Position numbers and translations under genes: made by a program. From contig NZ_LT593747.1 of assembly GCF_900089075.1 (NCBI RefSeq), positions 1 to 64,000 of the forward strand: DNA of 64,000 bases, given 5' to 3'. Positions 1-64,000 of this stretch are shown piece after piece. Origin of the DNA: Vaginella massiliensis (GTDB lineage: Bacteria > Bacteroidota > Bacteroidia > Flavobacteriales > Weeksellaceae). The first letter of the stretch is position 1; each line of letters opens with the position of its first letter. A model generated the notes under the pieces. The model was not told the origin of the DNA. It made no database searches and was given only the letters and a program-made list of their open reading frames with translations.

Positions 1-72
1 CACGTTGATAGGCTATAGATGTAAAGGCAGCGATGTCATAGTCGAGTAGTACTAATTACCCATAGACTTTTT
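1..72 (+). rRNA. 23S ribosomal RNA, 3' end (partial)
   Basis: The first ~70 bases carry the conserved 3' tail of bacterial 23S rRNA (helix 101 region, with the typical flavobacterial ending around TACTAATTACCCATAGAC). The gene begins outside the window, so only its end is seen. A 5S gene follows about 180 bases later on the same strand, as expected of an rRNA operon end. The exact 3' base is estimated. Confidence 0.85.
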
Positions 73-249
73 TCAACAACGATTAAGAATCAATCAATCA
101 AAATCAAACAAACACAGCTAAGTGCTAGGCGTTGTTAATCTTTCTTGTGTAAGTAAAAAAGCGAAATCAAAAAACCGAAAAAAACTGTTAACCTATAGCA
201 TCGACCAGTAGAAGTCAAAAAAAATACGCTTAGAGAAGCGTACAATCTT

Positions 250-357
<108 letters not shown>

Positions 358-365
358 TTTTAACC

Positions 366-402
366 AAATCCTCAACTACCAACAGTTGAGGATTTTTTTT
401 TG
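366..402 (+). terminator. rRNA operon terminator
   Basis: An 11-bp stem (AATCCTCAACT / AGTTGAGGATT) with a short loop is followed by a run of T. It sits directly after 5S and is a clear intrinsic terminator. Confidence 0.9.
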
Positions 403-492
403 AAGAAAAGTGAAAGCGGTTAGTTATTAGCTGTTAGCTTTCAATTTTCACCTCTTACCTTTCACCTTTCAACTTATAACTCTTAACTTATT

Positions 493-1143
493 TCAACCTC
501 TTACCCCAAATATTGCACTTCCGATTCTTACCATTGTGCTTCCTTCTTCTATGGCGAGGTGATAATCGCCACTCATCCCCATCGATAAGATTTCTAAATC
601 GTTATAATAGACTTTAAGTCGATCAAAATTGGATTTTAAGTTGCTGAATTCTTTTCGAATTTGATTTTCATCTTCGGTAAAAGTAGCCATTCCCATCAGT
701 CCAACAATTTTTACGTTGGGTAGGTTTTTGATTTCGTTTGCAAGAATGTTTTCGATTTCATCGGCATTCAAACCAAATTTTGTGTCTTCCTCTGCAATGT
801 ATTGTTGCAAAAGACAAGGAATAGTTCGGTTGTGTTTGGCAGCCTGTTTGTTTATTTCTTTCAGAAGTTTTAGGCTATCAACGCCATGTATTAGCGACAC
901 AAATTCTGCCATATATTTCACCTTGTTGGTCTGCACATGACCAATCATATGCCACTGTATATCTTTGGGTAGAACGTCGTATTTCTCTACCATTTCTTGA
1001 ATTTTATTCTCCCCAAAAATTCGTTGTCCTGCGTCGTAGGCTTCTTGTATGGTCGCTGCTGATTTCGTTTTGGATACCGCAACCAGTTGTACTTGTGCTG
1101 GTAATTGATTTAATATTTGTTCTAAATTATCTTTGATCGACAT
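493..1143 (-). CDS. YggS/PLPBP family PLP-binding protein
   Basis: This 216-residue protein belongs to the YggS/PROSC family, which binds pyridoxal 5'-phosphate and keeps cellular B6 and amino acid pools balanced; it is not a known catalyst. The PLP lysine is expected at K25 in the segment VAVSKTKSAA, followed by the family motif FGENKIQEM, and the C-terminus has the typical GSTMVRIGSAIFGVR phosphate-binding end. The length is normal. It is the last gene of a minus-strand run behind serC, serA and a DUF1015 gene, 3 bp after the latter. Both serC upstream and this protein depend on PLP, so the linkage is sensible. Confidence 0.93.
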   Translation of the reverse strand: MSIKDNLEQILNQLPAQVQLVAVSKTKSAATIQEAYDAGQRIFGENKIQEMVEKYDVLPKDIQWHMIGHVQTNKVKYMAEFVSLIHGVDSLKLLKEINKQAAKHNRTIPCLLQQYIAEEDTKFGLNADEIENILANEIKNLPNVKIVGLMGMATFTEDENQIRKEFSNLKSNFDRLKVYYNDLEILSMGMSGDYHLAIEEGSTMVRIGSAIFGVRG

Positions 1144-1146
1144 TTC

Positions 1147-2391
1147 TTAATCTTTTAGGTCAAAAATTGCAAATCCGCTCAACGGTTTTGGTTCGATGTA
1201 GGTGCTTTTTGGCGGCATAGTAAGATTCATATCGGCTATCAATTGTAAATCGTTGACACTCACTGGGTAGAAAGAAAATGCCACTTTAGCTTTGCCCTGA
1301 TCCACTTTGTTTTTCAGCAATTCTACTCCGCGTATATCGCCCGTTCCTCTTTGGTAGAGGATACGTTTGTCATTCCTAGAATCGGTAATGTTGAAGATAG
1401 GTTGCAGAATGGTTTGTTCGAAAATATAAGTGTCTAATTCTCTAAGCCCCTCTTCGGTCAGTGCATTATTTTTTACGTATAAATTGTAAAATTTTCCATC
1501 GAGGTACATCACGATATGATGTTTTTTGTTCGGATAGATTGGTTGCTCATCTCTTTCGATAACATCGAAATTTTCTTCCAATTTATTGAAAAATTCTTCG
1601 TTACTATACCCATTGAGATCGGTGATCATTCGATTATAATCTTTGATGATGAGATCGTTGTTCGAGACCAGCATCGCCAAGGTATAATGGAAGCTTTCGT
1701 TGCCCATTGCTTCGTCTCCCACCTGCGTTTCGATTGATTTGGTGTATTTCTCCGAGCTTTCCATTCGGTGATGACCATCGGCAATATAAAGACTTTCTAA
1801 ATTCGATATTGATTCTTTTATTTGGCTCAATATAAGGCGTTTATCTACCTTCCACAACATATGTAAGGCACCGTTTTCTTCTTGAATTTTCAGTGTTGGC
1901 GTTTTCTTGATTTCGTTATCGACCAACAAATCTATGCGTTGGGTAGGCTTGTAAGTCAACAAAACTGGCTCTGCATGAAAGTGCGTGTTCAACAAATAGT
2001 CGGTAAACATGTCTACGCGATCTTGCAGGGTTTGTTCGTGTTTTTTGATTTTATTGTTGCGATAATCCTTTATATTGACCAATCCTAATAATCCTTTGGT
2101 GGTGATGCCGTTGGGTTTGATCAATTGATAGATATAAATCGATGATTTGTCTCGAGCGATTACCTTGTTCGACAGGTCTTGCTCTAGATTTTCTCTTACT
2201 TTTTTGTAACGTGTTTCGTGATCGATGCTATCGTCCCACGTTGGTTGGATGATGTGCAAGAACGAATGAGGCCTTGTTTTGATGTACTCTTGGATTTGTT
2301 CTTTGGAATAATGGTCTACATTTTTGGTAACAAAATCCTGAGCGGTCTCTTTGTTCGGTCTTAATCCGCGGAATGGTAGGAAATTTGGCAT
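1147..2391 (-). CDS. DUF1015 family protein
   Basis: This 414-residue protein belongs to the DUF1015 family (HTH-like, COG4198), which has no settled biochemical role. The diagnostic motif IADGHHRME is visible at about residue 204. There is no signal peptide or membrane segment, so it should be cytosolic. Its gene starts 5 bp after serA and ends 3 bp before yggS, a tight operon. DUF1015 genes often sit beside serA and serC in Bacteroidota and clostridia, which suggests a link to serine metabolism; that is inference from context. Confidence 0.9.
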   Translation of the reverse strand: MPNFLPFRGLRPNKETAQDFVTKNVDHYSKEQIQEYIKTRPHSFLHIIQPTWDDSIDHETRYKKVRENLEQDLSNKVIARDKSSIYIYQLIKPNGITTKGLLGLVNIKDYRNNKIKKHEQTLQDRVDMFTDYLLNTHFHAEPVLLTYKPTQRIDLLVDNEIKKTPTLKIQEENGALHMLWKVDKRLILSQIKESISNLESLYIADGHHRMESSEKYTKSIETQVGDEAMGNESFHYTLAMLVSNNDLIIKDYNRMITDLNGYSNEEFFNKLEENFDVIERDEQPIYPNKKHHIVMYLDGKFYNLYVKNNALTEEGLRELDTYIFEQTILQPIFNITDSRNDKRILYQRGTGDIRGVELLKNKVDQGKAKVAFSFYPVSVNDLQLIADMNLTMPPKSTYIEPKPLSGFAIFDLKD

Positions 2392-2396
2392 CTTAT

Positions 2397-3347
2397 TTAT
2401 TTTTGATAAAATTCTATAATCTGAGACGCCAATTCTGTTCCGATTCTATCTTGTGCTTCTTGGGTAGATCCTGCAATATGCGGACTCAGTGAAAGGTTTT
2501 GGTTCATGAGCAATCCCATTTCAGGAGTTGGTTCGTTTTCGAATACATCCAAAGCAGCACCCAAAACTTTTCCTTCTTCAATTGCATCAACCAAAGCTTT
2601 TTCGTCTACCACACCACCACGAGAGGTGTTGATGATGACCACGCCATCTTTCATTCGGGCAATTTCGTCTTTCCCAATGATGTAACTCTTTTGCGAAGGA
2701 ACGTGAATTGTGATATAATTCGAATTTTCTATCACGTCTTCTAAGGTGGTAGACGTGATTTCAAAATTTAATTTTTGCCCATCATAGAAATTTAGCTCGA
2801 TAGTTTTGGTTACGGGTTCTATATTGAAGACTTTTACGCTCATCCCCAATCCTAATGCGATTTTGACTACTTCGATACCAATGCGTCCAAAACCAATTAC
2901 ACCCAATGTTTTTCCTCTCAATTCAAATGCATTTGCATAGGCTTTTTTCAAACCTTTGAAGTTAGAATCACCCTCCAATGGCATTGCTCTATTGGATTGG
3001 TGCAAATTGCGAACAATGCTCAGCAAATGTGCGAACACAAACTCTGCAACCGAAATAGACGAAGACGCCGGCGTATTGATGACCAAAATGCCTTTGTTTT
3101 GTGCATATTCTACATCGATATTATCCATTCCAACGCCACCACGCCCGATAATTTTCAGGTTGGTTTTGTCAATTAAATCCTGACGCACCTTGGTCGCAGA
3201 ACGCACCAACAAAACTTCGATGTCGTTTTTGTTGATATAATTTGCCAATTGTTCTTGTGCTACGGTTGTGGTATCTACCGTAAATCCTTTTATTTCTAAA
3301 GCTGTTTGACCCGATTTTGAAATTCCGTCGTTCGCTAATATTTTCAT
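2397..3347 (-). CDS. serA: D-3-phosphoglycerate dehydrogenase (short form)
   Basis: A 316-residue D-2-hydroxyacid dehydrogenase that should oxidise 3-phosphoglycerate to 3-phosphohydroxypyruvate with NAD, the first step of serine biosynthesis. The Rossmann motif GVIGFGRIGIEV lies near residue 150, the catalytic Arg is in INTSRGGVVDE, and the catalytic His is in LSPHIAGST. No C-terminal ACT domain is present, so it is the short form without serine feedback inhibition. The gene lies 75 bp downstream of serC on the same strand, which supports the SerA assignment over other 2-hydroxyacid dehydrogenases. Confidence 0.9.
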   Translation of the reverse strand: MKILANDGISKSGQTALEIKGFTVDTTTVAQEQLANYINKNDIEVLLVRSATKVRQDLIDKTNLKIIGRGGVGMDNIDVEYAQNKGILVINTPASSSISVAEFVFAHLLSIVRNLHQSNRAMPLEGDSNFKGLKKAYANAFELRGKTLGVIGFGRIGIEVVKIALGLGMSVKVFNIEPVTKTIELNFYDGQKLNFEITSTTLEDVIENSNYITIHVPSQKSYIIGKDEIARMKDGVVIINTSRGGVVDEKALVDAIEEGKVLGAALDVFENEPTPEMGLLMNQNLSLSPHIAGSTQEAQDRIGTELASQIIEFYQK

Positions 3348-3422
3348 GCTTTGTTTAATGTAAACTCTTCAATAAGTTAGTACTATAGTATGATGACAAT
3401 CCATGTGGTGGAATGCCAAAAA

Positions 3423-4493
3423 TTATCCAAATTTTTGCTCGAATTGTTTCATTACTTCTACCAAAACCTGTACAGATTCTAGTGGTAATGCGTTGTACAT
3501 AGAGGCTCGATATCCGCCAACATCGCGATGTCCAGCTAACGAGACAATTCCGGCTTCTTTCAACATGACATCAAAATCTGCTTTCAGTTCTTCGTTGTTC
3601 AAGACAAAAGTTGCGTTCATTTGCGAACGGTCTTCTACGGCTGCAGTTCCAGTAAACAATGCATTTCGATCGATTTCAGAATACATTGTTTCTGCTTTTG
3701 CAGTATTTATTTTCGCAATAGCGTCTACGCCACCTTGTTCTTTCAACCATTGTAGATTCAGCATCACCCCATAGATGGCAATTACAGGCCAGGTGTTGAA
3801 TGAAGATTCTTTTTTGATGTGCACCTCATAATTCAGATAATCTGGAATGTTGCGACCTGTTTTGCCTAATAAGTCTTTTTGGACTATGGCTACAGCAGAA
3901 CCAGCAGGTCCCATATTTTTTTGAGCTCCAGCATAGATTAAACCAAATTTTGATACGTCGACTTTTTTCGATAAAATATCAGAAGACATATCGCAAACAA
4001 GCGGAACTTCGGTCGAAGGAAACGCTTTCATCTGCGTACCAAAGATTGTGTTGTTCGAAGTGCAATGGAAATAATCTGCATCGGTTGGAATCTGATAGTC
4101 TTTTGGAATGTAGTTATAATTTTTGTCTTTCGACGAGGCTACAACTTCGATTTCACCAAATCGCTTGGCTTCTTTTATAGCATTCTCTGCCCATTTTCCG
4201 GTTTGTAGGTAAGCTGCTTTTCCTCCCTCTTTCAAGAAATTCAACGCCACTACCGGAAATTGCAACGAAGCACCGCCCTGCATAAAAACGACGTCGTGCG
4301 ATTCTGGTACATTCATCAACTCTTTTACCAAAGCTCTTGCGGTATCGATGATTTCTACCGCATCTTTTCTACGGTGTGATATTTCTAATATCGAGGTGCC
4401 TGAGTTGTTGAAATCTATACAGGCAGCCGCCATTTTATCGAAAACAACTTGCGGTAGGATACAAGGTCCTGCAGAGAAATTGTGAATTTTCAT
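3423..4493 (-). CDS. serC: phosphoserine aminotransferase
   Basis: This class V aminotransferase converts 3-phosphohydroxypyruvate and glutamate to O-phospho-L-serine. The start at 4493 gives MKIHNFSAGPCILP, the conserved SerC N-terminus; an upstream in-frame extension to 4574 would add 27 unconserved residues. The PLP lysine lies in YAGAQKNMGPAG and the C-terminus has GHRDVGGYRAS, both typical. The product is about 356 residues, normal for SerC. It leads the serC-serA-DUF1015-yggS run. A TAnnTTTG box sits about 43 bp upstream, between this gene and the terminator behind the CapB-like gene. Confidence 0.95.
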   Translation of the reverse strand: MKIHNFSAGPCILPQVVFDKMAAACIDFNNSGTSILEISHRRKDAVEIIDTARALVKELMNVPESHDVVFMQGGASLQFPVVALNFLKEGGKAAYLQTGKWAENAIKEAKRFGEIEVVASSKDKNYNYIPKDYQIPTDADYFHCTSNNTIFGTQMKAFPSTEVPLVCDMSSDILSKKVDVSKFGLIYAGAQKNMGPAGSAVAIVQKDLLGKTGRNIPDYLNYEVHIKKESSFNTWPVIAIYGVMLNLQWLKEQGGVDAIAKINTAKAETMYSEIDRNALFTGTAAVEDRSQMNATFVLNNEELKADFDVMLKEAGIVSLAGHRDVGGYRASMYNALPLESVQVLVEVMKQFEQKFG

Positions 4494-4535
4494 GGTGTTG
4501 TTTATGTTTTTCTGATTGTTTAATGAATTGTGATT

Positions 4536-4543
4536 CAAATATA
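4536..4543 (-). promoter_or_regulatory. candidate -7 box of the serC operon
   Basis: On the minus strand this reads TATATTTG, a full match to the Bacteroidota TAnnTTTG element, 42 bp before the serC start. I see no good -33 TTG at the usual 19-bp spacing. It lies downstream of the capB terminator and would give serC-serA its own transcript. Confidence 0.5.
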
Positions 4544-4590
4544 ATGAATTCTCATGCGTAATGAAAGCGAGCATGGCTGAATTAATTCAC

Positions 4591-4619
4591 AAAAAGAAGC
4601 CTTCAATTGTTGAAGGCTT
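4591..4619 (-). terminator. terminator after the CapB-like gene
   Basis: On the minus strand a 10-bp stem (AAGCCTTCAA / TTGAAGGCTT) with a 3-nt loop is followed by CTTTTT. It starts about 20 bp after the stop codon of the acyltransferase gene and separates it from serC. Confidence 0.85.
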
Positions 4620-4640
4620 TATTGTTTTGATATTTTAATA

Positions 4641-5900
4641 TTAGTATTGAATAAAATCGATGTTCAATTCGTCGGCTTTGCGTTTGTAATAGCCTTCTTC
4701 TAATTTTCCACGGATTTCGGCAAACGAATTCAGCGTGTATTCGATGTGCTCATCTTCGTGTGCTGCGGTCGGAATTATTCTAAAAATAATCATTCCTTTC
4801 GGGATTACAGGATAGACCACAACCGAGACAAAAATTCCATATTCTTCACGCATTTCTTTTGCCAAAAGTGTTGCTTCGATTGGTGAACCATTCAAGACGA
4901 TTGGCGTAACGCAAGTGTTAGAACCTCCGATGTCGAAGCCGCGTTCTTTCAAACCGTTTTGGATTTTGTTTACGTTGTGCCATAGTTTTTCTTTCAGTTC
5001 GGGTTTAGAACGTAAGAGTTCCAATCTTTTCAATCCTCCGATTACCATTGGCATTGTAAGCGATTTTGCAAAAATCTGTGAGCGTAGATTGTATTTCAAG
5101 ATTCTGATGATATCTTTATCACCAGCAATAAACGCTCCAAAACCAGCCATAGATTTGGCAAAGGTAGAGAAATAGATATCGATTTTGTCTTGGCATCCTT
5201 GCTCTTCGCCTGCACCTGCACCAGTTTTACCCAAGGTTCCGAATCCGTGTGCGTCGTCTACCAAAAGGCGGAATTTGTATTCGTCTTTGTATGCCGCAAT
5301 TTCTTTCAAGATCCCTTGTTTACCAGTCATCCCGAAAACTCCTTCTGTGATTACCAAAACGCCTCCGTTTTGCTTATCTGCTAAAGTTTTTGCTCGTTTG
5401 ATGATTTTCTCGAAACTCTCGATGTTGTTGTGTTGGAAAATGAAGCGTTTTCCGAAGTGTAAACGTACGCCATCTACGATGCAAGCATGACACTCGGCGT
5501 CGTAAACAATCACATCATTTTTCGATACCAAAGCATCTATGGTAGAAACCATTCCTTGGTAACCAAAGTTCATCAGGTAAGCTGCTTCTTTTTGCACGAA
5601 TTCTGCTAATTCGTTTTCCAACTGCGCATGATAGTCTGTTTGCCCAGACATTGCTCGAGCTCCCATTGGATAAGCCATACCGTATTCTGCGGCTGCATCT
5701 GCGTCTGCTTTTCTCACTTCCGGATGGTTGGCTAGACCTAAGTAGTTGTTGATAGACCATGTAATTACCTTTTTACCTTGGAATTCCATTACTGGTCCAA
5801 TTTCTCCCTTCAGTTGCGGAAAAACGTAGTACCCTTCACCATAATCAGCAAATTGTCCTAATGGCCCTGGGTTTTGTCTTAATCGTTCAAAAATATCCAT
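4641..5900 (-). CDS. probable cysteate-C-fatty acyltransferase (alpha-oxoamine synthase family)
   Basis: A 419-residue PLP enzyme of the alpha-oxoamine synthase family (serine palmitoyltransferase, KBL, BioF). The PLP lysine is K249 in FSTFAKSMAGFGAF and the D-x-A-H motif VDDAHGFG is at 215-218. The N-terminus (INNYLGLANHPEV, GMAYPMGARAMSG) resembles the Bacteroidota SPT-like clade. Directly upstream is a CBS-like synthase, and serC and serA lie downstream. In Capnocytophaga the CapA/CapB pair makes the sulfonolipid base capnine: CapA makes cysteate from O-phosphoserine and sulfite, and CapB condenses it with a branched acyl-CoA. The context fits CapB. The alternative is an ordinary serine palmitoyltransferase for sphingolipids; the family call is sure, the substrate is inferred. 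Confidence 0.75.
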   Translation of the reverse strand: MDIFERLRQNPGPLGQFADYGEGYYVFPQLKGEIGPVMEFQGKKVITWSINNYLGLANHPEVRKADADAAAEYGMAYPMGARAMSGQTDYHAQLENELAEFVQKEAAYLMNFGYQGMVSTIDALVSKNDVIVYDAECHACIVDGVRLHFGKRFIFQHNNIESFEKIIKRAKTLADKQNGGVLVITEGVFGMTGKQGILKEIAAYKDEYKFRLLVDDAHGFGTLGKTGAGAGEEQGCQDKIDIYFSTFAKSMAGFGAFIAGDKDIIRILKYNLRSQIFAKSLTMPMVIGGLKRLELLRSKPELKEKLWHNVNKIQNGLKERGFDIGGSNTCVTPIVLNGSPIEATLLAKEMREEYGIFVSVVVYPVIPKGMIIFRIIPTAAHEDEHIEYTLNSFAEIRGKLEEGYYKRKADELNIDFIQY

Positions 5901-5926
5901 TTCTTTAAGTTGTTTTATAATGGAAA

Positions 5927-5955
5927 AAAGTAGACAATTGCGTTTTGTCTACTTT
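5927..5955 (-). terminator. hairpin terminator between the CapA- and CapB-like genes
   Basis: On the minus strand an 11-bp stem (AAAGTAGACAA / TTGTCTACTTT) with a 7-nt loop runs straight into a T stretch. It lies about 35 bp after the CapA-like stop codon. It may end part of the transcript before the acyltransferase gene. Confidence 0.8.
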
Positions 5956-5989
5956 ATTTTCCGTTATTATGCGTTGTTCAATATAATCA

Positions 5990-7027
5990 TTATTTTATAA
6001 AATCTACAGTGGCACGAGATTCCAATCCGTTCAGTTTACTGTTGCAGAATCCTTGCTCTTGCATCCATTCGTCGCTGTAGACCTTGGTAATGTAACGCGA
6101 GCCGTGATCTGGGAAAAGAATTACAACATGCGAATTTTCATCGAACATGCCTTGTTCTGCTAATTGTTTATAGGCTTGTGTTGCTGCTCCTGAAGTGTAA
6201 CCTGGCATGATTCCTTCTTTCAGGGCTATTTCTCTTGTGCGGTACGCAGCCTCTTCGTCGGTAACTTTCACAAATTGATCGATGATCGAAAAGTCTAAAG
6301 CTCCTGGAACCAAATTTTTCCCCATCCCTTCGATGCGATAGGGATAGATTTCGTTCGGGTCTACCTCTTGTGTTTCGTGATATTTTTTCAAGATCGAGCC
6401 GTAGGCATCAACTCCAATGATTTTCACATTTGGGTTTTGTTCTTTCAAAAATTGGGCAGATCCAGATAGCGTTCCGCCTGTACCACAACAGCCGATCAGA
6501 TGCGTTATTTTACCTTCGGTTTGCTCCCAAATTTCTGGACCAGTTGTCAAATAATGCGCTTCTGTATTGGCAAGGTTGAAATATTGATTGATGTAAATCG
6601 AGTTGGGCGTTTCGGCTGCGATGCGTTTAGCTACTTCATAATACGACCGAGGATCGTCTGCAGGCACGTTTGCCGGGCATACGAATACCTTAGCACCTAA
6701 AGCTTTGAGGTATGAAATTTTCTCTGCCTTGGTCTTGTCAGATACCGCTAAAATACACTTATAGCCTTTTACTATACTGACCATTGCTACACTAAATCCT
6801 GTATTACCAGATGTAGTTTCAACTATGGTAGAACCAGGTTTCAATAAACCTTTTTTTTCTGCTTCTTCTATGATATGTAAAGCAATCCTATCTTTTGTTG
6901 AATGGCCCGGATTATAACATTCTAATTTGGCATAAGCCTCACCTGGAATGTTTTGGTTAATATTGTTTAGTCGAACTAATGGTGTGTTACCAACAAGTTC
7001 CAAAACATTGTTATACTTACCAGTCAT
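5990..7027 (-). CDS. probable cysteate synthase (CBS/cysteine synthase family)
   Basis: A 345-residue fold-type II PLP enzyme. The PLP lysine is K45 in [11 protein letters not shown] and the phosphate-binding loop motif ETTSGNTG and the glycine-rich [10 protein letters not shown] follow, all as in cystathionine beta-synthase and cysteine synthase. There is no CBS regulatory domain. The reported capnine enzyme CapA is closely related to cystathionine beta-synthase and uses O-phosphoserine plus sulfite to form cysteate. The neighbouring SPT-like gene and the serC-serA genes, which supply O-phosphoserine, favour that role here. A plain cysteine synthase or CBS cannot be excluded by sequence alone. 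A TAAATTTG box 27 bp upstream (minus strand, 7054-7061) is a possible -7 element. Confidence 0.72.
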
Positions 7028-7167
7028 TTCAAATTATTGTTTTATACAAACTGCAAATTTAAGAACTTTTTAATAATCTTAATCCTTTTTTTTATCAGTT
7101 CAAGCTTTTATAATTTTAATAATGTTGCTTATGAGCCCATTAATTTAATGAAATTATTTTAATAATA

Positions 7168-8310
7168 TTAAATATTTTCGTACAAATGTTTCAAAATTGC
7201 TCGATCTGCTTCGGATAGTCGCAATCCTCTGCGTTGCATCATGCGATCGGCAGCCTCGTAAGCCTTGTCCAACTGAAAGGTCGGAGAATCTTTTTTTCCG
7301 CCCCAAGTAAACGATTTTATGTTGGTTGGCGGGAAACCAGACTCGAAAACATTGGCACAAACGCCAACCACTGTTCCAGTATTGAATTGGGTATTGATCG
7401 CCGATTTTGAATGATCGCCCATGAGCAAACCACAAAATTGCAAACCAGTATCGATATGCCGATTTTGCGAATAATTCCAAACTTTCACCGAAGAATAATT
7501 GTTTTTTAGGTTCGAGTTGTTGGTGTCTGCGCCCAAATTGCACCATTCGCCAATCACCGAATTCCCCAAGAATCCATCGTGTCCTTTATTGGAATAACCC
7601 ATCAAAATGGCATTGTTCACCTCGCCGCCAACTTTACAGTGTGGGCCAATGGTTGTAGCAGAATAAATCTTAGCACCCATATTCAATTTGGCGTGGTCAC
7701 AAAGTGCCAGACTTCCTCTGACCAAAGCACCTTCCATGATTTCGGCGTCTTTCCCAATGTAGATCGGACCGTTTTTGGCGTTGAGCGTAGCAAATTCTAC
7801 AACCGCTCCTTCTTCTATAAAAATATTTTCGGGACAAAGTACCTGATTGGTAGAAGAAATGGGGTGAGATTCTCGCCCATTTGTCAGTAATTCGAAATCG
7901 AATTTGATCGCCATATCGTTGTAGGTAAACAAATCCCACGGATATTGAATGTGCGTAATATCGCCTTCGAAATCGATTTTTTCTGTGTAATCATCCAGCG
8001 ATTTACCTCTTACCGCAACGAGTTTTTCTTGCCAATACAGCGCTTCTTGCGGTTTCAGGTCGAATACGGTGGCTACCAACGCATGCGTTACAAAATAGCA
8101 GGGATTCACAAATAGATTATCCTCTGCCAGATTGTGAGGAAATTTTACTTGTAAATAGTCTTGGGTTAAATATTCGACAGTTGAATTCGACAGTTTTTCC
8201 CAACGTTCCCCAAAGGTCAAAATTCCCATACGCAGCTCGCCTACAGGCTTGGTAAACGTCAATGGATAAAGTTGCTCACGCTCTACACCATCAAATAAAA
8301 TGATCTTCAT
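7168..8310 (-). CDS. GlmU-like putative sugar nucleotidyltransferase
   Basis: This 380-residue protein has an N-terminal nucleotidyltransferase-like part (starting MKIILFDGVEREQLYPLTFT) and a C-terminal left-handed beta-helix of hexapeptide repeats (for example FIEEGAVVEFATLN, IYIGKDAEIMEGALV, SAINTQFNTGTVVG). The usual GxGTRM nucleotide loop of GlmU is not preserved at the N-terminus, so the substrate and even catalysis are uncertain. Bacteroidota carry this GlmU-family paralogue widely. Its start region is divergent from aroB; a TACTTTTG box (minus strand, 8333-8340) may be its -7 element. Confidence 0.8.
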   Translation of the reverse strand: MKIILFDGVEREQLYPLTFTKPVGELRMGILTFGERWEKLSNSTVEYLTQDYLQVKFPHNLAEDNLFVNPCYFVTHALVATVFDLKPQEALYWQEKLVAVRGKSLDDYTEKIDFEGDITHIQYPWDLFTYNDMAIKFDFELLTNGRESHPISSTNQVLCPENIFIEEGAVVEFATLNAKNGPIYIGKDAEIMEGALVRGSLALCDHAKLNMGAKIYSATTIGPHCKVGGEVNNAILMGYSNKGHDGFLGNSVIGEWCNLGADTNNSNLKNNYSSVKVWNYSQNRHIDTGLQFCGLLMGDHSKSAINTQFNTGTVVGVCANVFESGFPPTNIKSFTWGGKKDSPTFQLDKAYEAADRMMQRRGLRLSEADRAILKHLYENI

Positions 8311-8416
8311 TAGCGTTTTTTAAATTTTGAAGCAAAAGTAACTAAACTTCTACATTTTAAAGTTAAATTTAGAAATAATTTAGGCGGTAAAAACGCTACA
8401 AATGTTACGAAATCGA

Positions 8417-8424
8417 TATATTTG
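8417..8424 (+). promoter_or_regulatory. candidate -7 box of aroB
   Basis: TATATTTG matches the Bacteroidota TAnnTTTG element and lies only 16 bp before the GTG start of aroB. The 5' leader would then be very short. No clear -33 TTG is seen. Confidence 0.5.
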
Positions 8425-8440
8425 GGTATAAAATTGTACT

Positions 8441-9508
8441 GTGACCAACGCACCCATTATTTTCGAAAATCCTTTGAGGTATCTGCACGATTTTCTCAAC
8501 CGTCGCGACTATTCCAAAATATTTGTTTTGGTCGATGAAAATACCTCGCAACATTGCCTTCCTTTGCTTCTCGAGCATTTGCCCGATTTTTCTTTGCAAC
8601 GTATAGAAATTTTGGCAGGAGAAGAGTTCAAAACCATCGAGACGGTTTGTCGCGTTTGGGATTTTCTGAGCAAATCCAAAGCAGATCGCAACGCGCTTCT
8701 GATCAATCTTGGCGGTGGCATGGTGACCGATTTGGGCGGTTTTGTGGCGTCTACATTCAAAAGAGGAATCGATTTTATCAACATTCCTACCACGCTTTTG
8801 GCAATGGTCGATGCGTCGGCTGGTGGTAAAAATGGAGTTGATTTCGATGGTTTGAAAAATCAGGTTGGAACTTTTACGCAGCCAGAAATGGTGCTCATCG
8901 AGCCAAGTTTTCTTTTTACACTTGATCAGCGACAGCTGCTGTCTGGATTGGCCGAAATGTTGAAACACGGCTTGATTGCCGATGCTCATCATTGGAACAA
9001 TTTGATTCGGTTGGAGGTTTATAATGCCGAAACTTTGAAAAAGCATATTCGAGATTCGGTCGAAATAAAATTGAAAATCGTTGAAGAAGATCCGCACGAA
9101 AAAGGACTGCGAAAAATATTGAATTTTGGACATACCGTAGGGCATGCCATCGAAAGCGAATTTTTACAAAGCTCGAATGCCTTGTTGCATGGCGAAGCGA
9201 TTGTGATCGGGATGATGATAGAAGCGGTGATGAGTTGTCAGCAGAATTTGATTTCGGACGAGGAACTGAAACTTATTTTAGACGGTTTTGCAAAAATTTA
9301 TTCGCATCAGACTGTGCTTCGCGAAGAAGATATTCCTAAGTTTTTGCGTTGGATGCAACACGACAAAAAAAATAGATTACACGAACTCAGGTTCAGTTTG
9401 CTACAAAAAATTGGCGAAGCGTGCTTTGATGTTAAGGCTGATGAAAATATGCTTAGAAAAGCCATAACCGCCTATAATGCCTATGTGGCACCAAACCATT
9501 TGCATTGA
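8441..9508 (+). CDS. aroB: 3-dehydroquinate synthase
   Basis: AroB converts DAHP to 3-dehydroquinate, the second shikimate step, in the cytosol with NAD and a divalent metal. The 355-residue protein shows the NAD loop GGGMVTDLGGFVAS, the PTTLLAMVDASAGGKNG segment, and metal ligands in GLAEMLKHGLI and NFGHTVGHAIE. The start is a GTG at 8441; the reading frame gives TNAPIIFENPL with no upstream alternative that also respects the promoter. msrB follows 22 bp downstream. A 246-residue open frame on the opposite strand is only a shadow. Confidence 0.96.
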   Translation: MTNAPIIFENPLRYLHDFLNRRDYSKIFVLVDENTSQHCLPLLLEHLPDFSLQRIEILAGEEFKTIETVCRVWDFLSKSKADRNALLINLGGGMVTDLGGFVASTFKRGIDFINIPTTLLAMVDASAGGKNGVDFDGLKNQVGTFTQPEMVLIEPSFLFTLDQRQLLSGLAEMLKHGLIADAHHWNNLIRLEVYNAETLKKHIRDSVEIKLKIVEEDPHEKGLRKILNFGHTVGHAIESEFLQSSNALLHGEAIVIGMMIEAVMSCQQNLISDEELKLILDGFAKIYSHQTVLREEDIPKFLRWMQHDKKNRLHELRFSLLQKIGEACFDVKADENMLRKAITAYNAYVAPNHLH

Positions 9509-9530
9509 TTTTTTCATAAAACATTAGACA

Positions 9531-9953
9531 ATGAATAATAAAGAAAACAAACAATTTCGGGTACAAAAAAGCAAAGAAGAGTGGCAACAACAATTGTCGC
9601 CAGACCAATACGCCGTGTTGCGAGAGGCAGCTACCGAACGCCCTTTTACGGGCAAATACAATATGCATTTCGAAAATGGCGTTTACCGATGTGCTGGTTG
9701 CGGAACCGCATTATTCGATTCAGACTCCAAATTCGATTCGCATTGTGGCTGGCCAAGTTTCGATAAAGAAATACAAAAAGGAACGATTGTAGAAAAGTTG
9801 GATCGCTCGCACAACATGATTCGCATGGAAATCCTTTGCGGAACCTGTGGCGGACATCTCGGGCATGTCTTCAACGATGGTCCTACCGCAACAGGCTTGC
9901 GTTATTGTGTGAATTCTCTTTCGTTGGATTTTGAACCAGATGAAAAAAATTAA
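9531..9953 (+). CDS. msrB: peptide-methionine (R)-S-oxide reductase
   Basis: A 140-residue cytosolic MsrB that reduces the R-sulfoxide of methionine in oxidised proteins. Zinc cysteines are visible in the pairs YRCAGCG and LCGTCGG; the conserved SHCGWPSF and HLGHVFNDGP blocks are present; the catalytic cysteine is C126 in RYCVNS. There is no signal peptide and no fused MsrA. It probably shares the aroB transcript, which ends in a terminator overlapping the msrB stop codon. Confidence 0.96.
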   Translation: MNNKENKQFRVQKSKEEWQQQLSPDQYAVLREAATERPFTGKYNMHFENGVYRCAGCGTALFDSDSKFDSHCGWPSFDKEIQKGTIVEKLDRSHNMIRMEILCGTCGGHLGHVFNDGPTATGLRYCVNSLSLDFEPDEKN

Positions 9954-9985
9954 ACCGTCGGTGAGCGACGGTTTATTTTTTTTTA
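9952..9985 (+). terminator. aroB-msrB terminator
   Basis: A 9-bp stem (AAACCGTCG / CGACGGTTT) and a T run begin inside the msrB stop codon. It also faces the 3' end of the convergent aldehyde dehydrogenase gene. Confidence 0.88.
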
Positions 9986-11356
9986 TTTATCGAGCATGAA
10001 AATCAATTTCTTGTTCACAAACTCTTCTATTCCAGCCTTTGATAGTTCTCTTCCGTAACCCGATTTTTTGGTTCCGCCGAAAGGCAATTCTTCGCTCGAA
10101 GAAACTTGTTTGTTGATGTAGACCATGCCCGATTCTATTTTTCGAGCAATCGCCTGGGCTTTTTCCAAATCTTCGGTGTAGATCGAGGCGCCTAAGCCGT
10201 AGCTGGTGTCATTTGCTAATTTTATGGCATCTTCTATCTCACTGAATTTGAACAAACAGACCACCGGGCCAAAAATTTCTTCGTCGTAGGCTGGCGAGCC
10301 AGGCTTGATATTTTCTAATACGGTGGGCGCAAGAAAATACCCTTTGTCGTACAATTTTTTTCCGCCAATGCAAACTTCGACACCTTTGTTTTTCGATTGT
10401 TCAATCTGGTCGATCAAGGTTTCCAAGGCAGCTTTAGAGCTTACGGGCCCCATCTGGGTATCTTCCTCCATCGGATTTCCTACCTTCATCGATTCGATGT
10501 AGTCGATCAAGCGTTTTTTATAATTGTCGTAGATCGACTCGTGAACAATGATGCGTTTCGATGAAGTACATGCTTGCCCTGCATTGCGCAGTCGGCCGTT
10601 GATGGTTCCGCTCATCACTTTCTCCATATCAGCATCTTCGAGTACGAGCATCGGGTCTGATCCGCCTAATTCTAAAACCGATTTTTTGATGTGTTTCCCA
10701 GCGATTTCTGCAACCGAAGCGCCAGCTGCATCAGATCCTGTGAGAGATACGCCTTTGATGATTGGATTTTCGATGATTTGCCCAACCTCTTTGCCCGCTA
10801 TCAAGATGTTTTGGTAAAGTCCTTTGGGAGCATTCGCCGCCGCAAACATCTCGTCGAAAGCTTTGCCACATCTCGGAATGTTGGACGCGGTTTTCATGAT
10901 AATGGTGTTGCCTGCCATGATGTTTGGAGCTACAAATCGAGCGATCTGTGAGAATGGGAAATTCCAAGGCATCACACCCAAGAGGACGCCAATAGGCTCA
11001 GAAACCACGTAGGCGGTTCCTTTTTCGGTTGCGACATCGTAGGCTTGTAAAAATTGTTCGGCATGCTGGGCATAATACTCGAAAATATTGGCAGAATACC
11101 GTACTTCGATGATGGATTCTTTGAGTGGTTTTCCCATTTCGCGCGTGATGAGTTCGGCGTATTGGTCTAGGTTTTGTCGCATGGCATTGGCAACGCCTAG
11201 TGCTACTTTTTTACGCTCTGCCATCGAGGTCCAACGCCATTGCTGAAAACATTGCTCTGCGTCTTCTAAAAATTGTTGAATTGCCGCAGGCGAATGAGAT
11301 TCGAAACTGATTTCTATTTCTTCGGTATAAGGATTAATGGATTGAATTGTTGCCAT
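9983..11356 (-). CDS. NAD(P)-dependent aldehyde dehydrogenase, succinate-semialdehyde type
   Basis: A 457-residue aldehyde dehydrogenase. The catalytic cysteine is in NAGQACTSSKRI and the general-base glutamate in LELGGSDP; the C-terminus has GGTKKSGYGRELS. These match the succinate-semialdehyde dehydrogenase (GabD/Sad) subgroup, which makes succinate, but the exact aldehyde cannot be read from sequence. The start at 11356 (MATIQSINPYTEE) is preferred; the frame is open for 10 more residues to 11386 without conserved character. It stands alone and converges on msrB. Confidence 0.88.
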   Translation of the reverse strand: MATIQSINPYTEEIEISFESHSPAAIQQFLEDAEQCFQQWRWTSMAERKKVALGVANAMRQNLDQYAELITREMGKPLKESIIEVRYSANIFEYYAQHAEQFLQAYDVATEKGTAYVVSEPIGVLLGVMPWNFPFSQIARFVAPNIMAGNTIIMKTASNIPRCGKAFDEMFAAANAPKGLYQNILIAGKEVGQIIENPIIKGVSLTGSDAAGASVAEIAGKHIKKSVLELGGSDPMLVLEDADMEKVMSGTINGRLRNAGQACTSSKRIIVHESIYDNYKKRLIDYIESMKVGNPMEEDTQMGPVSSKAALETLIDQIEQSKNKGVEVCIGGKKLYDKGYFLAPTVLENIKPGSPAYDEEIFGPVVCLFKFSEIEDAIKLANDTSYGLGASIYTEDLEKAQAIARKIESGMVYINKQVSSSEELPFGGTKKSGYGRELSKAGIEEFVNKKLIFMLDK

Positions 11357-11500
11357 TGTTGCTATAAAAATAATATTGTACAGCAAAGTTCAGAAATTAA
11401 AATTACTTAGAAGTTATGTTTGAAGAGAGATTTAGAAAAGTCGTTGATAATTCTATTGTTATCAAAATGTTATGAATGCGTTTTAGTATGGTATAGGTGT

Positions 11501-11529
11501 TTTTGATGTAGGAATATATAGTAAATTTG
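11501..11529 (+). promoter_or_regulatory. promoter of the type IX-secreted protein gene
   Basis: TTTTG at 11501-11505 and TAAATTTG at 11522-11529 form a Bacteroidota-type promoter with a 16-bp spacer, slightly shorter than the usual 19. The -7 box lies 33 bp before the ATG at 11563. Confidence 0.6.
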
Positions 11530-11562
11530 TACCGTAAAATAATAAACTAAAATTTGAAATTC

Positions 11563-14343
11563 ATGAGAAAATTTTACATGATCAATTGGATGATTCTCCT
11601 GATGGGATTGATCTCCACGACCGCATTTGGGCAGGGTGTAGCCTATGAAGGAAATTTTAATAATCAAGAAGGAGCAGGTGGTTCCTACAAGGAAAATTTA
11701 GTAATAAAATTAGAAGGGCAAAATTGGTTTGCCTCTTCAGCTTATTATAGTTCTGAAGAATTCAGACTTGGTCATAATAAAACTTCTACTATACCAAGTA
11801 AATTTGGTTTATCAAGTGAAGGTTCTTCAATCGAAATGCAATGGGATATTGAAAATGTTAAAGCCTTCAAGATTGGTGCAGGTCGTACCTATGGTACCGT
11901 GGATAATTGGCATATATTCGAGTCTACTGATGCAGGGTTATCATGGAAATCTGTATCTACTGGTAAAGACTTAACAGCAATTCAATATACTGCTTCAACA
12001 CCTAAGACTGCAAGATATGCATTAGTAATTACAGGATCAAAAAATCCTCGATTGGTATTGACTACAGTTCAAATTCTCGATCAAGTTGTCAACCAACCGC
12101 CGGTGATTACTACAGAGTCTACGACTATAAATGGTGTGTTTGGTGGTAGTTTGTCTTTTGCAGTAGAAGCAATCAACGACCCAACGTCTTGGACGGCTAC
12201 CAATTTGCCAACGGGTATCACCTTCGACAATGGTGTTTTCTCTGGAACATACCAAGCAGTAGGGAACTTTACCACCACTGTAACTGCTACGAATGCTTAC
12301 GGTTCAGACAGCAAAGATTTCACTTTTGTGGTGAGTGAGCAACCAGAAGCTTCAGGTTGTTTCGAAGAAAGATTCGATGACATCACTGCAGGTAATAACA
12401 CTACTACCTCTGGATCTAGTTCAGCTTGGGGAGGAAATGTAAATTTCCCAATAACTAATGCAGCTTATCAAGCAGGTGGAGCGGTGAAATTAGGAACTGG
12501 TAGTAAAACAGGAAGTATCGAGTCTAAGGTATTGAGTGATATAGCTGGTGATGTAAAGGTTACTTTTGATGTAAAAGGTTGGACCAACATAGAAGGAGAA
12601 ATGATAGTTACCTTAGGTGGGCAATCGCAAACCGTAGCATACGAAGCTAAAATAGCTGATAACTTCGAGACTGTTACCCTTGACTTCTCTAATGTAGCAG
12701 CAAATTCTACATTAAAATTTGAAACCACAGCAAAACGTGCTTTCTTAGACAATATCCTGGTATGTAACTCAAATCCTCTGGTAACAGAAACCATTTGGGA
12801 CGGAACTTCATGGTCTAATGGTGAACCAAACAGCAACGTAAATGCGATATTAGAAGCATCTTACGAAGAAGATTTGACTGCAAAAACCCTTACAGTAGTA
12901 GAATCTGCAGAGGTATTGGTACCAGCAGGCGTTACTTACAATGTTGTAGGAGATGTTAACGTAGAAGGATCGTTGACTTTTGCAGACGGAGCTTATTTGA
13001 TACAACAAGACGATGCAGCGGTAAATACAGGTAACATCGCTTTCTTGAAACAAGTAAACAATCTATTCCGTATAGATGTTGTATTATTCTCATCTCCAGT
13101 AGCTGAGCAAAAAGTACAAGAAGTTGCACCATTGACTCATCAAAATGATTTCTTCGTTTACAACGAGGCAAATGATGATTGGGACAATATTCCAGCTGCA
13201 CAAGTTGCAAACAAAACAATCGGAGTTGCAGAGTCGGTATTGGTTCGTGCACCACGTACAGCATTATACTACCAAGGTAACGAATCTTCACCTACCACAA
13301 CAGATCATACATTCAAAGGAGCTATAAACAACGGTACCATCACCAAATCGGTAACCAAAAACGGGTCAGGTTACAATTCGGTAGGAAATCCTTACGGATC
13401 TGCGCTTAACTTAGACGCTTTCTTTGCCGATAACGATAATGTAAATTCGGTTCATATCTGGACGCATCAGTACCACGTACCAGCTGCAGGAGGAAAATAT
13501 GCAGCAAGTAACTGGGTAGCGAGAAACAGAACAGGATCTTCTGTATCTAGTACCCCATTATTGAATGCAGACGATCTATCGGTTGGTCAAGGATTCTTTG
13601 TACAAGTAGAAGGTGCAGGTACTATCGAATTCAACAATGGTCAACGTTCGAACGCTGCAACGACTTTACTAAAAGCGAAAGCCAACAGATATTGGTTAGG
13701 TTTAGCGAAAGAAGACGTAAAATTGAACACCATGTTGATCGGTTATGTAGACGGTGCTACAAACGGATTCGACGCTGGTTACGATGCTAAAAACGTAGAC
13801 AACGCACCATCGTTCATCTACTCAATCATCGAAAATCAATACTACGTAATCGATGGTAGAGCTGCAGATTTCTCACAAGACGATGTTGTAAAGTTGGTAT
13901 TCAAAGCAGAAGAAGCGACTACTTATACTATTGATTTAGCTGCTGCAGAAGGAATTTTTGCTGACGATCAAAAAGTATATTTACACGACAAATTGACTCA
14001 AACGGTTCATGATTTGGCAACGCCATACACTTTCGAATCGTTGGCTGGTGAATTTGCAGATCGTTTCGAGGTAATTTACACCAACAGAAACTTAGGTGTT
14101 AACGACCTTACAAACGCTAAAGATGTGGTGATCTATACCAACAACAACACTGTAATGGTAGAATCTAAAAACGCTGAAATCGTTTCTGTCGAAGTATTCG
14201 ATGTACAAGGGCGAAAAGTATTGGCAGACTACCATGTAAACACAAAAACTTATCAAGTTGCTACAGCTGCCAAAGGAGTTTTGGTTGTAAAAGTAGAAAC
14301 AGCTAATGGTAAAGTAGAAACTAAAAAAGTAATTAGAAAATAA
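11563..14343 (+). CDS. large secreted protein with type IX (Por) sorting domain
   Basis: This protein of about 926 residues starts with a signal peptide (MRKFYMINWMILLMGLIS, cleavage after AFGQ). The mature part has a discoidin-like N-terminal third, an Ig-like putative cadherin-type domain (about 180-255, motif PTGITFDNGVFSGT), a second beta-rich domain, a long unclassified region, and a C-terminal domain of about 70 residues ending VLVVKVETANGKVETKKVIRK-like, typical of the T9SS type A signal. It is therefore exported and probably surface-bound. Function is unknown; I see no catalytic motif. The ATG at 11563 is preferred over the in-frame TTG at 11554. A small PID-CTERM-like gene follows 62 bp later. 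Confidence 0.88.
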   Translation: MRKFYMINWMILLMGLISTTAFGQGVAYEGNFNNQEGAGGSYKENLVIKLEGQNWFASSAYYSSEEFRLGHNKTSTIPSKFGLSSEGSSIEMQWDIENVKAFKIGAGRTYGTVDNWHIFESTDAGLSWKSVSTGKDLTAIQYTASTPKTARYALVITGSKNPRLVLTTVQILDQVVNQPPVITTESTTINGVFGGSLSFAVEAINDPTSWTATNLPTGITFDNGVFSGTYQAVGNFTTTVTATNAYGSDSKDFTFVVSEQPEASGCFEERFDDITAGNNTTTSGSSSAWGGNVNFPITNAAYQAGGAVKLGTGSKTGSIESKVLSDIAGDVKVTFDVKGWTNIEGEMIVTLGGQSQTVAYEAKIADNFETVTLDFSNVAANSTLKFETTAKRAFLDNILVCNSNPLVTETIWDGTSWSNGEPNSNVNAILEASYEEDLTAKTLTVVESAEVLVPAGVTYNVVGDVNVEGSLTFADGAYLIQQDDAAVNTGNIAFLKQVNNLFRIDVVLFSSPVAEQKVQEVAPLTHQNDFFVYNEANDDWDNIPAAQVANKTIGVAESVLVRAPRTALYYQGNESSPTTTDHTFKGAINNGTITKSVTKNGSGYNSVGNPYGSALNLDAFFADNDNVNSVHIWTHQYHVPAAGGKYAASNWVARNRTGSSVSSTPLLNADDLSVGQGFFVQVEGAGTIEFNNGQRSNAATTLLKAKANRYWLGLAKEDVKLNTMLIGYVDGATNGFDAGYDAKNVDNAPSFIYSIIENQYYVIDGRAADFSQDDVVKLVFKAEEATTYTIDLAAAEGIFADDQKVYLHDKLTQTVHDLATPYTFESLAGEFADRFEVIYTNRNLGVNDLTNAKDVVIYTNNNTVMVESKNAEIVSVEVFDVQGRKVLADYHVNTKTYQVATAAKGVLVVKVETANGKVETKKVIRK

Positions 14344-14405
14344 TAATTCATCATTGGTGTGCTTAGATGATGCATTTAGGCACATCTTTTTATAAATATC
14401 GTATT

Positions 14406-14645
14406 ATGAAAAAAATTAAACTGAACATTTTGCTGATGTTAGGTCTTTTCATTGGTAACACGGTGACAGGTTTTGGTCAAATAACTTTTTTCGAATCAAC
14501 TCAAAAAGAAGAAGTTCAAGTTGCTGAAAATCCTGCCGAACCTCCAACCGATGAAGTTCCAATCAACGATTTTTTACCATTGTTGATCTTGGGTGGAGTA
14601 GCAGTAGCTTACTACAATCGTAAGCGTCTTGCAACCGTTAAATAA
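14406..14645 (+). CDS. small exported protein with PID-CTERM-like tail
   Basis: A 79-residue protein with three visible parts. There is a signal peptide (MKKIKLNILLMLGLFIG, cleavage near GFGQ), a short acidic Pro/Glu-rich linker (about 30-52), and a C-terminal VPINDFLPLLILGGVAVAYY segment followed by basic NRKRL. The Pro-Ile-Asn/Asp motif, hydrophobic helix and basic end match the PID-CTERM sorting signal known in Bacteroidota, which is thought to be handled by an exosortase-like enzyme. The start at 14406 is chosen because it begins the signal peptide. It follows the type IX-secreted protein and may share its transcript. An IS element starts 14 bp after its stop codon. Confidence 0.72.
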   Translation: MKKIKLNILLMLGLFIGNTVTGFGQITFFESTQKEEVQVAENPAEPPTDEVPINDFLPLLILGGVAVAYYNRKRLATVK

Positions 14646-14659
14646 AAGATTGTTCATCA

Positions 14660-14682
14660 CAAAAAATAAAAGAAGCCGTCTC
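14660..14682 (+). repeat. left terminal inverted repeat of the IS
   Basis: This 23-bp segment is the exact reverse complement of 16403-16425. It includes GAAGCCGTCTC, which is the 5' arm of a terminator hairpin. Confidence 0.9.
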
Positions 14683-14704
14683 ACAACTGAGGCGGTTTTT
14701 TTAT
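14673..14704 (+). terminator. inward-facing terminator at the left IS end
   Basis: The stem GCCGTCTCA / TGAGGCGG with a CAAC loop and TTTTTTT forms a terminator for plus-strand transcription entering the IS. It overlaps the terminal inverted repeat. It may also end the upstream operon. Confidence 0.8.
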
Positions 14705-14775
14705 ATAAATAATGGATTGATTATTAGGTGGTTAATATAGAATTCACTATATTTAACTACTTAATTTTCAGCGAA

Positions 14776-16305
14776 ATGAACTATAGAATTAAAGAATATA
14801 ACCAATCCCAAAACTGGTTATTTCCACCTTCGATAGAAGAATTAATTCCGACTAATCATCCAGTAAGAATCGTAAACAACGTAGTTGAGAAGATAGACTT
14901 AAAACCTCTTTTAGAAACTTACAGTCGGGAAGGTCATCCTAGTTATCATCCTAAAATGATGCTCAAAGTGATGGTTTACGCTTATATGGACAATATTTAT
15001 TCCAGTAGAAAGATCGAAAAAGCCCTCAATGAGAACATAAACTTTATGTGGCTTTCTGGTAGAGAAAGCATCGACCATAATACGATAGCCCGATTTCGAA
15101 GCAATAAGTTAAAAGCCGTATTCAAAGACATCTTCAAACAAGTGGTATTGCTTTTGGCAGAAGAAAAATTAGTGAGTCTCAAACGAGTTTATACAGACGG
15201 CACCAAAATAGAATCGGTAGCTGGAAGATACACCTTTGTCTGGGGAAATTCCATCAAGACCAATCGGGAGAAAATGATCAAACAATTAGAGGATATGTGG
15301 CAATACGCGCAGTGCGTTGCTGATGAAGAAGACCAAGATCCCGAGCCACCGGAGTTCAAAAAACTTGATCCTGAAAAAGTCCAACAAGCTGCAGATAAAA
15401 TCAACCGAATCCTAAAAGAAAAGTCTGACGATCCAAAGAAAAAAGCCAAATCCCGTTACATCCAAAAGAATTTTGCGCCAAACTTAAAGAAATACCAAGA
15501 ACAAGAAAAGTTACTACAAGAACGCAACTCCTACAGCAAAACCGATCCCGATGCGACCTTTATGCGCATGAAGGACGACCACATGCAGAACGGACAATTA
15601 AAACCCGGCTACAATGCACAAATCAGCACCGAAAACCAAATCATCGTCAACTATACCTTACATCAAGACACCAACGACATTCATACTTTAAAACCTCATT
15701 TAGAAAACCATAAAAAACTCTACAATGAGCTTCCCGAAGAACTCACCGCAGATGCAGGATACGGAAGTGAAGAAAATTACGAACTTTTGGAGGACAAAGC
15801 AATCAAAGCCTTTGTAAAGTTCAACACCTTTGACCAAGAACAAGGTAAATCAAAGAAAAGAAAAAATCCCAAACCCTTTGAACGAGACTCACTCTATTAT
15901 AATGAAGCGCAAGATTTTTATGTATGCCCGATGGGACAACGTATGGAAAAGCGCGGTGAGCGAAAAGTCCAAACAAAGTCAGGATATAAGCAAACCTATA
16001 GTTGTTATACCGCTAAAAACTGCAATGGATGTCCGCTCAGAAGCCAGTGCTTCAAGGGGAAAAACAACAGGACAGTAGAAAGGAACCATAAATTAGAATA
16101 CCACAAACAAAAAGCAAGAGAACTTCTCACATCCGATATCGGAGAAATAAGAAGAAAACAAAGAACTGCTGATGTCGAACCTACATTTGCCCAACTCAAA
16201 CACAACCGAAACTTCAAAAGATTTACCCTAAAAGGAATTGAAAAAGTGGAATTAGAGTTCGGATTGCATGCTTTAGCTCATAATCTGAAAAAGATGAGTG
16301 CGTAA
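14776..16305 (+). CDS. IS1182 family transposase
   Basis: A transposase of about 509 residues, full length for the family. The N-terminal DUF772-type domain (PTNHPVRIVNNVVEKIDL, IDHNTIARFR) is followed by a DDE catalytic domain: first Asp in YTDGTKIES, second in ADAGYGSEENYELLE, and a late Glu in the DVEPTFAQLKHNRNFKRF segment. A cysteine-rich insertion (CPMGQ, CYTAKNCNGCPLRSQC) is typical of IS1182. The ATG at 14776 gives the conserved start MNYRIKEYNQSQNWLFPP; an in-frame start at 14728 is less likely. No frameshift or stop is seen, so it may be active. Confidence 0.93.
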   Translation: MNYRIKEYNQSQNWLFPPSIEELIPTNHPVRIVNNVVEKIDLKPLLETYSREGHPSYHPKMMLKVMVYAYMDNIYSSRKIEKALNENINFMWLSGRESIDHNTIARFRSNKLKAVFKDIFKQVVLLLAEEKLVSLKRVYTDGTKIESVAGRYTFVWGNSIKTNREKMIKQLEDMWQYAQCVADEEDQDPEPPEFKKLDPEKVQQAADKINRILKEKSDDPKKKAKSRYIQKNFAPNLKKYQEQEKLLQERNSYSKTDPDATFMRMKDDHMQNGQLKPGYNAQISTENQIIVNYTLHQDTNDIHTLKPHLENHKKLYNELPEELTADAGYGSEENYELLEDKAIKAFVKFNTFDQEQGKSKKRKNPKPFERDSLYYNEAQDFYVCPMGQRMEKRGERKVQTKSGYKQTYSCYTAKNCNGCPLRSQCFKGKNNRTVERNHKLEYHKQKARELLTSDIGEIRRKQRTADVEPTFAQLKHNRNFKRFTLKGIEKVELEFGLHALAHNLKKMSA

Positions 16306-16382
16306 ACAAGAATAATCACTCATTTTTTTCTAAATTATTAAATTGAGTTGGTTTTTGACCTCAATTTTTTAATCATAAAAAA

Positions 16383-16420
16383 ACCGTCCCGATTTTATAA
16401 ACGAGACGGCTTCTTTTATT
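16383..16420. terminator. terminator hairpin at the right IS end
   Basis: The stem CCGTCCCG / CGAGACGG with a 10-nt loop is followed on the plus strand by CTTCTTTTATTTTTT (end of the transposase transcript) and on the minus strand by TTTTTTT (blocking transcription entering the IS). It overlaps the inverted repeat 16403-16425. Confidence 0.78.
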
Positions 16421-16425
16421 TTTTG
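16403..16425 (-). repeat. right terminal inverted repeat of the IS
   Basis: An exact 23-bp reverse complement of 14660-14682. Confidence 0.9.
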
Positions 16426-16436
16426 CACGTTTTGCG

Positions 16437-17225
16437 TTATTTATAGATGTAGTTCAAGACCTTCGACAAGCGCAATCCGCCTTTCAACAATTGATTTTCT
16501 ACCGTATATTTATTATCGAAATGGTAGCGATAACCCAATTTGTCGTCCATTTTTACATTCGCATACACCGAATTGGCAACCTGGTAAGAATCGTATAGCC
16601 AATCTTCAATCCAGCCTTGTTGCAAACTTTCGTTGTATTTTTTCGGATGAAAATTGAGCAACATACTGTATTCGGTAAACGAATACTTTTCGAAATCTAC
16701 CAAATCGGTATCCCAAACCGAATGGATGTTGGTTGGTTTTTTGAACCATTCTACCTTTATACGATTTCCGCCCATATCCTCGGATCTGCCCACATGCAAA
16801 GGTTGGTGCGCATCTCCCAAAATGTGAATCAAATAGTAGAGGTACTCTTGTTTTTTTGCTTTGCTCAACGATTGATTGTTTTTCAACTCGTCGATCAAAA
16901 ACAAAGAACGTTTGTAGAGATTATCTTCCGAAGAATCTTTCAGTGCTTGGTCAAATGCAGCTCGCGAAAGATTGCCCTCGATATTCACATAATGGTAGGG
17001 ATCTGCATGTTTGAAATTTGGATCAGATTTTACAAAATCTGGCCAATTGGCCCAATACGCCATGCGTTGATTGTCGATCAACGATTTGATGTTTTTTCTT
17101 GCTTTTCGGTTGAGGTGATTTTCTGCAATTTCCGCTATTACGCGATGCCCGGTGAGTCCCCACGCTTTGGCTTCGGTACTCCAAACAAGGCTCAATAGCG
17201 AACTCATGATGATGATCCTTTTCAT
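16437..17225 (-). CDS. S1/P1-type zinc nuclease, exported
   Basis: A 262-residue S1/P1 nuclease. After a signal peptide (MKRIIIMSSLLSLVWS, cleavage near TEAKA) the mature protein begins WGLTGHRVIAEIAENHL, where the N-terminal Trp and the His are zinc ligands. Further ligands lie in YWANWPD, HYVNIEG, YLIHILGDAHQPLHVG and the NRIKVEW-DTDLV region. Such enzymes cut single-stranded DNA and RNA and remove 3'-phosphates, serving phosphate or nucleotide scavenging outside the cytoplasm. The stop codon lies 12 bp beyond the IS. A TATATTTG box (minus strand, 17244-17251) precedes the start. Confidence 0.93.
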   Translation of the reverse strand: MKRIIIMSSLLSLVWSTEAKAWGLTGHRVIAEIAENHLNRKARKNIKSLIDNQRMAYWANWPDFVKSDPNFKHADPYHYVNIEGNLSRAAFDQALKDSSEDNLYKRSLFLIDELKNNQSLSKAKKQEYLYYLIHILGDAHQPLHVGRSEDMGGNRIKVEWFKKPTNIHSVWDTDLVDFEKYSFTEYSMLLNFHPKKYNESLQQGWIEDWLYDSYQVANSVYANVKMDDKLGYRYHFDNKYTVENQLLKGGLRLSKVLNYIYK

Positions 17226-17317
17226 AAAAAATAATTATTACGACAAATATAAAACTTCGAAATCGATTGTATTTAAAGTTAATATCAAAAATAAATGTGA
17301 AAATTTAGTACTTTGTC

Positions 17318-17347
17318 TTGCATAATACTATATTTAATTTATATTTG
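17318..17347 (+). promoter_or_regulatory. promoter of padR-pspC
   Basis: TTG at 17318-17320 and TATATTTG at 17340-17347 have exactly the 19-bp spacing of the Bacteroidota housekeeping promoter. The padR start lies 27 bp downstream of the -7 box. Confidence 0.75.
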
Positions 17348-17373
17348 TATCAGAAATCAAAACAATACCGAGA

Positions 17374-17715
17374 ATGAGTGTAGAAAAAATACAAGTTCAA
17401 ATGCGAAAAGGAGTGCTTGAATATTGTATTCTCAGCATTATAAAAAGAGGAGATGCCTATGCGTCTGACATCATAGATGAACTGAAAAAGGCTGAGATGA
17501 TTGTAGTAGAAGGCACGCTCTATCCTCTTTTGACAAGGCTGAAAAATGATAACTTTTTGCAATACCGTTGGGAAGAATCAACCTTGGGTCCACCCAGAAA
17601 ATATTACGCACTCACGGCCGAAGGTGAACAATTTTTGTCGCAATTGGCTTCGACTTGGGATCGATTACAAGAAGCAGTAAACAAAGTAACCAGAGAAAAC
17701 TATAAAAATGGATAA
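17374..17715 (+). CDS. PadR family transcriptional regulator
   Basis: A 113-residue winged-helix repressor of the PadR family. The HTH core (EYCILSIIKRGDAYASDIIDEL, VVEGTLYPLLTRLKNDNFL, GPPRKYYALTAEGEQFL) is complete, and the short C-terminal helix is that of the compact PadR_s1 type. It overlaps the pspC-domain gene by 8 bp, so the two are translated together. PadR/PspC pairs of this kind are common and are linked to envelope stress or membrane-active compounds. Autoregulation is likely but no operator was identified. Confidence 0.93.
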   Translation: MSVEKIQVQMRKGVLEYCILSIIKRGDAYASDIIDELKKAEMIVVEGTLYPLLTRLKNDNFLQYRWEESTLGPPRKYYALTAEGEQFLSQLASTWDRLQEAVNKVTRENYKNG

Positions 17716-19435
17716 GACAGTTTCGATCAGTTTAGGTGGTTTTTCATTCGTGATAGACGAATTGGCGTACCACAATTTGAGTCAGTATTTACAAGACATC
17801 AAGACCTCTTTGCGAGGAACAGAAGGCATCAACGACATTCTAGAAGATGTCGAAATACGCATTGCCGAATTGCTCAAAGAGCGAACGCGCTTCAAAGAAG
17901 TTGTAGGTGTCGAGGATATAGAACACATCATATCGGTAATGGGGCGTCCCGATCAATACAAAGTAGACGACGAGTACGAATCAGCACAATCGAATGCCTA
18001 TACTGCTACAACAGCGCAAACAAGCGAGGCGCTGTCAAATAAACGTTTTTTACGAGATCCCGATGACAAAGTGGTTACAGGACTTTGTGCAGGTATGGCT
18101 CATTATTTAGGCTTAGATCCTTGGATTGTGCGGTCTATTTGGCTTACGTTGTTGTTATTTGGAATTTTTACCGCGTTTTCTGCGCTTTTGGTGCTTGCCA
18201 TCTACTTTATTTTGGCTGTACTTGTTCCAAAAGCAACAACGACATCAGACAAGTTGGCGATGTTTGGGAAACCTGCAAATTTAGAAGGTTTAAAAAAAAA
18301 CGCTTTAAAGGCTAGCGAAGAAGTGAGCAACTCGGGAAAGAAACTCTCAAATTCGTTGGGCGGATTCGTAAGTTTGGTCATCAATATTCTCATCATGAGT
18401 ATCGCCGTGGTGATTATGATCCTAGGTCTTAGCCTGATCTTGGGTGCCTTTGCAGTTTATTTTATGTCGTGGTTCAATGTGCCGGTTCGTCTATTCGAAT
18501 ATTTTTTCGAAGAAGGTTGGATGTCGAGCCTTACGATTATGTTATCTTCATTATTACTATTGATTCCAGGAGTGTTGATAACCTTATTGGGCGTGAAAAT
18601 AATGAAACCAACATTTCGTGTCAACAAATTATTTTTGACCTCTTCTGTAATCGTTTGGTTTCTTTCCTTGATTGGTATTGTGATTATGACTGTCAATACA
18701 ATGACCAATTACAAAGACGCTATCGAATTGAGAAAAGATGTAGCATTTACTATTCCTCAGGATACGATAGAGATTAGTTTCGATGGTAACAATCGAGGAA
18801 ATTACCGTTACAAATTCTTTAGCAACTCTGTGCCACCATTTTATATCAGTGATAATCAATTGTACATTCCGGTTGATCGAACGATAGAAATAAGAGAAAG
18901 TGTAGATGATCAATTCAAAATAGAATTTTTGTACAAAGCCAGCGGAAAAAATTCTAACGAAGCCAAAAAAAATATCGATCTTATCAATCTCGATTATGAA
19001 ATAAAAGGGAATAAATTGATTTTTAATGATTTTGCAACTGCGGGTAAAAACAGTCCATACCGCAACCAATCGGTATGGATTAGCCTTTATGTTCCAAAAA
19101 ATAAAGTATTGAAGATGAATTCAGATGTTCAAGAGGTCAGAATTATCTCACAATCAAATAAAACAGATTTTTATTTCGATCTCGAAGAAAATTTCTTTGG
19201 GTATAATGGCAAAAAATTCGTATGTTTGAATTGTGAAAATTCATCTGACGACGAAAACGCCGAAGATGAGATCACCATAGATGACGACGGTGAAACTGTA
19301 AACATCAATTCGAGTGGGATACAGATAAAATCTAAAACGGGCGATCAAGTAAAAATAGACCAAAATCAAATACACATTAGCAATGATACAGATACTCTTA
19401 ACATTAACTACCGAAATCATCACCGCAATCGTTGA
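17708..19435 (+). CDS. PspC domain membrane protein
   Basis: A 575-residue membrane protein. Residues 1-90 form a helical DUF1700-like cytosolic part (LEDVEIRIAELLKER, VMGRPDQYK). The PspC domain follows at about 110-175 with its typical KRFLRDPDDKVVTGLCAGMAHYLG and paired hydrophobic helices. Three or four further membrane segments lie between about 215 and 350. The C-terminal ~220 residues are predicted outside the membrane and beta-rich, ending in an acidic, repetitive tail. PspC proteins sense membrane state. The gene overlaps padR by 8 bp, and a strong terminator follows. Confidence 0.9.
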   Translation: MDKTVSISLGGFSFVIDELAYHNLSQYLQDIKTSLRGTEGINDILEDVEIRIAELLKERTRFKEVVGVEDIEHIISVMGRPDQYKVDDEYESAQSNAYTATTAQTSEALSNKRFLRDPDDKVVTGLCAGMAHYLGLDPWIVRSIWLTLLLFGIFTAFSALLVLAIYFILAVLVPKATTTSDKLAMFGKPANLEGLKKNALKASEEVSNSGKKLSNSLGGFVSLVINILIMSIAVVIMILGLSLILGAFAVYFMSWFNVPVRLFEYFFEEGWMSSLTIMLSSLLLLIPGVLITLLGVKIMKPTFRVNKLFLTSSVIVWFLSLIGIVIMTVNTMTNYKDAIELRKDVAFTIPQDTIEISFDGNNRGNYRYKFFSNSVPPFYISDNQLYIPVDRTIEIRESVDDQFKIEFLYKASGKNSNEAKKNIDLINLDYEIKGNKLIFNDFATAGKNSPYRNQSVWISLYVPKNKVLKMNSDVQEVRIISQSNKTDFYFDLEENFFGYNGKKFVCLNCENSSDDENAEDEITIDDDGETVNINSSGIQIKSKTGDQVKIDQNQIHISNDTDTLNINYRNHHRNR

Positions 19436-19475
19436 TTTCTTTGCATAGCAACAAACATCCATTTTTTATATAGTA

Positions 19476-19504
19476 ACGGCACGCCTTTGGCGTGCCGTTT
19501 TTTT
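19476..19504 (+). terminator. terminator of padR-pspC
   Basis: A 10-bp perfect stem (ACGGCACGCC / GGCGTGCCGT) with a TTT loop and a T run. Confidence 0.93.
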
Positions 19505-19530
19505 ATCTAAAAACAATGACGAAACTTTGT

Positions 19531-19538
19531 TATCTTTG
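19531..19538 (+). promoter_or_regulatory. -7 box placed 5 bp before the acyltransferase start
   Basis: TATCTTTG matches TAnnTTTG and ends 5 bp before the ATG at 19544. If used, transcription would start at or next to the start codon, giving a leaderless mRNA. There is no good -33 element. Confidence 0.45.
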
Positions 19539-19543
19539 TTTTG

Positions 19544-20104
19544 ATGAAAAAACTTATCGGACAATTCTTGTATGCTATAGGCGGTTGGAAGCTTATAAAT
19601 ACAGTAGATATTAATCAATTAGACAGATGTGTTTTGGTCTGTGCACCACACACGAGCAATTGGGATTTTTATTACACCATTACAGCATTTTGGCAAATGG
19701 GTGTACCCATGAAAATGTTTATAAAAGATGCTTGGACCAAGCCTTGGTACGGCTATTTTATCAAACAAATGGGCGGAATAGGAATCGATCGTTCACAACG
19801 AAAAAATATGGTAGAATTCGCCGCTGACTTATTGAAAAAATCAGATCGAATGTATCTTATCAATACACCAGAAGGGACACGATCTTATGCCGAAAAATGG
19901 AAAAACGGTTTTCTGTATATCGCCCAACAAGCCAACGTGCCAATTGTGTTAGCCTTTTGCGATTACCAAAAAAAAGAAGCAGGATTGGCGAAAATTGTAG
20001 AGACAAATCACCGCACACGAGAAGAAATTTTCCAAGAAATCGAAGATTTTTATCGCGATATAAAAGGGAAATACCCAGAAAAATACAATCCAAAAATTTT
20101 CTAA
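19544..20104 (+). CDS. 1-acyl-glycerophosphate acyltransferase family protein
   Basis: A 186-residue PlsC-type acyltransferase. The catalytic H-x4-D motif is H36-TSNW-D41, and the substrate phosphate motif is in NTPEGTRSYAEKWKNG. A hydrophobic N-terminus may dock it to the inner membrane. It should move an acyl chain onto a lysophospholipid or a related acceptor; the acceptor is not known. The ATG at 19544 is preferred over the TTG one codon earlier. The next gene, a hotdog thioesterase, starts 1 bp after its stop codon. Confidence 0.85.
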   Translation: MKKLIGQFLYAIGGWKLINTVDINQLDRCVLVCAPHTSNWDFYYTITAFWQMGVPMKMFIKDAWTKPWYGYFIKQMGGIGIDRSQRKNMVEFAADLLKKSDRMYLINTPEGTRSYAEKWKNGFLYIAQQANVPIVLAFCDYQKKEAGLAKIVETNHRTREEIFQEIEDFYRDIKGKYPEKYNPKIF

Positions 20105-20105
20105 T

Positions 20106-20525
20106 ATGGCTGCTAATCTAAAAGAGCTATTCCAGCAAATGAGTGAGAACACCTTGATTTCTCATTTACAGATAGAATATGTAGAAGTTACCCCAGAATA
20201 TGTAATTGCCAAAATGCCTGTTCAAGCCATTGTACGCCAGCCGTTTGGTTTGTTGCATGGTGGAGCTTCGGTTGTACTTGCCGAAACTATCGGTAGTATG
20301 TTGTCGAGTTTGGTGATCGATCAGTCGCAGTTTATGGCGGTTGGTCAGCATATAGATGCCCATCATTTGCGCGCAAAACGCGATGGCGAAGTGATAGCAA
20401 AAGCAACATTCATCAAAAAAGGAAAAACCTCACATTTGCTAAAAATTGAAATCAAGGATGAAGAAGACCGATTGATTTGTTATAGTCATTTGACCTGTGC
20501 CATTATACCCAAAAATTATGTCTGA
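20106..20525 (+). CDS. hotdog-fold thioesterase, probable 1,4-dihydroxy-2-naphthoyl-CoA hydrolase
   Basis: A 139-residue PaaI/YbdB-type hotdog thioesterase. The family segment PFGLLHGGASVVLAETIGSM contains the catalytic region, and GQHIDAHHLRAKRDG is the second conserved block. The menF start codon lies inside its stop region, so it belongs to a menaquinone operon, which points to removal of CoA from DHNA-CoA. The paired context supports this over phenylacetate metabolism. The length is normal. Confidence 0.85.
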   Translation: MAANLKELFQQMSENTLISHLQIEYVEVTPEYVIAKMPVQAIVRQPFGLLHGGASVVLAETIGSMLSSLVIDQSQFMAVGQHIDAHHLRAKRDGEVIAKATFIKKGKTSHLLKIEIKDEEDRLICYSHLTCAIIPKNYV

Positions 20526-21534
20526 AATTTTAGAAAACGAACTCAATAAAGCCTTAAAACAGCATCAAAAATTTGTACTTTTCAGCAAACCAAACGAAGA
20601 TTTTTTCGAGTTCTGGGCAGATCATTCCACCTCATCGACCAATACTTTCGTCCTTCATAGTTTCGATGATACGATAACGCAATGCATCAAAACAGATGAA
20701 ATCGTCTGTATAAAATCCTCCGACTTAGAAGATTTTCGGTACGATTTAAGGTTTGAAGATTCTTCGGAGCACGATTCTATTTCGTACGAAGATTATCTCG
20801 AACTCATCAACAAAACAACCAAAGTTTTACAAAATTCAGACCTCAAAAAGGTTGTCATTTCGAGAACGAAGCAGGTGAATCATACTGGTCTCAACATTTG
20901 GAAATTACTCTTCAAACTCAAACAAAATTATCCCAACGCTTTTGTTTATTTCTATTACGATAGGGCAGAAGCATGGTTTGGAGCTACACCAGAATTGTTG
21001 TTGCACAAGCAAGGCGATCGATTGCAAACCGTTTCGCTTGCCGGAACCAAATCAAAAGACGCCACGTGGACCAATAAGGAATATGCCGAGCAACAAACGG
21101 TAACCGATTTTATTGTACAACAATTATCTGGTTTCGGAGAGATTACAGAAGATGGTCCGAACACGGTAGATGCAGGCTTGTTTCATCATCTGAAAAGCTA
21201 TATTTCTTGTAAGCTGGAGCAAGAAATAGACCTCGATAAAATCTTATCGTTGCTACATCCTACACCAGCTGTTGGCGGATTTCCTAAAGAGTTGGCAAAA
21301 CAATATATTTTGCAAAACGAAGCTTACGATCGCCAATTTTATGCAGGATATCTCGGGTACAAGCGAGGCGAAGAAGAACATTATTTTGTGAATCTGCGCT
21401 GTGCAAAAATGTATCATGATCGAATAAAACTCTTTGTTGGTGGCGGAATCATGCCCGATAGCGTACCAGAAAACGAGTGGGAAGAAACTGAAATGAAAAG
21501 CAATACACTTTGCAAAGTCATCTACTCTACCTGA
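20518..21534 (+). CDS. menF: isochorismate synthase
   Basis: A 338-residue chorismate-binding enzyme that isomerises chorismate to isochorismate, the first committed step of menaquinone synthesis. Conserved blocks of the family are present: KVVISRTKQV, FVYFYYDRAEAWFGATPELLL, VSLAGTKSKD, HPTPAVGGFPKELA, and YAGYLGYKRG with the C-terminal FVGGGIMPDS. The start at 20518 overlaps the thioesterase gene by 8 bp; an in-frame extension to 20497 lacks family similarity. The MenF call rests on length and partner gene, since anthranilate and salicylate synthases share the fold. Confidence 0.9.
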   Translation: MSEILENELNKALKQHQKFVLFSKPNEDFFEFWADHSTSSTNTFVLHSFDDTITQCIKTDEIVCIKSSDLEDFRYDLRFEDSSEHDSISYEDYLELINKTTKVLQNSDLKKVVISRTKQVNHTGLNIWKLLFKLKQNYPNAFVYFYYDRAEAWFGATPELLLHKQGDRLQTVSLAGTKSKDATWTNKEYAEQQTVTDFIVQQLSGFGEITEDGPNTVDAGLFHHLKSYISCKLEQEIDLDKILSLLHPTPAVGGFPKELAKQYILQNEAYDRQFYAGYLGYKRGEEEHYFVNLRCAKMYHDRIKLFVGGGIMPDSVPENEWEETEMKSNTLCKVIYST

Positions 21535-21594
21535 TTTTTGGACGATGAATTCCCGATATGTTGCAATCGTGAAGCTTGCGGATGAAGAACTCAC

Positions 21595-21628
21595 AAAAAA
21601 GCGAAGAAAATAATTTCTTCGCTTTTTT
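21595..21628. terminator. bidirectional terminator between menF and the META lipoprotein gene
   Basis: A 15-bp perfect stem (AAAAAAGCGAAGAAA / TTTCTTCGCTTTTTT) with an ATAA loop serves the two convergent genes. Confidence 0.92.
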
Positions 21629-21634
21629 GCTATT

Positions 21635-22066
21635 TTACTGCTGTTTCAGTTTCAACAACAACAAATTATCTTGATACAAACTAAGTGTTTTACCGCTCAA
21701 TTCGTATCGGTTGGCTTGTTGCAACATTTCGAAGAATGATTTTTCGATATTGATCGATGGACAATAAATTTTCGTAGAGCCAATGCCATCGAATTTGATG
21801 CTGTTTTCGGTCAGGATGACATCACTTTGGTACGAATTGCATCCGCCAAAGCCATAGGCGGTAAGTCCTGCCTCATTTCGAAAATTCAACACCACCTCTT
21901 TTTCGTCCAAACCTTTTACATTACCACTCTCATCTTGTAGAATCCACTGTGATGTTTCGAGTGTCTGTTTCACTTTGGTAAAATCATTCACGATTTTTTT
22001 TGTACTATCGCATGCTGTAATCAATAATCCTAAAACAAAACATGAAATAAAGCCTAAATTTTTCAT
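21635..22066 (-). CDS. META domain lipoprotein (HslJ-like)
   Basis: A 143-residue lipoprotein: signal peptide with lipobox cysteine C19 (LLITACDS), then a META domain (about 35-140). The domain shows the typical SQWILQDESG start, the GFGGCNSYQSDV motif and IYCPSINIEKSFFEML. META proteins such as HslJ are linked to heat and novobiocin resistance, but the molecular role is unknown. It lies 13 bp downstream of pheT and probably shares its transcript. Confidence 0.88.
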   Translation of the reverse strand: MKNLGFISCFVLGLLITACDSTKKIVNDFTKVKQTLETSQWILQDESGNVKGLDEKEVVLNFRNEAGLTAYGFGGCNSYQSDVILTENSIKFDGIGSTKIYCPSINIEKSFFEMLQQANRYELSGKTLSLYQDNLLLLKLKQQ

Positions 22067-22079
22067 AGCTGTAATTTTT

Positions 22080-24503
22080 TTATCTTAATGTTGCACCAAA
22101 ATCTTTTTCGTACATTTTGATGAGGTTTTTCATAAACGCATCAATTTCTTGATCGTTCAATGTTTTATTTTCATCTTGTAATATAAAACTCAACGCATAC
22201 GATTTTTTACCAGCGGGCAATTTATCCCCTTCGTACACATCGAAAAGATTCACTGCTTTCAACAAATCATTTTTCGTACCAAAAGCTTTTTTGTACAAAT
22301 CTTCATACTTCACATTTTCGTCGAGCTGGAGTGCCAAATCTCGGCGCGAACTTGGGAATTTTGATATTTCTTTGTATTTCAATTGCTGTTTAGACGCTAG
22401 ATCCAACACCGTGTCCCAGTTGAGTTGTGCGTAATAAACCTCTTGATTGATGTCTAATTTTTTGACAAGTTTTTTATCGACAACGCCCATATAGCCCAAA
22501 GCAACATCGCCGGCAAAAAGCTCGATGCCATCGCTCAGATTTTGGTCTTGTGTAGGCACCTCTTTGTTGATGCGAAGATGTAAACGGGAAAAAATCTGAT
22601 TGACAATTCCTTTCAGGTCGAAGAACGAAGTTTTTCGGTTGTGCTGTGTCCAGCTTTCGGTTGTGGTATTGCCAGAAAGTATGATGCCGAGCTGTCTGGT
22701 CTCGGTATAGGCTGAAGCGGTTTTGGTGTAAACTTTACCAAACTCGAACAATTTGATATCGTGATGTCGGCGGTTGAGGTTGAAAACCACATTTTCTAAA
22801 AGTCCGGTAATAAGGCTTCTTCGCATTACCGCCAAATCTGCACTCAAGGGATTCAACATTTCTACAAATTCGCCTTCTGGGAACTCGAAAATCTTTTCGT
22901 ATTCGCGTTTGATCATCGAATTGTTCATGGCTTCGTGAAAACCAAAAGCGTTCAATTGGCGCGCGACGAAATCTTCAACTTTTTCTTTGTTGATTCCTTC
23001 GGTTTTGATGATCGAAAACGAAACTTTGTTCGGAATTTCGATATTGTCGTACCCATAAATGCGAAGAATTTCTTCGATCAAATCGATTTCTCTTTGCACG
23101 TCTACACGATAAGACGGTACGATAAGGTCTAATTTTTCTTCGGTCTCGTGCTCGATTTCGATGTCTAAAACCTTCAAAATATCTTTGATGGTTTCGTGAG
23201 CAATTTCTACACCTAAGATTTGTTTCACTTTTGTCAATCGCAAACTCACCTTGAAGTCTTGGATAGGGTTGGGGTATAAATCGGTGATATCCGAAGCGAT
23301 TTCTGCATCGGCATATTTTACCAAAAGTTCGACCGCCTTTTGAAGTCCCTCGACAGTAATGGTAGGATCTATCCCGCGTTCGAATCTAAAGGAAGCATCG
23401 GTATTCAAGCCGTGGGCTTTGGCTCCTTTGCGAATTGTCACCGGATCGAAATAGGTACTTTCCAAGAAGATTTCGGTTGTTTGTTCTGTAATACCAGCGT
23501 CTGCACCGCCAAAAACTCCTGCCATACACATTGGCTTTTCGGCGTCACAGATCATCAGTTCGTGACCTTTGAGTTTTCTCTCTACGCCGTCCAACGTTTT
23601 GAAAGATGTTCCTTCGGGCAATGTTTTTACGATTACTTTTTTGCCTGCGATTTTTGCAGCGTCAAATGCATGTAAGGGTTGCCCAAGATCGTGTAAAATA
23701 TAATTGGTGATATCGACTACATTGTTGATGGGCGAGAGTCCTATGGTTCGCAAGTCGTTTTGTAGCCATTCTGGTGAAGGTTTTACCTTTATATTTTTTA
23801 AATAAACTCCGGCGTATCGCGGAGCTAATTTTGAATCTACCACTTCAATTTCGAAAGGATTTTTGCCTTTCGATTCGGTTGGGTAATGGGTTGTACGTGG
23901 TTTTAAATGTGCTTGTTTCCCTCGAATTTTCAGCGCAGCAAATAAATCACGAGCAACGCCATAGTGCGACATGGCATCGGCACGATTTGGGGTAAGTCCG
24001 ATTTCGAGCAGATGATCTTCGTGCGATGTGGTGTAATCGCTCATGGGGGTGCCAGGGGTATACTCTTCTGGTAAAACTAAAATTCCGCTATGATCCTCAC
24101 CAATTCCCAATTCTACCTCAGAGCAAATCATTCCATTCGATTCTTCTCCTCGTATTTTTGCTTTTTTTATCTTGAAGCTTTCCCCGTCAGGCGTAGGCAA
24201 AACTGCTCCAACTCTGGCAACAGCTACTTTTTGTCCGGCTGCTACATTGGGCGCGCCGCATACAATTTGTAAAGGTTCGCCGTTACCGAAGTCGATTTGG
24301 GTTATTTTTAATTTATCGGCATTCGGATGTTTTTCGGTCGAAAGAACATGGCCTACTATTACGTTTTGTAAATATTCTTTAGCTCCTCCAACTTTTTCTA
24401 CCCCTTCTATTTCCAACCCGATATTGGTAAGAACGGCAGCAATTTCATCAATACTCAAATCGGTATCGATGTAGTTTTTGAGCCAATGGTATGAAATTTT
24501 CAT
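22080..24503 (-). CDS. pheT: phenylalanine-tRNA ligase beta subunit
   Basis: The 807-residue beta subunit pairs with PheS to charge tRNA-Phe. The domain order is complete: EMAP-like tRNA-binding domain (about 40-150, VVGHVLSTEKHPNADKLKI), B3/4 editing domain (about 210-370, INNVVDITNYILHDLGQPLHAFD), B5, the catalytic-like core, and a C-terminal ferredoxin-fold anticodon-binding domain (about 710-806, FPSSRRDLALQL). pheS is not in the window, so the subunit genes are unlinked. It follows dnaN by 21 bp. Confidence 0.97.
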   Translation of the reverse strand: MKISYHWLKNYIDTDLSIDEIAAVLTNIGLEIEGVEKVGGAKEYLQNVIVGHVLSTEKHPNADKLKITQIDFGNGEPLQIVCGAPNVAAGQKVAVARVGAVLPTPDGESFKIKKAKIRGEESNGMICSEVELGIGEDHSGILVLPEEYTPGTPMSDYTTSHEDHLLEIGLTPNRADAMSHYGVARDLFAALKIRGKQAHLKPRTTHYPTESKGKNPFEIEVVDSKLAPRYAGVYLKNIKVKPSPEWLQNDLRTIGLSPINNVVDITNYILHDLGQPLHAFDAAKIAGKKVIVKTLPEGTSFKTLDGVERKLKGHELMICDAEKPMCMAGVFGGADAGITEQTTEIFLESTYFDPVTIRKGAKAHGLNTDASFRFERGIDPTITVEGLQKAVELLVKYADAEIASDITDLYPNPIQDFKVSLRLTKVKQILGVEIAHETIKDILKVLDIEIEHETEEKLDLIVPSYRVDVQREIDLIEEILRIYGYDNIEIPNKVSFSIIKTEGINKEKVEDFVARQLNAFGFHEAMNNSMIKREYEKIFEFPEGEFVEMLNPLSADLAVMRRSLITGLLENVVFNLNRRHHDIKLFEFGKVYTKTASAYTETRQLGIILSGNTTTESWTQHNRKTSFFDLKGIVNQIFSRLHLRINKEVPTQDQNLSDGIELFAGDVALGYMGVVDKKLVKKLDINQEVYYAQLNWDTVLDLASKQQLKYKEISKFPSSRRDLALQLDENVKYEDLYKKAFGTKNDLLKAVNLFDVYEGDKLPAGKKSYALSFILQDENKTLNDQEIDAFMKNLIKMYEKDFGATLR

Positions 24504-24524
24504 TTTTTAAATATCAATCTTGCA

Positions 24525-25643
24525 TTAGGCATTCAACATCACCGGCATTACCAACATCAAAATTTCTTCTCCTTCTTCTAATCCGTCTACTGGTTTTATG
24601 ATTCCAGCACGGTTTGGTTCAGACATTTCTAAGGTAATGTCATCAGATTGTAAGTTGTTCAACATCTCGATCAAGAATTTTGAGTTGAACCCGATTTGTA
24701 GGTCAACGCCGTTGTAATCGCAAGGTAAGCGTTCTTCTGCTTTGTTCGAGAAGTCCATGTCTTCTGCCGAGATGGTTAAAGAATTTCCGACCAATTTCAG
24801 GCGAACTTGGTTTGTTGTTTTATTCGAGAAAATTGCAACACGTTTCAGTGAAGTTAAAAATAAATTACGGTTGATGGTCAGAACATTTGGGTTTTCTTTT
24901 GGGATAACCGCATCGTAATTAGGATATTTACCGTCGATCAATCGACAGGTCAAGATGATATTTTGGAAAGTGAAACGGGTATTGGTCTGATTGTATTCGA
25001 TGATTACCTCGTCGTTGTTTCCTCCCAAAATATTCTTTAATAGATTCAATGGTTTCTTGGGCATGATATAATCTGCGCTTTCAACAGACTCCAAACCAAC
25101 TCGAGAATATTTTACCAAACGATGCGCATCGGTGGCAACAAAGTTGAAAATATCGGGTTGTGCCTGGAAATATACACCCGTCATGATTGGTCTCAACTCA
25201 TCGTTACCTGTTGCAAAAATGGTTTTTACAATGGCTTCCGACAACACAGCCGCAGGTAATTTGGTCGTGTGAGCATCGTCGATATCTGGGGTTTGTGGAT
25301 ATTCACTTGCATCTTCAAATGCCAACTGATAATTTCCTTGTTCCGAAACAATCTCCAACGTATTTCCTTCTTTTTGTATGAAGGTGAGTGGTTGAGCAGG
25401 AAACGTTTTCAAGGTGTCGATCAAGATTCTAGATGGAACGGCAATTTTACCTTCGTCTTCCGATTCTACTTCTACCGTAGTCGAAATAGTGGTTTCCAAA
25501 TCGGACCCTGTAATCGTTAAATGATTTCCATTGAGTTCAAATAAAAAATTATCCAAAATAGGCAAAGTGTTGTTGTTATTGATAACACCGCCAATGGTAT
25601 TGACATTCTTCAAAAGCGTATTACTCGATACAATAAATTTCAT
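24525..25643 (-). CDS. dnaN: DNA polymerase III beta subunit (sliding clamp)
   Basis: A 372-residue beta clamp that encircles DNA and tethers the polymerase. The three repeated clamp domains are recognisable; family blocks include LPILDNFLFEL near the N-terminus, LRPIMTGVYFQ and FVATDAHRLVKYSR in the middle, and a C-terminal MLVMPVML. The start at 25643 gives MKFIVSSNTLLKNVNTI, the expected beginning; the frame is open to 25673. dnaA is not nearby, as usual in Bacteroidota. A TACTTTTG box (minus strand, 25671-25678) 28 bp upstream is a possible -7 element of a dnaN-pheT-META operon. Confidence 0.97.
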   Translation of the reverse strand: MKFIVSSNTLLKNVNTIGGVINNNNTLPILDNFLFELNGNHLTITGSDLETTISTTVEVESEDEGKIAVPSRILIDTLKTFPAQPLTFIQKEGNTLEIVSEQGNYQLAFEDASEYPQTPDIDDAHTTKLPAAVLSEAIVKTIFATGNDELRPIMTGVYFQAQPDIFNFVATDAHRLVKYSRVGLESVESADYIMPKKPLNLLKNILGGNNDEVIIEYNQTNTRFTFQNIILTCRLIDGKYPNYDAVIPKENPNVLTINRNLFLTSLKRVAIFSNKTTNQVRLKLVGNSLTISAEDMDFSNKAEERLPCDYNGVDLQIGFNSKFLIEMLNNLQSDDITLEMSEPNRAGIIKPVDGLEEGEEILMLVMPVMLNA

Positions 25644-25887
25644 AGCGTGAATTTTCCTTAAAATATCTAACAAAAGTAATAATTAGCAACTAATATTTAG
25701 TCATTTAGCAAAAAAATGTGAATAAGTTTTCGAGGAATGTTCATTACTTTTGAAAGAAATGTGGCTGTATTTTTTTAATTCCTTAATATTGAGCGTATAA
25801 GCATTCTGCGTTCTGGGTTTTATTTTTTTGGATTATTTTTTGAAACAACTTAACTTGATCGAAACTCAGATAAAAAAAAACAAAACA

Positions 25888-26169
25888 ATGGAAACATCAA
25901 TAAAATTAGAATTAGAAGAAAATCAGGGAGCGTTTTATTTATTTCTTGATGAGCAAAAAATTGGCGAATTGACTTTTTCTTTGAAGGATAATTATATGAT
26001 TATCAGTCATACTGGCGTCGATGTCGAGCACAGGGGGCAAGGTTTGGCCGAAAAATTGGTAAACGAAGCAATTACATACGCAAGAGAAAATCAGCTCAAA
26101 ATTCGTCCGTATTGCTCTTACGTCAGCGCCTACATGATGCGAAAACCAGAGCTGAAAGATTTGTTGTAA
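25888..26169 (+). CDS. small GNAT family acetyltransferase (YjdJ-like)
   Basis: A 93-residue one-domain GNAT protein of the COG2388 type. The acetyl-CoA pyrophosphate loop is in GVDVEHRGQGLAEKLVNEA and the typical C-terminal IRPYCSYVSAYM block follows. The ATG at 25888 (METSIKLELEEN) is preferred to the in-frame start at 25828, which would add an unconserved, Lys-rich stretch. The substrate is unknown. It stands alone on the plus strand. Confidence 0.85.
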   Translation: METSIKLELEENQGAFYLFLDEQKIGELTFSLKDNYMIISHTGVDVEHRGQGLAEKLVNEAITYARENQLKIRPYCSYVSAYMMRKPELKDLL

Positions 26170-26176
26170 TGTGATA

Positions 26177-26206
26177 TTGGCGAATGAAACGAAGTGCCTA
26201 ACTTTG
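26177..26206 (+). promoter_or_regulatory. promoter of the AsmA-like gene
   Basis: TTG at 26177-26179 and TAACTTTG at 26199-26206 are spaced by exactly 19 bp, the Bacteroidota consensus. The ATG follows 37 bp later. Confidence 0.75.
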
Positions 26207-26243
26207 CATGCGGGTTGAACAATTTTTTTAGAGGAATTTTTTT

Positions 26244-29096
26244 ATGACCAAACCATCTATTCCAGCATTCTTTAGAAAATCTTGGGTAAAAAAAACGGCG
26301 ATTACGCTTGGAGTTTTGGCAGTTTTGCTGTTTGCGCTCAGTCTTGTGATCACCTCGATGATCAACAATAGATTGCCAAAGATTATCGAAGAAAAAAATG
26401 ATACAGCTTATAATCTGACCTACAAAGCGTTGAGTTTTTCGCTTTTCAACTCGTCGCTTGCACTGAAAGGTGTCGAAGTCTCGCCTAAAGATTCGCTAAA
26501 TATTGCAGATTCTATCGATGTTACTGGCAAGATAAAAGAAATCGATGTGGTGGGAATAAATTTTTTGAGACTGCTTGCCAATAAAGAAGTTGCAGCCTAT
26601 GCAATCAACATCAAGCAACCCGAAGTCCATTATTATTTACCAAAAGAGAAAAAAGAAAAAAACGACACCACTCATCCCAAAGTAGGGCAGAGCATCGACG
26701 TGTCGAACGTAAATGTTTACGACGGTATTTTCAAAATGTATTCGTCCGATGGGAAACAACATCTGGCCGAAGTGGAGGATATTGATATCGATTTCGATGG
26801 CGTGCGGTTCAACCAGCGAACGGTCGACAAGAAAATACCTTTCCGATTCAAAGATTTCAAAATCAAACTGGGGCATTTGTTTCTCATTGTTAATGTCAAT
26901 CAGATGATAAAATCTGAAAAAGTAAAGTGGAACAATACCGATTTCGAACTCAATAATTTCACCATGAAACCGCTGAAAATGAATGGTGAAAAATATCTGC
27001 CCAATACCTCAGAAAATGATTTGTTGGATATCGAATCGCCTCGTTTGACGCTGACCAACATGGATTGGGGGTTTACCACGGCAGATAAACTATTTTTCAA
27101 AACCGATCTCATCAAATTCAAAAATCCAAACATCACCATCATTAGCGGCAACGATGCAAAAAAACATGATAGCAATCTCGATGTGAAATCGAATGTGAAA
27201 GCCTCCGCCGCTGGAACTGAACTGATCAACATCAAGCAACTGCAAATAGAAAAAGGAAGAATCAGAAAACTTTATTCAGACGCCAATACGATTCGGTTTG
27301 CTATCAACAATGCCGACTTGAATATTGAAGAAATAAAACTGAATCAACTCACCCGTACAGAAGAAATCCCGATCGACTATAAAACCTTTCGGGTGAAACT
27401 CGATTCGATGTATTATCGGGTAGGGGATATGCAATCTATACGCGCCTCGAAATTGGATTTGACCGAGAAACAATTGGTTTTGAAAGATTTCAAAATGAAA
27501 CCTTTGATTTCGAGATCACAATTCAATCAAAACCTTACCGATCTGAATATTTTATTGGATATAGAAGCTCCGATTCTTACCCTAGACAACAACCGTTGGG
27601 GATTCGAGAACGATCAATTTTTCTTCAAAACAAGTGCGATCAAATTAGACGAGGTAAATGTGAAAATTTTAGACAAAAAAAATAAAAATCAAATTGCACA
27701 AAAGGCAGAGTCGGTGACCAAGCAATTTCTGATCAATTTCGATTTGCAAGTCGATACCATTTCGGTCAAACACTCTCGTTTTACGGCGTCCAACAAATAC
27801 GATTTCGACAATGTAAACCTTACCGTTTTGGGGCTGAATAATCGCTACGGAAAGCAAATGGCGGTGAACCATATCATATTTCGCAATCCGCAATTCACGA
27901 TTTTTGGTCAACCCAAACGCGTAGCACAACGAGAAAATAAGGGAACTCAGCAGTTCAACGATATCATTGTGGTCAAAAAACTTTCTTTGATCAATGGGCA
28001 TTTGGATTTGGTGCCTTATCAGCAAAAAAATCCCAACCTCAAATTGAACGACATTCAGCTCACCTTCGATCAGATTCAGATCGATCCTAAAACCATCCAA
28101 GAATCGGTACCTTTCAGTTATAAAAATGTATTGCTCAAAGCCTCTTCAATGGATTATGATATGAATAAAATATACCAGATGAAGACGTCAGATTTGCAGT
28201 TTTATAACGGAAATTTGGTATTGAATCAATTAAAATTAAACCCAAAATTATCCCGAAAATCCTTTACGAATCAATTGAAAGCAGAAAAAGATTTGTATAC
28301 CGTTTCGGTAAAAAAAATCACGGGTAAAGGCATGCAGTGGGGAATCTCGAAGGCTAAAGATTTTTATATCAACAGCGACCATCTGGTACTCGACGGTATG
28401 CACGCCAATATCTTTCGAAGTAAGATTCCGCCAGACGATTTAACGAAGAAAACCATGTTTTCGCAAAAGCTAAGAGAGGTAGAATTTGGATTCGGAATAA
28501 AAAATCTAAGCATCAACAATTCGATGTTAGAATATGAAGAAGAAACCGTAAAAAGCAAAGGGACAGGAAAATTGACTTTTTCGAACATCAATGCTACCGC
28601 AAAAAATATCAATTCTGGATACAAAAAAAGCAAACTTCCCGATGTGGTGCTCAATTGGAGGTCAGAATTTATGAAAGGAGATTTTAGAGCAGTTTGGACC
28701 TTCAATCCTATGAATAGAACGGAGCAGTTCAATATCAAAGGTACGATTTCCAATTTACCGGCTCAGAATTTAGACCCTTTCATGGTGCCCTACCTCAAAG
28801 CCTCGGCAAATGGATATTTCAACCAAATCAATTTCGATTTTTCTGGTAACGATAAAATAGCAGGCGGAACTTTCAGGATTAATTATAAGGATCTAAAAGT
28901 TAGTCTGTTACGAGACGATGGATCTAGACGCGGTTTTCTCTCAACGGTCGGCAATTTGGCGATTAAAAGCAATTCGAAAGGAAATATAAAACAAGAAAAG
29001 GTTGAAAATATAGAACGTAAACAAGATAAATCATTTTTCAACTTCTTCTTGGCTTGTATCTTAGACGGATTGAAACAAGCTTTATTAATCATATAA
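26244..29096 (+). CDS. AsmA/DUF748-like large envelope protein
   Basis: A 950-residue protein with one N-terminal membrane anchor (about 18-40, TLGVLAVLLFALSLVITSM) and a very long beta-rich remainder. The repeating pattern, in which segments such as LTLTNMDWGF, ILTLDNNRWGF and GKGMQWGISKAKDFY recur, is that of AsmA-like/DUF748 proteins. These span the periplasm and are thought to carry lipid between membranes. No enzymatic motif is visible. The SDR gene starts 7 bp later and probably shares the transcript. The family level is fairly sure, the role is inferred. Confidence 0.75.
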   Translation: MTKPSIPAFFRKSWVKKTAITLGVLAVLLFALSLVITSMINNRLPKIIEEKNDTAYNLTYKALSFSLFNSSLALKGVEVSPKDSLNIADSIDVTGKIKEIDVVGINFLRLLANKEVAAYAINIKQPEVHYYLPKEKKEKNDTTHPKVGQSIDVSNVNVYDGIFKMYSSDGKQHLAEVEDIDIDFDGVRFNQRTVDKKIPFRFKDFKIKLGHLFLIVNVNQMIKSEKVKWNNTDFELNNFTMKPLKMNGEKYLPNTSENDLLDIESPRLTLTNMDWGFTTADKLFFKTDLIKFKNPNITIISGNDAKKHDSNLDVKSNVKASAAGTELINIKQLQIEKGRIRKLYSDANTIRFAINNADLNIEEIKLNQLTRTEEIPIDYKTFRVKLDSMYYRVGDMQSIRASKLDLTEKQLVLKDFKMKPLISRSQFNQNLTDLNILLDIEAPILTLDNNRWGFENDQFFFKTSAIKLDEVNVKILDKKNKNQIAQKAESVTKQFLINFDLQVDTISVKHSRFTASNKYDFDNVNLTVLGLNNRYGKQMAVNHIIFRNPQFTIFGQPKRVAQRENKGTQQFNDIIVVKKLSLINGHLDLVPYQQKNPNLKLNDIQLTFDQIQIDPKTIQESVPFSYKNVLLKASSMDYDMNKIYQMKTSDLQFYNGNLVLNQLKLNPKLSRKSFTNQLKAEKDLYTVSVKKITGKGMQWGISKAKDFYINSDHLVLDGMHANIFRSKIPPDDLTKKTMFSQKLREVEFGFGIKNLSINNSMLEYEEETVKSKGTGKLTFSNINATAKNINSGYKKSKLPDVVLNWRSEFMKGDFRAVWTFNPMNRTEQFNIKGTISNLPAQNLDPFMVPYLKASANGYFNQINFDFSGNDKIAGGTFRINYKDLKVSLLRDDGSRRGFLSTVGNLAIKSNSKGNIKQEKVENIERKQDKSFFNFFLACILDGLKQALLII

Positions 29097-29103
29097 TTTT
29101 CTA

Positions 29104-29856
29104 ATGCAAAGAACAGTTTTCATTACAGGCGCAACCTCTGGAATTGGGATGGCAACAGCCCGCAAATTGGCTCCGAATTTTCGACTCATTTTATGTGGGA
29201 GAAGGCAAGAACGCCTCGATGATTTGATGAAAGAATTGGGCGAAATAACCGATGTTGTAACCTTAAATTTTGATGTTCGAGAAAAATCTGCCGTCTTTTC
29301 GGCGGTAGAACAACTCTCAGACGAATGGAAAAAAATAGATGTATTGGTGAACAATGCAGGAAATGCACACGGATTAGCAACTTTTGATGAGGCCGATATA
29401 GAAGACCTCGAAGCTATGATCGACATCAATGTAAAAGGTTTGATCTACGTTTCGAAGGCTGTTATTCCTTATCTGAAATTATCAGAAAATCCGCATATTT
29501 TCAATATTTCATCCATTGCAGGTAAAGAAGTTTATCCGTTAGGAGCCACTTATTGCGCATCCAAAGCCGCAGTAGAATCTTTGAGCAAAGGCATGCGGTA
29601 TGATTTGTTGCCTTATGGTATAAAAGTGACCAATATAGCGCCCGGAGCAGTAGAAACAGAATTTTCTGAAGTTCGGTTCAAGGGTGATAGCGAGCGAGCA
29701 AAACAGGTGTATGCTGGTTTCGAAGCTTTGGTTGCAGACGATATTGCAGCGGCGATAGATTACGCGTTGCAACAACCTGGCCATGTACAAATTGCAGACC
29801 TCACCATATTTCCTAAAGCACAAGCGGGCGGAACGGTAATTTACAAAACCTTATAA
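29104..29856 (+). CDS. short-chain dehydrogenase/reductase (YdfG-like)
   Basis: A 250-residue classical SDR. The dinucleotide motif TGATSGIG is at 8-15, NNAGNAHG near 88, the catalytic Ser in FNISSIAGKEV and the YCASKAA motif with Tyr and Lys near 157. It resembles the 3-hydroxy acid dehydrogenase group (YdfG), which oxidises L-allo-threonine or reduces malonic semialdehyde with NADP. It is co-directional with the AsmA-like gene. A dehydrocapnine reductase role was considered because of the sulfonolipid genes, but nothing supports it here. Confidence 0.85.
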   Translation: MQRTVFITGATSGIGMATARKLAPNFRLILCGRRQERLDDLMKELGEITDVVTLNFDVREKSAVFSAVEQLSDEWKKIDVLVNNAGNAHGLATFDEADIEDLEAMIDINVKGLIYVSKAVIPYLKLSENPHIFNISSIAGKEVYPLGATYCASKAAVESLSKGMRYDLLPYGIKVTNIAPGAVETEFSEVRFKGDSERAKQVYAGFEALVADDIAAAIDYALQQPGHVQIADLTIFPKAQAGGTVIYKTL

Positions 29857-30053
29857 AAAAAGTCTTAATATCATGATCAATCAGCTTCCAGTACGTTTTT
29901 TAGCACTAAAGCTGGACAAGCCAGCTTGAATATTGTTGCTACGTTGAAGCCCTCATTTCCTTAATTCATCAAAGTTTATTGAATAACAATTAGTTAGTTT
30001 ATCAAATTAGGCAGAATAGCAGTGGCGTAATTCAGAAAATCAATTTCAAACTT
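29857..30053. other. intergenic, no gene seen
   Basis: There is one small hairpin (AGCTGG / CCAGCT near 29910) without a T run. I see no ORF or promoter match. Confidence 0.5.
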
Positions 30054-30976
30054 TTATTCGAAGTTCTTCAGCATTTCGGCGGTTTCTTTTCTGAGCTTCT
30101 CCTTAAAAGATTCAGGACTGATGATTTTCACCCGTTGCCATAAGAGAGAATTTCGTGCTCGAAATCGTAGGTTGGAACCACAAATACAGAAATCACAGTT
30201 TCGGTTTCGATTTTTGAAACGATTTTCTGACTCGAATGGAGTGGCAGCGCTTTATGTAGTTACCTTGATGCGCATCGAACTGCAACACAACCTCTTGCGG
30301 TTTTTCACCGTTGGGCGCGATGATTCCGAACGAATGCCTGAATGCCTCTTCCGGATTGTAGTTTTCTCTACGGAACAGAGAAGTTTTGAGGTCGAGCTCC
30401 TAAAGTCGGTCGAGTGCAAAAGTTTACATGATTTGGTTGTCGTCTTTCGGGTGGTGATCTTTTGCCAAGAGATATCAACGGAGTTCAAACTCCTTGAGTG
30501 CATAGGGTTCGGCAAGGCATTGAGTTTTTTTGGTCGTCCAGAAATTCAGGTAGGTAAAACCGATGATTCTGCGGTTTTTGATAGCATGAATCAGTCCGTT
30601 AAGATTTTCTAATCCGCGAGATTTTCTCGGTTCGAAAATCATAATATCGCCATTACTTTTAGTTTCGCGGTAGGCTTCAATCAACAATATGTTATCGAAA
30701 ATATTTTCTTCGTAGAGGTGGAGTTCTTCTTTTTGGATAAATAGACATTTCGGCTTCGTGAGTATTCGATTTCGATGCCCGAGAGTTCTTGAATCATTTT
30801 TTTTTGTCTCGCTGAAAAGTGGGGTCCGAAAACTGCAAGTCTTCAGTTTTGTCTTTTTCTCTAAATTTTTTTTTGAGAAATTCTTGAATCTCTTCGAACG
30901 AAGCTCCGACCTCTTTCCTTCTGCGGAGCAGTTCTTCGATGTATTTGATGCGCAGTAGCAAATCTTTTTTTGCCAT
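30054..30976 (-). pseudogene. WYL domain transcriptional regulator, frameshifted
   Basis: The pieces of one WYL-type DNA-binding regulator are found in order on the minus strand but in different frames. The N-terminus is MAKKDLLLRIKYIEELLRRR from 30976. A middle part reads HLYEENIFDNILLIEAYRET and GLIHAIKNRRIIGFTYLNF near 30600-30720. A third piece is YDFEHEILSYGNG near 30150. The C-terminus is SPESFKEKLRKETAEMLKNF ending at 30054. At least three frame changes are needed to join them, so no functional protein is made. An intact copy would have about 300 residues. Confidence 0.85.
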
Positions 30977-31008
30977 TGTTTTTTTGTTTTGAAAAAGATA
31001 AAAATTAA

Positions 31009-31031
31009 AACCGCCAAAAAATGGCGGTTTA
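31009..31031 (-). terminator. hairpin upstream of the WYL pseudogene
   Basis: A 9-bp stem (AAACCGCCA / TGGCGGTTT) followed on the minus strand by TAATTTTT resembles a terminator. It may be the end of a lost minus-strand gene. Confidence 0.55.
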
Positions 31032-31139
31032 CTAAATTTTTAAAGAATTAAATAGAATTTCTCCTTAGTCAGCCGGGTATGCTCTTTTTATAATGATCGA
31101 CTAGCCTATTATTTAAGTTTTTGAAACGCTAGCTCACGG

Positions 31140-31890
31140 TTCGCTTACAATCGATTTTGCATGCGCGATATGATGGGCAGTATATATACCCATTATTTCG
31201 AAACTTATCTCAAATACAACCGCTCGAACTAAGCCCGACTTTTTGCGTACAGTTTTCTATATATGGGAGCTTTTCTCACCGAAAATTCAGAACTGATGGA
31301 GATGTAGGCTTCCATTCTGAAAAAGATTCCGGTAACGCCCGAGGTGTACGTTTTGCCTGCAGCGACCAAATACGGTATTCTGCTGCTGCACGCCGATATT
31401 GGTGGAGATGATGTCGCTTTCGAAGAGGTTTGGAAAGAAATGCTGAAACTGAGAATCCGCTATAGCAAATAATCGGCATGCTCGGTCTGCAGTTTTGAAT
31501 ACACCGTGCTCGAGCATCTGATTTTTACAAACCGAGCGAAAGAAATGCTTTTCTTGGTAGAAAACAATACAGTGCAGCAATACAGCGACCGCGATTTTGT
31601 ACCAGTTACACGCAAAAAATCGCACGATCACATCTGGAAAATTCTTTGTGTCGTTACTTCCAACAAGAACGGAAAATACATGGAGGTAAAACAAATGCTG
31701 AATTCTGTAAAGCTCGATCAGTTGGCGTTTGGATGGCAGAAATATTAGAGCATCGTTTATTATTTTCTAAAAATTGAGCTCAGCGAAGCTAATGAAAAGC
31801 TCGACGAGCATCCAACCAAACTGAAATCCTTGATTGAAGAAATGCTTATTTCGTGGTGGGAACACGCCTTGTCCGAAATGCTGGTCTGAA
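31140..31890 (+). pseudogene. decayed, unrecognised coding region
   Basis: Short protein-like stretches occur in succession on the plus strand with stops and frame changes between them. They are SILKKIPVTPEVYVLPAATK with a following acidic helix (about 31310-31470), EHLIFTNRAKEMLFLVENN and SHDHIWKILCVVTSNKNGKY (31506-31748), and KLDEHPTKLKSLIEEMLISW (about 31790-31885). The codon pattern looks coding, but I do not recognise the family. The longest surviving frame is about 80 codons. Confidence 0.45.
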
Positions 31891-31972
31891 AATCATGCAA
31901 ACTTTGGCAAAGCTAACAGCGTCGTGTCCAAACTTTGGAAAGCTAAATGATAAAAATCTCGTGAAATGGTCG

Positions 31973-31980
31973 TATTTTTG
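31973..31980 (+). promoter_or_regulatory. candidate -7 box of uvrA
   Basis: TATTTTTG matches TAnnTTTG and lies 20 bp before the uvrA ATG. No clear -33 element is seen. The distance suggests a short leader. Confidence 0.5.
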
Positions 31981-32000
31981 CATATTGTTTTTTTAAGATT

Positions 32001-34826
32001 ATGAGTCAGGAATTTATAGAAGTTTACGGGGCGAGAGAACACAACCTGAAAAATATCGATGTGAAAATTCCGCGAAACGAATTGGTGGTCATTACCGGCC
32101 TCAGCGGAAGCGGAAAATCTTCATTGGCGTTCGATACCATCTATGCCGAAGGGCAACGACGTTACATCGAGACGTTCAATGCGTACGCTCGACAATTCCT
32201 CGGGGGATTGGAGCGACCAGATGTCGATAAAATAGACGGTCTATCACCTGTAATTGCCATCGAACAAAAAACAACTTCTAAAAATCCGCGCTCGACCGTG
32301 GGAACGATCACCGAGATATACGATTACCTTCGACTGTTGTATGCCCGTGCGTCTACAGCGTATTCTTCGGTAACCAACGAACCGATGATTGCTTATACCG
32401 AAGAGCAAATTATCGAACTCATCAGAGCGCAATCTACCGATCGTAAAATTGCTTTGATGACACCGCTGGTCAAATACCGCAAAGGGCATTACCGCGAACT
32501 TTTTATGATGCTCGCCAAAAAAGGATTCGAGAAGGTGCGTGTAGATGGCGAAATTCAAGACATTACACCTGGTATGATGCTCGATCGTTACAAGGCTCAT
32601 GATGTAGAATTGGTCATCGATCGCTTGTTGCTCAATGATAAAGTTTCGGACGAACGCTTACGTTCTAGTATCACTTTGGCTTTCAATCAGGGCGATGGCG
32701 TGATGATGGTGTATGATTATGCGACAGATACTTCGCGCTATTTTAGCAAAAGTTTGATGTGTCCAAATTCGGGTATTTCGTATGCGTTGCCAGAACCCAA
32801 TACCTTTTCGTTCAATTCGCCAAAAGGAGCTTGTCCAACGTGCGCAGGTTTGGGGAAGTTGAAAGAAGTGAATTTGGATAAAATATTTTCGTTACCCAAA
32901 AAATCGTTAAAGGATAATTTGACCGAAGTTTTCGGAGTTTTAAAAAATACAACCCGAATCAAAAAACAAATCGAAGGCATTTTTGCAAAGCATCAGGTTG
33001 AAGAAAAAACAGCCTTCGAAGATTTGCCAAAAGCGCTGATGGATGATTTACTGAATGGAGTAAACGAAACAGTGAATGTTCAGTTGAAATTTGCCGATGT
33101 CAAAAAAACATACAAATTAGATTTCGAAGGGCTTCGTGCGTTCTTTCAAGATATTATCAACGATAAAAATCATCCGTCACACAATACTTTGACCAAGCAA
33201 TTTTCTAGAAAAATAAGCTGCCCGTCTTGCCACGGAGCGCGCTTGCAATCCGAATCTTTACAATTCAAAATCGACGGTAAAAATATTTCAGAAGTAGCAT
33301 CGATGGACTTGGATGTGTTGATCAACTGGATTCAGCAAGTGCCCAAATCGCTTTCGCCTACCAATAAAGTGATCGCAGCCGAAATCTTAAAAGAAATCGG
33401 GACGAGGTTGCAATTTTTGTTAGATGTTGGCTTGGGGTATCTTTCACTCAATCGCAGTGCTGGCAGTTTGTCGGGAGGTGAATCGCAACGCATACGGTTG
33501 GCGACGCAAATAGGCTCGCAATTGGTGAACGTTCTCTATATCATGGACGAGCCGAGTATAGGTCTTCATCAGCGCGATAATGTAAAACTGATCGATTCTT
33601 TGAAGAAACTGCGCGATATAGGTAATTCGGTTTTGGTGGTAGAACACGACAAAGACATGATTTTGAAATCTGATCATGTGATTGATGTTGGACCAAAAGC
33701 CGGTAGAAGAGGCGGACAAATCGTTTGGTCGGGTACGCCCGAAGCGATGCTTAAAACGCAAACACTTACAGCAAGCTACCTCAATGGGAATCAAAAAATA
33801 GAAGTACCTAAAAAACGTCGAGAAGGCAACAGTCATTATCTGACGCTGAAGGGCGCTACGGGCAATAATTTGCAAAATGTAGACCTCAAAATTCCGCTTG
33901 GGAAATTGGTGGTGGTGTCAGGCGTTTCTGGAAGCGGAAAATCGACCCTGATCAACGAAACCCTTTACCGAATTCTCAATCAACATTTTTTCAGAGCTGA
34001 AAAAGACCCCATGCCTTATCAATCCATCGAAGGCTTGGAACATCTCGATAAAGTAATCGATGTCGATCAATCGCCTATTGGGCGCACGCCACGCTCCAAT
34101 CCGGCGACATATACTGGGATTTTTTCTGATATCCGAAATCTTTTTGCCAATATCCCAGAAGCCAAAATTCGAGGTTACAAACCCGGTCGTTTTTCGTTCA
34201 ACGTGAAAGGTGGACGATGCGAAACCTGTCAAGGAGCAGGAATGCGTGTGATCGAGATGAATTTCTTACCCGATATTCATGTCAATTGCGAAAACTGTCA
34301 AGGAAAACGATTCAATCGAGAGACTTTAGAAATTCGATACAAAGAAAAATCCATTGCCGATGTGTTGGATATGACGGTGAACGAAGCTGTTGATTTTTTT
34401 GAAGCCATCCCGAAGATTTATCAGTACGTAAAAATGTTGCAAGATGTTGGTTTGGGATACATTACGCTGGGGCAACAATCTACAACCCTGAGCGGTGGCG
34501 AGGCGCAACGCGTAAAATTGGCAACCGAATTGGCGAAAAAACAAACCGGAAAAACGTTGTACATCCTCGATGAGCCGACAACAGGTTTGCATTTTGAAGA
34601 TATTAAAGTCTTGATGGAAGTTATCAATCGTATTGTAGATTTTGGGAATACCGTCATCATCATCGAACACAATTTAGACGTTATAAAATTGGCAGATTAC
34701 ATCATAGATGTAGGACCAGAAGGAGGAAAAAATGGCGGAAAAATTGTGGCAGAAGGTACACCAGAAGAAATCATTAAAAATAAAAAAAGCGTGACGGCAG
34801 AATTTTTGAAACCAGAATTGCAATAG
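32001..34826 (+). CDS. uvrA: excinuclease ABC subunit A
   Basis: UvrA is the damage-recognition ATPase of nucleotide excision repair and acts with UvrB. The 941-residue protein has two ABC modules. Walker A of the first is GLSGSGKS at 33-40 and of the second GVSGSGKST near 640. The signature motifs are SLSGGESQRIRLA and TLSGGEAQRVKLA. The zinc-finger cysteines are in CPTCAGLGK, CPSCHGARL, CETCQGAG and CENCQGKRF. The length is normal. The gene stands alone between two noncoding stretches. Confidence 0.97.
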   Translation: MSQEFIEVYGAREHNLKNIDVKIPRNELVVITGLSGSGKSSLAFDTIYAEGQRRYIETFNAYARQFLGGLERPDVDKIDGLSPVIAIEQKTTSKNPRSTVGTITEIYDYLRLLYARASTAYSSVTNEPMIAYTEEQIIELIRAQSTDRKIALMTPLVKYRKGHYRELFMMLAKKGFEKVRVDGEIQDITPGMMLDRYKAHDVELVIDRLLLNDKVSDERLRSSITLAFNQGDGVMMVYDYATDTSRYFSKSLMCPNSGISYALPEPNTFSFNSPKGACPTCAGLGKLKEVNLDKIFSLPKKSLKDNLTEVFGVLKNTTRIKKQIEGIFAKHQVEEKTAFEDLPKALMDDLLNGVNETVNVQLKFADVKKTYKLDFEGLRAFFQDIINDKNHPSHNTLTKQFSRKISCPSCHGARLQSESLQFKIDGKNISEVASMDLDVLINWIQQVPKSLSPTNKVIAAEILKEIGTRLQFLLDVGLGYLSLNRSAGSLSGGESQRIRLATQIGSQLVNVLYIMDEPSIGLHQRDNVKLIDSLKKLRDIGNSVLVVEHDKDMILKSDHVIDVGPKAGRRGGQIVWSGTPEAMLKTQTLTASYLNGNQKIEVPKKRREGNSHYLTLKGATGNNLQNVDLKIPLGKLVVVSGVSGSGKSTLINETLYRILNQHFFRAEKDPMPYQSIEGLEHLDKVIDVDQSPIGRTPRSNPATYTGIFSDIRNLFANIPEAKIRGYKPGRFSFNVKGGRCETCQGAGMRVIEMNFLPDIHVNCENCQGKRFNRETLEIRYKEKSIADVLDMTVNEAVDFFEAIPKIYQYVKMLQDVGLGYITLGQQSTTLSGGEAQRVKLATELAKKQTGKTLYILDEPTTGLHFEDIKVLMEVINRIVDFGNTVIIIEHNLDVIKLADYIIDVGPEGGKNGGKIVAEGTPEEIIKNKKSVTAEFLKPELQ

Positions 34827-35210
34827 CCTTCGTTGTTAGCGTTAGGGTTAACCAATCCGTCAGACCAAAAAAAACTCAATGCGAAAAGAATTTCAGAGAA
34901 AATTTTAGAAATATTGAGATGATTTTTTTATGATTTATGTCAATTTAGTTGGAGGTTTTCAGTAATTCTTTATTATTTTGCTGTCTATTTAGAGAAGTTT
35001 ATTTGAGGTATTGGATTGAGTTTTCTATCGGTCGATTGAACGAGACTTGGCAGGCTATATTTTTTTACACGAAAATAGCTAAGCATAAGCCCGCTTTTTT
35101 TTTACATTATAGAGAATGTCTATTATGATATTGCTAATATCACTTAGATAATGCGACTAAAGTGGATAAAAATTCGGATATTTGAGGTATAACCGAAAAA
35201 ATAAGAAAGT
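34827..35210. other. intergenic, no gene seen
   Basis: AT-rich and without a coding frame of note. The segment before dps holds GGATATTTGAGG, which only partly resembles a -7 box. No repeat shared with other parts of the window was seen. Confidence 0.5.
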
Positions 35211-35666
35211 ATGTTAACAAAGGAACAAAACAAAAGAGTAGCAGAAATCCTAAGTCAAGTTTTAGCAGACGAGAGCATATTGTATCTGAAAACCCGTAAC
35301 GCTCACTGGAATGTAGAAGGAGCAGATTTCAAAACGGTTCATGTGTATTTCGAAGAGTTGTACACCGAGTTACAAGTGGTGATAGATGATGTGGCAGAAA
35401 AAATAAGAACCAAGCAACATTATGCGCCAGCTACGATGAGCGAATATTTAGAGATCACACAGCTAAAAGAAGAGCGTAAAAAGAAATACGATAGTCTGAC
35501 GTTTATGGCAGAGTTATTGAAAGACCATGAAACGATTTGTGCGTTTTTGAACAAAGCAATTCAAGAGATAGAAGCTTTTCCAGATGTAGCAACCTCAGAT
35601 TATCTTACTGGATTGTTGGAGCAACACCAAAAAACAGCTTGGATGTTACGCTCACATTTGAAATAG
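35211..35666 (+). CDS. dps: Dps-family DNA protection ferritin
   Basis: A 151-residue four-helix Dps protein that forms a dodecamer, oxidises ferrous iron with hydrogen peroxide and shields DNA. The ferroxidase segment AHWNVEGADFKTVHVYFEEL has the conserved His32, and VIDDVAEKIRTKQHYAPATM completes the site. The length is short and the N-terminus lacks a long Lys-rich DNA-binding tail. A strong terminator follows. Confidence 0.95.
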   Translation: MLTKEQNKRVAEILSQVLADESILYLKTRNAHWNVEGADFKTVHVYFEELYTELQVVIDDVAEKIRTKQHYAPATMSEYLEITQLKEERKKKYDSLTFMAELLKDHETICAFLNKAIQEIEAFPDVATSDYLTGLLEQHQKTAWMLRSHLK

Positions 35667-35700
35667 AAAGTAGTAAGTTTTTTTCATATTGTGTTAATTA

Positions 35701-35743
35701 GGAAGTGGCCTTGCGTCTTTGGATGCAAGGCCTTCCTTTTTTT
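35701..35743. terminator. terminator between dps and the YegP-like gene
   Basis: A long stem (GGAAG and GGCCTTGC pairing with GCAAGGCC and TTCC) with a 10-nt loop is followed by seven T. It reads mainly as the dps terminator but also faces the convergent gene. Confidence 0.88.
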
Positions 35744-36068
35744 ATGATTCCACTTCTTCTATTTTCGCATCGGCAACATTTTTCTTCACCGATTCTATTC
35801 CGTTTTTGGCTCCAGCCTCCGCTTCGTAAATTTGGCTCGTCCCAATTACTTGTCCGTTGCCAGCTACTAGACTGAATTGCCATTTTCCTTTTTCGGTTTC
35901 TTTCAGTTTGAATTTGCTATCGTCTTGCGAATTTTTTCTTACCGATTCTATTCCGTTCAAGCAAGATTGTTTGGCGGTATATCCTTCGCTCGCAAGAATT
36001 ATTTGCCCGTTTTTAGCTTTCAATCGAAAACGAAACTCTTCTCTTTTGTCTATATAAATTTCAAACAT
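35742..36068 (-). CDS. YegP/DUF1508 family protein, two repeats
   Basis: A 108-residue protein made of two copies of the DUF1508 (YegP) domain, about residues 1-47 and 50-97. Each copy has the pattern hydrophobic-F-x-(L/V)-x-A-x-NGQ-(I/V)-I followed by a C-terminal NGIESV(R/K)KN turn. The fold is known; the function is not. There is no signal peptide, so it should be cytosolic. It converges on dps. Confidence 0.88.
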   Translation of the reverse strand: MFEIYIDKREEFRFRLKAKNGQIILASEGYTAKQSCLNGIESVRKNSQDDSKFKLKETEKGKWQFSLVAGNGQVIGTSQIYEAEAGAKNGIESVKKNVADAKIEEVES

Positions 36069-36383
36069 TTTTAGAATAATTTAGATTAATCAAATACTAA
36101 ATTATAAAATAATTGAAATGTTGTAAAACTTCTTTTGCCCAGAAAAGCTAAATATTCGAAAATTTTTCAACTTCGAACTTATTCAATCTTCCAATATCCG
36201 AGTCAAAACTTCATGTCTCGAAGTGTATTTTTTCTTGAAGGTTGAATAAAATTTTGTATATTTCTTTGGTATATTTAATCTATGCGTTGCTCTTAGAACA
36301 ATGGATAAAATTCATTTCGGCTTCAGAAAAAGGCAGAAAACCTGCGAAAGAATCGCTAAGGTTATGAATTTGTAAAATTTTTT
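36069..36383. other. intergenic upstream of the MarR operator
   Basis: No gene is supported. A 24-codon frame at 36301-36375 and an overlapping frame reading LEQWIKFISASEKGRKPAK look like a short gene remnant, but I cannot name a family. Confidence 0.4.
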
Positions 36384-36409
36384 AATTTATTATGCAAGCA
36401 TAATAAATT
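36384..36409. promoter_or_regulatory. perfect palindrome, probable MarR operator
   Basis: Two 12-bp arms (36384-36395 and 36398-36409, AATTTATTATGC and its exact complement) flank a 2-bp centre. The site ends 4 bp before the -7 box of the marR-fad operon and covers the expected -33 position, so a bound dimer would block the polymerase. Size and symmetry fit MarR-family operators. Confidence 0.75.
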
Positions 36410-36413
36410 TTAT

Positions 36414-36421
36414 TATATTTG
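36414..36421 (+). promoter_or_regulatory. -7 box of the marR-fadNA(E) operon
   Basis: TATATTTG fully matches TAnnTTTG and lies 18 bp before the marR ATG at 36440. The -33 element at a 19-bp spacing would be ATG instead of TTG and lies inside the palindrome. Confidence 0.65.
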
Positions 36422-36439
36422 TGTTTATCTTACACTATC

Positions 36440-36901
36440 ATGATAAGAGAAGATTTAACCATAGATTATTTATTACGAACAACTTGGCTTACGGTTCAGA
36501 AAATGTACAACGAACAAGCGAGTCAATACAATTCGACCATGGTTTATGCCTTTACCTTGCTTTCTATCGATCCGAAAGGCGGAACGCCGAGCACCTCGCT
36601 CGGGCCCAAAATGGGGATAGAACCTACGAGTTTGTCTAGAACGCTGAATAGGCTCGAAGACCGTGGACTGATAGTACGCGTCCCGAATCCGGAAGATGGG
36701 CGAAGTGTTTTGGTGACACTCACCGAGGAGGGCTTGAGGATGCGTAATATTTCGAAAGAAACCGTTTTACAATTCAACACAATAATTACCGAGAATATCG
36801 ATCCAGAGAAACTAAAAATCTTTTTGGAGGTGATGCTCGATATCAATCGTTTAATTTCTGATAAAAAAATATTTAAGAACAATTATGAGAAGACACATTA
36901 A
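36440..36901 (+). CDS. MarR family transcriptional regulator of beta-oxidation genes
   Basis: A 153-residue winged-helix regulator. The HTH region (GPKMGIEPTSLSRTLNRLEDRGLIVRVPNPEDGRSVLVTLTEEG, about residues 56-100) is typical of MarR. The start at 36440 (MIREDLTIDYLLRTTW) follows the -7 box at a good distance; the in-frame start at 36419 would lie inside the promoter. The gene overlaps fadN by 17 bp. It probably represses its own operon through the palindrome and is released by a fatty acyl-CoA; the ligand is inference. Confidence 0.88.
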   Translation: MIREDLTIDYLLRTTWLTVQKMYNEQASQYNSTMVYAFTLLSIDPKGGTPSTSLGPKMGIEPTSLSRTLNRLEDRGLIVRVPNPEDGRSVLVTLTEEGLRMRNISKETVLQFNTIITENIDPEKLKIFLEVMLDINRLISDKKIFKNNYEKTH

Positions 36902-39284
36902 ACACGTTACCGTTTTAGGATCTGGTGTAATGGGCTCTGGGATTGCTTGTCATTTGGCAGGAATCGGAGTCGAAGTCTTGATGCTGGATATGGTTCCTCG
37001 TGAATTAACAGCAGAACAACAGGCAAAAGGATTGACTTTAGAGTCTAAAGCAGTTCGCAATAGCATTGCACAAGGACATTTGGATTATGCTTTGAAGAGC
37101 AATCCATCACCTATTTACGATAAAGCATTTGCTTCGCGTATTACCGTAGGTAATTTTGACGATGATTTAGAAAAAATCAAAAATTCTGATTGGGTGATCG
37201 AAGTAATCATCGAACGTTTAGACATCAAACAGTCGATGTTCGAAAAAGTAGATCAATTCCGCAAACCAGGCACATTGGTAACCTCTAATACCTCTGGTAT
37301 CCCAATCAAATTGATGTCGGAAGGTCGTTCGGAAGATTTTCAAAAACATTTCTGTGGTACGCATTTCTTCAATCCGCCACGATATTTAAAACTATTCGAG
37401 ATCATTCCAGGTCCAAAAACAGATCAAACGGTTATCGATTTCTTCCAAGATTATGCGTCACGCTTCTTAGGAAAAACGCCGGTGATATGTAAAGATACGC
37501 CAGGCTTCATTGGAAACCGAATTGGGGTTTACTACATGGCAATGGTAATGCAATTGGCAGAAGAATTAGGATTGACGATAGAAGAAACCGATACGTTGAC
37601 TGGTTCTATTTTGGGACGTCCAAAAACCGGAACTTTCAAATTGGGAGATTTGGTCGGATTGGATACTGCATACAATGTAACCAAAGGTTTGCAACAAAAC
37701 GCTCCGCACGATGAAATGATTCAAGGTGTGAAAGAATCGAAAGTATTGAACTTTTTGACGGAGAATAAATTCTTGGGAGACAAATCGGGAAAAGGATTTT
37801 ATTATAAAGAAAAAGACAAAGAAGGAAATACCAACCGATTCGCATTAGACTTAAAAACATTAGAATATCGTCCGCTCGAAAGAGGAAACGTCCCTGCAGT
37901 GGAAACTGCAAAACAGGCTGGATCTACTAAAAACAAATTGGCTACATTATTGAAAGCCGAAGGAAAACACGGTGATTTGATTCGTAAACATTTTGCATCA
38001 TTGTTCGCCTATGTTTCGCAACGCGTTCCAGAAATTACCGACACACTTTATCCAATAGACGACGCTATTCGCACGGGTTATGCTTGGAAGTATGGACCAT
38101 TCCAAACTTGGGATTATGTAGGACTTACAAAGGGAATCGAGCTGGTAGAAGCAGAAGGTTACCAAGTAGCAGATTGGGTGAAAGAAATGGCAGCTTCGGG
38201 AGCAGAATCTTTCTACAAGGTAGAAGATGGAAAAACATTGTTCTACAACCAAATGACCAAAACCTATGAGCCAATCCCAGGTCAAGATGCGTTCATTATT
38301 TTAGATAATATTCGTCCGACCAAAGAAATTTGGAAAAACAACGAAGCCTCTATCCAAGATTTGGGCGACGGCATCATCAACTTAGAATTCCGTTCGAAAA
38401 TGAACTCTTTAGGTGGTGGCGTTCTACAAGGCATCAACAAAGCAATCGATTTGGCAGAGAAAGATTACAGAGGTTTGGTCATCGGAAATCAAGCCGATAA
38501 TTTTTCTGTCGGAGCTAATTTGGCGATGATCATGATGATGGCAGCTGAGCAAGATTGGTACGATCTGAATCTGGCAATCAAAATGTTCCAAGATACCATG
38601 ATGCGCGTTCGCTATTCTGCCATTCCGGTAGTTGTAGCACCGCACGGAATGACCTTAGGTGGAGGATGTGAAATCACGATGCATGCAGACAAAGTTGTCG
38701 CAGCTGCCGAGACCTATATTGGATTGGTAGAGGTAGGAGTCGGACTCATCCCTGGAGGTGGCGGATCGAAAGAATTCACACTTCGTGCAGCCAAAAATGT
38801 TTTGAAAGACGACGTAAAAACCAATCATTTACGAGATGCTTTCATGAATATTGCCATGGCAAAAGTGGCAACCTCTGCGTATGAGGCAAAAAATATGGGC
38901 ATCATCCGTGATCAAGACATCATTGTAGTCGATAAAGATCGCCAGATAGCAGAAGCCAAAAAACATGCAATCATCATGGCAGAGGCAGGCTACACACAAC
39001 CAATCAGACAGAAAGTGAAAGTATTAGGACGCGAAGCACAAGGGATGTTCTACGTAGGTACAGATCAATTGGTTGCAGGACGTTATGCATCTGACCACGA
39101 CCGTTTGATTGCGAATAAATTAGGATATGTCATGACAGGAGGAAACTTGTCTGAAGCTACAGAAGTGTCAGAGCAATATTTGTTAGATTTAGAAAGAGAA
39201 GTATTCTTGTCGCTTTGTGGTGAAAGAAAAACATTAGAGCGTATCCAACACATGTTAAAAACAGGTAAACCATTAAGAAACTAA
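36885..39284 (+). CDS. fadN: 3-hydroxyacyl-CoA dehydrogenase / enoyl-CoA hydratase (FadN-like)
   Basis: A 799-residue fusion that hydrates trans-2-enoyl-CoA and oxidises the 3-hydroxy product. The dehydrogenase part is N-terminal (Rossmann motif VLGSGVMGSGIACHLAG at about 9-25, DTPGFIGNRIG near 210), and the crotonase part is C-terminal (GGGCEITMHADKVVAA and GVGLIPGGGGSKEF, about 590-640). This order is reversed compared with E. coli FadB and matches Bacillus FadN (YusL). fadA follows 3 bp later and fadE after that, the same order as Bacillus fadNAE. Confidence 0.93.
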   Translation: MRRHIKHVTVLGSGVMGSGIACHLAGIGVEVLMLDMVPRELTAEQQAKGLTLESKAVRNSIAQGHLDYALKSNPSPIYDKAFASRITVGNFDDDLEKIKNSDWVIEVIIERLDIKQSMFEKVDQFRKPGTLVTSNTSGIPIKLMSEGRSEDFQKHFCGTHFFNPPRYLKLFEIIPGPKTDQTVIDFFQDYASRFLGKTPVICKDTPGFIGNRIGVYYMAMVMQLAEELGLTIEETDTLTGSILGRPKTGTFKLGDLVGLDTAYNVTKGLQQNAPHDEMIQGVKESKVLNFLTENKFLGDKSGKGFYYKEKDKEGNTNRFALDLKTLEYRPLERGNVPAVETAKQAGSTKNKLATLLKAEGKHGDLIRKHFASLFAYVSQRVPEITDTLYPIDDAIRTGYAWKYGPFQTWDYVGLTKGIELVEAEGYQVADWVKEMAASGAESFYKVEDGKTLFYNQMTKTYEPIPGQDAFIILDNIRPTKEIWKNNEASIQDLGDGIINLEFRSKMNSLGGGVLQGINKAIDLAEKDYRGLVIGNQADNFSVGANLAMIMMMAAEQDWYDLNLAIKMFQDTMMRVRYSAIPVVVAPHGMTLGGGCEITMHADKVVAAAETYIGLVEVGVGLIPGGGGSKEFTLRAAKNVLKDDVKTNHLRDAFMNIAMAKVATSAYEAKNMGIIRDQDIIVVDKDRQIAEAKKHAIIMAEAGYTQPIRQKVKVLGREAQGMFYVGTDQLVAGRYASDHDRLIANKLGYVMTGGNLSEATEVSEQYLLDLEREVFLSLCGERKTLERIQHMLKTGKPLRN

Positions 39285-39287
39285 AAA

Positions 39288-40469
39288 ATGAAACAAGCAT
39301 ATATAGTAACAGGATATAGAACCGCAGTAGGAAAAGCTCCAAAAGGAACCTTGCGTTTTACGCGTCCAGACGATATGGCAGCGGTAGTCATCAAACGTTT
39401 GATGCAAGACCTCCCGAATCTAGACCCAGCACGTGTCGATGATATGATCGTAGGATGTGCAATGCCCGAAGCAGAACAAGGCTTGAATATGGCTCGTCTG
39501 ATCTCGTTGATGGGATTGAGTACAGATAAAGTACCTGGTGTTACAGTAAACCGTTATTGTGCATCTGGTTCTGAAGCCATCGCCTTGGCAGCTGCCAAAA
39601 TCAGAACAGGCATGGCAGAATGCATCATCGCTGGTGGTGCAGAATCGATGTCGTACATCCCGATGGGAGGGTATAAACCAATTCCGGAAACCGATACCGC
39701 AAAAGATCATCCAGATTATTATTGGGGTATGGGTTTGACAGCCGAAGCAGTAGCAAACGAGTACAATGTTTCTCGCGAAGCTCAAGACGAATTTGCATTT
39801 CATTCGCATCAAAAAGCATTGAAAGCTTTAGCAGATAATAAATTCGATTCGCAAATCGTACCCATCGAAGTCGATTATAATTTCTTAGACGCAAACGAGA
39901 AAGTACAAACCAAAAAAATCACCTTCAAACAAGACGAAGGACCACGCGCCGATACTTCTCTCGAAGGTCTAGCAAAACTACGTCCCGTTTTTGCAAACGG
40001 AGGATCGGTAACAGCTGGTAACTCATCGCAAATGTCTGATGGAGCAGCCTTTGTGATGGTCATGTCAGAAGATATGGTAAAAGAATTGGGATTAGAGCCA
40101 GTCGCTCGCTTGGTTTCTTATGCCACTGTTGGTCTTGCTCCGCGTATCATGGGAATGGGACCTTTGTATGCGATTCCTAAAGCATTGGAGCAAGCAGGAT
40201 TGCAATTACAAGATATCGATTTGTTCGAGTTGAATGAAGCATTCGCATCACAATCGGTAGCCATTTTGCGTGAACTGAACATGGATACGTCTAAAGTAAA
40301 CGTAAACGGTGGAGCAATTGCATTGGGTCACCCACTCGGATGTACCGGAACCAAATTAACCGTTCAATTGCTGAACGAAATGGAACTACGCAAATCAAAA
40401 TATGGTATGGTAACCATGTGCGTAGGAACCGGACAAGGAGCAGCCTCAATTTTCGAATATTTAAAATAA
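39288..40469 (+). CDS. fadA: acetyl-CoA acyltransferase (3-ketoacyl-CoA thiolase)
   Basis: A 393-residue thiolase that cleaves 3-ketoacyl-CoA with CoA. The nucleophilic Cys is in VNRYCASGSEAIALA, the His in NGGAIALGHPLGCTGTK, and the second Cys in TMCVGTGQGAASIFE. It acts as the partner of the FadN-like enzyme encoded 3 bp upstream. A strong terminator hairpin lies directly behind it. Confidence 0.95.
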   Translation: MKQAYIVTGYRTAVGKAPKGTLRFTRPDDMAAVVIKRLMQDLPNLDPARVDDMIVGCAMPEAEQGLNMARLISLMGLSTDKVPGVTVNRYCASGSEAIALAAAKIRTGMAECIIAGGAESMSYIPMGGYKPIPETDTAKDHPDYYWGMGLTAEAVANEYNVSREAQDEFAFHSHQKALKALADNKFDSQIVPIEVDYNFLDANEKVQTKKITFKQDEGPRADTSLEGLAKLRPVFANGGSVTAGNSSQMSDGAAFVMVMSEDMVKELGLEPVARLVSYATVGLAPRIMGMGPLYAIPKALEQAGLQLQDIDLFELNEAFASQSVAILRELNMDTSKVNVNGGAIALGHPLGCTGTKLTVQLLNEMELRKSKYGMVTMCVGTGQGAASIFEYLK

Positions 40470-40477
40470 AACTCACG

Positions 40478-40519
40478 CTTAGACTGTTCATCACAGCTTG
40501 CAACAGTCTAAGTTTTTTT
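40478..40519 (+). terminator. terminator between fadA and fadE
   Basis: An 11-bp perfect stem (CTTAGACTGTT / AACAGTCTAAG) with a 13-nt loop is followed by seven T. It lies inside what is otherwise one operon, so it should lower expression of the acyl-CoA dehydrogenase relative to fadNA. Confidence 0.9.
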
Positions 40520-40544
40520 AATCAAAATAAAACTTTAAAATCTT

Positions 40545-42341
40545 ATGTCAACAAATAACAACAGGCTAGTAGGAGGTGAATTCTTAGTGAAAGATCTAAC
40601 TTGGGAGAACATCTTTACACACGAAGACTTTTCAGAAGAGCAACGCATGATTTTAGAATCTGCTCGTGAATTCATCGATAAAGAAGTGGTGCCACACAAA
40701 CACCAAATCGAGAAAAAAGATTACGCATTGATTCAGAGTTTGATGCGAAAATTAGGCGAATTGGGAATGTTAGGAATTTCGGTTCCAGCTGAATACGGCG
40801 GAATGGGAATGGGATTCGTCACCACCATGATGGTTTGTGATTATATATCTGGTGCAACAGGTTCACTAGCAACAGCTTACGGTGCGCATACGGGAATCGG
40901 TACTATGCCAATTTCGCTTTATGGAACAGAAGAGCAAAAACAAAAATATTTACCAAAATTGGCTACAGGTGAATGGTTTGCATCATACTGCCTTACAGAG
41001 CCCGACGCAGGTTCTGATGCGAATTCTGGTAAAACAAAAGCACGTTTGTCTGATGATGGAACACACTACATCATCACCGGACAAAAAATGTGGATCACCA
41101 ACGCCGGATTTGCAGACCTGTTCATTGTATTTGCACGCATCGATGACGACAAAAATATCACCGGTTTCATCGTAGAAAAAGGAGCAGAAGGTATGTCGTT
41201 GGGTGAAGAAGAAGACAAATTAGGAATCGTTTCTTCATCAACTCGTCAGGTTTTCTTCAACGAGGTAAAAGTACCAGTAGAAAATCTTTTAGGAGAACGC
41301 AACGGTGGATTTAAAATCGCAATGAACGCGCTCAATGTCGGACGTATCAAATTGGGTGCAGCTTGTTTAGACGCACAACGTAGAATTTTATCTAACGCAA
41401 TCAATTATTCTACCGAGCGCAAACAATTTGGTGTATCGATCAATACATTTGGTGCAATCAAAGAAAAATTAGCAGATATGGCAGTTGCTGCCTTCACCTC
41501 AGAAGCAGGAGCTTACAGAGCGGCAAAAGATGTAGAAGATGCAATTGCAGATAATCTAGCGGCAGGAATGCCACACAACGAAGCAGAGTTGAAAGGGATC
41601 GAAGAATACGCTATCGAAGCATCGATCTTGAAAGTTTGGATTTCCGAAGCTTCTCAAGTTTCGGCAGATTTGGGTATCCAAATATACGGCGGAATGGGCT
41701 ATTCTAAAGAAATGCCAATGGAGGCAGCTTGGCGAGATGCACGCATCTCCAGAATCTACGAAGGTACAAACGAAATCAATTCGCTTTTATGCGTATCGAT
41801 GTTGGTAAAACGAGCGTTCAAAGGTAAAGTAGACCTGATGACGCCAGCGATGAATGTGGCCAATGAATTGATGTCGATTCCATCTTTCGACGTGCCAGAT
41901 TATACCGAATTATTTGCACAAGAGAAAGAAATTATCGCAAACCTTAAAAAAGCATTCTTCATGGTTGCTGGTTCTGCGTTACAAAAATTTGGAGCAGATT
42001 TGGAGCAACACCAACAATTGATTTTAGCTGCTTCGCACATTATGCAAGAAATTTACATGGTAGAATCTGCATTGTTGCGTGCAGAAAAGCTCGCTAAAGA
42101 AAAAGGAGAGGATGCTGCTGCAAACGCTATCAAATTGGTACAATTACAACTGTTCAAATCGGTAGAGATTATAAAAACAGAAGCAACTCGTGGTATTGTT
42201 TCTTTTGCAGAAGGAGACGAACAGCGCATGATGCTTTCTGGACTTAGAAGATTCACACGTTACAACGAATATCCAAACGTTGTGAATTTGAAAACAGAAA
42301 TTGCAGATTTCTTGATCGCAGAAAATCAATACACATTCTAA
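40545..42341 (+). CDS. fadE: acyl-CoA dehydrogenase (FadE/YusJ-type)
   Basis: A 598-residue flavin enzyme that introduces the 2,3 double bond into acyl-CoA. The core (about 30-420) shows CLTEPDAGSDANS, the WITNAG segment of the FAD site, and YGGMGYSKEMPMEAAWRDARISRIYEGTNEI with the catalytic Glu region. The C-terminal ~170 residues are the extra helical domain found in Bacillus YusJ and VLCAD-like enzymes. I see no promoter between the fadA terminator and the gene, so it probably depends on read-through. Confidence 0.93.
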   Translation: MSTNNNRLVGGEFLVKDLTWENIFTHEDFSEEQRMILESAREFIDKEVVPHKHQIEKKDYALIQSLMRKLGELGMLGISVPAEYGGMGMGFVTTMMVCDYISGATGSLATAYGAHTGIGTMPISLYGTEEQKQKYLPKLATGEWFASYCLTEPDAGSDANSGKTKARLSDDGTHYIITGQKMWITNAGFADLFIVFARIDDDKNITGFIVEKGAEGMSLGEEEDKLGIVSSSTRQVFFNEVKVPVENLLGERNGGFKIAMNALNVGRIKLGAACLDAQRRILSNAINYSTERKQFGVSINTFGAIKEKLADMAVAAFTSEAGAYRAAKDVEDAIADNLAAGMPHNEAELKGIEEYAIEASILKVWISEASQVSADLGIQIYGGMGYSKEMPMEAAWRDARISRIYEGTNEINSLLCVSMLVKRAFKGKVDLMTPAMNVANELMSIPSFDVPDYTELFAQEKEIIANLKKAFFMVAGSALQKFGADLEQHQQLILAASHIMQEIYMVESALLRAEKLAKEKGEDAAANAIKLVQLQLFKSVEIIKTEATRGIVSFAEGDEQRMMLSGLRRFTRYNEYPNVVNLKTEIADFLIAENQYTF

Positions 42342-42531
42342 TCGAACATTTGATTCAGATTATAATAAAATAAAAATAGTTTTAATCAAAAGCATTCCTT
42401 TGGAGAGCTTTTTCTCGAATTATTGAGAAATTAAGCTCAATTGGTACAATATTTGATGATACGAACACAAGTGCTATTCTTTATCATAAGTTAGTTGAGT
42501 TTTCATGGTACTTAAGTTTTAGTAGAGAGAG

Positions 42532-42561
42532 CCTTAACCGTTACTGGTTAAGGTTTTTTTT
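42532..42561 (+). terminator. terminator of the fad operon
   Basis: An 8-bp stem (CCTTAACC / GGTTAAGG) with a GTTACT loop and eight T. Confidence 0.88.
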
Positions 42562-42816
42562 GTTTTTAAATAATTCATAATCAATGAAATAATGTTATAA
42601 AAAAGGTTTTTAAAGACTTTTTTTATGGTGCAAATTTCATAATTTTTATAGATTATCGGCGAAGCGCGAGTGAACAATGCCAAAATCTTGTTGCTCAATT
42701 CGGACAAATCGATCAAAGAAAAAATTGAAGACCTGAAAGAAGAATATTACAAAAAAATTAAAGCTGAGGATTAGAAAAAAATAGCAATTCAACTATTTTT
42801 CAATAAATGATATAAA

Positions 42817-42844
42817 GACAGTCTTTTGTAGACTGCCTTTTTTT
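42817..42844 (+). terminator. terminator behind a gene remnant
   Basis: The stem CAGTCT / AGACTG with a TTTGT loop is followed by CCTTTTTTT. It would have ended the gene whose last codons remain at 42655-42774. Confidence 0.7.
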
Positions 42845-43034
42845 ATTGAACTATTTTGACAAGCAAGATTGTCCAACTATCTAAACCTCTTTTGTGTAGG
42901 ATAAATATTTTTTCGCCTTTCAAGATGTAAATCGAAAAGTGAATGATTTTTTTGTAAATTGAATCCATCTTTTTAAGATTCGGTTTGTTTGTAAAAAAAC
43001 ATTCAACCTATCTTTACCAAATTATCAGACATTT

Positions 43035-44969
43035 ATGATTTCACAATTATTCAGAAAAAAATCAGTCGAAAAAATACTAGCTGAATCGCAATCGGGCTCA
43101 AACGAAATGAAACGAAGCTTGCGGACACGAGATTTGGTGGGGTTTGGAATCGCTGCAATTATAGGAGCTGGAATTTTCAGTACCATTGGACGAGCGAGTT
43201 ACGAAGGTGGCCCAGCCGTCATCTTTCTCTTTATTTTCACGGCTATTGCATGTGCCTTCACAGCTTTTGCTTACGCCGAATTTGCGTCGTTAGTTCCAGT
43301 TTCCGGAAGCGCTTATACCTACAGTTACGTCGCATTTGGCGAATTGTATGCGTGGATCATCGGTTGGGCACTCATCATGGAATACGCTATCGGAAATATT
43401 GTGTTGGCAATCTCCTGGAGCGATTATTTCACAACCTTGCTTTCTGGCATCGGACTTCATCTGCCCGAGTGGATGACAATGGATTATTTTACAGCCAAAG
43501 AAGGACATCGCATCATATCGGAACAATTGACCAAAGGCTACACCTTAGAAGGTTTACAATCGACAGCTTTTGCGCAAGATATTCCTAAATATTTGGCTTT
43601 CGAGCATGCTCCTCAAATCGGTTTTCACCTTGTGGTGGATTTACCCGCATTGTTGATTACTTTTCTGATTACTGCCTTGGTTTATAGAGGGATCAACGAA
43701 TCTCGCAAAATGAGCAATCTCATGGTTATTTTGAAGGTGTCGGTAGTGCTTCTCGTGATTGTGGTTGGATTTTTTTATGTAAATCCAGATAACTGGAATC
43801 CCTTTGCGCCTAATGGAATCACGGGTGTTTTGGCCGGTGTGAGTTCGGTTTTCTTTGCTTATATTGGTTTTGATGCAATCAGTACCACCGCCGAAGAGTG
43901 CGTAGATCCGAAAAGAGATTTGCCGAAAGGAATTTTCTTATCCATTATCATTTGTACGGTTTTGTATGTTTTGATTGCTTTGGTCATCACCGGTTTGGTT
44001 CATTATTCTGAACTGAATGTTGGCGATCCTTTAGCCTACGTCTTCGAACGTGTACAAGATCTGAAATGGTTATCGGGAATCATTGCTGTTTCTGCGGTAA
44101 TTGCCATGGCGAGTGTGTTTGTGGTATTTCAGATCGGGCAACCTCGAATTTGGATGACCATGTCGAGAGATGGCTTGTTACCAAAACGCTTTTCTACCAT
44201 TCATCCAAAATACAAAACGCCTTCTTTTGCAACCATTTTCACGGGTTTTGTCGTAGGAATTCCCATTCTTTTTACCGATCTCGAATTGGTGGTAGACGCC
44301 TGTTCTATTGGGACATTATTTGCATTTGTCTTGGTCTGCGCTGCAGTTTTACGATTAGATGCCAACCCCAATGCGATGCGAGGCAGCTTCAGAACGCCTT
44401 TTATCGATGCCAAATACATCATGCCTCTTATTACCCTCGTGATTGTTTTGATTTGTACGACGGTTTTGAAAAAAGAAACGCAAACCTTTTTCAGTCAACA
44501 ACCTCAACCAATGCCAGTGGAGCTATTTGTAGCATCTTTGAATCCTAAAGAAATAAAAGATTCGCAGTCGATGTTGACCGAAATGAGCAACCACGAGATT
44601 AGCCATTTAGACGTTTACCTCGATTCGCTGTCTGATGACGAATACGCACTTACCTTGGAACGATTGCCTGTAGATGAATTGAAAAAATATGAAAGCGGTT
44701 GGGATTTATTCAAACACAAAATACCGATGTATATCTTTTTTGTCATCTATCTTTATATGTTGGTGCGTTCGTTTTTCAAAAAAACATCCATGATTCCTTT
44801 GGCAGGGATGCTGTGTTGCTTTTATATGATGGCACAATTGGGAATCAAAAATTGGATAATTTTTATCATTTGGCTACTTATCGGGCTCAGTATTTATTTT
44901 ATTTACGGTTTTAAGCACAGTAAATTAAAAAATGATGAGCATGCTGAAAACACTAATATTTCTGGATAA
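43035..44969 (+). CDS. APC-family amino acid permease (CAT type)
   Basis: A 644-residue inner-membrane transporter with about 14 hydrophobic segments. The first helix has the APC motif LVGFGIAAIIGAGIFSTIG, and FFAYIGFDAISTTAEECVDPKRDLPKGI is typical of cationic amino acid transporters. A soluble loop of about 100 residues (near 485-580, rich in Glu, Asp and Ser) interrupts the C-terminal helices; it lies between LVIVLICTTVLKK and IPMYIFFVIYLYMLV. Such an insert is seen in several Bacteroidota permeases, and its role is unknown. The substrate is probably a basic or neutral amino acid, taken up with protons. The gene stands alone. Confidence 0.9.
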   Translation: MISQLFRKKSVEKILAESQSGSNEMKRSLRTRDLVGFGIAAIIGAGIFSTIGRASYEGGPAVIFLFIFTAIACAFTAFAYAEFASLVPVSGSAYTYSYVAFGELYAWIIGWALIMEYAIGNIVLAISWSDYFTTLLSGIGLHLPEWMTMDYFTAKEGHRIISEQLTKGYTLEGLQSTAFAQDIPKYLAFEHAPQIGFHLVVDLPALLITFLITALVYRGINESRKMSNLMVILKVSVVLLVIVVGFFYVNPDNWNPFAPNGITGVLAGVSSVFFAYIGFDAISTTAEECVDPKRDLPKGIFLSIIICTVLYVLIALVITGLVHYSELNVGDPLAYVFERVQDLKWLSGIIAVSAVIAMASVFVVFQIGQPRIWMTMSRDGLLPKRFSTIHPKYKTPSFATIFTGFVVGIPILFTDLELVVDACSIGTLFAFVLVCAAVLRLDANPNAMRGSFRTPFIDAKYIMPLITLVIVLICTTVLKKETQTFFSQQPQPMPVELFVASLNPKEIKDSQSMLTEMSNHEISHLDVYLDSLSDDEYALTLERLPVDELKKYESGWDLFKHKIPMYIFFVIYLYMLVRSFFKKTSMIPLAGMLCCFYMMAQLGIKNWIIFIIWLLIGLSIYFIYGFKHSKLKNDEHAENTNISG

Positions 44970-45078
44970 AAAAATGTTTTTTATTAACATCATTTAGGTC
45001 ATTTAAAATCAGATTAAAATCATCTTAAATTTAGCTGATCAAAAATTTGATAAACTTCTTTATTTCGCCTCAAAACTA

Positions 45079-45086
45079 TACCTTTG
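45079..45086 (+). promoter_or_regulatory. candidate -7 box of aspS
   Basis: TACCTTTG matches TAnnTTTG and ends 19 bp before the aspS ATG. A -33 TTG at the usual distance is missing. Confidence 0.5.
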
Positions 45087-45105
45087 TGCAATAAATTAAC
45101 GACAA

Positions 45106-46860
45106 ATGTTTAGAACACATACTTGTGGAGAATTAACCCTAGCCAACATCAACGAGAAAGTGACCCTGAGCGGTTGGGTTTCTACCATTCGCGATAAAGG
45201 ATTCATGATATGGATCGATTTACGTGACCGCTACGGCATCATCCAAATTATCTTAGACGAAGATCGATCTTCGAAAACATTGTTCGACACTGCCCGTACG
45301 TTGGGACGTGAATACGTGATTCAAGTAAAAGGTACGGTGATCGAAAGAGCATCAAAAAACCCGAATATCCCAACAGGAGAGATAGAGATTTTGGCAGAAA
45401 ATATCACGATTTTGAACGAATCTGCTCTACCACCATTCACTATTGAAGACCAAACCGACGGTGGAGAAGACATTCGAATGAAATATCGTTATTTAGACAT
45501 TCGTCGAAATCCGGTAAAAGATAAATTAATCTTCCGATCGAAAGTGGCACAAGAAGTACGAAAATATTTGGATGCGCAAGAATTCGTAGAGGTCGAAACT
45601 CCAGTTTTAATCAAATCTACGCCAGAAGGCGCGCGCGACTTCGTTGTCCCATCTCGTATGAATCCAGGTGAATTTTATGCCTTGCCACAATCGCCACAAA
45701 CCTTCAAACAACTGTTGATGGTCGGAGGTTTAGATCGCTATTTTCAAATTGTAAAATGTTTCCGAGACGAAGATTTACGAGCAGACCGTCAGCCAGAATT
45801 TACGCAAATCGACTGCGAAATGTCTTTTGTAGAACAAGAAGACATCATGAACGTTTTTGAAGGCTTAGCGAAACATTTGTTGAAAACTTTCAAAGGCTTA
45901 GAATTCGAACAATTCCCGCGTATGACTTTTGCCGAAGCCATGCGCCGCTACGGAAACGATAAACCAGACATCCGTTTTGGGATGGAATTTGGTGAAATCA
46001 CAGACTTGGCAAAGGGTAAAGATTTCAAAATATTTGACGAGCAAGAATTAATCGTTGGGATCGCAGCCCAAGGATGCAACTCGTACACACGCAAAGACAT
46101 CGACAAACTGATCGAATGGGTACAACGCCCGCAGATAGGAGCAGCAGGATTGGTTTGGGTACGATACAACGAAGACGGAACATTCAAATCATCGGTAGAT
46201 AAATTTTATACGCAAGAAGATTTGGCTGCTTGGGCAGAACGTATGCACGCAAAACCAGGCGATTTGATACTGGTGATGTCGGGTAATACCAACAAAGTTC
46301 GCGCACAATTGTCTGCTTTGCGTATGGAAATGGCAGAACGTTTGGGATTGCGCAACCCAGAAGTTTTTGCACCATTGTGGGTGGTTGATTTTCCTTTGTT
46401 GGAATGGGACGAAGAAACAGAACGTTACCATGCGATGCATCACCCGTTCACCTCTCCCAAACCCGAAGACATGGAATTGATTGATACCAATCCGGGTGAA
46501 GTTCGTGCAAATGCGTATGATTTAGTTTTAAACGGAAACGAAATCGGCGGAGGATCGATTCGTATTTTCGATAAAAATGTTCAGGCGAGAATGTTCGAAT
46601 TATTAGGCTTCACCCCTGAACAAGCTGAAGCACAATTTGGATTCTTAATGAACGCGTTCAGATATGGCGCACCACCACACGGAGGTTTAGCTTTTGGATT
46701 CGACCGTTTTGTATCAATTTTAGACGGTTCAGAAACCATACGCGATTACATTGCATTCCCTAAAAATAATTCGGGTCGTGATGTGATGATCGATGCACCG
46801 TCACCAATTGATGACGCCCAAATGGAAGAATTATTTATAGCGTCGACTTTTCAGAAGTAA
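45106..46860 (+). CDS. aspS: aspartate-tRNA ligase
   Basis: A 584-residue class II synthetase of the bacterial type. It has the N-terminal anticodon-binding OB domain (about 1-105, [23 protein letters not shown]), the catalytic core with motif 2 [20 protein letters not shown], the inserted GAD domain (about 300-400) and motif 3 [14 protein letters not shown] near the C-terminus. The length is normal. A bidirectional terminator follows and separates it from the convergent DUF937 gene. Confidence 0.97.
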
Positions 46861-46877
46861 TAAAAGCGTTAAAGCTC

Positions 46878-46908
46878 AAAAAAAGCAGGATAAAATCCTG
46901 CTTTTTTC
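46878..46908. terminator. bidirectional terminator between aspS and the DUF937 gene
   Basis: A 13-bp stem (AAAAAAGCAGGAT / ATCCTGCTTTTTT) with an AAA loop. T runs exist on both strands. Confidence 0.92.
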
Positions 46909-46916
46909 TTGAAATT

Positions 46917-47504
46917 TTATTTGAATAAACCACCTAAAAATTTGCTTCCAAGATTTACCAAATCGTCTTTGATATTGCCATCACCATTCTGATCTAACAA
47001 TCGTTCGAATGTAGATAAGTTAGAATTAGAAGCTGCAGCACCACCGTTTACCAAACTACCCAATAAGCCAGCGACACCATTTGCATCCAAATTATTGGCT
47101 TGTTTTTGTTTACCCAAATAATTCATGACAATCGGTGCAAGAATAACCAACACACTCATCACTTGAGTAGCATTGAGACCAGAAGATTTCTCTACTGCAG
47201 TCTCAACCGTTTGTTGCTTATTCCCAAAGATATGCCCCAAAATGCCTAAACTATCTTGTGTGTTCACACCGCCGTTCAAGAATCCAGAAAAATTGTCGAA
47301 AATACTTCCGTTGTGTTTTTCCAGTGCGTTGGCAATACCTTGTGCATCACCATTGTTTGCATTTTTGTTCAACGCGGTCAATAGCAAAGGCAATGCCATT
47401 GCAATAGCCGATTGTGCTTGATTTTCGCTCACCCCTAACTTTTGAGTAACAGATGATATCAGCTGATTTCCGATAGGTCCTTGTAATAAAGTTGATAAGT
47501 CCAT
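46917..47504 (-). CDS. DUF937 family protein with EF-hand-like end
   Basis: A 195-residue protein of the DUF937 family, made of helical repeats (SVTQKLGVSENQAQSAIAMA at about 18-37; SSGLNATQVMSVLVILAPIV at about 105-124). Near the C-terminus DQNGDGNIKDD (about 172-182) has the spacing of a calcium-binding EF-hand loop. There is no signal peptide. The function of the family is unknown. A TACATTTG box (minus strand, 47534-47541) may be its -7 element. Confidence 0.85.
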   Translation of the reverse strand: MDLSTLLQGPIGNQLISSVTQKLGVSENQAQSAIAMALPLLLTALNKNANNGDAQGIANALEKHNGSIFDNFSGFLNGGVNTQDSLGILGHIFGNKQQTVETAVEKSSGLNATQVMSVLVILAPIVMNYLGKQKQANNLDANGVAGLLGSLVNGGAAASNSNLSTFERLLDQNGDGNIKDDLVNLGSKFLGGLFK

Positions 47505-47607
47505 AAATAATTTGTAAAAGTTTTTATAATATTCAAATGTAAACGAATTATTTGAATATTTACATCAGGAATAATATTATTTTTGTAACCCATACGAATA
47601 GCTCAAC

Positions 47608-48660
47608 ATGAAACAACTCAGCTTATTATTCGCCATCATTATCGGGTTTATCCTTCTCATTCCGATTGTTTTACCCAAAAAACAAAATGCAGCATCAGAA
47701 TTGGTTATCGATGCTCCTATTGGTTTGGTATACGAAGAATTCAACAACCTGCAAAACCTATCGAAATGGCAACAATTTATGTCAAAAGAAGAGCGTGTTG
47801 ATTTGAGTTTTTCTGCCAATCCTCGCGATGTAAACGCTTGGATGAAGTGGGAATCAGAATCTGCTACAATCGGTGATGGACGCTTGAGTATTGTCGATAG
47901 CGACATCAATCAAAATGTGGTGTACGAAATAGAAAATTTCGGATGGGAAGAAACTGGAACGTTAACCATTAATTTTAGTTCTAATAACGATGGAAAAACT
48001 TTGGTAAAAATGATTTACGAAGGACCAAAATTGCCCTATCTCTACCGTTGGTACAACCTCTTCAAAAACCGAAGCGACATGTTGGAAGAGAATCTCATGG
48101 GCTTGAACGAATATGTAAAAGTTGAACTGAAAAAGCAAAGACAAGAAGGAAAATTATTGGTTGGTGATTACAAAATTTTCGAGACTGATGCCATTCCTTT
48201 AATTGCCGTGAAGAATGAAACAACGCTAGCTCAATCCAAAATTACCAACGCCACCGATCAATCGTTCGAAGATATTTACAACGTTCTTGCACCCAAATCT
48301 GAAGAAGAAGAGGGACTGCATATCGACTTGGGTTTTCCTACGATATATTATACCCATTGGGACGAAGAGAAAAATAAAACAACATTTTTTAGCGGAATTC
48401 CGTTTATCGAGAGTTTTCCAATCAGTAAACCACTCCAAAAAGTTTCCATCCCGAAAGGGAAATATTTATTAACGCTTCACATTGGTCCAAAAAGTAAGAA
48501 AAAAGCAACCCTCGAACTGATGAAGCGTTATGCCGAGAAAAACAATCTGAAATTGGGTAAAAAACACTGGGAGGTTTTCCTCAACGATCCTAAAGAAACC
48601 GATAGTTTGCTCTTGCAATCGAGAATATACTACGAAATCATAACATCCAAAAAACAATAA
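47608..48660 (+). CDS. membrane-anchored SRPBCC and GyrI-like domain protein
   Basis: A 350-residue protein with an N-terminal membrane anchor (MKQLSLLFAIIIGFILLIPI) followed by an SRPBCC/polyketide cyclase-like domain (about 30-165; LVIDAPIGLVYEEFNNLQNL). A GyrI-like small-molecule-binding domain follows (about 185-350; motifs KYLLTLHIGPKSKKKATLEL and HWEVFLNDPKETDSLLLQ). GyrI-like domains bind small hydrophobic ligands. This fusion is found in Bacteroidota with unknown function. TATTTTTG at 47578-47585 is a likely -7 box, 22 bp before the start. Confidence 0.82.
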   Translation: MKQLSLLFAIIIGFILLIPIVLPKKQNAASELVIDAPIGLVYEEFNNLQNLSKWQQFMSKEERVDLSFSANPRDVNAWMKWESESATIGDGRLSIVDSDINQNVVYEIENFGWEETGTLTINFSSNNDGKTLVKMIYEGPKLPYLYRWYNLFKNRSDMLEENLMGLNEYVKVELKKQRQEGKLLVGDYKIFETDAIPLIAVKNETTLAQSKITNATDQSFEDIYNVLAPKSEEEEGLHIDLGFPTIYYTHWDEEKNKTTFFSGIPFIESFPISKPLQKVSIPKGKYLLTLHIGPKSKKKATLELMKRYAEKNNLKLGKKHWEVFLNDPKETDSLLLQSRIYYEIITSKKQ

Positions 48661-48841
48661 CGGAATCTGAATGTGAGTTTTTGGTTGACGATTTAACAGG
48701 CTCAGGGGACGCGGGATGCTGGATTCGGCGGCTGAGGTTTTTGAAGCCCCGAAGCCCATCTTCTAAAAGGTTACTTTGAGAGGCCTCAGTGACTGGTTTG
48801 AGTGCCTCAAGGAACGGGATGTCGAATGTGGTGTATAGTAT
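48661..48841. repeat. degenerate copy of the 310-bp repeat's GC-rich segment
   Basis: This GC-rich intergenic stretch resembles 52975-53070: GGGATGCTGGATTCGG, GGCTGAG, AAGCCCCGAAGCCCAT and TCTAAAAGGTTACTT appear in the same order as in the tandem repeat near the tRNA-Gln genes. It includes a GGCT/AGCC hairpin. No coding frame. Confidence 0.65.
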
Positions 48842-49363
48842 TTAATCCGGAATTTCGAACATAAAAGCTTGCTGACTTCCTGGAATGTAGAAATAATAAA
48901 GTTGTTTGTACAAAAAAGAACTCGGTTTGAGGTTTTCTAAAAAAATTAACACGCCCAATCCGCTCTCACGATTGCGAATATTCTCAAAAACATTGAGCAC
49001 TTTGAATCGCTTCCCAATCATTTCTGTGGGTCGAGTTTTGAGGTTATCACTCGATGCATAAGGTACTTGAAGATCTTTTCGTGTATAAAAATATTGGAAA
49101 CCAAGCATTTGCTCTTCATCCGTACTTTCTTTTATCAGAAAAGTTAGGGTTTTACCCTTCAACGTTTGCCAAGGATAACCTAAGTCCAGTGCGTTTGGGT
49201 GTGCCAATTGCTTCGGTTCAGCTTCTGTTTTTTCTACGATTACTTCTTTGTTTTCTACAATAGAATCAGTTACCGAAACAGAATCAACTAGATTTTTTTC
49301 ATTTTCTTGGCAATAGGCAGTTTGGGCGTAGCCTAAAATTACCATTAAAAATAGTTTTTTCAT
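48842..49363 (-). CDS. exported hypothetical protein
   Basis: A 173-residue protein that I do not recognise. It has a signal peptide (MKKLFLMVILGYAQTAYCQ, cleavage after YCQ), so it is periplasmic or surface. A Glu/Val-rich stretch at 20-55 (low complexity) is followed by a globular part with aromatic blocks (FQYFYTRKDLQVPYAS, LYKQLYYFYIPGSQQAFMF). It lies 32 bp downstream of the outer-membrane barrel gene in the sigma-factor operon. Confidence 0.75.
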   Translation of the reverse strand: MKKLFLMVILGYAQTAYCQENEKNLVDSVSVTDSIVENKEVIVEKTEAEPKQLAHPNALDLGYPWQTLKGKTLTFLIKESTDEEQMLGFQYFYTRKDLQVPYASSDNLKTRPTEMIGKRFKVLNVFENIRNRESGLGVLIFLENLKPSSFLYKQLYYFYIPGSQQAFMFEIPD

Positions 49364-49395
49364 AGGAATTAGTTTGTAAAACCGCTCCTACAATT

Positions 49396-51252
49396 TTAAT
49401 ACCATTTATTCCATTTTACGGTTTCTGGTCTTCCGATTTCGTAATTAAACAATCCAAAATCGTAATTGTTGAATGTATTGGTAAGAATTCGGTGATCATC
49501 TTTACCAGGCGTTTTAGGAAACCATGATAACGAAATCTGAAAATTGTTGAACACCAAAAATTCGTTGCTCAAAATTAAACCTAAACTTAAACTCGGATAG
49601 ATTTTATTTTGTAAAATATTTTTTTTATCGGTTCCCAACACTCCAAACGTCGCGTTGAAAAACGGAGACATGCGAAATCCCAAAACGGTCCAAGGTGAAT
49701 ATGCTTGCGATTGAAGCGATAAAATCGCTTTTTGTGTCCCGAATAAATTCTCTGAATTGAATCCGCGAATCCCCAAATAATCGTCTGAATGCAAAGAAAG
49801 CATATCGCCTTGGGTGTCGAATCTATTGTAACCGTAAACAAATGTCGTTCGGGCAAATTGTCTAAATTTCCAACTACCCCAATTGAATAAGTTGGTAAAA
49901 TACAAGCTTTGCAACGAAAATACAGATTGTTCTAAATTACCTTGGTTGAAATATGTTCCGTATTCGGCAATCATCCCCAAATATCCATATTTTGTTTTAT
50001 TTCCCGATTTGTATCGAGCTCCTAAATACAATCGATCGTTTTCATTCTTGTGCTCGTTACCGAAACTCACCATAATCGATCGTCCGACAGGAATATCTTC
50101 TTCAAAACCAACCCGATACAAAAAACGCTCTTTGATAAAACCTAAAGAAGAAATTCCAATTCCGCCCATCGTCAATTGATGACTGGAGAAAAAATCATCA
50201 GGATCATACCCAATTGCAGGCGAATCGTCATATTTTCTTTCGTTGTAACGACCCGAGACAATCAGATTGGTAATCTTGTTGAATCTACCGTGTTCTGACT
50301 GAATTTTGAATGCCCAAGCTCCCCAAAAATCCAGGTTATCGTATTTGAAAATATGTTTGTTTTCTAAAAATATTTCAGAAAAATCTAAATTTTCTCTAAA
50401 ATAATGCTCACTCAAAGAAATTCCGCCCGCCCATCGAGCCAAAGGCGAGTAAAAACGGCGTTGAAACGAGATTCCTCTTGTATAAAAATCTTCATAATCT
50501 TTATAATAAAGCCCTTCGAAAGATATAAAGGTTTTGAAAAGATTTGGGATACCATAACGCCCAATATATCGATATTGTTTTTCATCGAAATCGTATTTTA
50601 TCCGATTATCGAAAACATGTCCGATTCCTAAAAAGTTGCGTTCACGAAATCGGATTCCGATTTTAGAGGTAGAAACCGAACCGCTCACTACCATACTCCA
50701 TGAGTCGACCGTGCGTACAAAAACATCGACACCATCGCCTTGGGCAGTTTCTTTGGCAGAAATTTTAACGCGCCGAATCAGAAAAGTTTCGCGTAACAAA
50801 CGTTCAGATTCTCTGATTTTCAACGAATCTAACAGTTCGCCCTCTTTGAAAAGTAAATATTCCGAAATGATTTTATCCTTGGTACGTCCGTGTAGCGCAT
50901 TTCCAATCTGCTCGATTTTTTTTTCTGGCGTCTTCAACGAATCGGTGGCAGAATATCCAAAAGGGTCATTGGATTGTATGTAAATGTGCCGAATTGTTTT
51001 TTGATGATGAAATGGTAAAAAGTCAGATTTTGGTCGAAGCGAGTCTCTGCGTGCAGCAGAGTTTTTTTTAGGATCTTTTTTGAAAAGTAAACCTCGAACG
51101 GTTTTGACCAAACCCCATTCGTTGAATTTCTTTTTTTCTTTCTGACTTGGATGGACGATGCTGTCTTGAAAAGGAATAGAGTCGTTCTGTGCAACAACCT
51201 GTATGCTCAGAAACACAAAAAACAGTACGCCAATCCAACGAATTATTTTCAT
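49396..51252 (-). CDS. outer-membrane beta-barrel protein, Omp85/BamA-like
   Basis: A 618-residue outer-membrane protein. After a signal peptide (MKIIRWIGVLFFVFLSIQVVAQ) there is a Lys-rich region. One POTRA-like segment follows at about 85-180 (IRHIYIQSNDPFGYSATDSL, YLLFKEGELLDSLKIRESER, RLLRETFLIRRVKISAKET, GVDVFVRTVDSWSM). The remaining ~430 residues look like alternating amphipathic barrel strands and end in NKWY. The single POTRA resembles TamA- or ShlB-like and other small Omp85 relatives, so a translocation or assembly role is possible but unproven. It follows the NlpC/P60 gene by 9 bp. Confidence 0.8.
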   Translation of the reverse strand: MKIIRWIGVLFFVFLSIQVVAQNDSIPFQDSIVHPSQKEKKKFNEWGLVKTVRGLLFKKDPKKNSAARRDSLRPKSDFLPFHHQKTIRHIYIQSNDPFGYSATDSLKTPEKKIEQIGNALHGRTKDKIISEYLLFKEGELLDSLKIRESERLLRETFLIRRVKISAKETAQGDGVDVFVRTVDSWSMVVSGSVSTSKIGIRFRERNFLGIGHVFDNRIKYDFDEKQYRYIGRYGIPNLFKTFISFEGLYYKDYEDFYTRGISFQRRFYSPLARWAGGISLSEHYFRENLDFSEIFLENKHIFKYDNLDFWGAWAFKIQSEHGRFNKITNLIVSGRYNERKYDDSPAIGYDPDDFFSSHQLTMGGIGISSLGFIKERFLYRVGFEEDIPVGRSIMVSFGNEHKNENDRLYLGARYKSGNKTKYGYLGMIAEYGTYFNQGNLEQSVFSLQSLYFTNLFNWGSWKFRQFARTTFVYGYNRFDTQGDMLSLHSDDYLGIRGFNSENLFGTQKAILSLQSQAYSPWTVLGFRMSPFFNATFGVLGTDKKNILQNKIYPSLSLGLILSNEFLVFNNFQISLSWFPKTPGKDDHRILTNTFNNYDFGLFNYEIGRPETVKWNKWY

Positions 51253-51261
51253 GGATTGAAA

Positions 51262-51873
51262 TTACAACATGCGGGTTGCTTTTACAAATCTTCGGCTCCA
51301 ATAATTTTCGGCTAGAGAAGAGACCATTACACCTTTAGAGGTAGAAGCATGTATGAAATAGACGATTCCATCTTTTACACTTTCGACAATTCCGACATGT
51401 GAAATCGAGCTGCCCGAAGTGTTGAAAAACAATAAATCGCCAATTTTGATGTCGTTGAGGCTGATTTGTTTGCCTTTGGAAGCTTGATCCCTCGAGATGC
51501 GAGGCATCGACATTTCTACAGCTTCGAAAGAACGAATGACCAAGCCAGAACAATCCATTCCTTTGACATCTGTACCTCCAAAACGATAAGGCGTTCCAAG
51601 ATATTGACTTGCTGCAATGATGATCGATTGGATTTCGATAGTCGTACGATCCAAAAATTGATCGGGCACATTTTTCAGAATGATGGATTCTGAGTTGACC
51701 ATAGGCTCTTCTCTAAAAATCGCAGTAGCTCTTGTTGCGTCTTTAGTTGTCGTAACTTTTATCTGTTTATGGTTATTTCCCGTTTTTCTTACATTCGTTA
51801 TTCTACTTGATCCACAAGAAACTAGTAGAATACCGACGAGCATCAAACCAAAAAATCGTACAATATATTGCAT
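51262..51873 (-). CDS. NlpC/P60 peptidoglycan endopeptidase lipoprotein
   Basis: A lipoprotein of about 203 residues with lipobox cysteine C20 (GILLVSCGSS) and a C-terminal NlpC/P60 domain (about 85-203). The catalytic Cys is in GTDVKGMDCSGLVIRSFE, the His in SISHVGIVESV and the third polar residue (His) in VYFIHASTSKGV. These enzymes cut the D-Glu-diaminopimelate bond. The start at 51873 gives a clean lipoprotein signal; the frame is open to 51888. It follows the sigma factor gene by about 58 bp and precedes the barrel gene by 9 bp. Confidence 0.92.
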   Translation of the reverse strand: MQYIVRFFGLMLVGILLVSCGSSRITNVRKTGNNHKQIKVTTTKDATRATAIFREEPMVNSESIILKNVPDQFLDRTTIEIQSIIIAASQYLGTPYRFGGTDVKGMDCSGLVIRSFEAVEMSMPRISRDQASKGKQISLNDIKIGDLLFFNTSGSSISHVGIVESVKDGIVYFIHASTSKGVMVSSLAENYWSRRFVKATRML

Positions 51874-51931
51874 TTTTATACCAATCATTGTTCTGTAAAA
51901 TTAACGATTTTTTAGGAATTTTAGTATTAAA

Positions 51932-52471
51932 TCATCTCAAATTATCGGTGAGCAGTTGTTTGGCACGTAAAATACGAACTTTTACATTAGCCAAAGTAAG
52001 GTCTAATTCAGCTGCAATTTCTTTATAAGTTTTATCTTCTAAGTAACGCAATTCGATTACTTTCTGATAGTGGGTGGGCAGTTGAGCGATCGCCTTCAAT
52101 AGGTGGTCGTTGTCTTGTTGTAGAATCAGTGACTCTTCTGGCGATGGTATATCTTCCAACAAATCGTACCGAAGTCTGAACTCTTCGTCGTCAATAGAAA
52201 CTTTGAAATGCTTCGATTTTCTAAGGTGATCGATCATCGTATTGTGCGCAATGGAAATGACCCAAGTCGAGAAATCAAAATCAGGATTATAGAGTTTTAA
52301 TTTATTGAAAACTTTAGTAAAAGTCTCAATCGTAATGTCTTCTGATTCCTCATCATCTTGTATTTTTGCCAACACGTAGTGATAAACTCGTTTCCAAAAC
52401 AAATCGATGAGCTGATTCTGGGCAATTTGTTTGCCCTTTTTGGCTTCACTTATGATGGTTTCCAAATTCAT
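51932..52471 (-). CDS. ECF-type RNA polymerase sigma factor
   Basis: A 179-residue sigma-70 family protein. Region 2 (about 20-90: IDLFWKRVYHYVLAKIQDDEESEDITIETFTKVF, DFSTWVISIAHNTMIDHLRKSK) and region 4 (about 125-177: YLEDKTYKEIAAELDLTLANVKVRILRAK) are present; region 3 is missing, as usual for ECF factors. No anti-sigma factor gene is adjacent. A TATATTTG box (minus strand, 52479-52486) ends 7 bp before the start codon, so its mRNA may be leaderless. It heads an operon with NlpC/P60, barrel and hypothetical genes, which suggests envelope control. Confidence 0.93.
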   Translation of the reverse strand: MNLETIISEAKKGKQIAQNQLIDLFWKRVYHYVLAKIQDDEESEDITIETFTKVFNKLKLYNPDFDFSTWVISIAHNTMIDHLRKSKHFKVSIDDEEFRLRYDLLEDIPSPEESLILQQDNDHLLKAIAQLPTHYQKVIELRYLEDKTYKEIAAELDLTLANVKVRILRAKQLLTDNLR

Positions 52472-52528
52472 TGTACATCAAATATAATAAAGTGTTTTGG
52501 AAAAAAGAGCATGTGAATACACAAAAAA

Positions 52529-52559
52529 AACGGGAAAAGCACAAGACTCTTCCCGTTTG
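52529..52559 (-). terminator. terminator of the tRNA-Gln operon
   Basis: On the minus strand the stem ACGGGAA / TTCCCGT with a 14-nt loop is followed by eight T. It lies just behind tRNA-Gln copy 1. Confidence 0.85.
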
Positions 52560-52560
52560 T

Positions 52561-52630
52561 AGACCCACAGGGATTCGAACCCCGACAAACGGCACCAAAA
52601 ACCGGTGTGCTACCGTTACACCATGAGTCT
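52561..52630 (-). tRNA. tRNA-Gln (UUG), copy 1
   Basis: On the minus strand the sequence folds into a cloverleaf: acceptor AGACTCA / TGGGTCT, D-stem GTGT / ACAC, T-arm CGGGG-TTCGAAT-CCCTG, and an anticodon loop TTTTGGT with TTG in the anticodon position. CCA is not encoded. Copy 1 differs from copy 2 by one acceptor base (a U-G wobble instead of C-G). Confidence 0.93.
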
Positions 52631-52698
52631 ATTTTGAAGTGCAATTTTTTTCGAAAAAAAATGCCTCAACAATTACTCATCAAGGCATAAGACTTAGT

Positions 52699-52768
52699 AG
52701 ACCCACAGGGATTCGAACCCCGACAAACGGCACCAAAAACCGGTGTGCTACCGTTACACCATGGGTCT
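52699..52768 (-). tRNA. tRNA-Gln (UUG), copy 2
   Basis: Same as copy 1 except for one base; acceptor AGACCCA / TGGGTCT pairs fully. It lies 68 bp upstream of copy 1 in transcription direction, behind a strong promoter. CCA is not encoded. Confidence 0.94.
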
Positions 52769-52785
52769 TTGTCTTAATTGCTGTG

Positions 52786-52816
52786 CAAATATAGAAAGGT
52801 TTTTGATTTCTCCAAA
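52786..52816 (-). promoter_or_regulatory. promoter of the tRNA-Gln pair
   Basis: On the minus strand TTTTG (52813-52817) and TATATTTG (52786-52793) are separated by exactly 19 bp. This is the best promoter of the window and drives both tRNA genes. Confidence 0.85.
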
Positions 52817-52992
52817 AGATTTTAACGGCATATTTTATCGAAGATAGTGAAATTTCTTATAAATACCTGATACTGAATTTTATTTTTATAAAAAATTTAT
52901 CATAAAAAGCTACTTTTTACACTAAACTATCCTATTGATGCTGCCAAAATCTCACGTTTCCTGAGCATGTCAAAGGGGACGAGATTTGGGAT

Positions 52993-53645
52993 GCGATGTA
53001 CGGGATTCGGGGGCTGAGATTCTCTAAGCCCCGAAGTCCATTATCTAAAGGTCACTTCGAGAGGCTTTGCATGATATGTGTGCTAATATTTCTTTATTTT
53101 ATTACTTTTTTCTTGATAAAAAAGTAACCAAAAAATCAAGGCTTTAAATCGTTTTGGCTAAAAATCCTTTTCACTTCGGGAATGAATTAAATCGCTCCTT
53201 ACAGTCGGTAATTCATTCTATTCCTCCTTGAAAATGATTTTCTTAACGCCAACGATTTAGATGCCGTTTTTCTTTCGACAAGCTCAGGATAGAGCATGAG
53301 GTGCGATGTACGGGATTCGGGGGCTGAGATTCTCTAAGCCCCGAAGTCCATCAATTAAAGGTCGCTTCGAGAGGCTTTGCATGATATGTGTGCTAATATT
53401 TCTTTATTTTATTACTTTTTTCTTGATAAAAAAGTAACCAAAAAAATCAAGGCTTTAAATCGTTTTGGCTAAAAATCCTTTTCACTTCGGGAATGAATTA
53501 AATCGCTCCTTACAGTCGGTAATTCATTCTATTCCTCCTTGAAAATGATTTTCTTAACGCCAACGATTTAGATGCCGTTTTTCTTTCGACAAGCTCAGGA
53601 TAGAGCATGAGGTGCGATGTACGGGATTCGGGGGCTGAGATTCTC
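52993..53645. repeat. 310-bp direct tandem repeat, about 2.1 copies
   Basis: Copy 1 starts at 52993 (GCGATGTACGGGATTCGGGG), copy 2 at 53303 and a partial third copy at 53614 that loses similarity near 53645. The period is 310-311 bp; copies 1 and 2 are nearly identical. Each unit contains a GGGGCT / AGCCCC hairpin, a TTACTTTTTT / AAAAAAGTAA hairpin and one very long imperfect hairpin. No ORF fits in it. Confidence 0.92.
53146..53258. repeat. long imperfect hairpin inside the 310-bp repeat (first copy)
   Basis: Arm 1 (53146-53188, AAATCGTTTTGGCTAAAAAT onward to GAATGAATT) is complementary to arm 2 (53210-53258, AATTCATTC onward to CCAACGATTT) with a few bulges, around a 21-nt loop. The second copy repeats it about 311 bp later. 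It could fold as RNA or DNA, or be the two ends of a small non-autonomous element. Confidence 0.75.
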
Positions 53646-53659
53646 GTAGCCCACGAAGA

Positions 53660-53788
53660 CCGGAAACCGAGAAGTTCTCAAAAGTCCATTTTCTAAAGGT
53701 CACTTCCCAACCCATAAAACTTTTCTATAAATAGTCATAAACCATAATTTTTTTTATCGTTTACTATCAGTTTTCACCTAGCGGAATT
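53660..53788. other. end of the repeat zone, no gene seen
   Basis: The third repeat copy diverges into GAAGACCGGAAACCGAGAAG, then TCCATTTTCTAAAGGTCACTT resumes the repeat's GC-rich end. AT-rich sequence leads to the glycosyltransferase stop codon. Confidence 0.5.
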
Positions 53789-54586
53789 TTACAAAACTCG
53801 TTCGGTTTTTTTGGCTATAAAACTATCGTAAAACTTCTTAAAACCATGATGCTTAATCAAATACGTATATTTATGAAAAACCCGATTTACCTCATAAAAA
53901 ACTTGTTTAGATAGTTTAGCTTTTTTCAGGTTTTGGTTGGTCTGAATCTGAGTTTCTGCACCGGCGCCATCAACCAAAGAGGGCAACAAATTGTAGATTC
54001 GCAAATCAAATTCCCAAGGATGTTGCAAATCGCAATCGATTGGACGGCGAATGGTTGCAATAGGTTTGTTGACTTTATCTAAGAATTTCTGAGCCGCTTT
54101 TCTAGTCCAAATTGCCGCAATAGTGGTAATGGGAATACTCGTGCCGCAAGCTCCAATAAAATAGGTCTCGTCTAAGGTCGCTACTTTTATATTTCGTCTT
54201 TTTCCGTTGGCCAATTTCAAAACGTCCCACTGATGTTTAGTCGGAAGGGTTGGATAATTATCCAGCGCTTTTTCAATAATGTTTTTAGAATTGGGCTGTA
54301 AAACGGCGTCATCTTCAATAATCAGAGCGAAATCATAATCCGAAGCCAAAAACACTTCAAGCGTTTTGATATGACTTAGATAGCATCCGATTTCTCCCGG
54401 AACCAAATCTCGGTCGTATTTGTTTTTGATGCGGTATGAGTTGTGATCCAATGTTTTAGCATCGACAGCGGTAATGCGTTCAAACGAAATTCCCGTTTTT
54501 TCGAATTCGTTTTGCATAAATTTTAAACGATCGGTAGCGCGGTCTAAATTAATTAAATACGTCTGGTAATTTGGCTTTGTTTTCAT
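53789..54586 (-). CDS. family 25 glycosyltransferase (LPS biosynthesis type)
   Basis: A 265-residue GT25 enzyme (LgtB/LpsA-like), used to add a galactose or similar sugar to lipopolysaccharide. The N-terminal motif YLINLDRATDRLKFMQNEFE, the VPGEIGCYLSHIKTLE block and the metal-binding acidic motif FALIIEDDAVL (about 93-103) are conserved. There is no signal peptide or membrane segment. The length is normal. It lies downstream of the pst terminator and appears monocistronic; a TAACTTTG box (minus strand, 54627-54634) precedes it. Confidence 0.88.
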   Translation of the reverse strand: MKTKPNYQTYLINLDRATDRLKFMQNEFEKTGISFERITAVDAKTLDHNSYRIKNKYDRDLVPGEIGCYLSHIKTLEVFLASDYDFALIIEDDAVLQPNSKNIIEKALDNYPTLPTKHQWDVLKLANGKRRNIKVATLDETYFIGACGTSIPITTIAAIWTRKAAQKFLDKVNKPIATIRRPIDCDLQHPWEFDLRIYNLLPSLVDGAGAETQIQTNQNLKKAKLSKQVFYEVNRVFHKYTYLIKHHGFKKFYDSFIAKKTERVL

Positions 54587-54715
54587 GCGAATGCTTTAGT
54601 GTTGGAAAATTATAAAATTATCTTCACAAAGTTACTTTGTTTTGTTTGAAATTTAGGCTGATTCTAAACGGAGCGCATCAATCCGTTCCAAATCATTTCG
54701 AATGTGATAAACGGA

Positions 54716-54754
54716 ACAAAAAAACAGTAACAATCGAATGACTACTACTGTTTT
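54716..54754 (-). terminator. terminator after pstB
   Basis: On the minus strand the stem AAAACAGTA / TACTGTTTT with a 16-nt loop runs into a T stretch. It lies about 77 bp after the pstB stop codon, and the glycosyltransferase gene begins beyond it. Confidence 0.8.
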
Positions 54755-54830
54755 CAAGTTTAAAACACTAAATATCTGTATCTATTTTTTTGGTTTGATC
54801 GACCTGACACGAAAAAATGAAAGCTGCGCG

Positions 54831-55577
54831 TTAACCAAAATGTCCGCTGATGTATTTGGCTGTCAGTTCGTTATTCGGGTTATTGAAAATTCGTTCCGTT
54901 GGACCTTCTTCCTTTACTTCGCCCAAATACATGAACACCGTTTTGTCGGCAAGGCGTTGTGCCTGTTGCATATTATGCGTGACAATCACAATGGTATAGT
55001 CATCTTTCAAATGCTTTATCAAATCTTCAATTTTCAGGGTGCTCACAGGGTCTAATGCCGAGCAAGGTTCGTCCATCAAAATAACTTCGGGTCTCAGCGC
55101 TACGGCTCTTGCGATGCACAAACGTTGTTGTTGTCCACCAGACAGTCGAGTAGCCGGCATTTTCAAATCGTTTTTTACTTCATCCCACAAATACGCTTCT
55201 TCCAGTGCTTTTTGGATGATCTCTTTGCCGTGCGGAAGGTTGTTGATTTTCAGACCGTAAGCAATATTGTCGTAAATGCTTTTTGGAAACGGATTTGCCT
55301 TTTGAAAAACCATGCCGATGCGTTTACGTATTTCGGTTACCGGAACTTGCTTTGCATACAAATCCAGATCTTCTAGGCGTAAAGTTCCTGTGATTTTAGC
55401 GTCTGGCGAAAGATCGTGCATGCGATTGAAGCTTCGCAATAAAGTACTTTTGCCACAACCCGACGGACCAATCAATGCCGTGATTTCATTTTCTCCAAAA
55501 GATAGGTCGATGTTTTTCAACACCTGTTTGTCTCCAAAACTGAGGCATAAATTATGAACGGATAATTTAGTTTTCAT
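54831..55577 (-). CDS. pstB: phosphate ABC transporter ATP-binding protein
   Basis: A 248-residue ATPase of the high-affinity phosphate transporter. Walker A is GPSGCGKSTLL (about 37-47), the signature TRLSGGQQQRLCIARA (about 143-158) and Walker B VILMDEPCSALDP. The H-loop is in VTHNMQQA. The length and the KRIGMVFQKANPFPKSIYDN block are typical of PstB. Its start overlaps pstA by 11 bp. phoU, which usually follows, is absent; a terminator lies instead. Confidence 0.96.
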   Translation of the reverse strand: MKTKLSVHNLCLSFGDKQVLKNIDLSFGENEITALIGPSGCGKSTLLRSFNRMHDLSPDAKITGTLRLEDLDLYAKQVPVTEIRKRIGMVFQKANPFPKSIYDNIAYGLKINNLPHGKEIIQKALEEAYLWDEVKNDLKMPATRLSGGQQQRLCIARAVALRPEVILMDEPCSALDPVSTLKIEDLIKHLKDDYTIVIVTHNMQQAQRLADKTVFMYLGEVKEEGPTERIFNNPNNELTAKYISGHFG

Positions 55578-56421
55578 TTTTTCTGTATTTATAGCGAATG
55601 TAGAACGCTGAAAGGTTTAATAAAAAGACCACAATAACCAGCACCAAAGCTGTACCGTAGGCGATTGGGCGAACTTGTTCTATGGACTGATGTTGCGTTG
55701 ATAACATGTACAAATGGTAGGGCAATGCCATAAATTCTTGATTGATATACCCCGACGAACCGTTGATGTAAAAAGCGGCTCCAGTAAATAGGATAGGAGC
55801 GGTCTCACCAGCTGCACGCGAAAGGGTGAGTACAACACCAGTTAATATACCCGACATCGCCGAAGGAAGTACAACATCTTTTATGGTTTCGAATTTGGTG
55901 GCACCAACGGCCAAAGCACCCTCGCGTGTACTATTCGGAATGCGTCTTAGTGCTTCTTCAGTAGTGGTAATGATGTAGGGTAGCGACAACAACCCGAGGG
56001 TCAAACCAGCTGCCAATAAAGATGTTCCGAATTGTAAAGCCTGCACAAACAAGGTGAGACCAAACAAACCATAAATAATCGATGGGACGCCAGAGAGATT
56101 TCTGATAGAAGCTCGAATGGTTCTTGTGAGCCAATTGTTTTCGGCGTATTCGTTGAGATAAATCGCACAACAAATTCCAAATGGAATCGAAAAAGCTGCA
56201 GTAATCAAAGTCAGTAAAACCGTTCCGATAATCGGTGTTAAAATTCCGCCTTTTGTCATTCCGTCTTTTGGGATGGTCGTTACAAACTCCCAAGACAAAG
56301 AAGAAACTCCTTTCGAAACAATTTCCCAAATTATTACAAAGAGAAAAAAACATACGATGAGCGTGGTAGAGAGCAGAGTTCCCCACTCAATCACAGAGGC
56401 AATTCTATTTCTAAGCTGCAT
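55567..56421 (-). CDS. pstA: phosphate ABC transporter permease PstA
   Basis: A 284-residue inner-membrane permease with about six helices. The EAA loop reads EEALRRIPNSTREGALAVGATKFETI, matching PstA. Other family blocks are IIGTVLLTLITAAFSIPFGICCAIYLNEYA and GETAPILFTGAAFYI. It pairs with PstC and PstB; the genes overlap by 11 bp at both ends. Confidence 0.95.
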   Translation of the reverse strand: MQLRNRIASVIEWGTLLSTTLIVCFFLFVIIWEIVSKGVSSLSWEFVTTIPKDGMTKGGILTPIIGTVLLTLITAAFSIPFGICCAIYLNEYAENNWLTRTIRASIRNLSGVPSIIYGLFGLTLFVQALQFGTSLLAAGLTLGLLSLPYIITTTEEALRRIPNSTREGALAVGATKFETIKDVVLPSAMSGILTGVVLTLSRAAGETAPILFTGAAFYINGSSGYINQEFMALPYHLYMLSTQHQSIEQVRPIAYGTALVLVIVVFLLNLSAFYIRYKYRKNEN

Positions 56422-57301
56422 GGTATTTTCTAAATTTATTTATAAAAAATTCTCCTACCAAATTGGCAATCAGCGTCATGAAAAACAAGACTGTTGCAAT
56501 GGCATACAAAGCATAATAATGAGTTGTTTGGTAAGGTACTTCGCCCATTTCGATGGCAATGGTCGCGGTCATGGTTTTTACCGAATCAAATATTCCGGTT
56601 GGGAGCAGAGATGCGTTTCCGGTAGCCATCAGAACCGTCATGGTTTCGCCAATGGCTCTACCCACACCCAGCATTACCGCCGCGATTATACCCGGTGCTG
56701 CAGCTGGTATGATTACTTTTCGTAAAGTTTGCCATTTGGTAGCCCCCACACCATAACTGGCTTCTTTATAGGCTTTTGGCACGGCGTGAATGGCATCTTC
56801 GGCAACTGTAATTATAGTAGGCAATGCCATGATAGCCAATAAGATAGCTCCGTTAAGAGCATTTAACCCATTTGGTAAATCTGCAAGATTAGCAATACCT
56901 GGACCCAACACCACAATACCCAAAAAACCAATAACCACCGACGGTATTGCCGCCAGCATTTCAATGGTAGGTTTCAAGATGTTTTTTAGGCGCGGACTGG
57001 CATATTCTGATATGAAAGCTGCAGTGCCCAAACCCAAAGGTATCGCAATGATCATGGCACCAAGCGTTACGATAGTTGTACTGATGATAAGCGGTAACAT
57101 TCCGTATTTAGGGCTTTTGGCAGTTGGTACCCATTCTATACCAGTAATGAAATCCAAAGGAGGAATGTCTAAAAAAAACGAGATAGAGTTGTAAAACAAC
57201 ATGGCAAAAATACCTCCCAAAAGCGCTAATACTAATAGTCCTGTGGTTTTAAAAATAACTTTAAAGAAAAAGTCGAGCGATATTCTGGTCTTGTAGTTCA
57301 T
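56411..57301 (-). CDS. pstC: phosphate ABC transporter permease PstC
   Basis: A 296-residue inner-membrane permease with about six helices. The EAA loop reads EDAIHAVPKAYKEASYGVGATKWQTL, and GETMTVLMATGNA and the N-terminal LDIPPLDFITGIEW segment are typical of PstC. It overlaps pstA by 11 bp and starts next to the pstS stop codon. Confidence 0.95.
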   Translation of the reverse strand: MNYKTRISLDFFFKVIFKTTGLLVLALLGGIFAMLFYNSISFFLDIPPLDFITGIEWVPTAKSPKYGMLPLIISTTIVTLGAMIIAIPLGLGTAAFISEYASPRLKNILKPTIEMLAAIPSVVIGFLGIVVLGPGIANLADLPNGLNALNGAILLAIMALPTIITVAEDAIHAVPKAYKEASYGVGATKWQTLRKVIIPAAAPGIIAAVMLGVGRAIGETMTVLMATGNASLLPTGIFDSVKTMTATIAIEMGEVPYQTTHYYALYAIATVLFFMTLIANLVGEFFINKFRKYHAA

Positions 57302-58138
57302 TTATTTTTCTATTATATAATATCCGTGTTCTTCGATCATTTTTTTACCCATATCGCTTTTTTCAAAATCGATAAACGGTTTTACTTTATACCACGATTT
57401 TTCGATTATAAACTGATACAAAGGTCTTTGAAAAAAATATAGATTCTGGTTGATAGCTGCAAGATCCAAAGGGGAATAAGCAGTAGAAGTAGGGGTTTCC
57501 TTTATTTTAAGAATTTTAATATCGTTGCCCTCAGCCGAATCGTGTAACAGATAACCTGCGCCTACGTAGCCAATTCCGGTTTTATCTGTTTTTACACTTT
57601 CTATAATTTGCGCGTTGCCGGTCATCTCTTTTGCAGAACTGGTAAATTCGGTTTTTAGTTTATTTTTCACAAAAGAATAGGTACCTGAACTACTTTGCCT
57701 ACCGTAAATGTTGATGTCCATGTCAACATCGGCTATTTCGGACCAATTTGTCACTTCTCCGTTCATAATCTTGCCCAAGCTGTTTACATCAATTTCATCA
57801 ATCGGCAGCGCTTTATGAACGATAAATGCTGTAGCATCTTCGGCAAAAACAATGGTGCGTAGTTGGATACCAGCGTCTTTGAATTGCTGTATTTCTTGAG
57901 CAGATAGCGGTCGAGAAGAATTGGCAATGTCTGCCTGACCGTTCAGTAGAGATGTGATTCCAAGTCCCGATCCGCCACCCGAAATAGCAATGCTAAAATC
58001 GGGGTTGATTTCGGTGTACTTTTCGGCGAGATTCACCGCGAGGTTTACCTCGGTGTCTGATCCTTTCATTTTGATGCTTTTTTCTTTACTGCACGAAAAC
58101 AGCGAGAAAAGACCAAAAACAACTAAAAGTTTTCTCAT
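57302..58138 (-). CDS. pstS: phosphate-binding lipoprotein PstS
   Basis: A 278-residue periplasmic phosphate-binding protein anchored as a lipoprotein: signal with C16 (FSLFSCSKE). The phosphate-binding motifs GSDTEV and SGGGSGLGITSLLNGQADIANSSRPL, plus GRQSSSGTYSFVKNKL, are conserved. The start at 58138 is chosen because it begins the lipoprotein signal; the longer frame to 58180 adds unlike residues. It is the first gene of pstSCAB. A Pho box could not be identified by eye. Confidence 0.94.
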   Translation of the reverse strand: MRKLLVVFGLFSLFSCSKEKSIKMKGSDTEVNLAVNLAEKYTEINPDFSIAISGGGSGLGITSLLNGQADIANSSRPLSAQEIQQFKDAGIQLRTIVFAEDATAFIVHKALPIDEIDVNSLGKIMNGEVTNWSEIADVDMDINIYGRQSSSGTYSFVKNKLKTEFTSSAKEMTGNAQIIESVKTDKTGIGYVGAGYLLHDSAEGNDIKILKIKETPTSTAYSPLDLAAINQNLYFFQRPLYQFIIEKSWYKVKPFIDFEKSDMGKKMIEEHGYYIIEK

Positions 58139-58283
58139 ATTCAGCTTGAATAGTTCATCTAGACAAAATTGATTTTTCAAGATGAATTCAATATTATATT
58201 CAGGTTAAATTAATGTTTCAAAGTGGGTTATGTTAATGGATGAAGGTAAAAATATTTTATAACAATCTTCCCAATCAAATCCC

Positions 58284-59171
58284 TTAATCCAAGCTCCGGA
58301 ATTCGACAGGCGTAATGCCTGTTTTTTGTTTGAAAAGGTGGGTGAAATGCTGCGAATATTTAAACCCTAAATCGCAGGCAATTTCACTGATGGATTTAGA
58401 ATGGTCGAAAATGCGTTCTTTGGCAATTTCGATCACTTTGGTCTGCAGAAATTCCTGTGCCGTACTGCCGGTTTCTTTTTTGATGAGGTCGCCAAAATAG
58501 TTGGGCGAAAGGTGCAGTTCTTCGGCGCAATAAATTACCGTCGGCAACCCGATGCGGTAAGGCTTGTCAGAGTTGAAGTAGTCGTCGAGCAACTTTTCGA
58601 TACGGGTGAGAATGTCGCTGTTAGCGTGGCTACGGGTGATAAACTGGCGGTCGTAGAAAAGTATGCAGTAATTCAGAAAGAGTTCTATATTCTACATGAT
58701 GAGCGTTTTGCTGTGGCGGACGATGTTTTGCTGAATTTCTTCGGCGATTTTTTCTAAACAGAATACAATCGTCTTTCGCTCTTTTTTCCAAAGGTGCAAG
58801 GCCTCATTCACCTGATACGAAAAAAACTGAACTCTTTTATCCCGTTGGCAAGCGGCGTATCTTTTTTCAAATCGAGATGAAAAACTAAGGCATAGCCTGA
58901 AGGTTTTATCGCCTCGCACTTGCTGTCGACACCGTACACCTGCCCCGGAGCCACAAAAACCAGCGTGCCGTCTTTTTAGTCGTAATTTTGGCAACCAATA
59001 CAGCATATCGCCACTTCTCACGTCTTTCAAAAACACGGCGCAAACTCCCATATACGTCTTGAAATACGGTATCGGGCAGATTTCGTTAAAATCAATTACA
59101 CTAATCAGCGGAAACAGCGTCTCGGCACCTACATAATCATTGTACTGCTTTACGGTGTCTATTCTTTTCAA
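58284..59171 (-). pseudogene. AraC family regulator, broken by frameshifts and a stop
   Basis: The whole AraC regulator (about 290 residues) is readable in order but damaged. The N-terminus RIDTVKQYNDYVGAETLFPL from 59171 is intact. Near 58980-58830 the homologous reading KDGTLVFVAPGQVYGVDSKC lies in another frame, so one indel and a compensating one are needed. A TAG stop at 58692-58694 cuts the protein after KTLIM, with NIELFLNYCIL continuing in frame. The C-terminal DNA-binding domain (58592-58284; EIACDLGFKYSQHFTHLFKQ) is intact but unlinked. It diverges from the broken cyclophilin-like gene. Confidence 0.9.
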
Positions 59172-59337
59172 CCTGTTCCATCATCCTTTTTTTCAAATAT
59201 AAATTTAATAAACATCAACGCCTTATCTACACCTTCCAACCCAAATCAGTAAAAATGGTAAAAAGAACCGTATCCTGTATAAAATAGCGGAGCTCAACTG
59301 TTGCGATATTTGTAAGGTAATCCTATAAATCGAAAAT

Positions 59338-59799
59338 ATGGATAGAATAAGGTGTAGATTATGGCTTACACTCGTTGGCATTCAGCTTTATGCCTGCAAC
59401 CACTAAAATAACCGAACCAAAGAAAGTAATAAAAATTTTGTTTCTGAAATGGACAGCGTACAAGTAAAAATTACAATAGGCGAAAAGACCGCAAAGACCA
59501 TCCTGTACAACCACCCGACATGTAAAGATTTTGCCTCATTACTTCCCTTAACTTTGAAACTGGAAGATTATAACAAATTGGAGAAAATCAGTCTATTGTC
59601 GCCAAAGATTAGTTCAGAAAATGCACCGTCTGGCTTCGATCCCCCGGTCGCCAATTTAACTGACTATGAGCCGTGGGGCAATCTTGCATTGTTTTATTAG
59701 GATGAAGGCTATGCAAACGCTCTGATTTCAATGGGGAAAATCACTTCGGGTTTAGAAGTCTTTACGGTCAGCCGAACGGTAACGGCAAAGTTGAAATAA
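59338..59799 (+). pseudogene. cyclophilin-like lipoprotein, two in-frame stops
   Basis: One 154-codon frame holds a lipoprotein signal (WLTLVGIQLYACNH), a TAA stop at 59404-59406, then a cyclophilin-like domain (VQVKITIGEKTAKTILYNHP, DFASLLPLTLKLEDY, GFDPPVANLTDYEPWGNLAL). A second stop, TAG at 59698-59700, is followed by the rest of the domain (DEGYANALISMGKITSGLEV) to the TAA at 59799. No frameshift is needed, only two point changes. An internal ATG at 59449 could still start an 83-residue fragment. Confidence 0.9.
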
Positions 59800-59888
59800 T
59801 TATAAATCGTAACAAAAGTTACAAATAGAAGATACCTATAACGGTTGGTTTTATTTAAGAAATATTGAAGAAGATTTTTTTGAAAAAT

Positions 59889-59925
59889 AAAAAGCCTATC
59901 TTGATATTTAGATAGGCTTTTAAGA
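59889..59925. terminator. bidirectional terminator after the DUF892 gene
   Basis: The stem AAAAGCCTATCT / AGATAGGCTTTT with an 8-nt loop has T runs on both strands. On the minus strand it ends the DUF892 gene. Confidence 0.85.
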
Positions 59926-59939
59926 ACTAAATTTTATGC

Positions 59940-60461
59940 TTATTTATCAGCTTTTAAATTAATCTCAGAAGTAGCAAGTTTTGATAACAATTGATCAGTC
60001 TTTTTTTCTTCTTTCAAAATTTCATTTATCAAATCTTTAGCTTCTTTTTTTTTTAAATGTCGAGCATAGGAAACCATTGTACCGTATGAAGCAATTTCAT
60101 AATGTTCTACTTTTTGGCAAGAGGCAATAATACCTGCGTCTCTAACTGCTCCAGGTTCGGTTTCTTCTAAAATACCTTCACCTTCTTCAAGTATTCCTGC
60201 CATCGCATTGCATTTTTCTTCTTCGGGCTTTACACCAATTGATTTAAAAACCAATTTTAGAGTCTTAATTTGATTTTTAGTTTCTTCTAAATGATCTTCT
60301 AATGCTTTTTTCAAATTTTTAGAAGTAGCATTTTTAATCATTTTAGGTAATGAATCTTTAACCGCATTTTCTGCCCATAAAGTATCTTTTAAATAATCTT
60401 CAAATAAATCTTCTAAAGATTTTGCTGCATCTTTTTTTGGAGTTACTTTTTCTTTTTTCAT
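59940..60461 (-). CDS. DUF892 ferritin-like protein (YciE/YciF family)
   Basis: A 173-residue ferritin-like four-helix protein. The first helix pair (LEDLFEDYLKDTLWAENAVKDSLPKM) and the later CQKVEHYEIASYGTMVSYAR supply the usual Glu/His metal ligands of the DUF892 family. These proteins are stress-induced; their activity is unknown. Charged, Lys-rich ends flank the domain. It is intact, unlike the genes on both sides. Confidence 0.9.
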   Translation of the reverse strand: MKKEKVTPKKDAAKSLEDLFEDYLKDTLWAENAVKDSLPKMIKNATSKNLKKALEDHLEETKNQIKTLKLVFKSIGVKPEEEKCNAMAGILEEGEGILEETEPGAVRDAGIIASCQKVEHYEIASYGTMVSYARHLKKKEAKDLINEILKEEKKTDQLLSKLATSEINLKADK

Positions 60462-60581
60462 AGCATCTTTGTTTTATATTTATAAATAAATATAAAATGT
60501 TGTGTATTGTAAATTTTTTCAAAGAAAATTTTGAAAATTGATTGTTTTTTATGTGTGTTTTTGATTTTATATCATTATGAA

Positions 60582-60854
60582 ATGAAACAAATTGATCTTG
60601 TAGAAATTAAAGATTTTCAAGCGCAACTCAATGATAAGCAGTTTTACGCAAATACCATATCAACACATCTCTTGCAAAATCATAAACGTATAGAAAAACC
60701 GCATAAACATAATTTTTATGCTACATTCTTGTTTATGAAAGGTCATGGAGTACACGAGATAGATTATAATAGTTTGGAAGTTAAACTGGGAGTTTACTTT
60801 ATCAAAGCAACTATCAACAATGAAATTATAACCAAAAAAATTATCAAAAAATGA
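60582..60854 (+). pseudogene. chimera: AraC-type N-terminus joined to a type IX sorting tail
   Basis: A 90-codon open frame. Residues 1-70 match the start of an AraC-family regulator (IEKPHKHNFYATFLFMKGHG, then VHEIDYNSLEVK), but its DNA-binding domain is missing. The last 21 residues (GVYFIKATINNEIITKKIIK) are the typical end of a T9SS type A sorting domain. The joint lies near 60790. It looks like a deletion that joined two genes. The ATG at 60582 is preferred over the in-frame start at 60531. The next gene's ATG overlaps its TGA. Confidence 0.75.
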
Positions 60855-61401
60855 AACCAATAATTTTAATTTTAGCATTTCTCTCATTGTTCTCTTGCAA
60901 CAATGACGATGACAGCGGCAAAGACAATGGCGGGAATACTTTTTCCGCCACTTTCGATGGGCAAACCATTGAACCTGAATGGATACATGGTTTTGGATAT
61001 GGATCATATACACTAAATTTCAATAGAGATCCTGATGATATTAATGACTGGTTTATTACTATTTCTAGTCCTAATAACTTATATTGAGATATTCGACTTT
61101 TAGATGTTATAGAAATAGGTAATTACCCTATAGAAACTGCGACAATGGAAAATTTGAATAATTTTTCAAGCTTTACTTCTATATATCTTCTATATATCTT
61201 CAGGATGAAGTTACAGCCCAATACTCATTTTTAAGCTTAGGGAATACAGGAAGTTTTGAGATAACACGCTATGATAGTGAAAGAGGAATTTTGGAAGGTA
61301 GTTTTTCTTGTGATATGTATGACCCACAACATCCTGAAATCATTAAACCAATCAGCGGAAATTTTAAAATCAATATGGAAACTCATCCTAATTATAACTA
61401 G
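60851..61401 (+). pseudogene. lipoprotein gene with a stop and an 11-bp duplication
   Basis: A lipoprotein (C16 in LSLFSCNNDDDSG) reads GNTFSATFDGQTIEPEWIHG and on to SSPNNLY, then TGA at 61085-61087. The frame continues DIRLLDVIEIGNYPIETATM until 61177, where TTCTATATATC is duplicated in tandem (61177-61187, 61188-61198). Without one copy the frame reads TSIYLQDEVTAQYSFLSLGN and runs to the TAG at 61399-61401. The intact product would have about 180 residues; I do not recognise the family beyond small Bacteroidota lipoproteins. Confidence 0.85.
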
Positions 61402-61602
61402 TCATGATAAAAAACGTCAGCTAACATGAGTTTTGCAAAAGAGCGAGGTTCTCTGCAAAGTTGAAAGTTTGCACTTCTTAATCCGTAAAAAGCAATTTTT
61501 TATTATTTTAGTCCAAACAAATGGTTTTTGCTTGATTTCCGTCAGTAATGTCAAGGAGGAAGCTGTTAGCAGATGTTTTAAAAACCATATAAACTTCATT
61601 AG
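61402..61602. repeat. intergenic with first copy of a flanking repeat
   Basis: 61493-61533 (core TTTATTATTTTAGTCCAAAC, then AAATGGTTTTTGCTT) reappears with few changes at 62615-62656. Weaker similarity extends about 80 bases upstream in both (AACATGA, TTGCA, TTGCAC in order). No gene. Confidence 0.7.
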
Positions 61603-62523
61603 ATGAGTTATATAGATTTCGACTACACTAAAAATTCAATTTTAATTTGCAAAGGAGATTCTAGAAATAGAAAGAAACTATCTAAGTCTGATTCACATTT
61701 AAATTTTGATGTATATGATTATGAAAACAACTTTAGCGGAATAGAAATATTTGATTTTTTATCAGAATTTGAACAAGATGGTTTAAAAGGAGAACTAAAA
61801 TTTAAAGAACTTTTAGAAGAAAATCATATTCCCTATTTATACATTGGTCAGGGACCGTTTGGCATCGAACGTTCAGGGATTTTAATAGAAAAAACCAAAT
61901 CCAAAAGGGCAGATTTCCTTGTAAATATACAAGATATGGGAACTATATTATTTGATGTCAAATGTAGAAATAAAATAAAGTTTCATAATCGTGAAGAAAG
62001 TTACTTTTCGATCTATATTTCTGAATTAGAGGCTTTACGCAACCTGCAGAATTCTATTTTGATGCCTGTTTGGTTAGCTTTTATAGAAAGAAAAGAGATT
62101 GATAACCATGCTAAGTTCCATTTCATTTCCATATCATCAATAATTAAATTTTGGTCAGGGCTATTGAGGTTTTATCCAAATGAAAATGAATTCAATGAAA
62201 TAACTGTTTTAAGAATACCAAATGAATTGTTTACAATAATTGACGATAAAATTATTTTTGAAGTAGGTTTAAAAAATATCCATGAAGAACTGTTAAATGA
62301 ATATGCAAAATTGAACATTGGTTTGAATCGTGTAATAAAAGATAAAATAAAAGAAACTATTAGAAAAACCAATTGTCTAAAATCAAGAGTGCATCACGAA
62401 TTACAATCAGTTGGAGTAAATTATTGTTTTCCGATTGAAGTTTTTCATCACACCCAAAACATGATTGATTTACAAATCATAGAATATACGCCCAAAAAAC
62501 CTCTAAAACTATTTGGAGAATAA
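61603..62523 (+). CDS. putative PD-(D/E)XK nuclease-like protein, unassigned
   Basis: A 306-residue protein that I cannot assign to a named family. Residues 60-125 have the order of a PD-(D/E)XK nuclease core: E64 in GLKGELKFKELL, D104 in SKRADFLVNI, then hydrophobic TILF and D118-V-K120 in FDVKCRNK. The C-terminal half is helical and strongly charged. There is no signal peptide. The coding sequence is more AT-rich than the housekeeping genes, and two repeat copies flank it, which suggests a horizontally acquired cassette. A role in defence or DNA processing is inference only. Confidence 0.65.
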   Translation: MSYIDFDYTKNSILICKGDSRNRKKLSKSDSHLNFDVYDYENNFSGIEIFDFLSEFEQDGLKGELKFKELLEENHIPYLYIGQGPFGIERSGILIEKTKSKRADFLVNIQDMGTILFDVKCRNKIKFHNREESYFSIYISELEALRNLQNSILMPVWLAFIERKEIDNHAKFHFISISSIIKFWSGLLRFYPNENEFNEITVLRIPNELFTIIDDKIIFEVGLKNIHEELLNEYAKLNIGLNRVIKDKIKETIRKTNCLKSRVHHELQSVGVNYCFPIEVFHHTQNMIDLQIIEYTPKKPLKLFGE

Positions 62524-62759
62524 AAACTTTTGCCAACACCGCCTTGGCAAGCAACGGGCTAAAAGAAAACATGAAGTTGTTGCATTTTTCCCTCGCCAAA
62601 AACATTCGCTTGCACAATTTTTTTATTATTTTAGTCCAAGCAAATGTTTTTTGCTTTTTTCGGGGTGGAGTGGAGGTTGGTTTGTTTTATGCTCTGGTAT
62701 TTGGCAAGGCGAGAGTCGATAGGTGTATGCTATAAAAACGAACAAAAAGAAAGAAGATA
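62524..62759. repeat. intergenic with second copy of the flanking repeat
   Basis: The segment starts with a TTGCCAA / TTGGCAA hairpin (62531-62551) and contains the repeat core at 62615-62656 (TTTATTATTTTAGTCCAAGC, then AAATGTTTTTTGCTT). A further TTTGGCAAGGCGAGAG lies near 62700. No promoter match was seen before the lipoprotein gene. Confidence 0.7.
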
Positions 62760-63284
62760 ATGAGAATATCAGTCCCGCTAATTACAATTTTGGCTATAAC
62801 ATTTAGTGCTTGTCATTCATCCAATGAAAAGCAAAATCAATCTGTAGCTGATAAAGCAACTCAACAAGCCGAAACTAACGATAATAATCCTGAAGATGAG
62901 GTAAACGAATTCGGTTTTACACTCGATGATTATAAAGGTTTTCCCGAGGAAATTTCAGGATGTTCTTGTTATTTTTCGGAGACATCTACAAAATTCAAAA
63001 ATGAAGAATATTTATTTGTGGCTGACTTCGATAGTATTGGTCTTATTTCTATAAACCAAAATATGGAAAAGTTAAAATTGACCTCAACTACCAGAGCGCC
63101 AGATACTTTTGGGGATTATGATCATGTTGATGTTTACAAATCTGAAAATTATACAGTAACGCTTGATGTAAAATACAAAAATTCGACTGGGTATGAAGTA
63201 TGGTGGAACGAAGGAACCATACTCGTTGAAAATAAAGATGGTAAAAAAATATCGAAAAAAATTGTTGGCGAATGTGGATGCTAA
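62760..63284 (+). CDS. lipoprotein of unknown function
   Basis: A 174-residue lipoprotein: signal peptide with lipobox cysteine C18 (TFSACHSS), then a Gln/Asn/Glu-rich linker (20-50). A compact domain of about 120 residues follows, with cysteine pairs near both ends (SGCSCYFSE, GECGC) and a beta-strand pattern (YLFVADFDSIGLISI, YTVTLDVKYKNSTGYEVWW). I do not recognise the family. It is exported to the envelope. It converges on the broken OmpA gene and is intact. Confidence 0.75.
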   Translation: MRISVPLITILAITFSACHSSNEKQNQSVADKATQQAETNDNNPEDEVNEFGFTLDDYKGFPEEISGCSCYFSETSTKFKNEEYLFVADFDSIGLISINQNMEKLKLTSTTRAPDTFGDYDHVDVYKSENYTVTLDVKYKNSTGYEVWWNEGTILVENKDGKKISKKIVGECGC

Positions 63285-63381
63285 AAATAAAACCTTAGAA
63301 ATAGTCCCAAAAAAATGACCGCCCTCTGAGTGACAGCCATTTTTCAATTTGAATTATTCAGCCTTGCACTTTGGTAACATT

Positions 63382-64000
63382 TTACTGTCCCAAAGTTTTC
63401 TGTTTGTTTATTACAATAGTTACGCGTCTATTTTTAGCCCTTCCTTCGGGGTCATCACTGCCGTCGGGTTTCGTATTGCTTGCAACTGGCTCTTTGGCGC
63501 CCATTCCAAAAACGGTGTAGTTATAATTTAAACCTTTTGCTTCAAACCAATCCTTCACTGCCTTGGCTCTGTTGAGTGAGCGTTTCTGGTTATAGCTCTC
63601 CGAGCCTTTGGAATCGGTATGTCCGGTGATGCTTATCCCGCCTTTGCCTTTTTCCTTAATCAATTATGCCACCTTTTCTAGCTCCTTACTCGCCTCGGGT
63701 TTTAGGTCAGCTTTATCAAAGTCGAACAAAACATCCGAATTCAGATTGATTTCAATATTAAAGTCAGATGTTTCGCCTGTCAGACTACTTTGGCTTCCCG
63801 TTAGGCTTTCTCCGGGTGAGTAGATTGCTGTTTGGCTGTCAACCTTTTCTACAGAATCTTGCTGATGCACCGTATCCAGAGCGGTAAATGATTCTGTATC
63901 ATTTATTTCGGCTTTAATATGCTCTTTCTTTTCAGAACCGCTGCAAATGAGGATTCCCGAAAGTGTTAATATAAGATACTTTTTTATTTTAGTGGACGTT
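63382..64000 (-). pseudogene. OmpA-family lipoprotein, internal stop, cut by the window edge
   Basis: On the minus strand one frame runs from the window edge (lipoprotein-like KKYLILTLSGILICSGSEKK) through a linker into an OmpA domain: VLFDFDKADLKPEASKELEK, then TAA at 63664-63666, then KGKGGISITGHTDSKGSESY, SLNRAKAVKDWFEAKGLNY and GRAKNRRVTIVI. The stop cuts the peptidoglycan-binding domain in two, so the product is probably non-functional. No frameshift is needed. The start codon lies outside the window. Confidence 0.88.

Follow-up and report, generated by a model that had tools for sequence, protein, structure and literature searches.

In the window, a stretch of 64,000 nucleotides at the start of contig NZ_LT593747.1 of Vaginella massiliensis, a gene for a CBS-like pyridoxal phosphate (PLP) protein lies next to one for an SPT-like acyltransferase, followed by serC and serA. 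The initial annotation took this order as a sign of a dedicated branch leading from 3-phosphoglycerate to sulfonolipid. The locus thus raises two questions, namely whether the two proteins are enzymes of sulfonolipid synthesis, and whether their position beside serine genes reflects a functional unit. We consider it likely, with a probability of roughly 0.75, that the locus carries a known sulfonolipid pathway beside the organism's own single-copy serine genes, in a gene order that was inherited and with serC-serA separately transcribed.

All four reading frames are intact and follow the proposed order on the minus strand, where the full series runs glmU, capA, capB, serC, serA, DUF1015 and yggS (Table 1). 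The interval originally assigned to the locus (3423-7027) encloses capA, capB and serC, while serA lies outside it. The longest open reading frame of serC opens at an ATG at 4574, which is probably too early, as the start common to its relatives (MKIHNF) falls at 4493.

Table 1. Genes and intergenic signals of the capAB-serC-serA region, in window coordinates.
Feature	Position	Strand	Basis
yggS-type PLP protein, final gene of the block	493..1143	-	TIGR00044 206.3 bits, cut-off 106.25
DUF1015 protein, 414 aa	1147..2391	-	PF06245 281.7 bits; invariant DGHHR motif
serA-like 3-phosphoglycerate dehydrogenase, 316 aa, short form	2397..3347	-	top model TIGR01327 281.2 bits, under cut-off 454
serC, phosphoserine aminotransferase, 356 aa from conserved start	3423..4493	-	NF003764 462.9 bits, cut-off 253
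TATATTTG, promoter-like element 50 nt before serC	4536..4543	-	at -45 to -50, 6/6 clade genomes
Terminator-like hairpin, capB-serC gap	4597..4619	-	10 pairs, then CTTTTTG
capB, predicted cysteate acyltransferase, 419 aa	4641..5900	-	PDB matches, alignments, tree; PLP lysine K249
Terminator-like hairpin with T-run, capA-capB gap	5927..5955	-	11 pairs
capA, predicted cysteate synthase, 345 aa	5990..7027	-	NF053679 589.9 bits; PALP domain; tree
TAAATTTG, promoter-like element 34 nt before capA	7054..7061	-	TAnnTTTG at -34 to -37, 6/6 clade genomes
glmU-like (alt_bact_glmU), upstream neighbour of capA	7168..8310	-	TIGR03991 432.6 bits, cut-off 225.3

Probable identity of the CBS-like and SPT-like proteins

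In Capnocytophaga ochracea, CapA is described as a cysteate synthase and CapB as a cysteate acyltransferase (PMC12927429, PMC9304779), the same enzyme pair as in the window; their genes are probably adjacent there too, since their accessions are consecutive. A cysteate synthase and a CFAT described for Chryseobacterium gleum (PMC11211663) belong to the same pathway and to an organism of the same family as ours.

The CBS-like protein scored far higher with the cysteate synthase model than with those for CBS (379.1 bits) and CysK (313 bits), the CBS model falling 211 bits short of it, and it does not qualify as a CBS. Its only domain is PALP, with no CBS domain; C-terminal CBS domains are typical of, if not universal in, cystathionine beta-synthase. 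A separate CBS that does carry them is encoded elsewhere in the genome as a paralog of CapA. In a tree that included CBS but neither cysteine synthases nor an assayed CapA, the protein fell with CapA proteins and not with CBS. The CapA-side solved structure 9k2p carries no cysteate synthase name. The protein missed the curated NF053679 cut-off of 600 bits by about 10 bits, and so did the CapA of all 38 same-family genomes in which it exceeds 530 bits, as well as two Chryseobacterium CapA (544 and 537), from the genus whose cysteate synthase the authors of PMC11211663 report identifying. We therefore read this cut-off as strict rather than as a defining trait.

For the SPT-like protein, the best solved match was the cysteate acyltransferase 28eh (628 bits), followed by 7u7h (564 bits), which from its residue numbering we take to be SulA of Alistipes finegoldii, whereas the SPT 3a2b reached 240 bits. 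It grouped with 28eh and 7u7h, apart from SPT and Kbl, clade support in the trees of the two proteins being 100/98 and 100/99, the latter for CapB. SulA is described as having the fold and reaction class that we assign to CapB, and a lysine at SulA position 281, where SPT has alanine, is given as the distinguishing rule (PMC9304779). On the alignment, matched by hand, Lys281 is retained as K279 in the window, and 3a2b has alanine. The preference for acyl-ACP reported in the same source is a feature of SulA.

The two proteins do belong to the CBS and SPT superfamilies, CapA lies under its curated cut-off, and the NCBIfam result for CapB held no CapB-specific model, its top row being glycine C-acetyltransferase (288.6 bits, cut-off 460). 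One might thus suppose a true CBS or cysteine synthase beside an SPT or Kbl enzyme, and a bacterium that makes no sulfonolipid. We regard this as very improbable and reject it, given the model scores, structure matches and trees, the K279 that replaces the SPT alanine, and the fact that the genome encodes both a CBS and a glycine C-acetyltransferase besides these two proteins. CapB scored 277.8 bits with the SPT model NF047600, whose cut-off is 640, and a search of the genome for CapB-like proteins found no SPT, since the sole other match was that glycine C-acetyltransferase. As the initial annotation had proposed, the pair are thus very probably a CapA-type cysteate synthase and a CapB-type cysteate acyltransferase, judging from family models, solved structures and phylogeny.

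The two genes would then encode the enzymes that open the route to sulfonolipids (capnine/sulfobacin), covering its first and second committed steps. The PLP enzyme CapA would form cysteate from O-phosphoserine and sulfite, and CapB would join cysteate to an activated fatty acid to give 3-ketocapnine. The CapC-like reductase for which a genome search had been suggested has a candidate outside the locus (L096), a KdsR-like SDR that probably reduces 3-ketocapnine. Two other loci, L009 and L019, share the order glmU, capA, capB but carry between capA and capB an SDR, which we take to be a CapC of the Ornithobacterium type and which is absent from the window. No PAPS/APS-reductase-type gene was matched in the genome. 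SerA and SerC would supply O-phosphoserine from 3-phosphoglycerate by the ordinary single-copy pathway; that this is the compound that CapA needs, as previously noted for the locus, follows from the published pathway.

Gene order and the signals between the genes

The alternative that capA, capB, serC and serA are regulated together, as a unit dedicated to carrying 3-phosphoglycerate into sulfonolipid, is consistent with several features of the region. The genes share a strand, all five relatives with the order have preserved it, SerC yields the substrate that CapA uses, and within the clade CapA, CapB and SerC are 84-94% alike, as compared to 75-76% for SerA and 60-64% for DUF1015. However, only one clade has the order, which is inherited as part of a wider block. 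It occurs in 5 of the 80 capA loci in addition to the window, and among 38 same-family genomes solely in that of the window. The genomes with this order have a nine-gene block in common, in which the unrelated msrB, aroB and glmU are also kept. An upstream glmU was found as well at L019 and at L005-L011, except where not found. In other genera with capAB, serC is located elsewhere; Chryseobacterium has capA and capB adjacent as in the window, with no serC near them in the loci examined. SerC had a single match in each of 30 genomes, and serA was within 1.5 kb of serC in all 30. The ancestor that Empedobacter, Algoriella and Faecalibacter share with this genome would have undergone a single rearrangement that placed serC-serA-DUF1015-yggS downstream of glmU-capA-capB, and serC-serA would adjoin capAB because of this one event, the order having been inherited since.

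The intergenic DNA also argues against a single unit. In six of six genomes with this order, the capB-serC gap holds a terminator-like hairpin of 10-16 pairs and then TATATTTG. These genomes are related to one another, and the signals are evidence at the level of a consensus. We call TATATTTG and TAAATTTG promoter-like on the basis of TAnnTTTG, which we take to be a promoter consensus. This motif occurred upstream of serC in 1 of 24 other genomes, the chance expectation by shuffling being 2.29 in 30 upstream regions. Even the capA-capB gap contains a hairpin. With an RNAfold-based rule, hairpins were found in 58 of 70 capA-capB gaps, to which the shuffle test applied, as compared to 1 of 210 shuffled gaps; an earlier ungapped-stem rule gave 33 of 71. 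We set the thresholds ourselves, and the RNAfold rule was picked after imperfect stems had been seen in L005-L008. The 71 gaps are the 80 capA loci minus seven without capB and minus L009 and L019, which have the intervening SDR, and the 13-nt gap of L011 was dropped for its length under the RNAfold rule. A general scan for terminators found 12 (6.9 expected, sd 2.7), and one for sigma-70 promoters gave about as many as chance would (21, with 20.4 expected).

At this consensus level, a terminator-like hairpin and a promoter-like element lie between capB and serC, which suggests that serC-serA is probably a transcription unit of its own, although read-through could still link capB to serC. Considering these signals, the restriction to one clade, the unrelated genes of the block, the single-copy SerC and the order-wide lack of SerB described below, the gene order does not support a dedicated branch, and we judge it quite unlikely. 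The DNA signals between capAB and serC-serA point to separate switching of the two, so that the locus seems to be a known pathway whose neighbour is unusual, and not a new system.

SerB and the DUF1015 protein

The initial annotation had also remarked on the lack of serB. For the canonical model TIGR00338 this holds throughout the genome (2.43 Mb, with a stated completeness of 100%): there were four weak partial matches, the best of which (27.6 bits, cut-off 144.15) sits in a Hydrolase_3 (HAD) protein. A non-orthologous phosphoserine phosphatase may nevertheless be present. Across the order, 173 of 196 genomes likewise had no canonical SerB above the cut-off. Its absence is therefore not peculiar to this locus, and we reject it as evidence for a dedicated branch.

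The DUF1015 gene, which begins 5 nt after serA, may bear on this gap. In 22 of 30 genomes it lay close to serC-serA, and its DGHHR motif was invariant in 23 of 23 members. 'DU1015' is named among fusions of the ParB-CTPase fold, to which the serine kinases SerK and SbnI are said to belong (PMC12704722), and archaeal serK is described near serA and aminotransferase genes (PMC5120207). The protein could thus be SerK/SbnI-like and move phosphate between serine and O-phosphoserine, either filling the place of SerB or feeding CapA from serine. Within the order, SerB and DUF1015 tended toward mutual exclusion (8 genomes with both, 15 with SerB only, 123 with DUF1015 only, 50 with neither; p 0.0015), as they did within family f3 (p 0.023), both values being computed over genomes that are not independent. 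On the other hand, no exclusion was seen across the phylum, where by hand count DUF1015 was present in 51 of the 57 genomes that had a SerB match and in 120 of the 141 that had none. Neither sequence nor profile gave a PDB match, the ParBc_2 model hit two of the 23 members, with a best E of 0.005, and an AlphaFold model built from six close sequences had a mean pLDDT of 44. A scan of viral contigs for relatives returned 31 pattern matches, none of them a relative, and the literature search found no pyrophosphate-dependent serine kinase linked with phosphoserine. We therefore hold such a role to be doubtful, and slightly more doubtful the fuller proposal that DUF1015, an unassigned protein that accompanies serC-serA in many Flavobacteriales, is SerK/SbnI-like and closes the serine pathway and sets the phosphoserine pool in SerB-less members of that order. 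If it were true, the block beside capAB would, in this clade, govern the phosphoserine that reaches sulfonolipids, whether it derives from 3-phosphoglycerate or from serine.

Implications for sulfonolipid synthesis

The gene order by itself overstated the link to serine synthesis. Our literature search found no paper in which sulfonolipid, serC and serA all occur as complete words, and among the matches listed no title or abstract start tied sulfonolipid to Empedobacter, Faecalibacter or Algoriella, although either may exist in print. Two gaps can be put to the test: the origin of sulfite in a genome with no PAPS/APS reductase match, and the conversion of phosphoserine to serine in Flavobacteriales, most of which are without canonical SerB. 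Overall, these results predict sulfonolipids in a bacterium of the Faecalibacter/Empedobacter type, and, as no SPT was found, any capnine-like lipid that it makes would be expected to derive from CapAB.

Identity of CapA and CapB

The genome examined here spans 2.43 Mb on nine contigs, with a completeness given as 100%, and the window forms the start of contig C9. The family-model scores support CapA as a cysteate synthase: the window's protein reached 590 bits on the corresponding NCBIfam model, against 379 on that of CBS and 313 on that of cysteine synthase A. The score of 590 lies below the curated cut-off of 600 of the cysteate synthase model; across the order, 39 of 196 genomes pass it. 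None of the 38 same-family genomes with a CapA above 530 bits reaches this cut-off, the window's CapA being the highest among them, and two Chryseobacterium proteins scored 544 and 537 bits; the shortfall is therefore no argument against function. According to PMC11211663, its authors had earlier identified the cysteate synthase of Chryseobacterium gleum. Among solved chains, the closest to CapA was 9k2p (497 bits), whose title names a PLP-dependent protein and no further function, while the best CBS chain scored 284 bits. The nearest relatives of the window's CapA (85–88% identity) are found in Faecalibacter, Algoriella and Empedobacter.

The best solved match of CapB was 28eh (628 bits), which is named cysteate-C-fatty acyltransferase; 7u7h scored 564 bits and SPT 240. 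CapB carries the lysine reported in PMC9304779 as the mark separating SulA from SPT. No NCBIfam model was over its cut-off in the search with CapB. The initial annotation had proposed a phylogeny as a check, and both proteins fall in supported clades (CapA 100/98, CapB 100/99) apart from their own paralogs, although the CapA tree has only CBS outgroups and no assayed CapA among its sequences. These paralogs are L002, a CBS with CBS domains, and L108, a glycine C-acetyltransferase (680 bits, cut-off 493). Beyond L108, a CapB search of the genome found no relative and no SPT. Model scores, solved matches and trees thus bear out the claim that the CBS-like and SPT-like pair represents the CapA/CapB pathway, and the sequence-based call of a sulfonolipid pathway, already known in kind, is sound.

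Features of the cap–ser locus and of candidate reductase loci (genes of the locus in order of transcription)
Feature	Position	Strand	Gap to next gene (nt)	Remark
glmU		-		
capA	5990-7027	-	89	
capA–capB hairpin	5927-5955			with T-run
capB	4641-5900	-	147	gap counted from conserved serC start
serC	3423-4493	-	75	from conserved start
serA	2397-3347	-	5	
DUF1015	1147-2391	-	3	
yggS	493-1143	-		
5S rRNA gene	249-356	+		directly past yggS
Transposase gene	14728-16302	+		DDE_Tnp_1_6 and DUF772 domains
SDR gene, L009	L009:11142-11984			between capA and capB
SDR gene, L019	L019:11097-11945			between capA and capB
SDR, L096	C8:116639-117175			elsewhere in the window's genome

Gene order and transcription signals

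The initial annotation had also read capA-capB-serC-serA as a dedicated branch from 3-phosphoglycerate to sulfonolipid, which the DNA signals do not support. In 6/6 genomes with this order, which are relatives and not six independent cases, the capB–serC gap holds a terminator-like hairpin of 10–16 pairs and, 3' of it, TATATTTG at 45–50 nt ahead of serC, a promoter-like element parting capB from serC. TAnnTTTG, the Bacteroidota promoter element, occurs in only one of the 24 other genomes in the 150 nt preceding serC; shuffling of the upstream regions, applied to this element, gives a chance expectation of 2.29 in 30. The simplest reading is that serC-serA would begin its own transcript, and read-through could still join the genes.

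Among the 80 capA loci of other genomes, serC adjoins capAB in five, and several of the remaining 75 end at contig ends. With DUF1015 as a stand-in marker for the ser block, CapA lies within 10 kb of it in only one of the 38 same-family genomes, the window's own, and on a separate contig in 13. Since msrB and aroB are also kept in the block in all five relatives, the order is explicable without selection, by one rearrangement that would have put serC-serA beside capAB, followed by inheritance. Identities between the window and these relatives were 91–94% for CapB, 85–88% for CapA and 84–90% for SerC, and lower for SerA (75–76%), GlmU (62–64%), DUF1015 (60–64%) and AroB (55–56%).

A hairpin with a T-run also separates capA from capB in 58 of 70 loci, versus 1 of 210 shuffles; the two genes are therefore possibly transcribed unequally, and the expression of these consecutive pathway genes may differ. 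The stem sequences vary between genera.

Candidate 3-ketocapnine reductases

The search for a CapC-like reductase found none beside the window's capAB, but a candidate elsewhere in the genome. The SDR encoded between capA and capB in two other genomes (L009 and L019) is likely capC, the 3-ketocapnine reductase. The window's genome gave 14 SDR matches, among which L096 resembles this SDR most, at about 30% identity. Several unrelated-looking reductases are reported as active per genome in PMC11211663. The best NCBIfam model of L096 is 3-ketodihydrosphingosine reductase (219 bits, under the cut-off of 400), and because no SPT was found in this genome, 3-ketocapnine is a plausible substrate.

Serine supply, DUF1015 and sulfite

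SerC gave one match per genome in 30/30 genomes, with SerA within 1.5 kb in all 30 and DUF1015 in 22 (flanks of 1.5 kb only). The single SerC is therefore common to serine synthesis too, and the enzyme also acts in vitamin B6 synthesis. In a selection of 30 genomes, canonical SerB passed its cut-off in 3 (an Apibacter and two Cloacibacterium); it did so in 23/196 of the order and in 55/198 of the phylum, where 57 genomes gave a match. The reported lack of serB, as judged by the canonical model, extends to each of the 39 genomes of this family sampled in the order, whether or not their ser genes lie beside cap genes, and is thus not tied to this adjacency. SerB is known to be absent elsewhere too: according to PMC9026213, none of four SerB types occurs in 450 gut genomes, which are given there as diverse Firmicutes.

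DUF1015 is present in 131/196 genomes of the order and 171/198 of the phylum, and its DGHHR motif is invariant in 23/23 aligned members. In the order, SerB and DUF1015 tend to be mutually exclusive (8 genomes with both, 15 with SerB only, 123 with DUF1015 only and 50 with neither, many of these 50 belonging to a single family whose genomes are very small; p 0.0015, kinship ignored). No such exclusion appeared in the phylum, where a hand count placed DUF1015 in 51/57 genomes with a SerB match versus 120/141 without. SerK and SbnI are free-serine kinases with a ParB fold, and PMC12704722 includes 'DU1015' among the listed fusions of that fold. DUF1015 is, as a lead only, a possible SerK-like enzyme.

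PF01507, the PAPS/APS reductase family, had no match in the window's genome and matched in 14/14 control genomes; the sulfite for CapA would therefore need another source, perhaps organosulfur compounds. DUF1015 and this sulfite source are the points worth testing.
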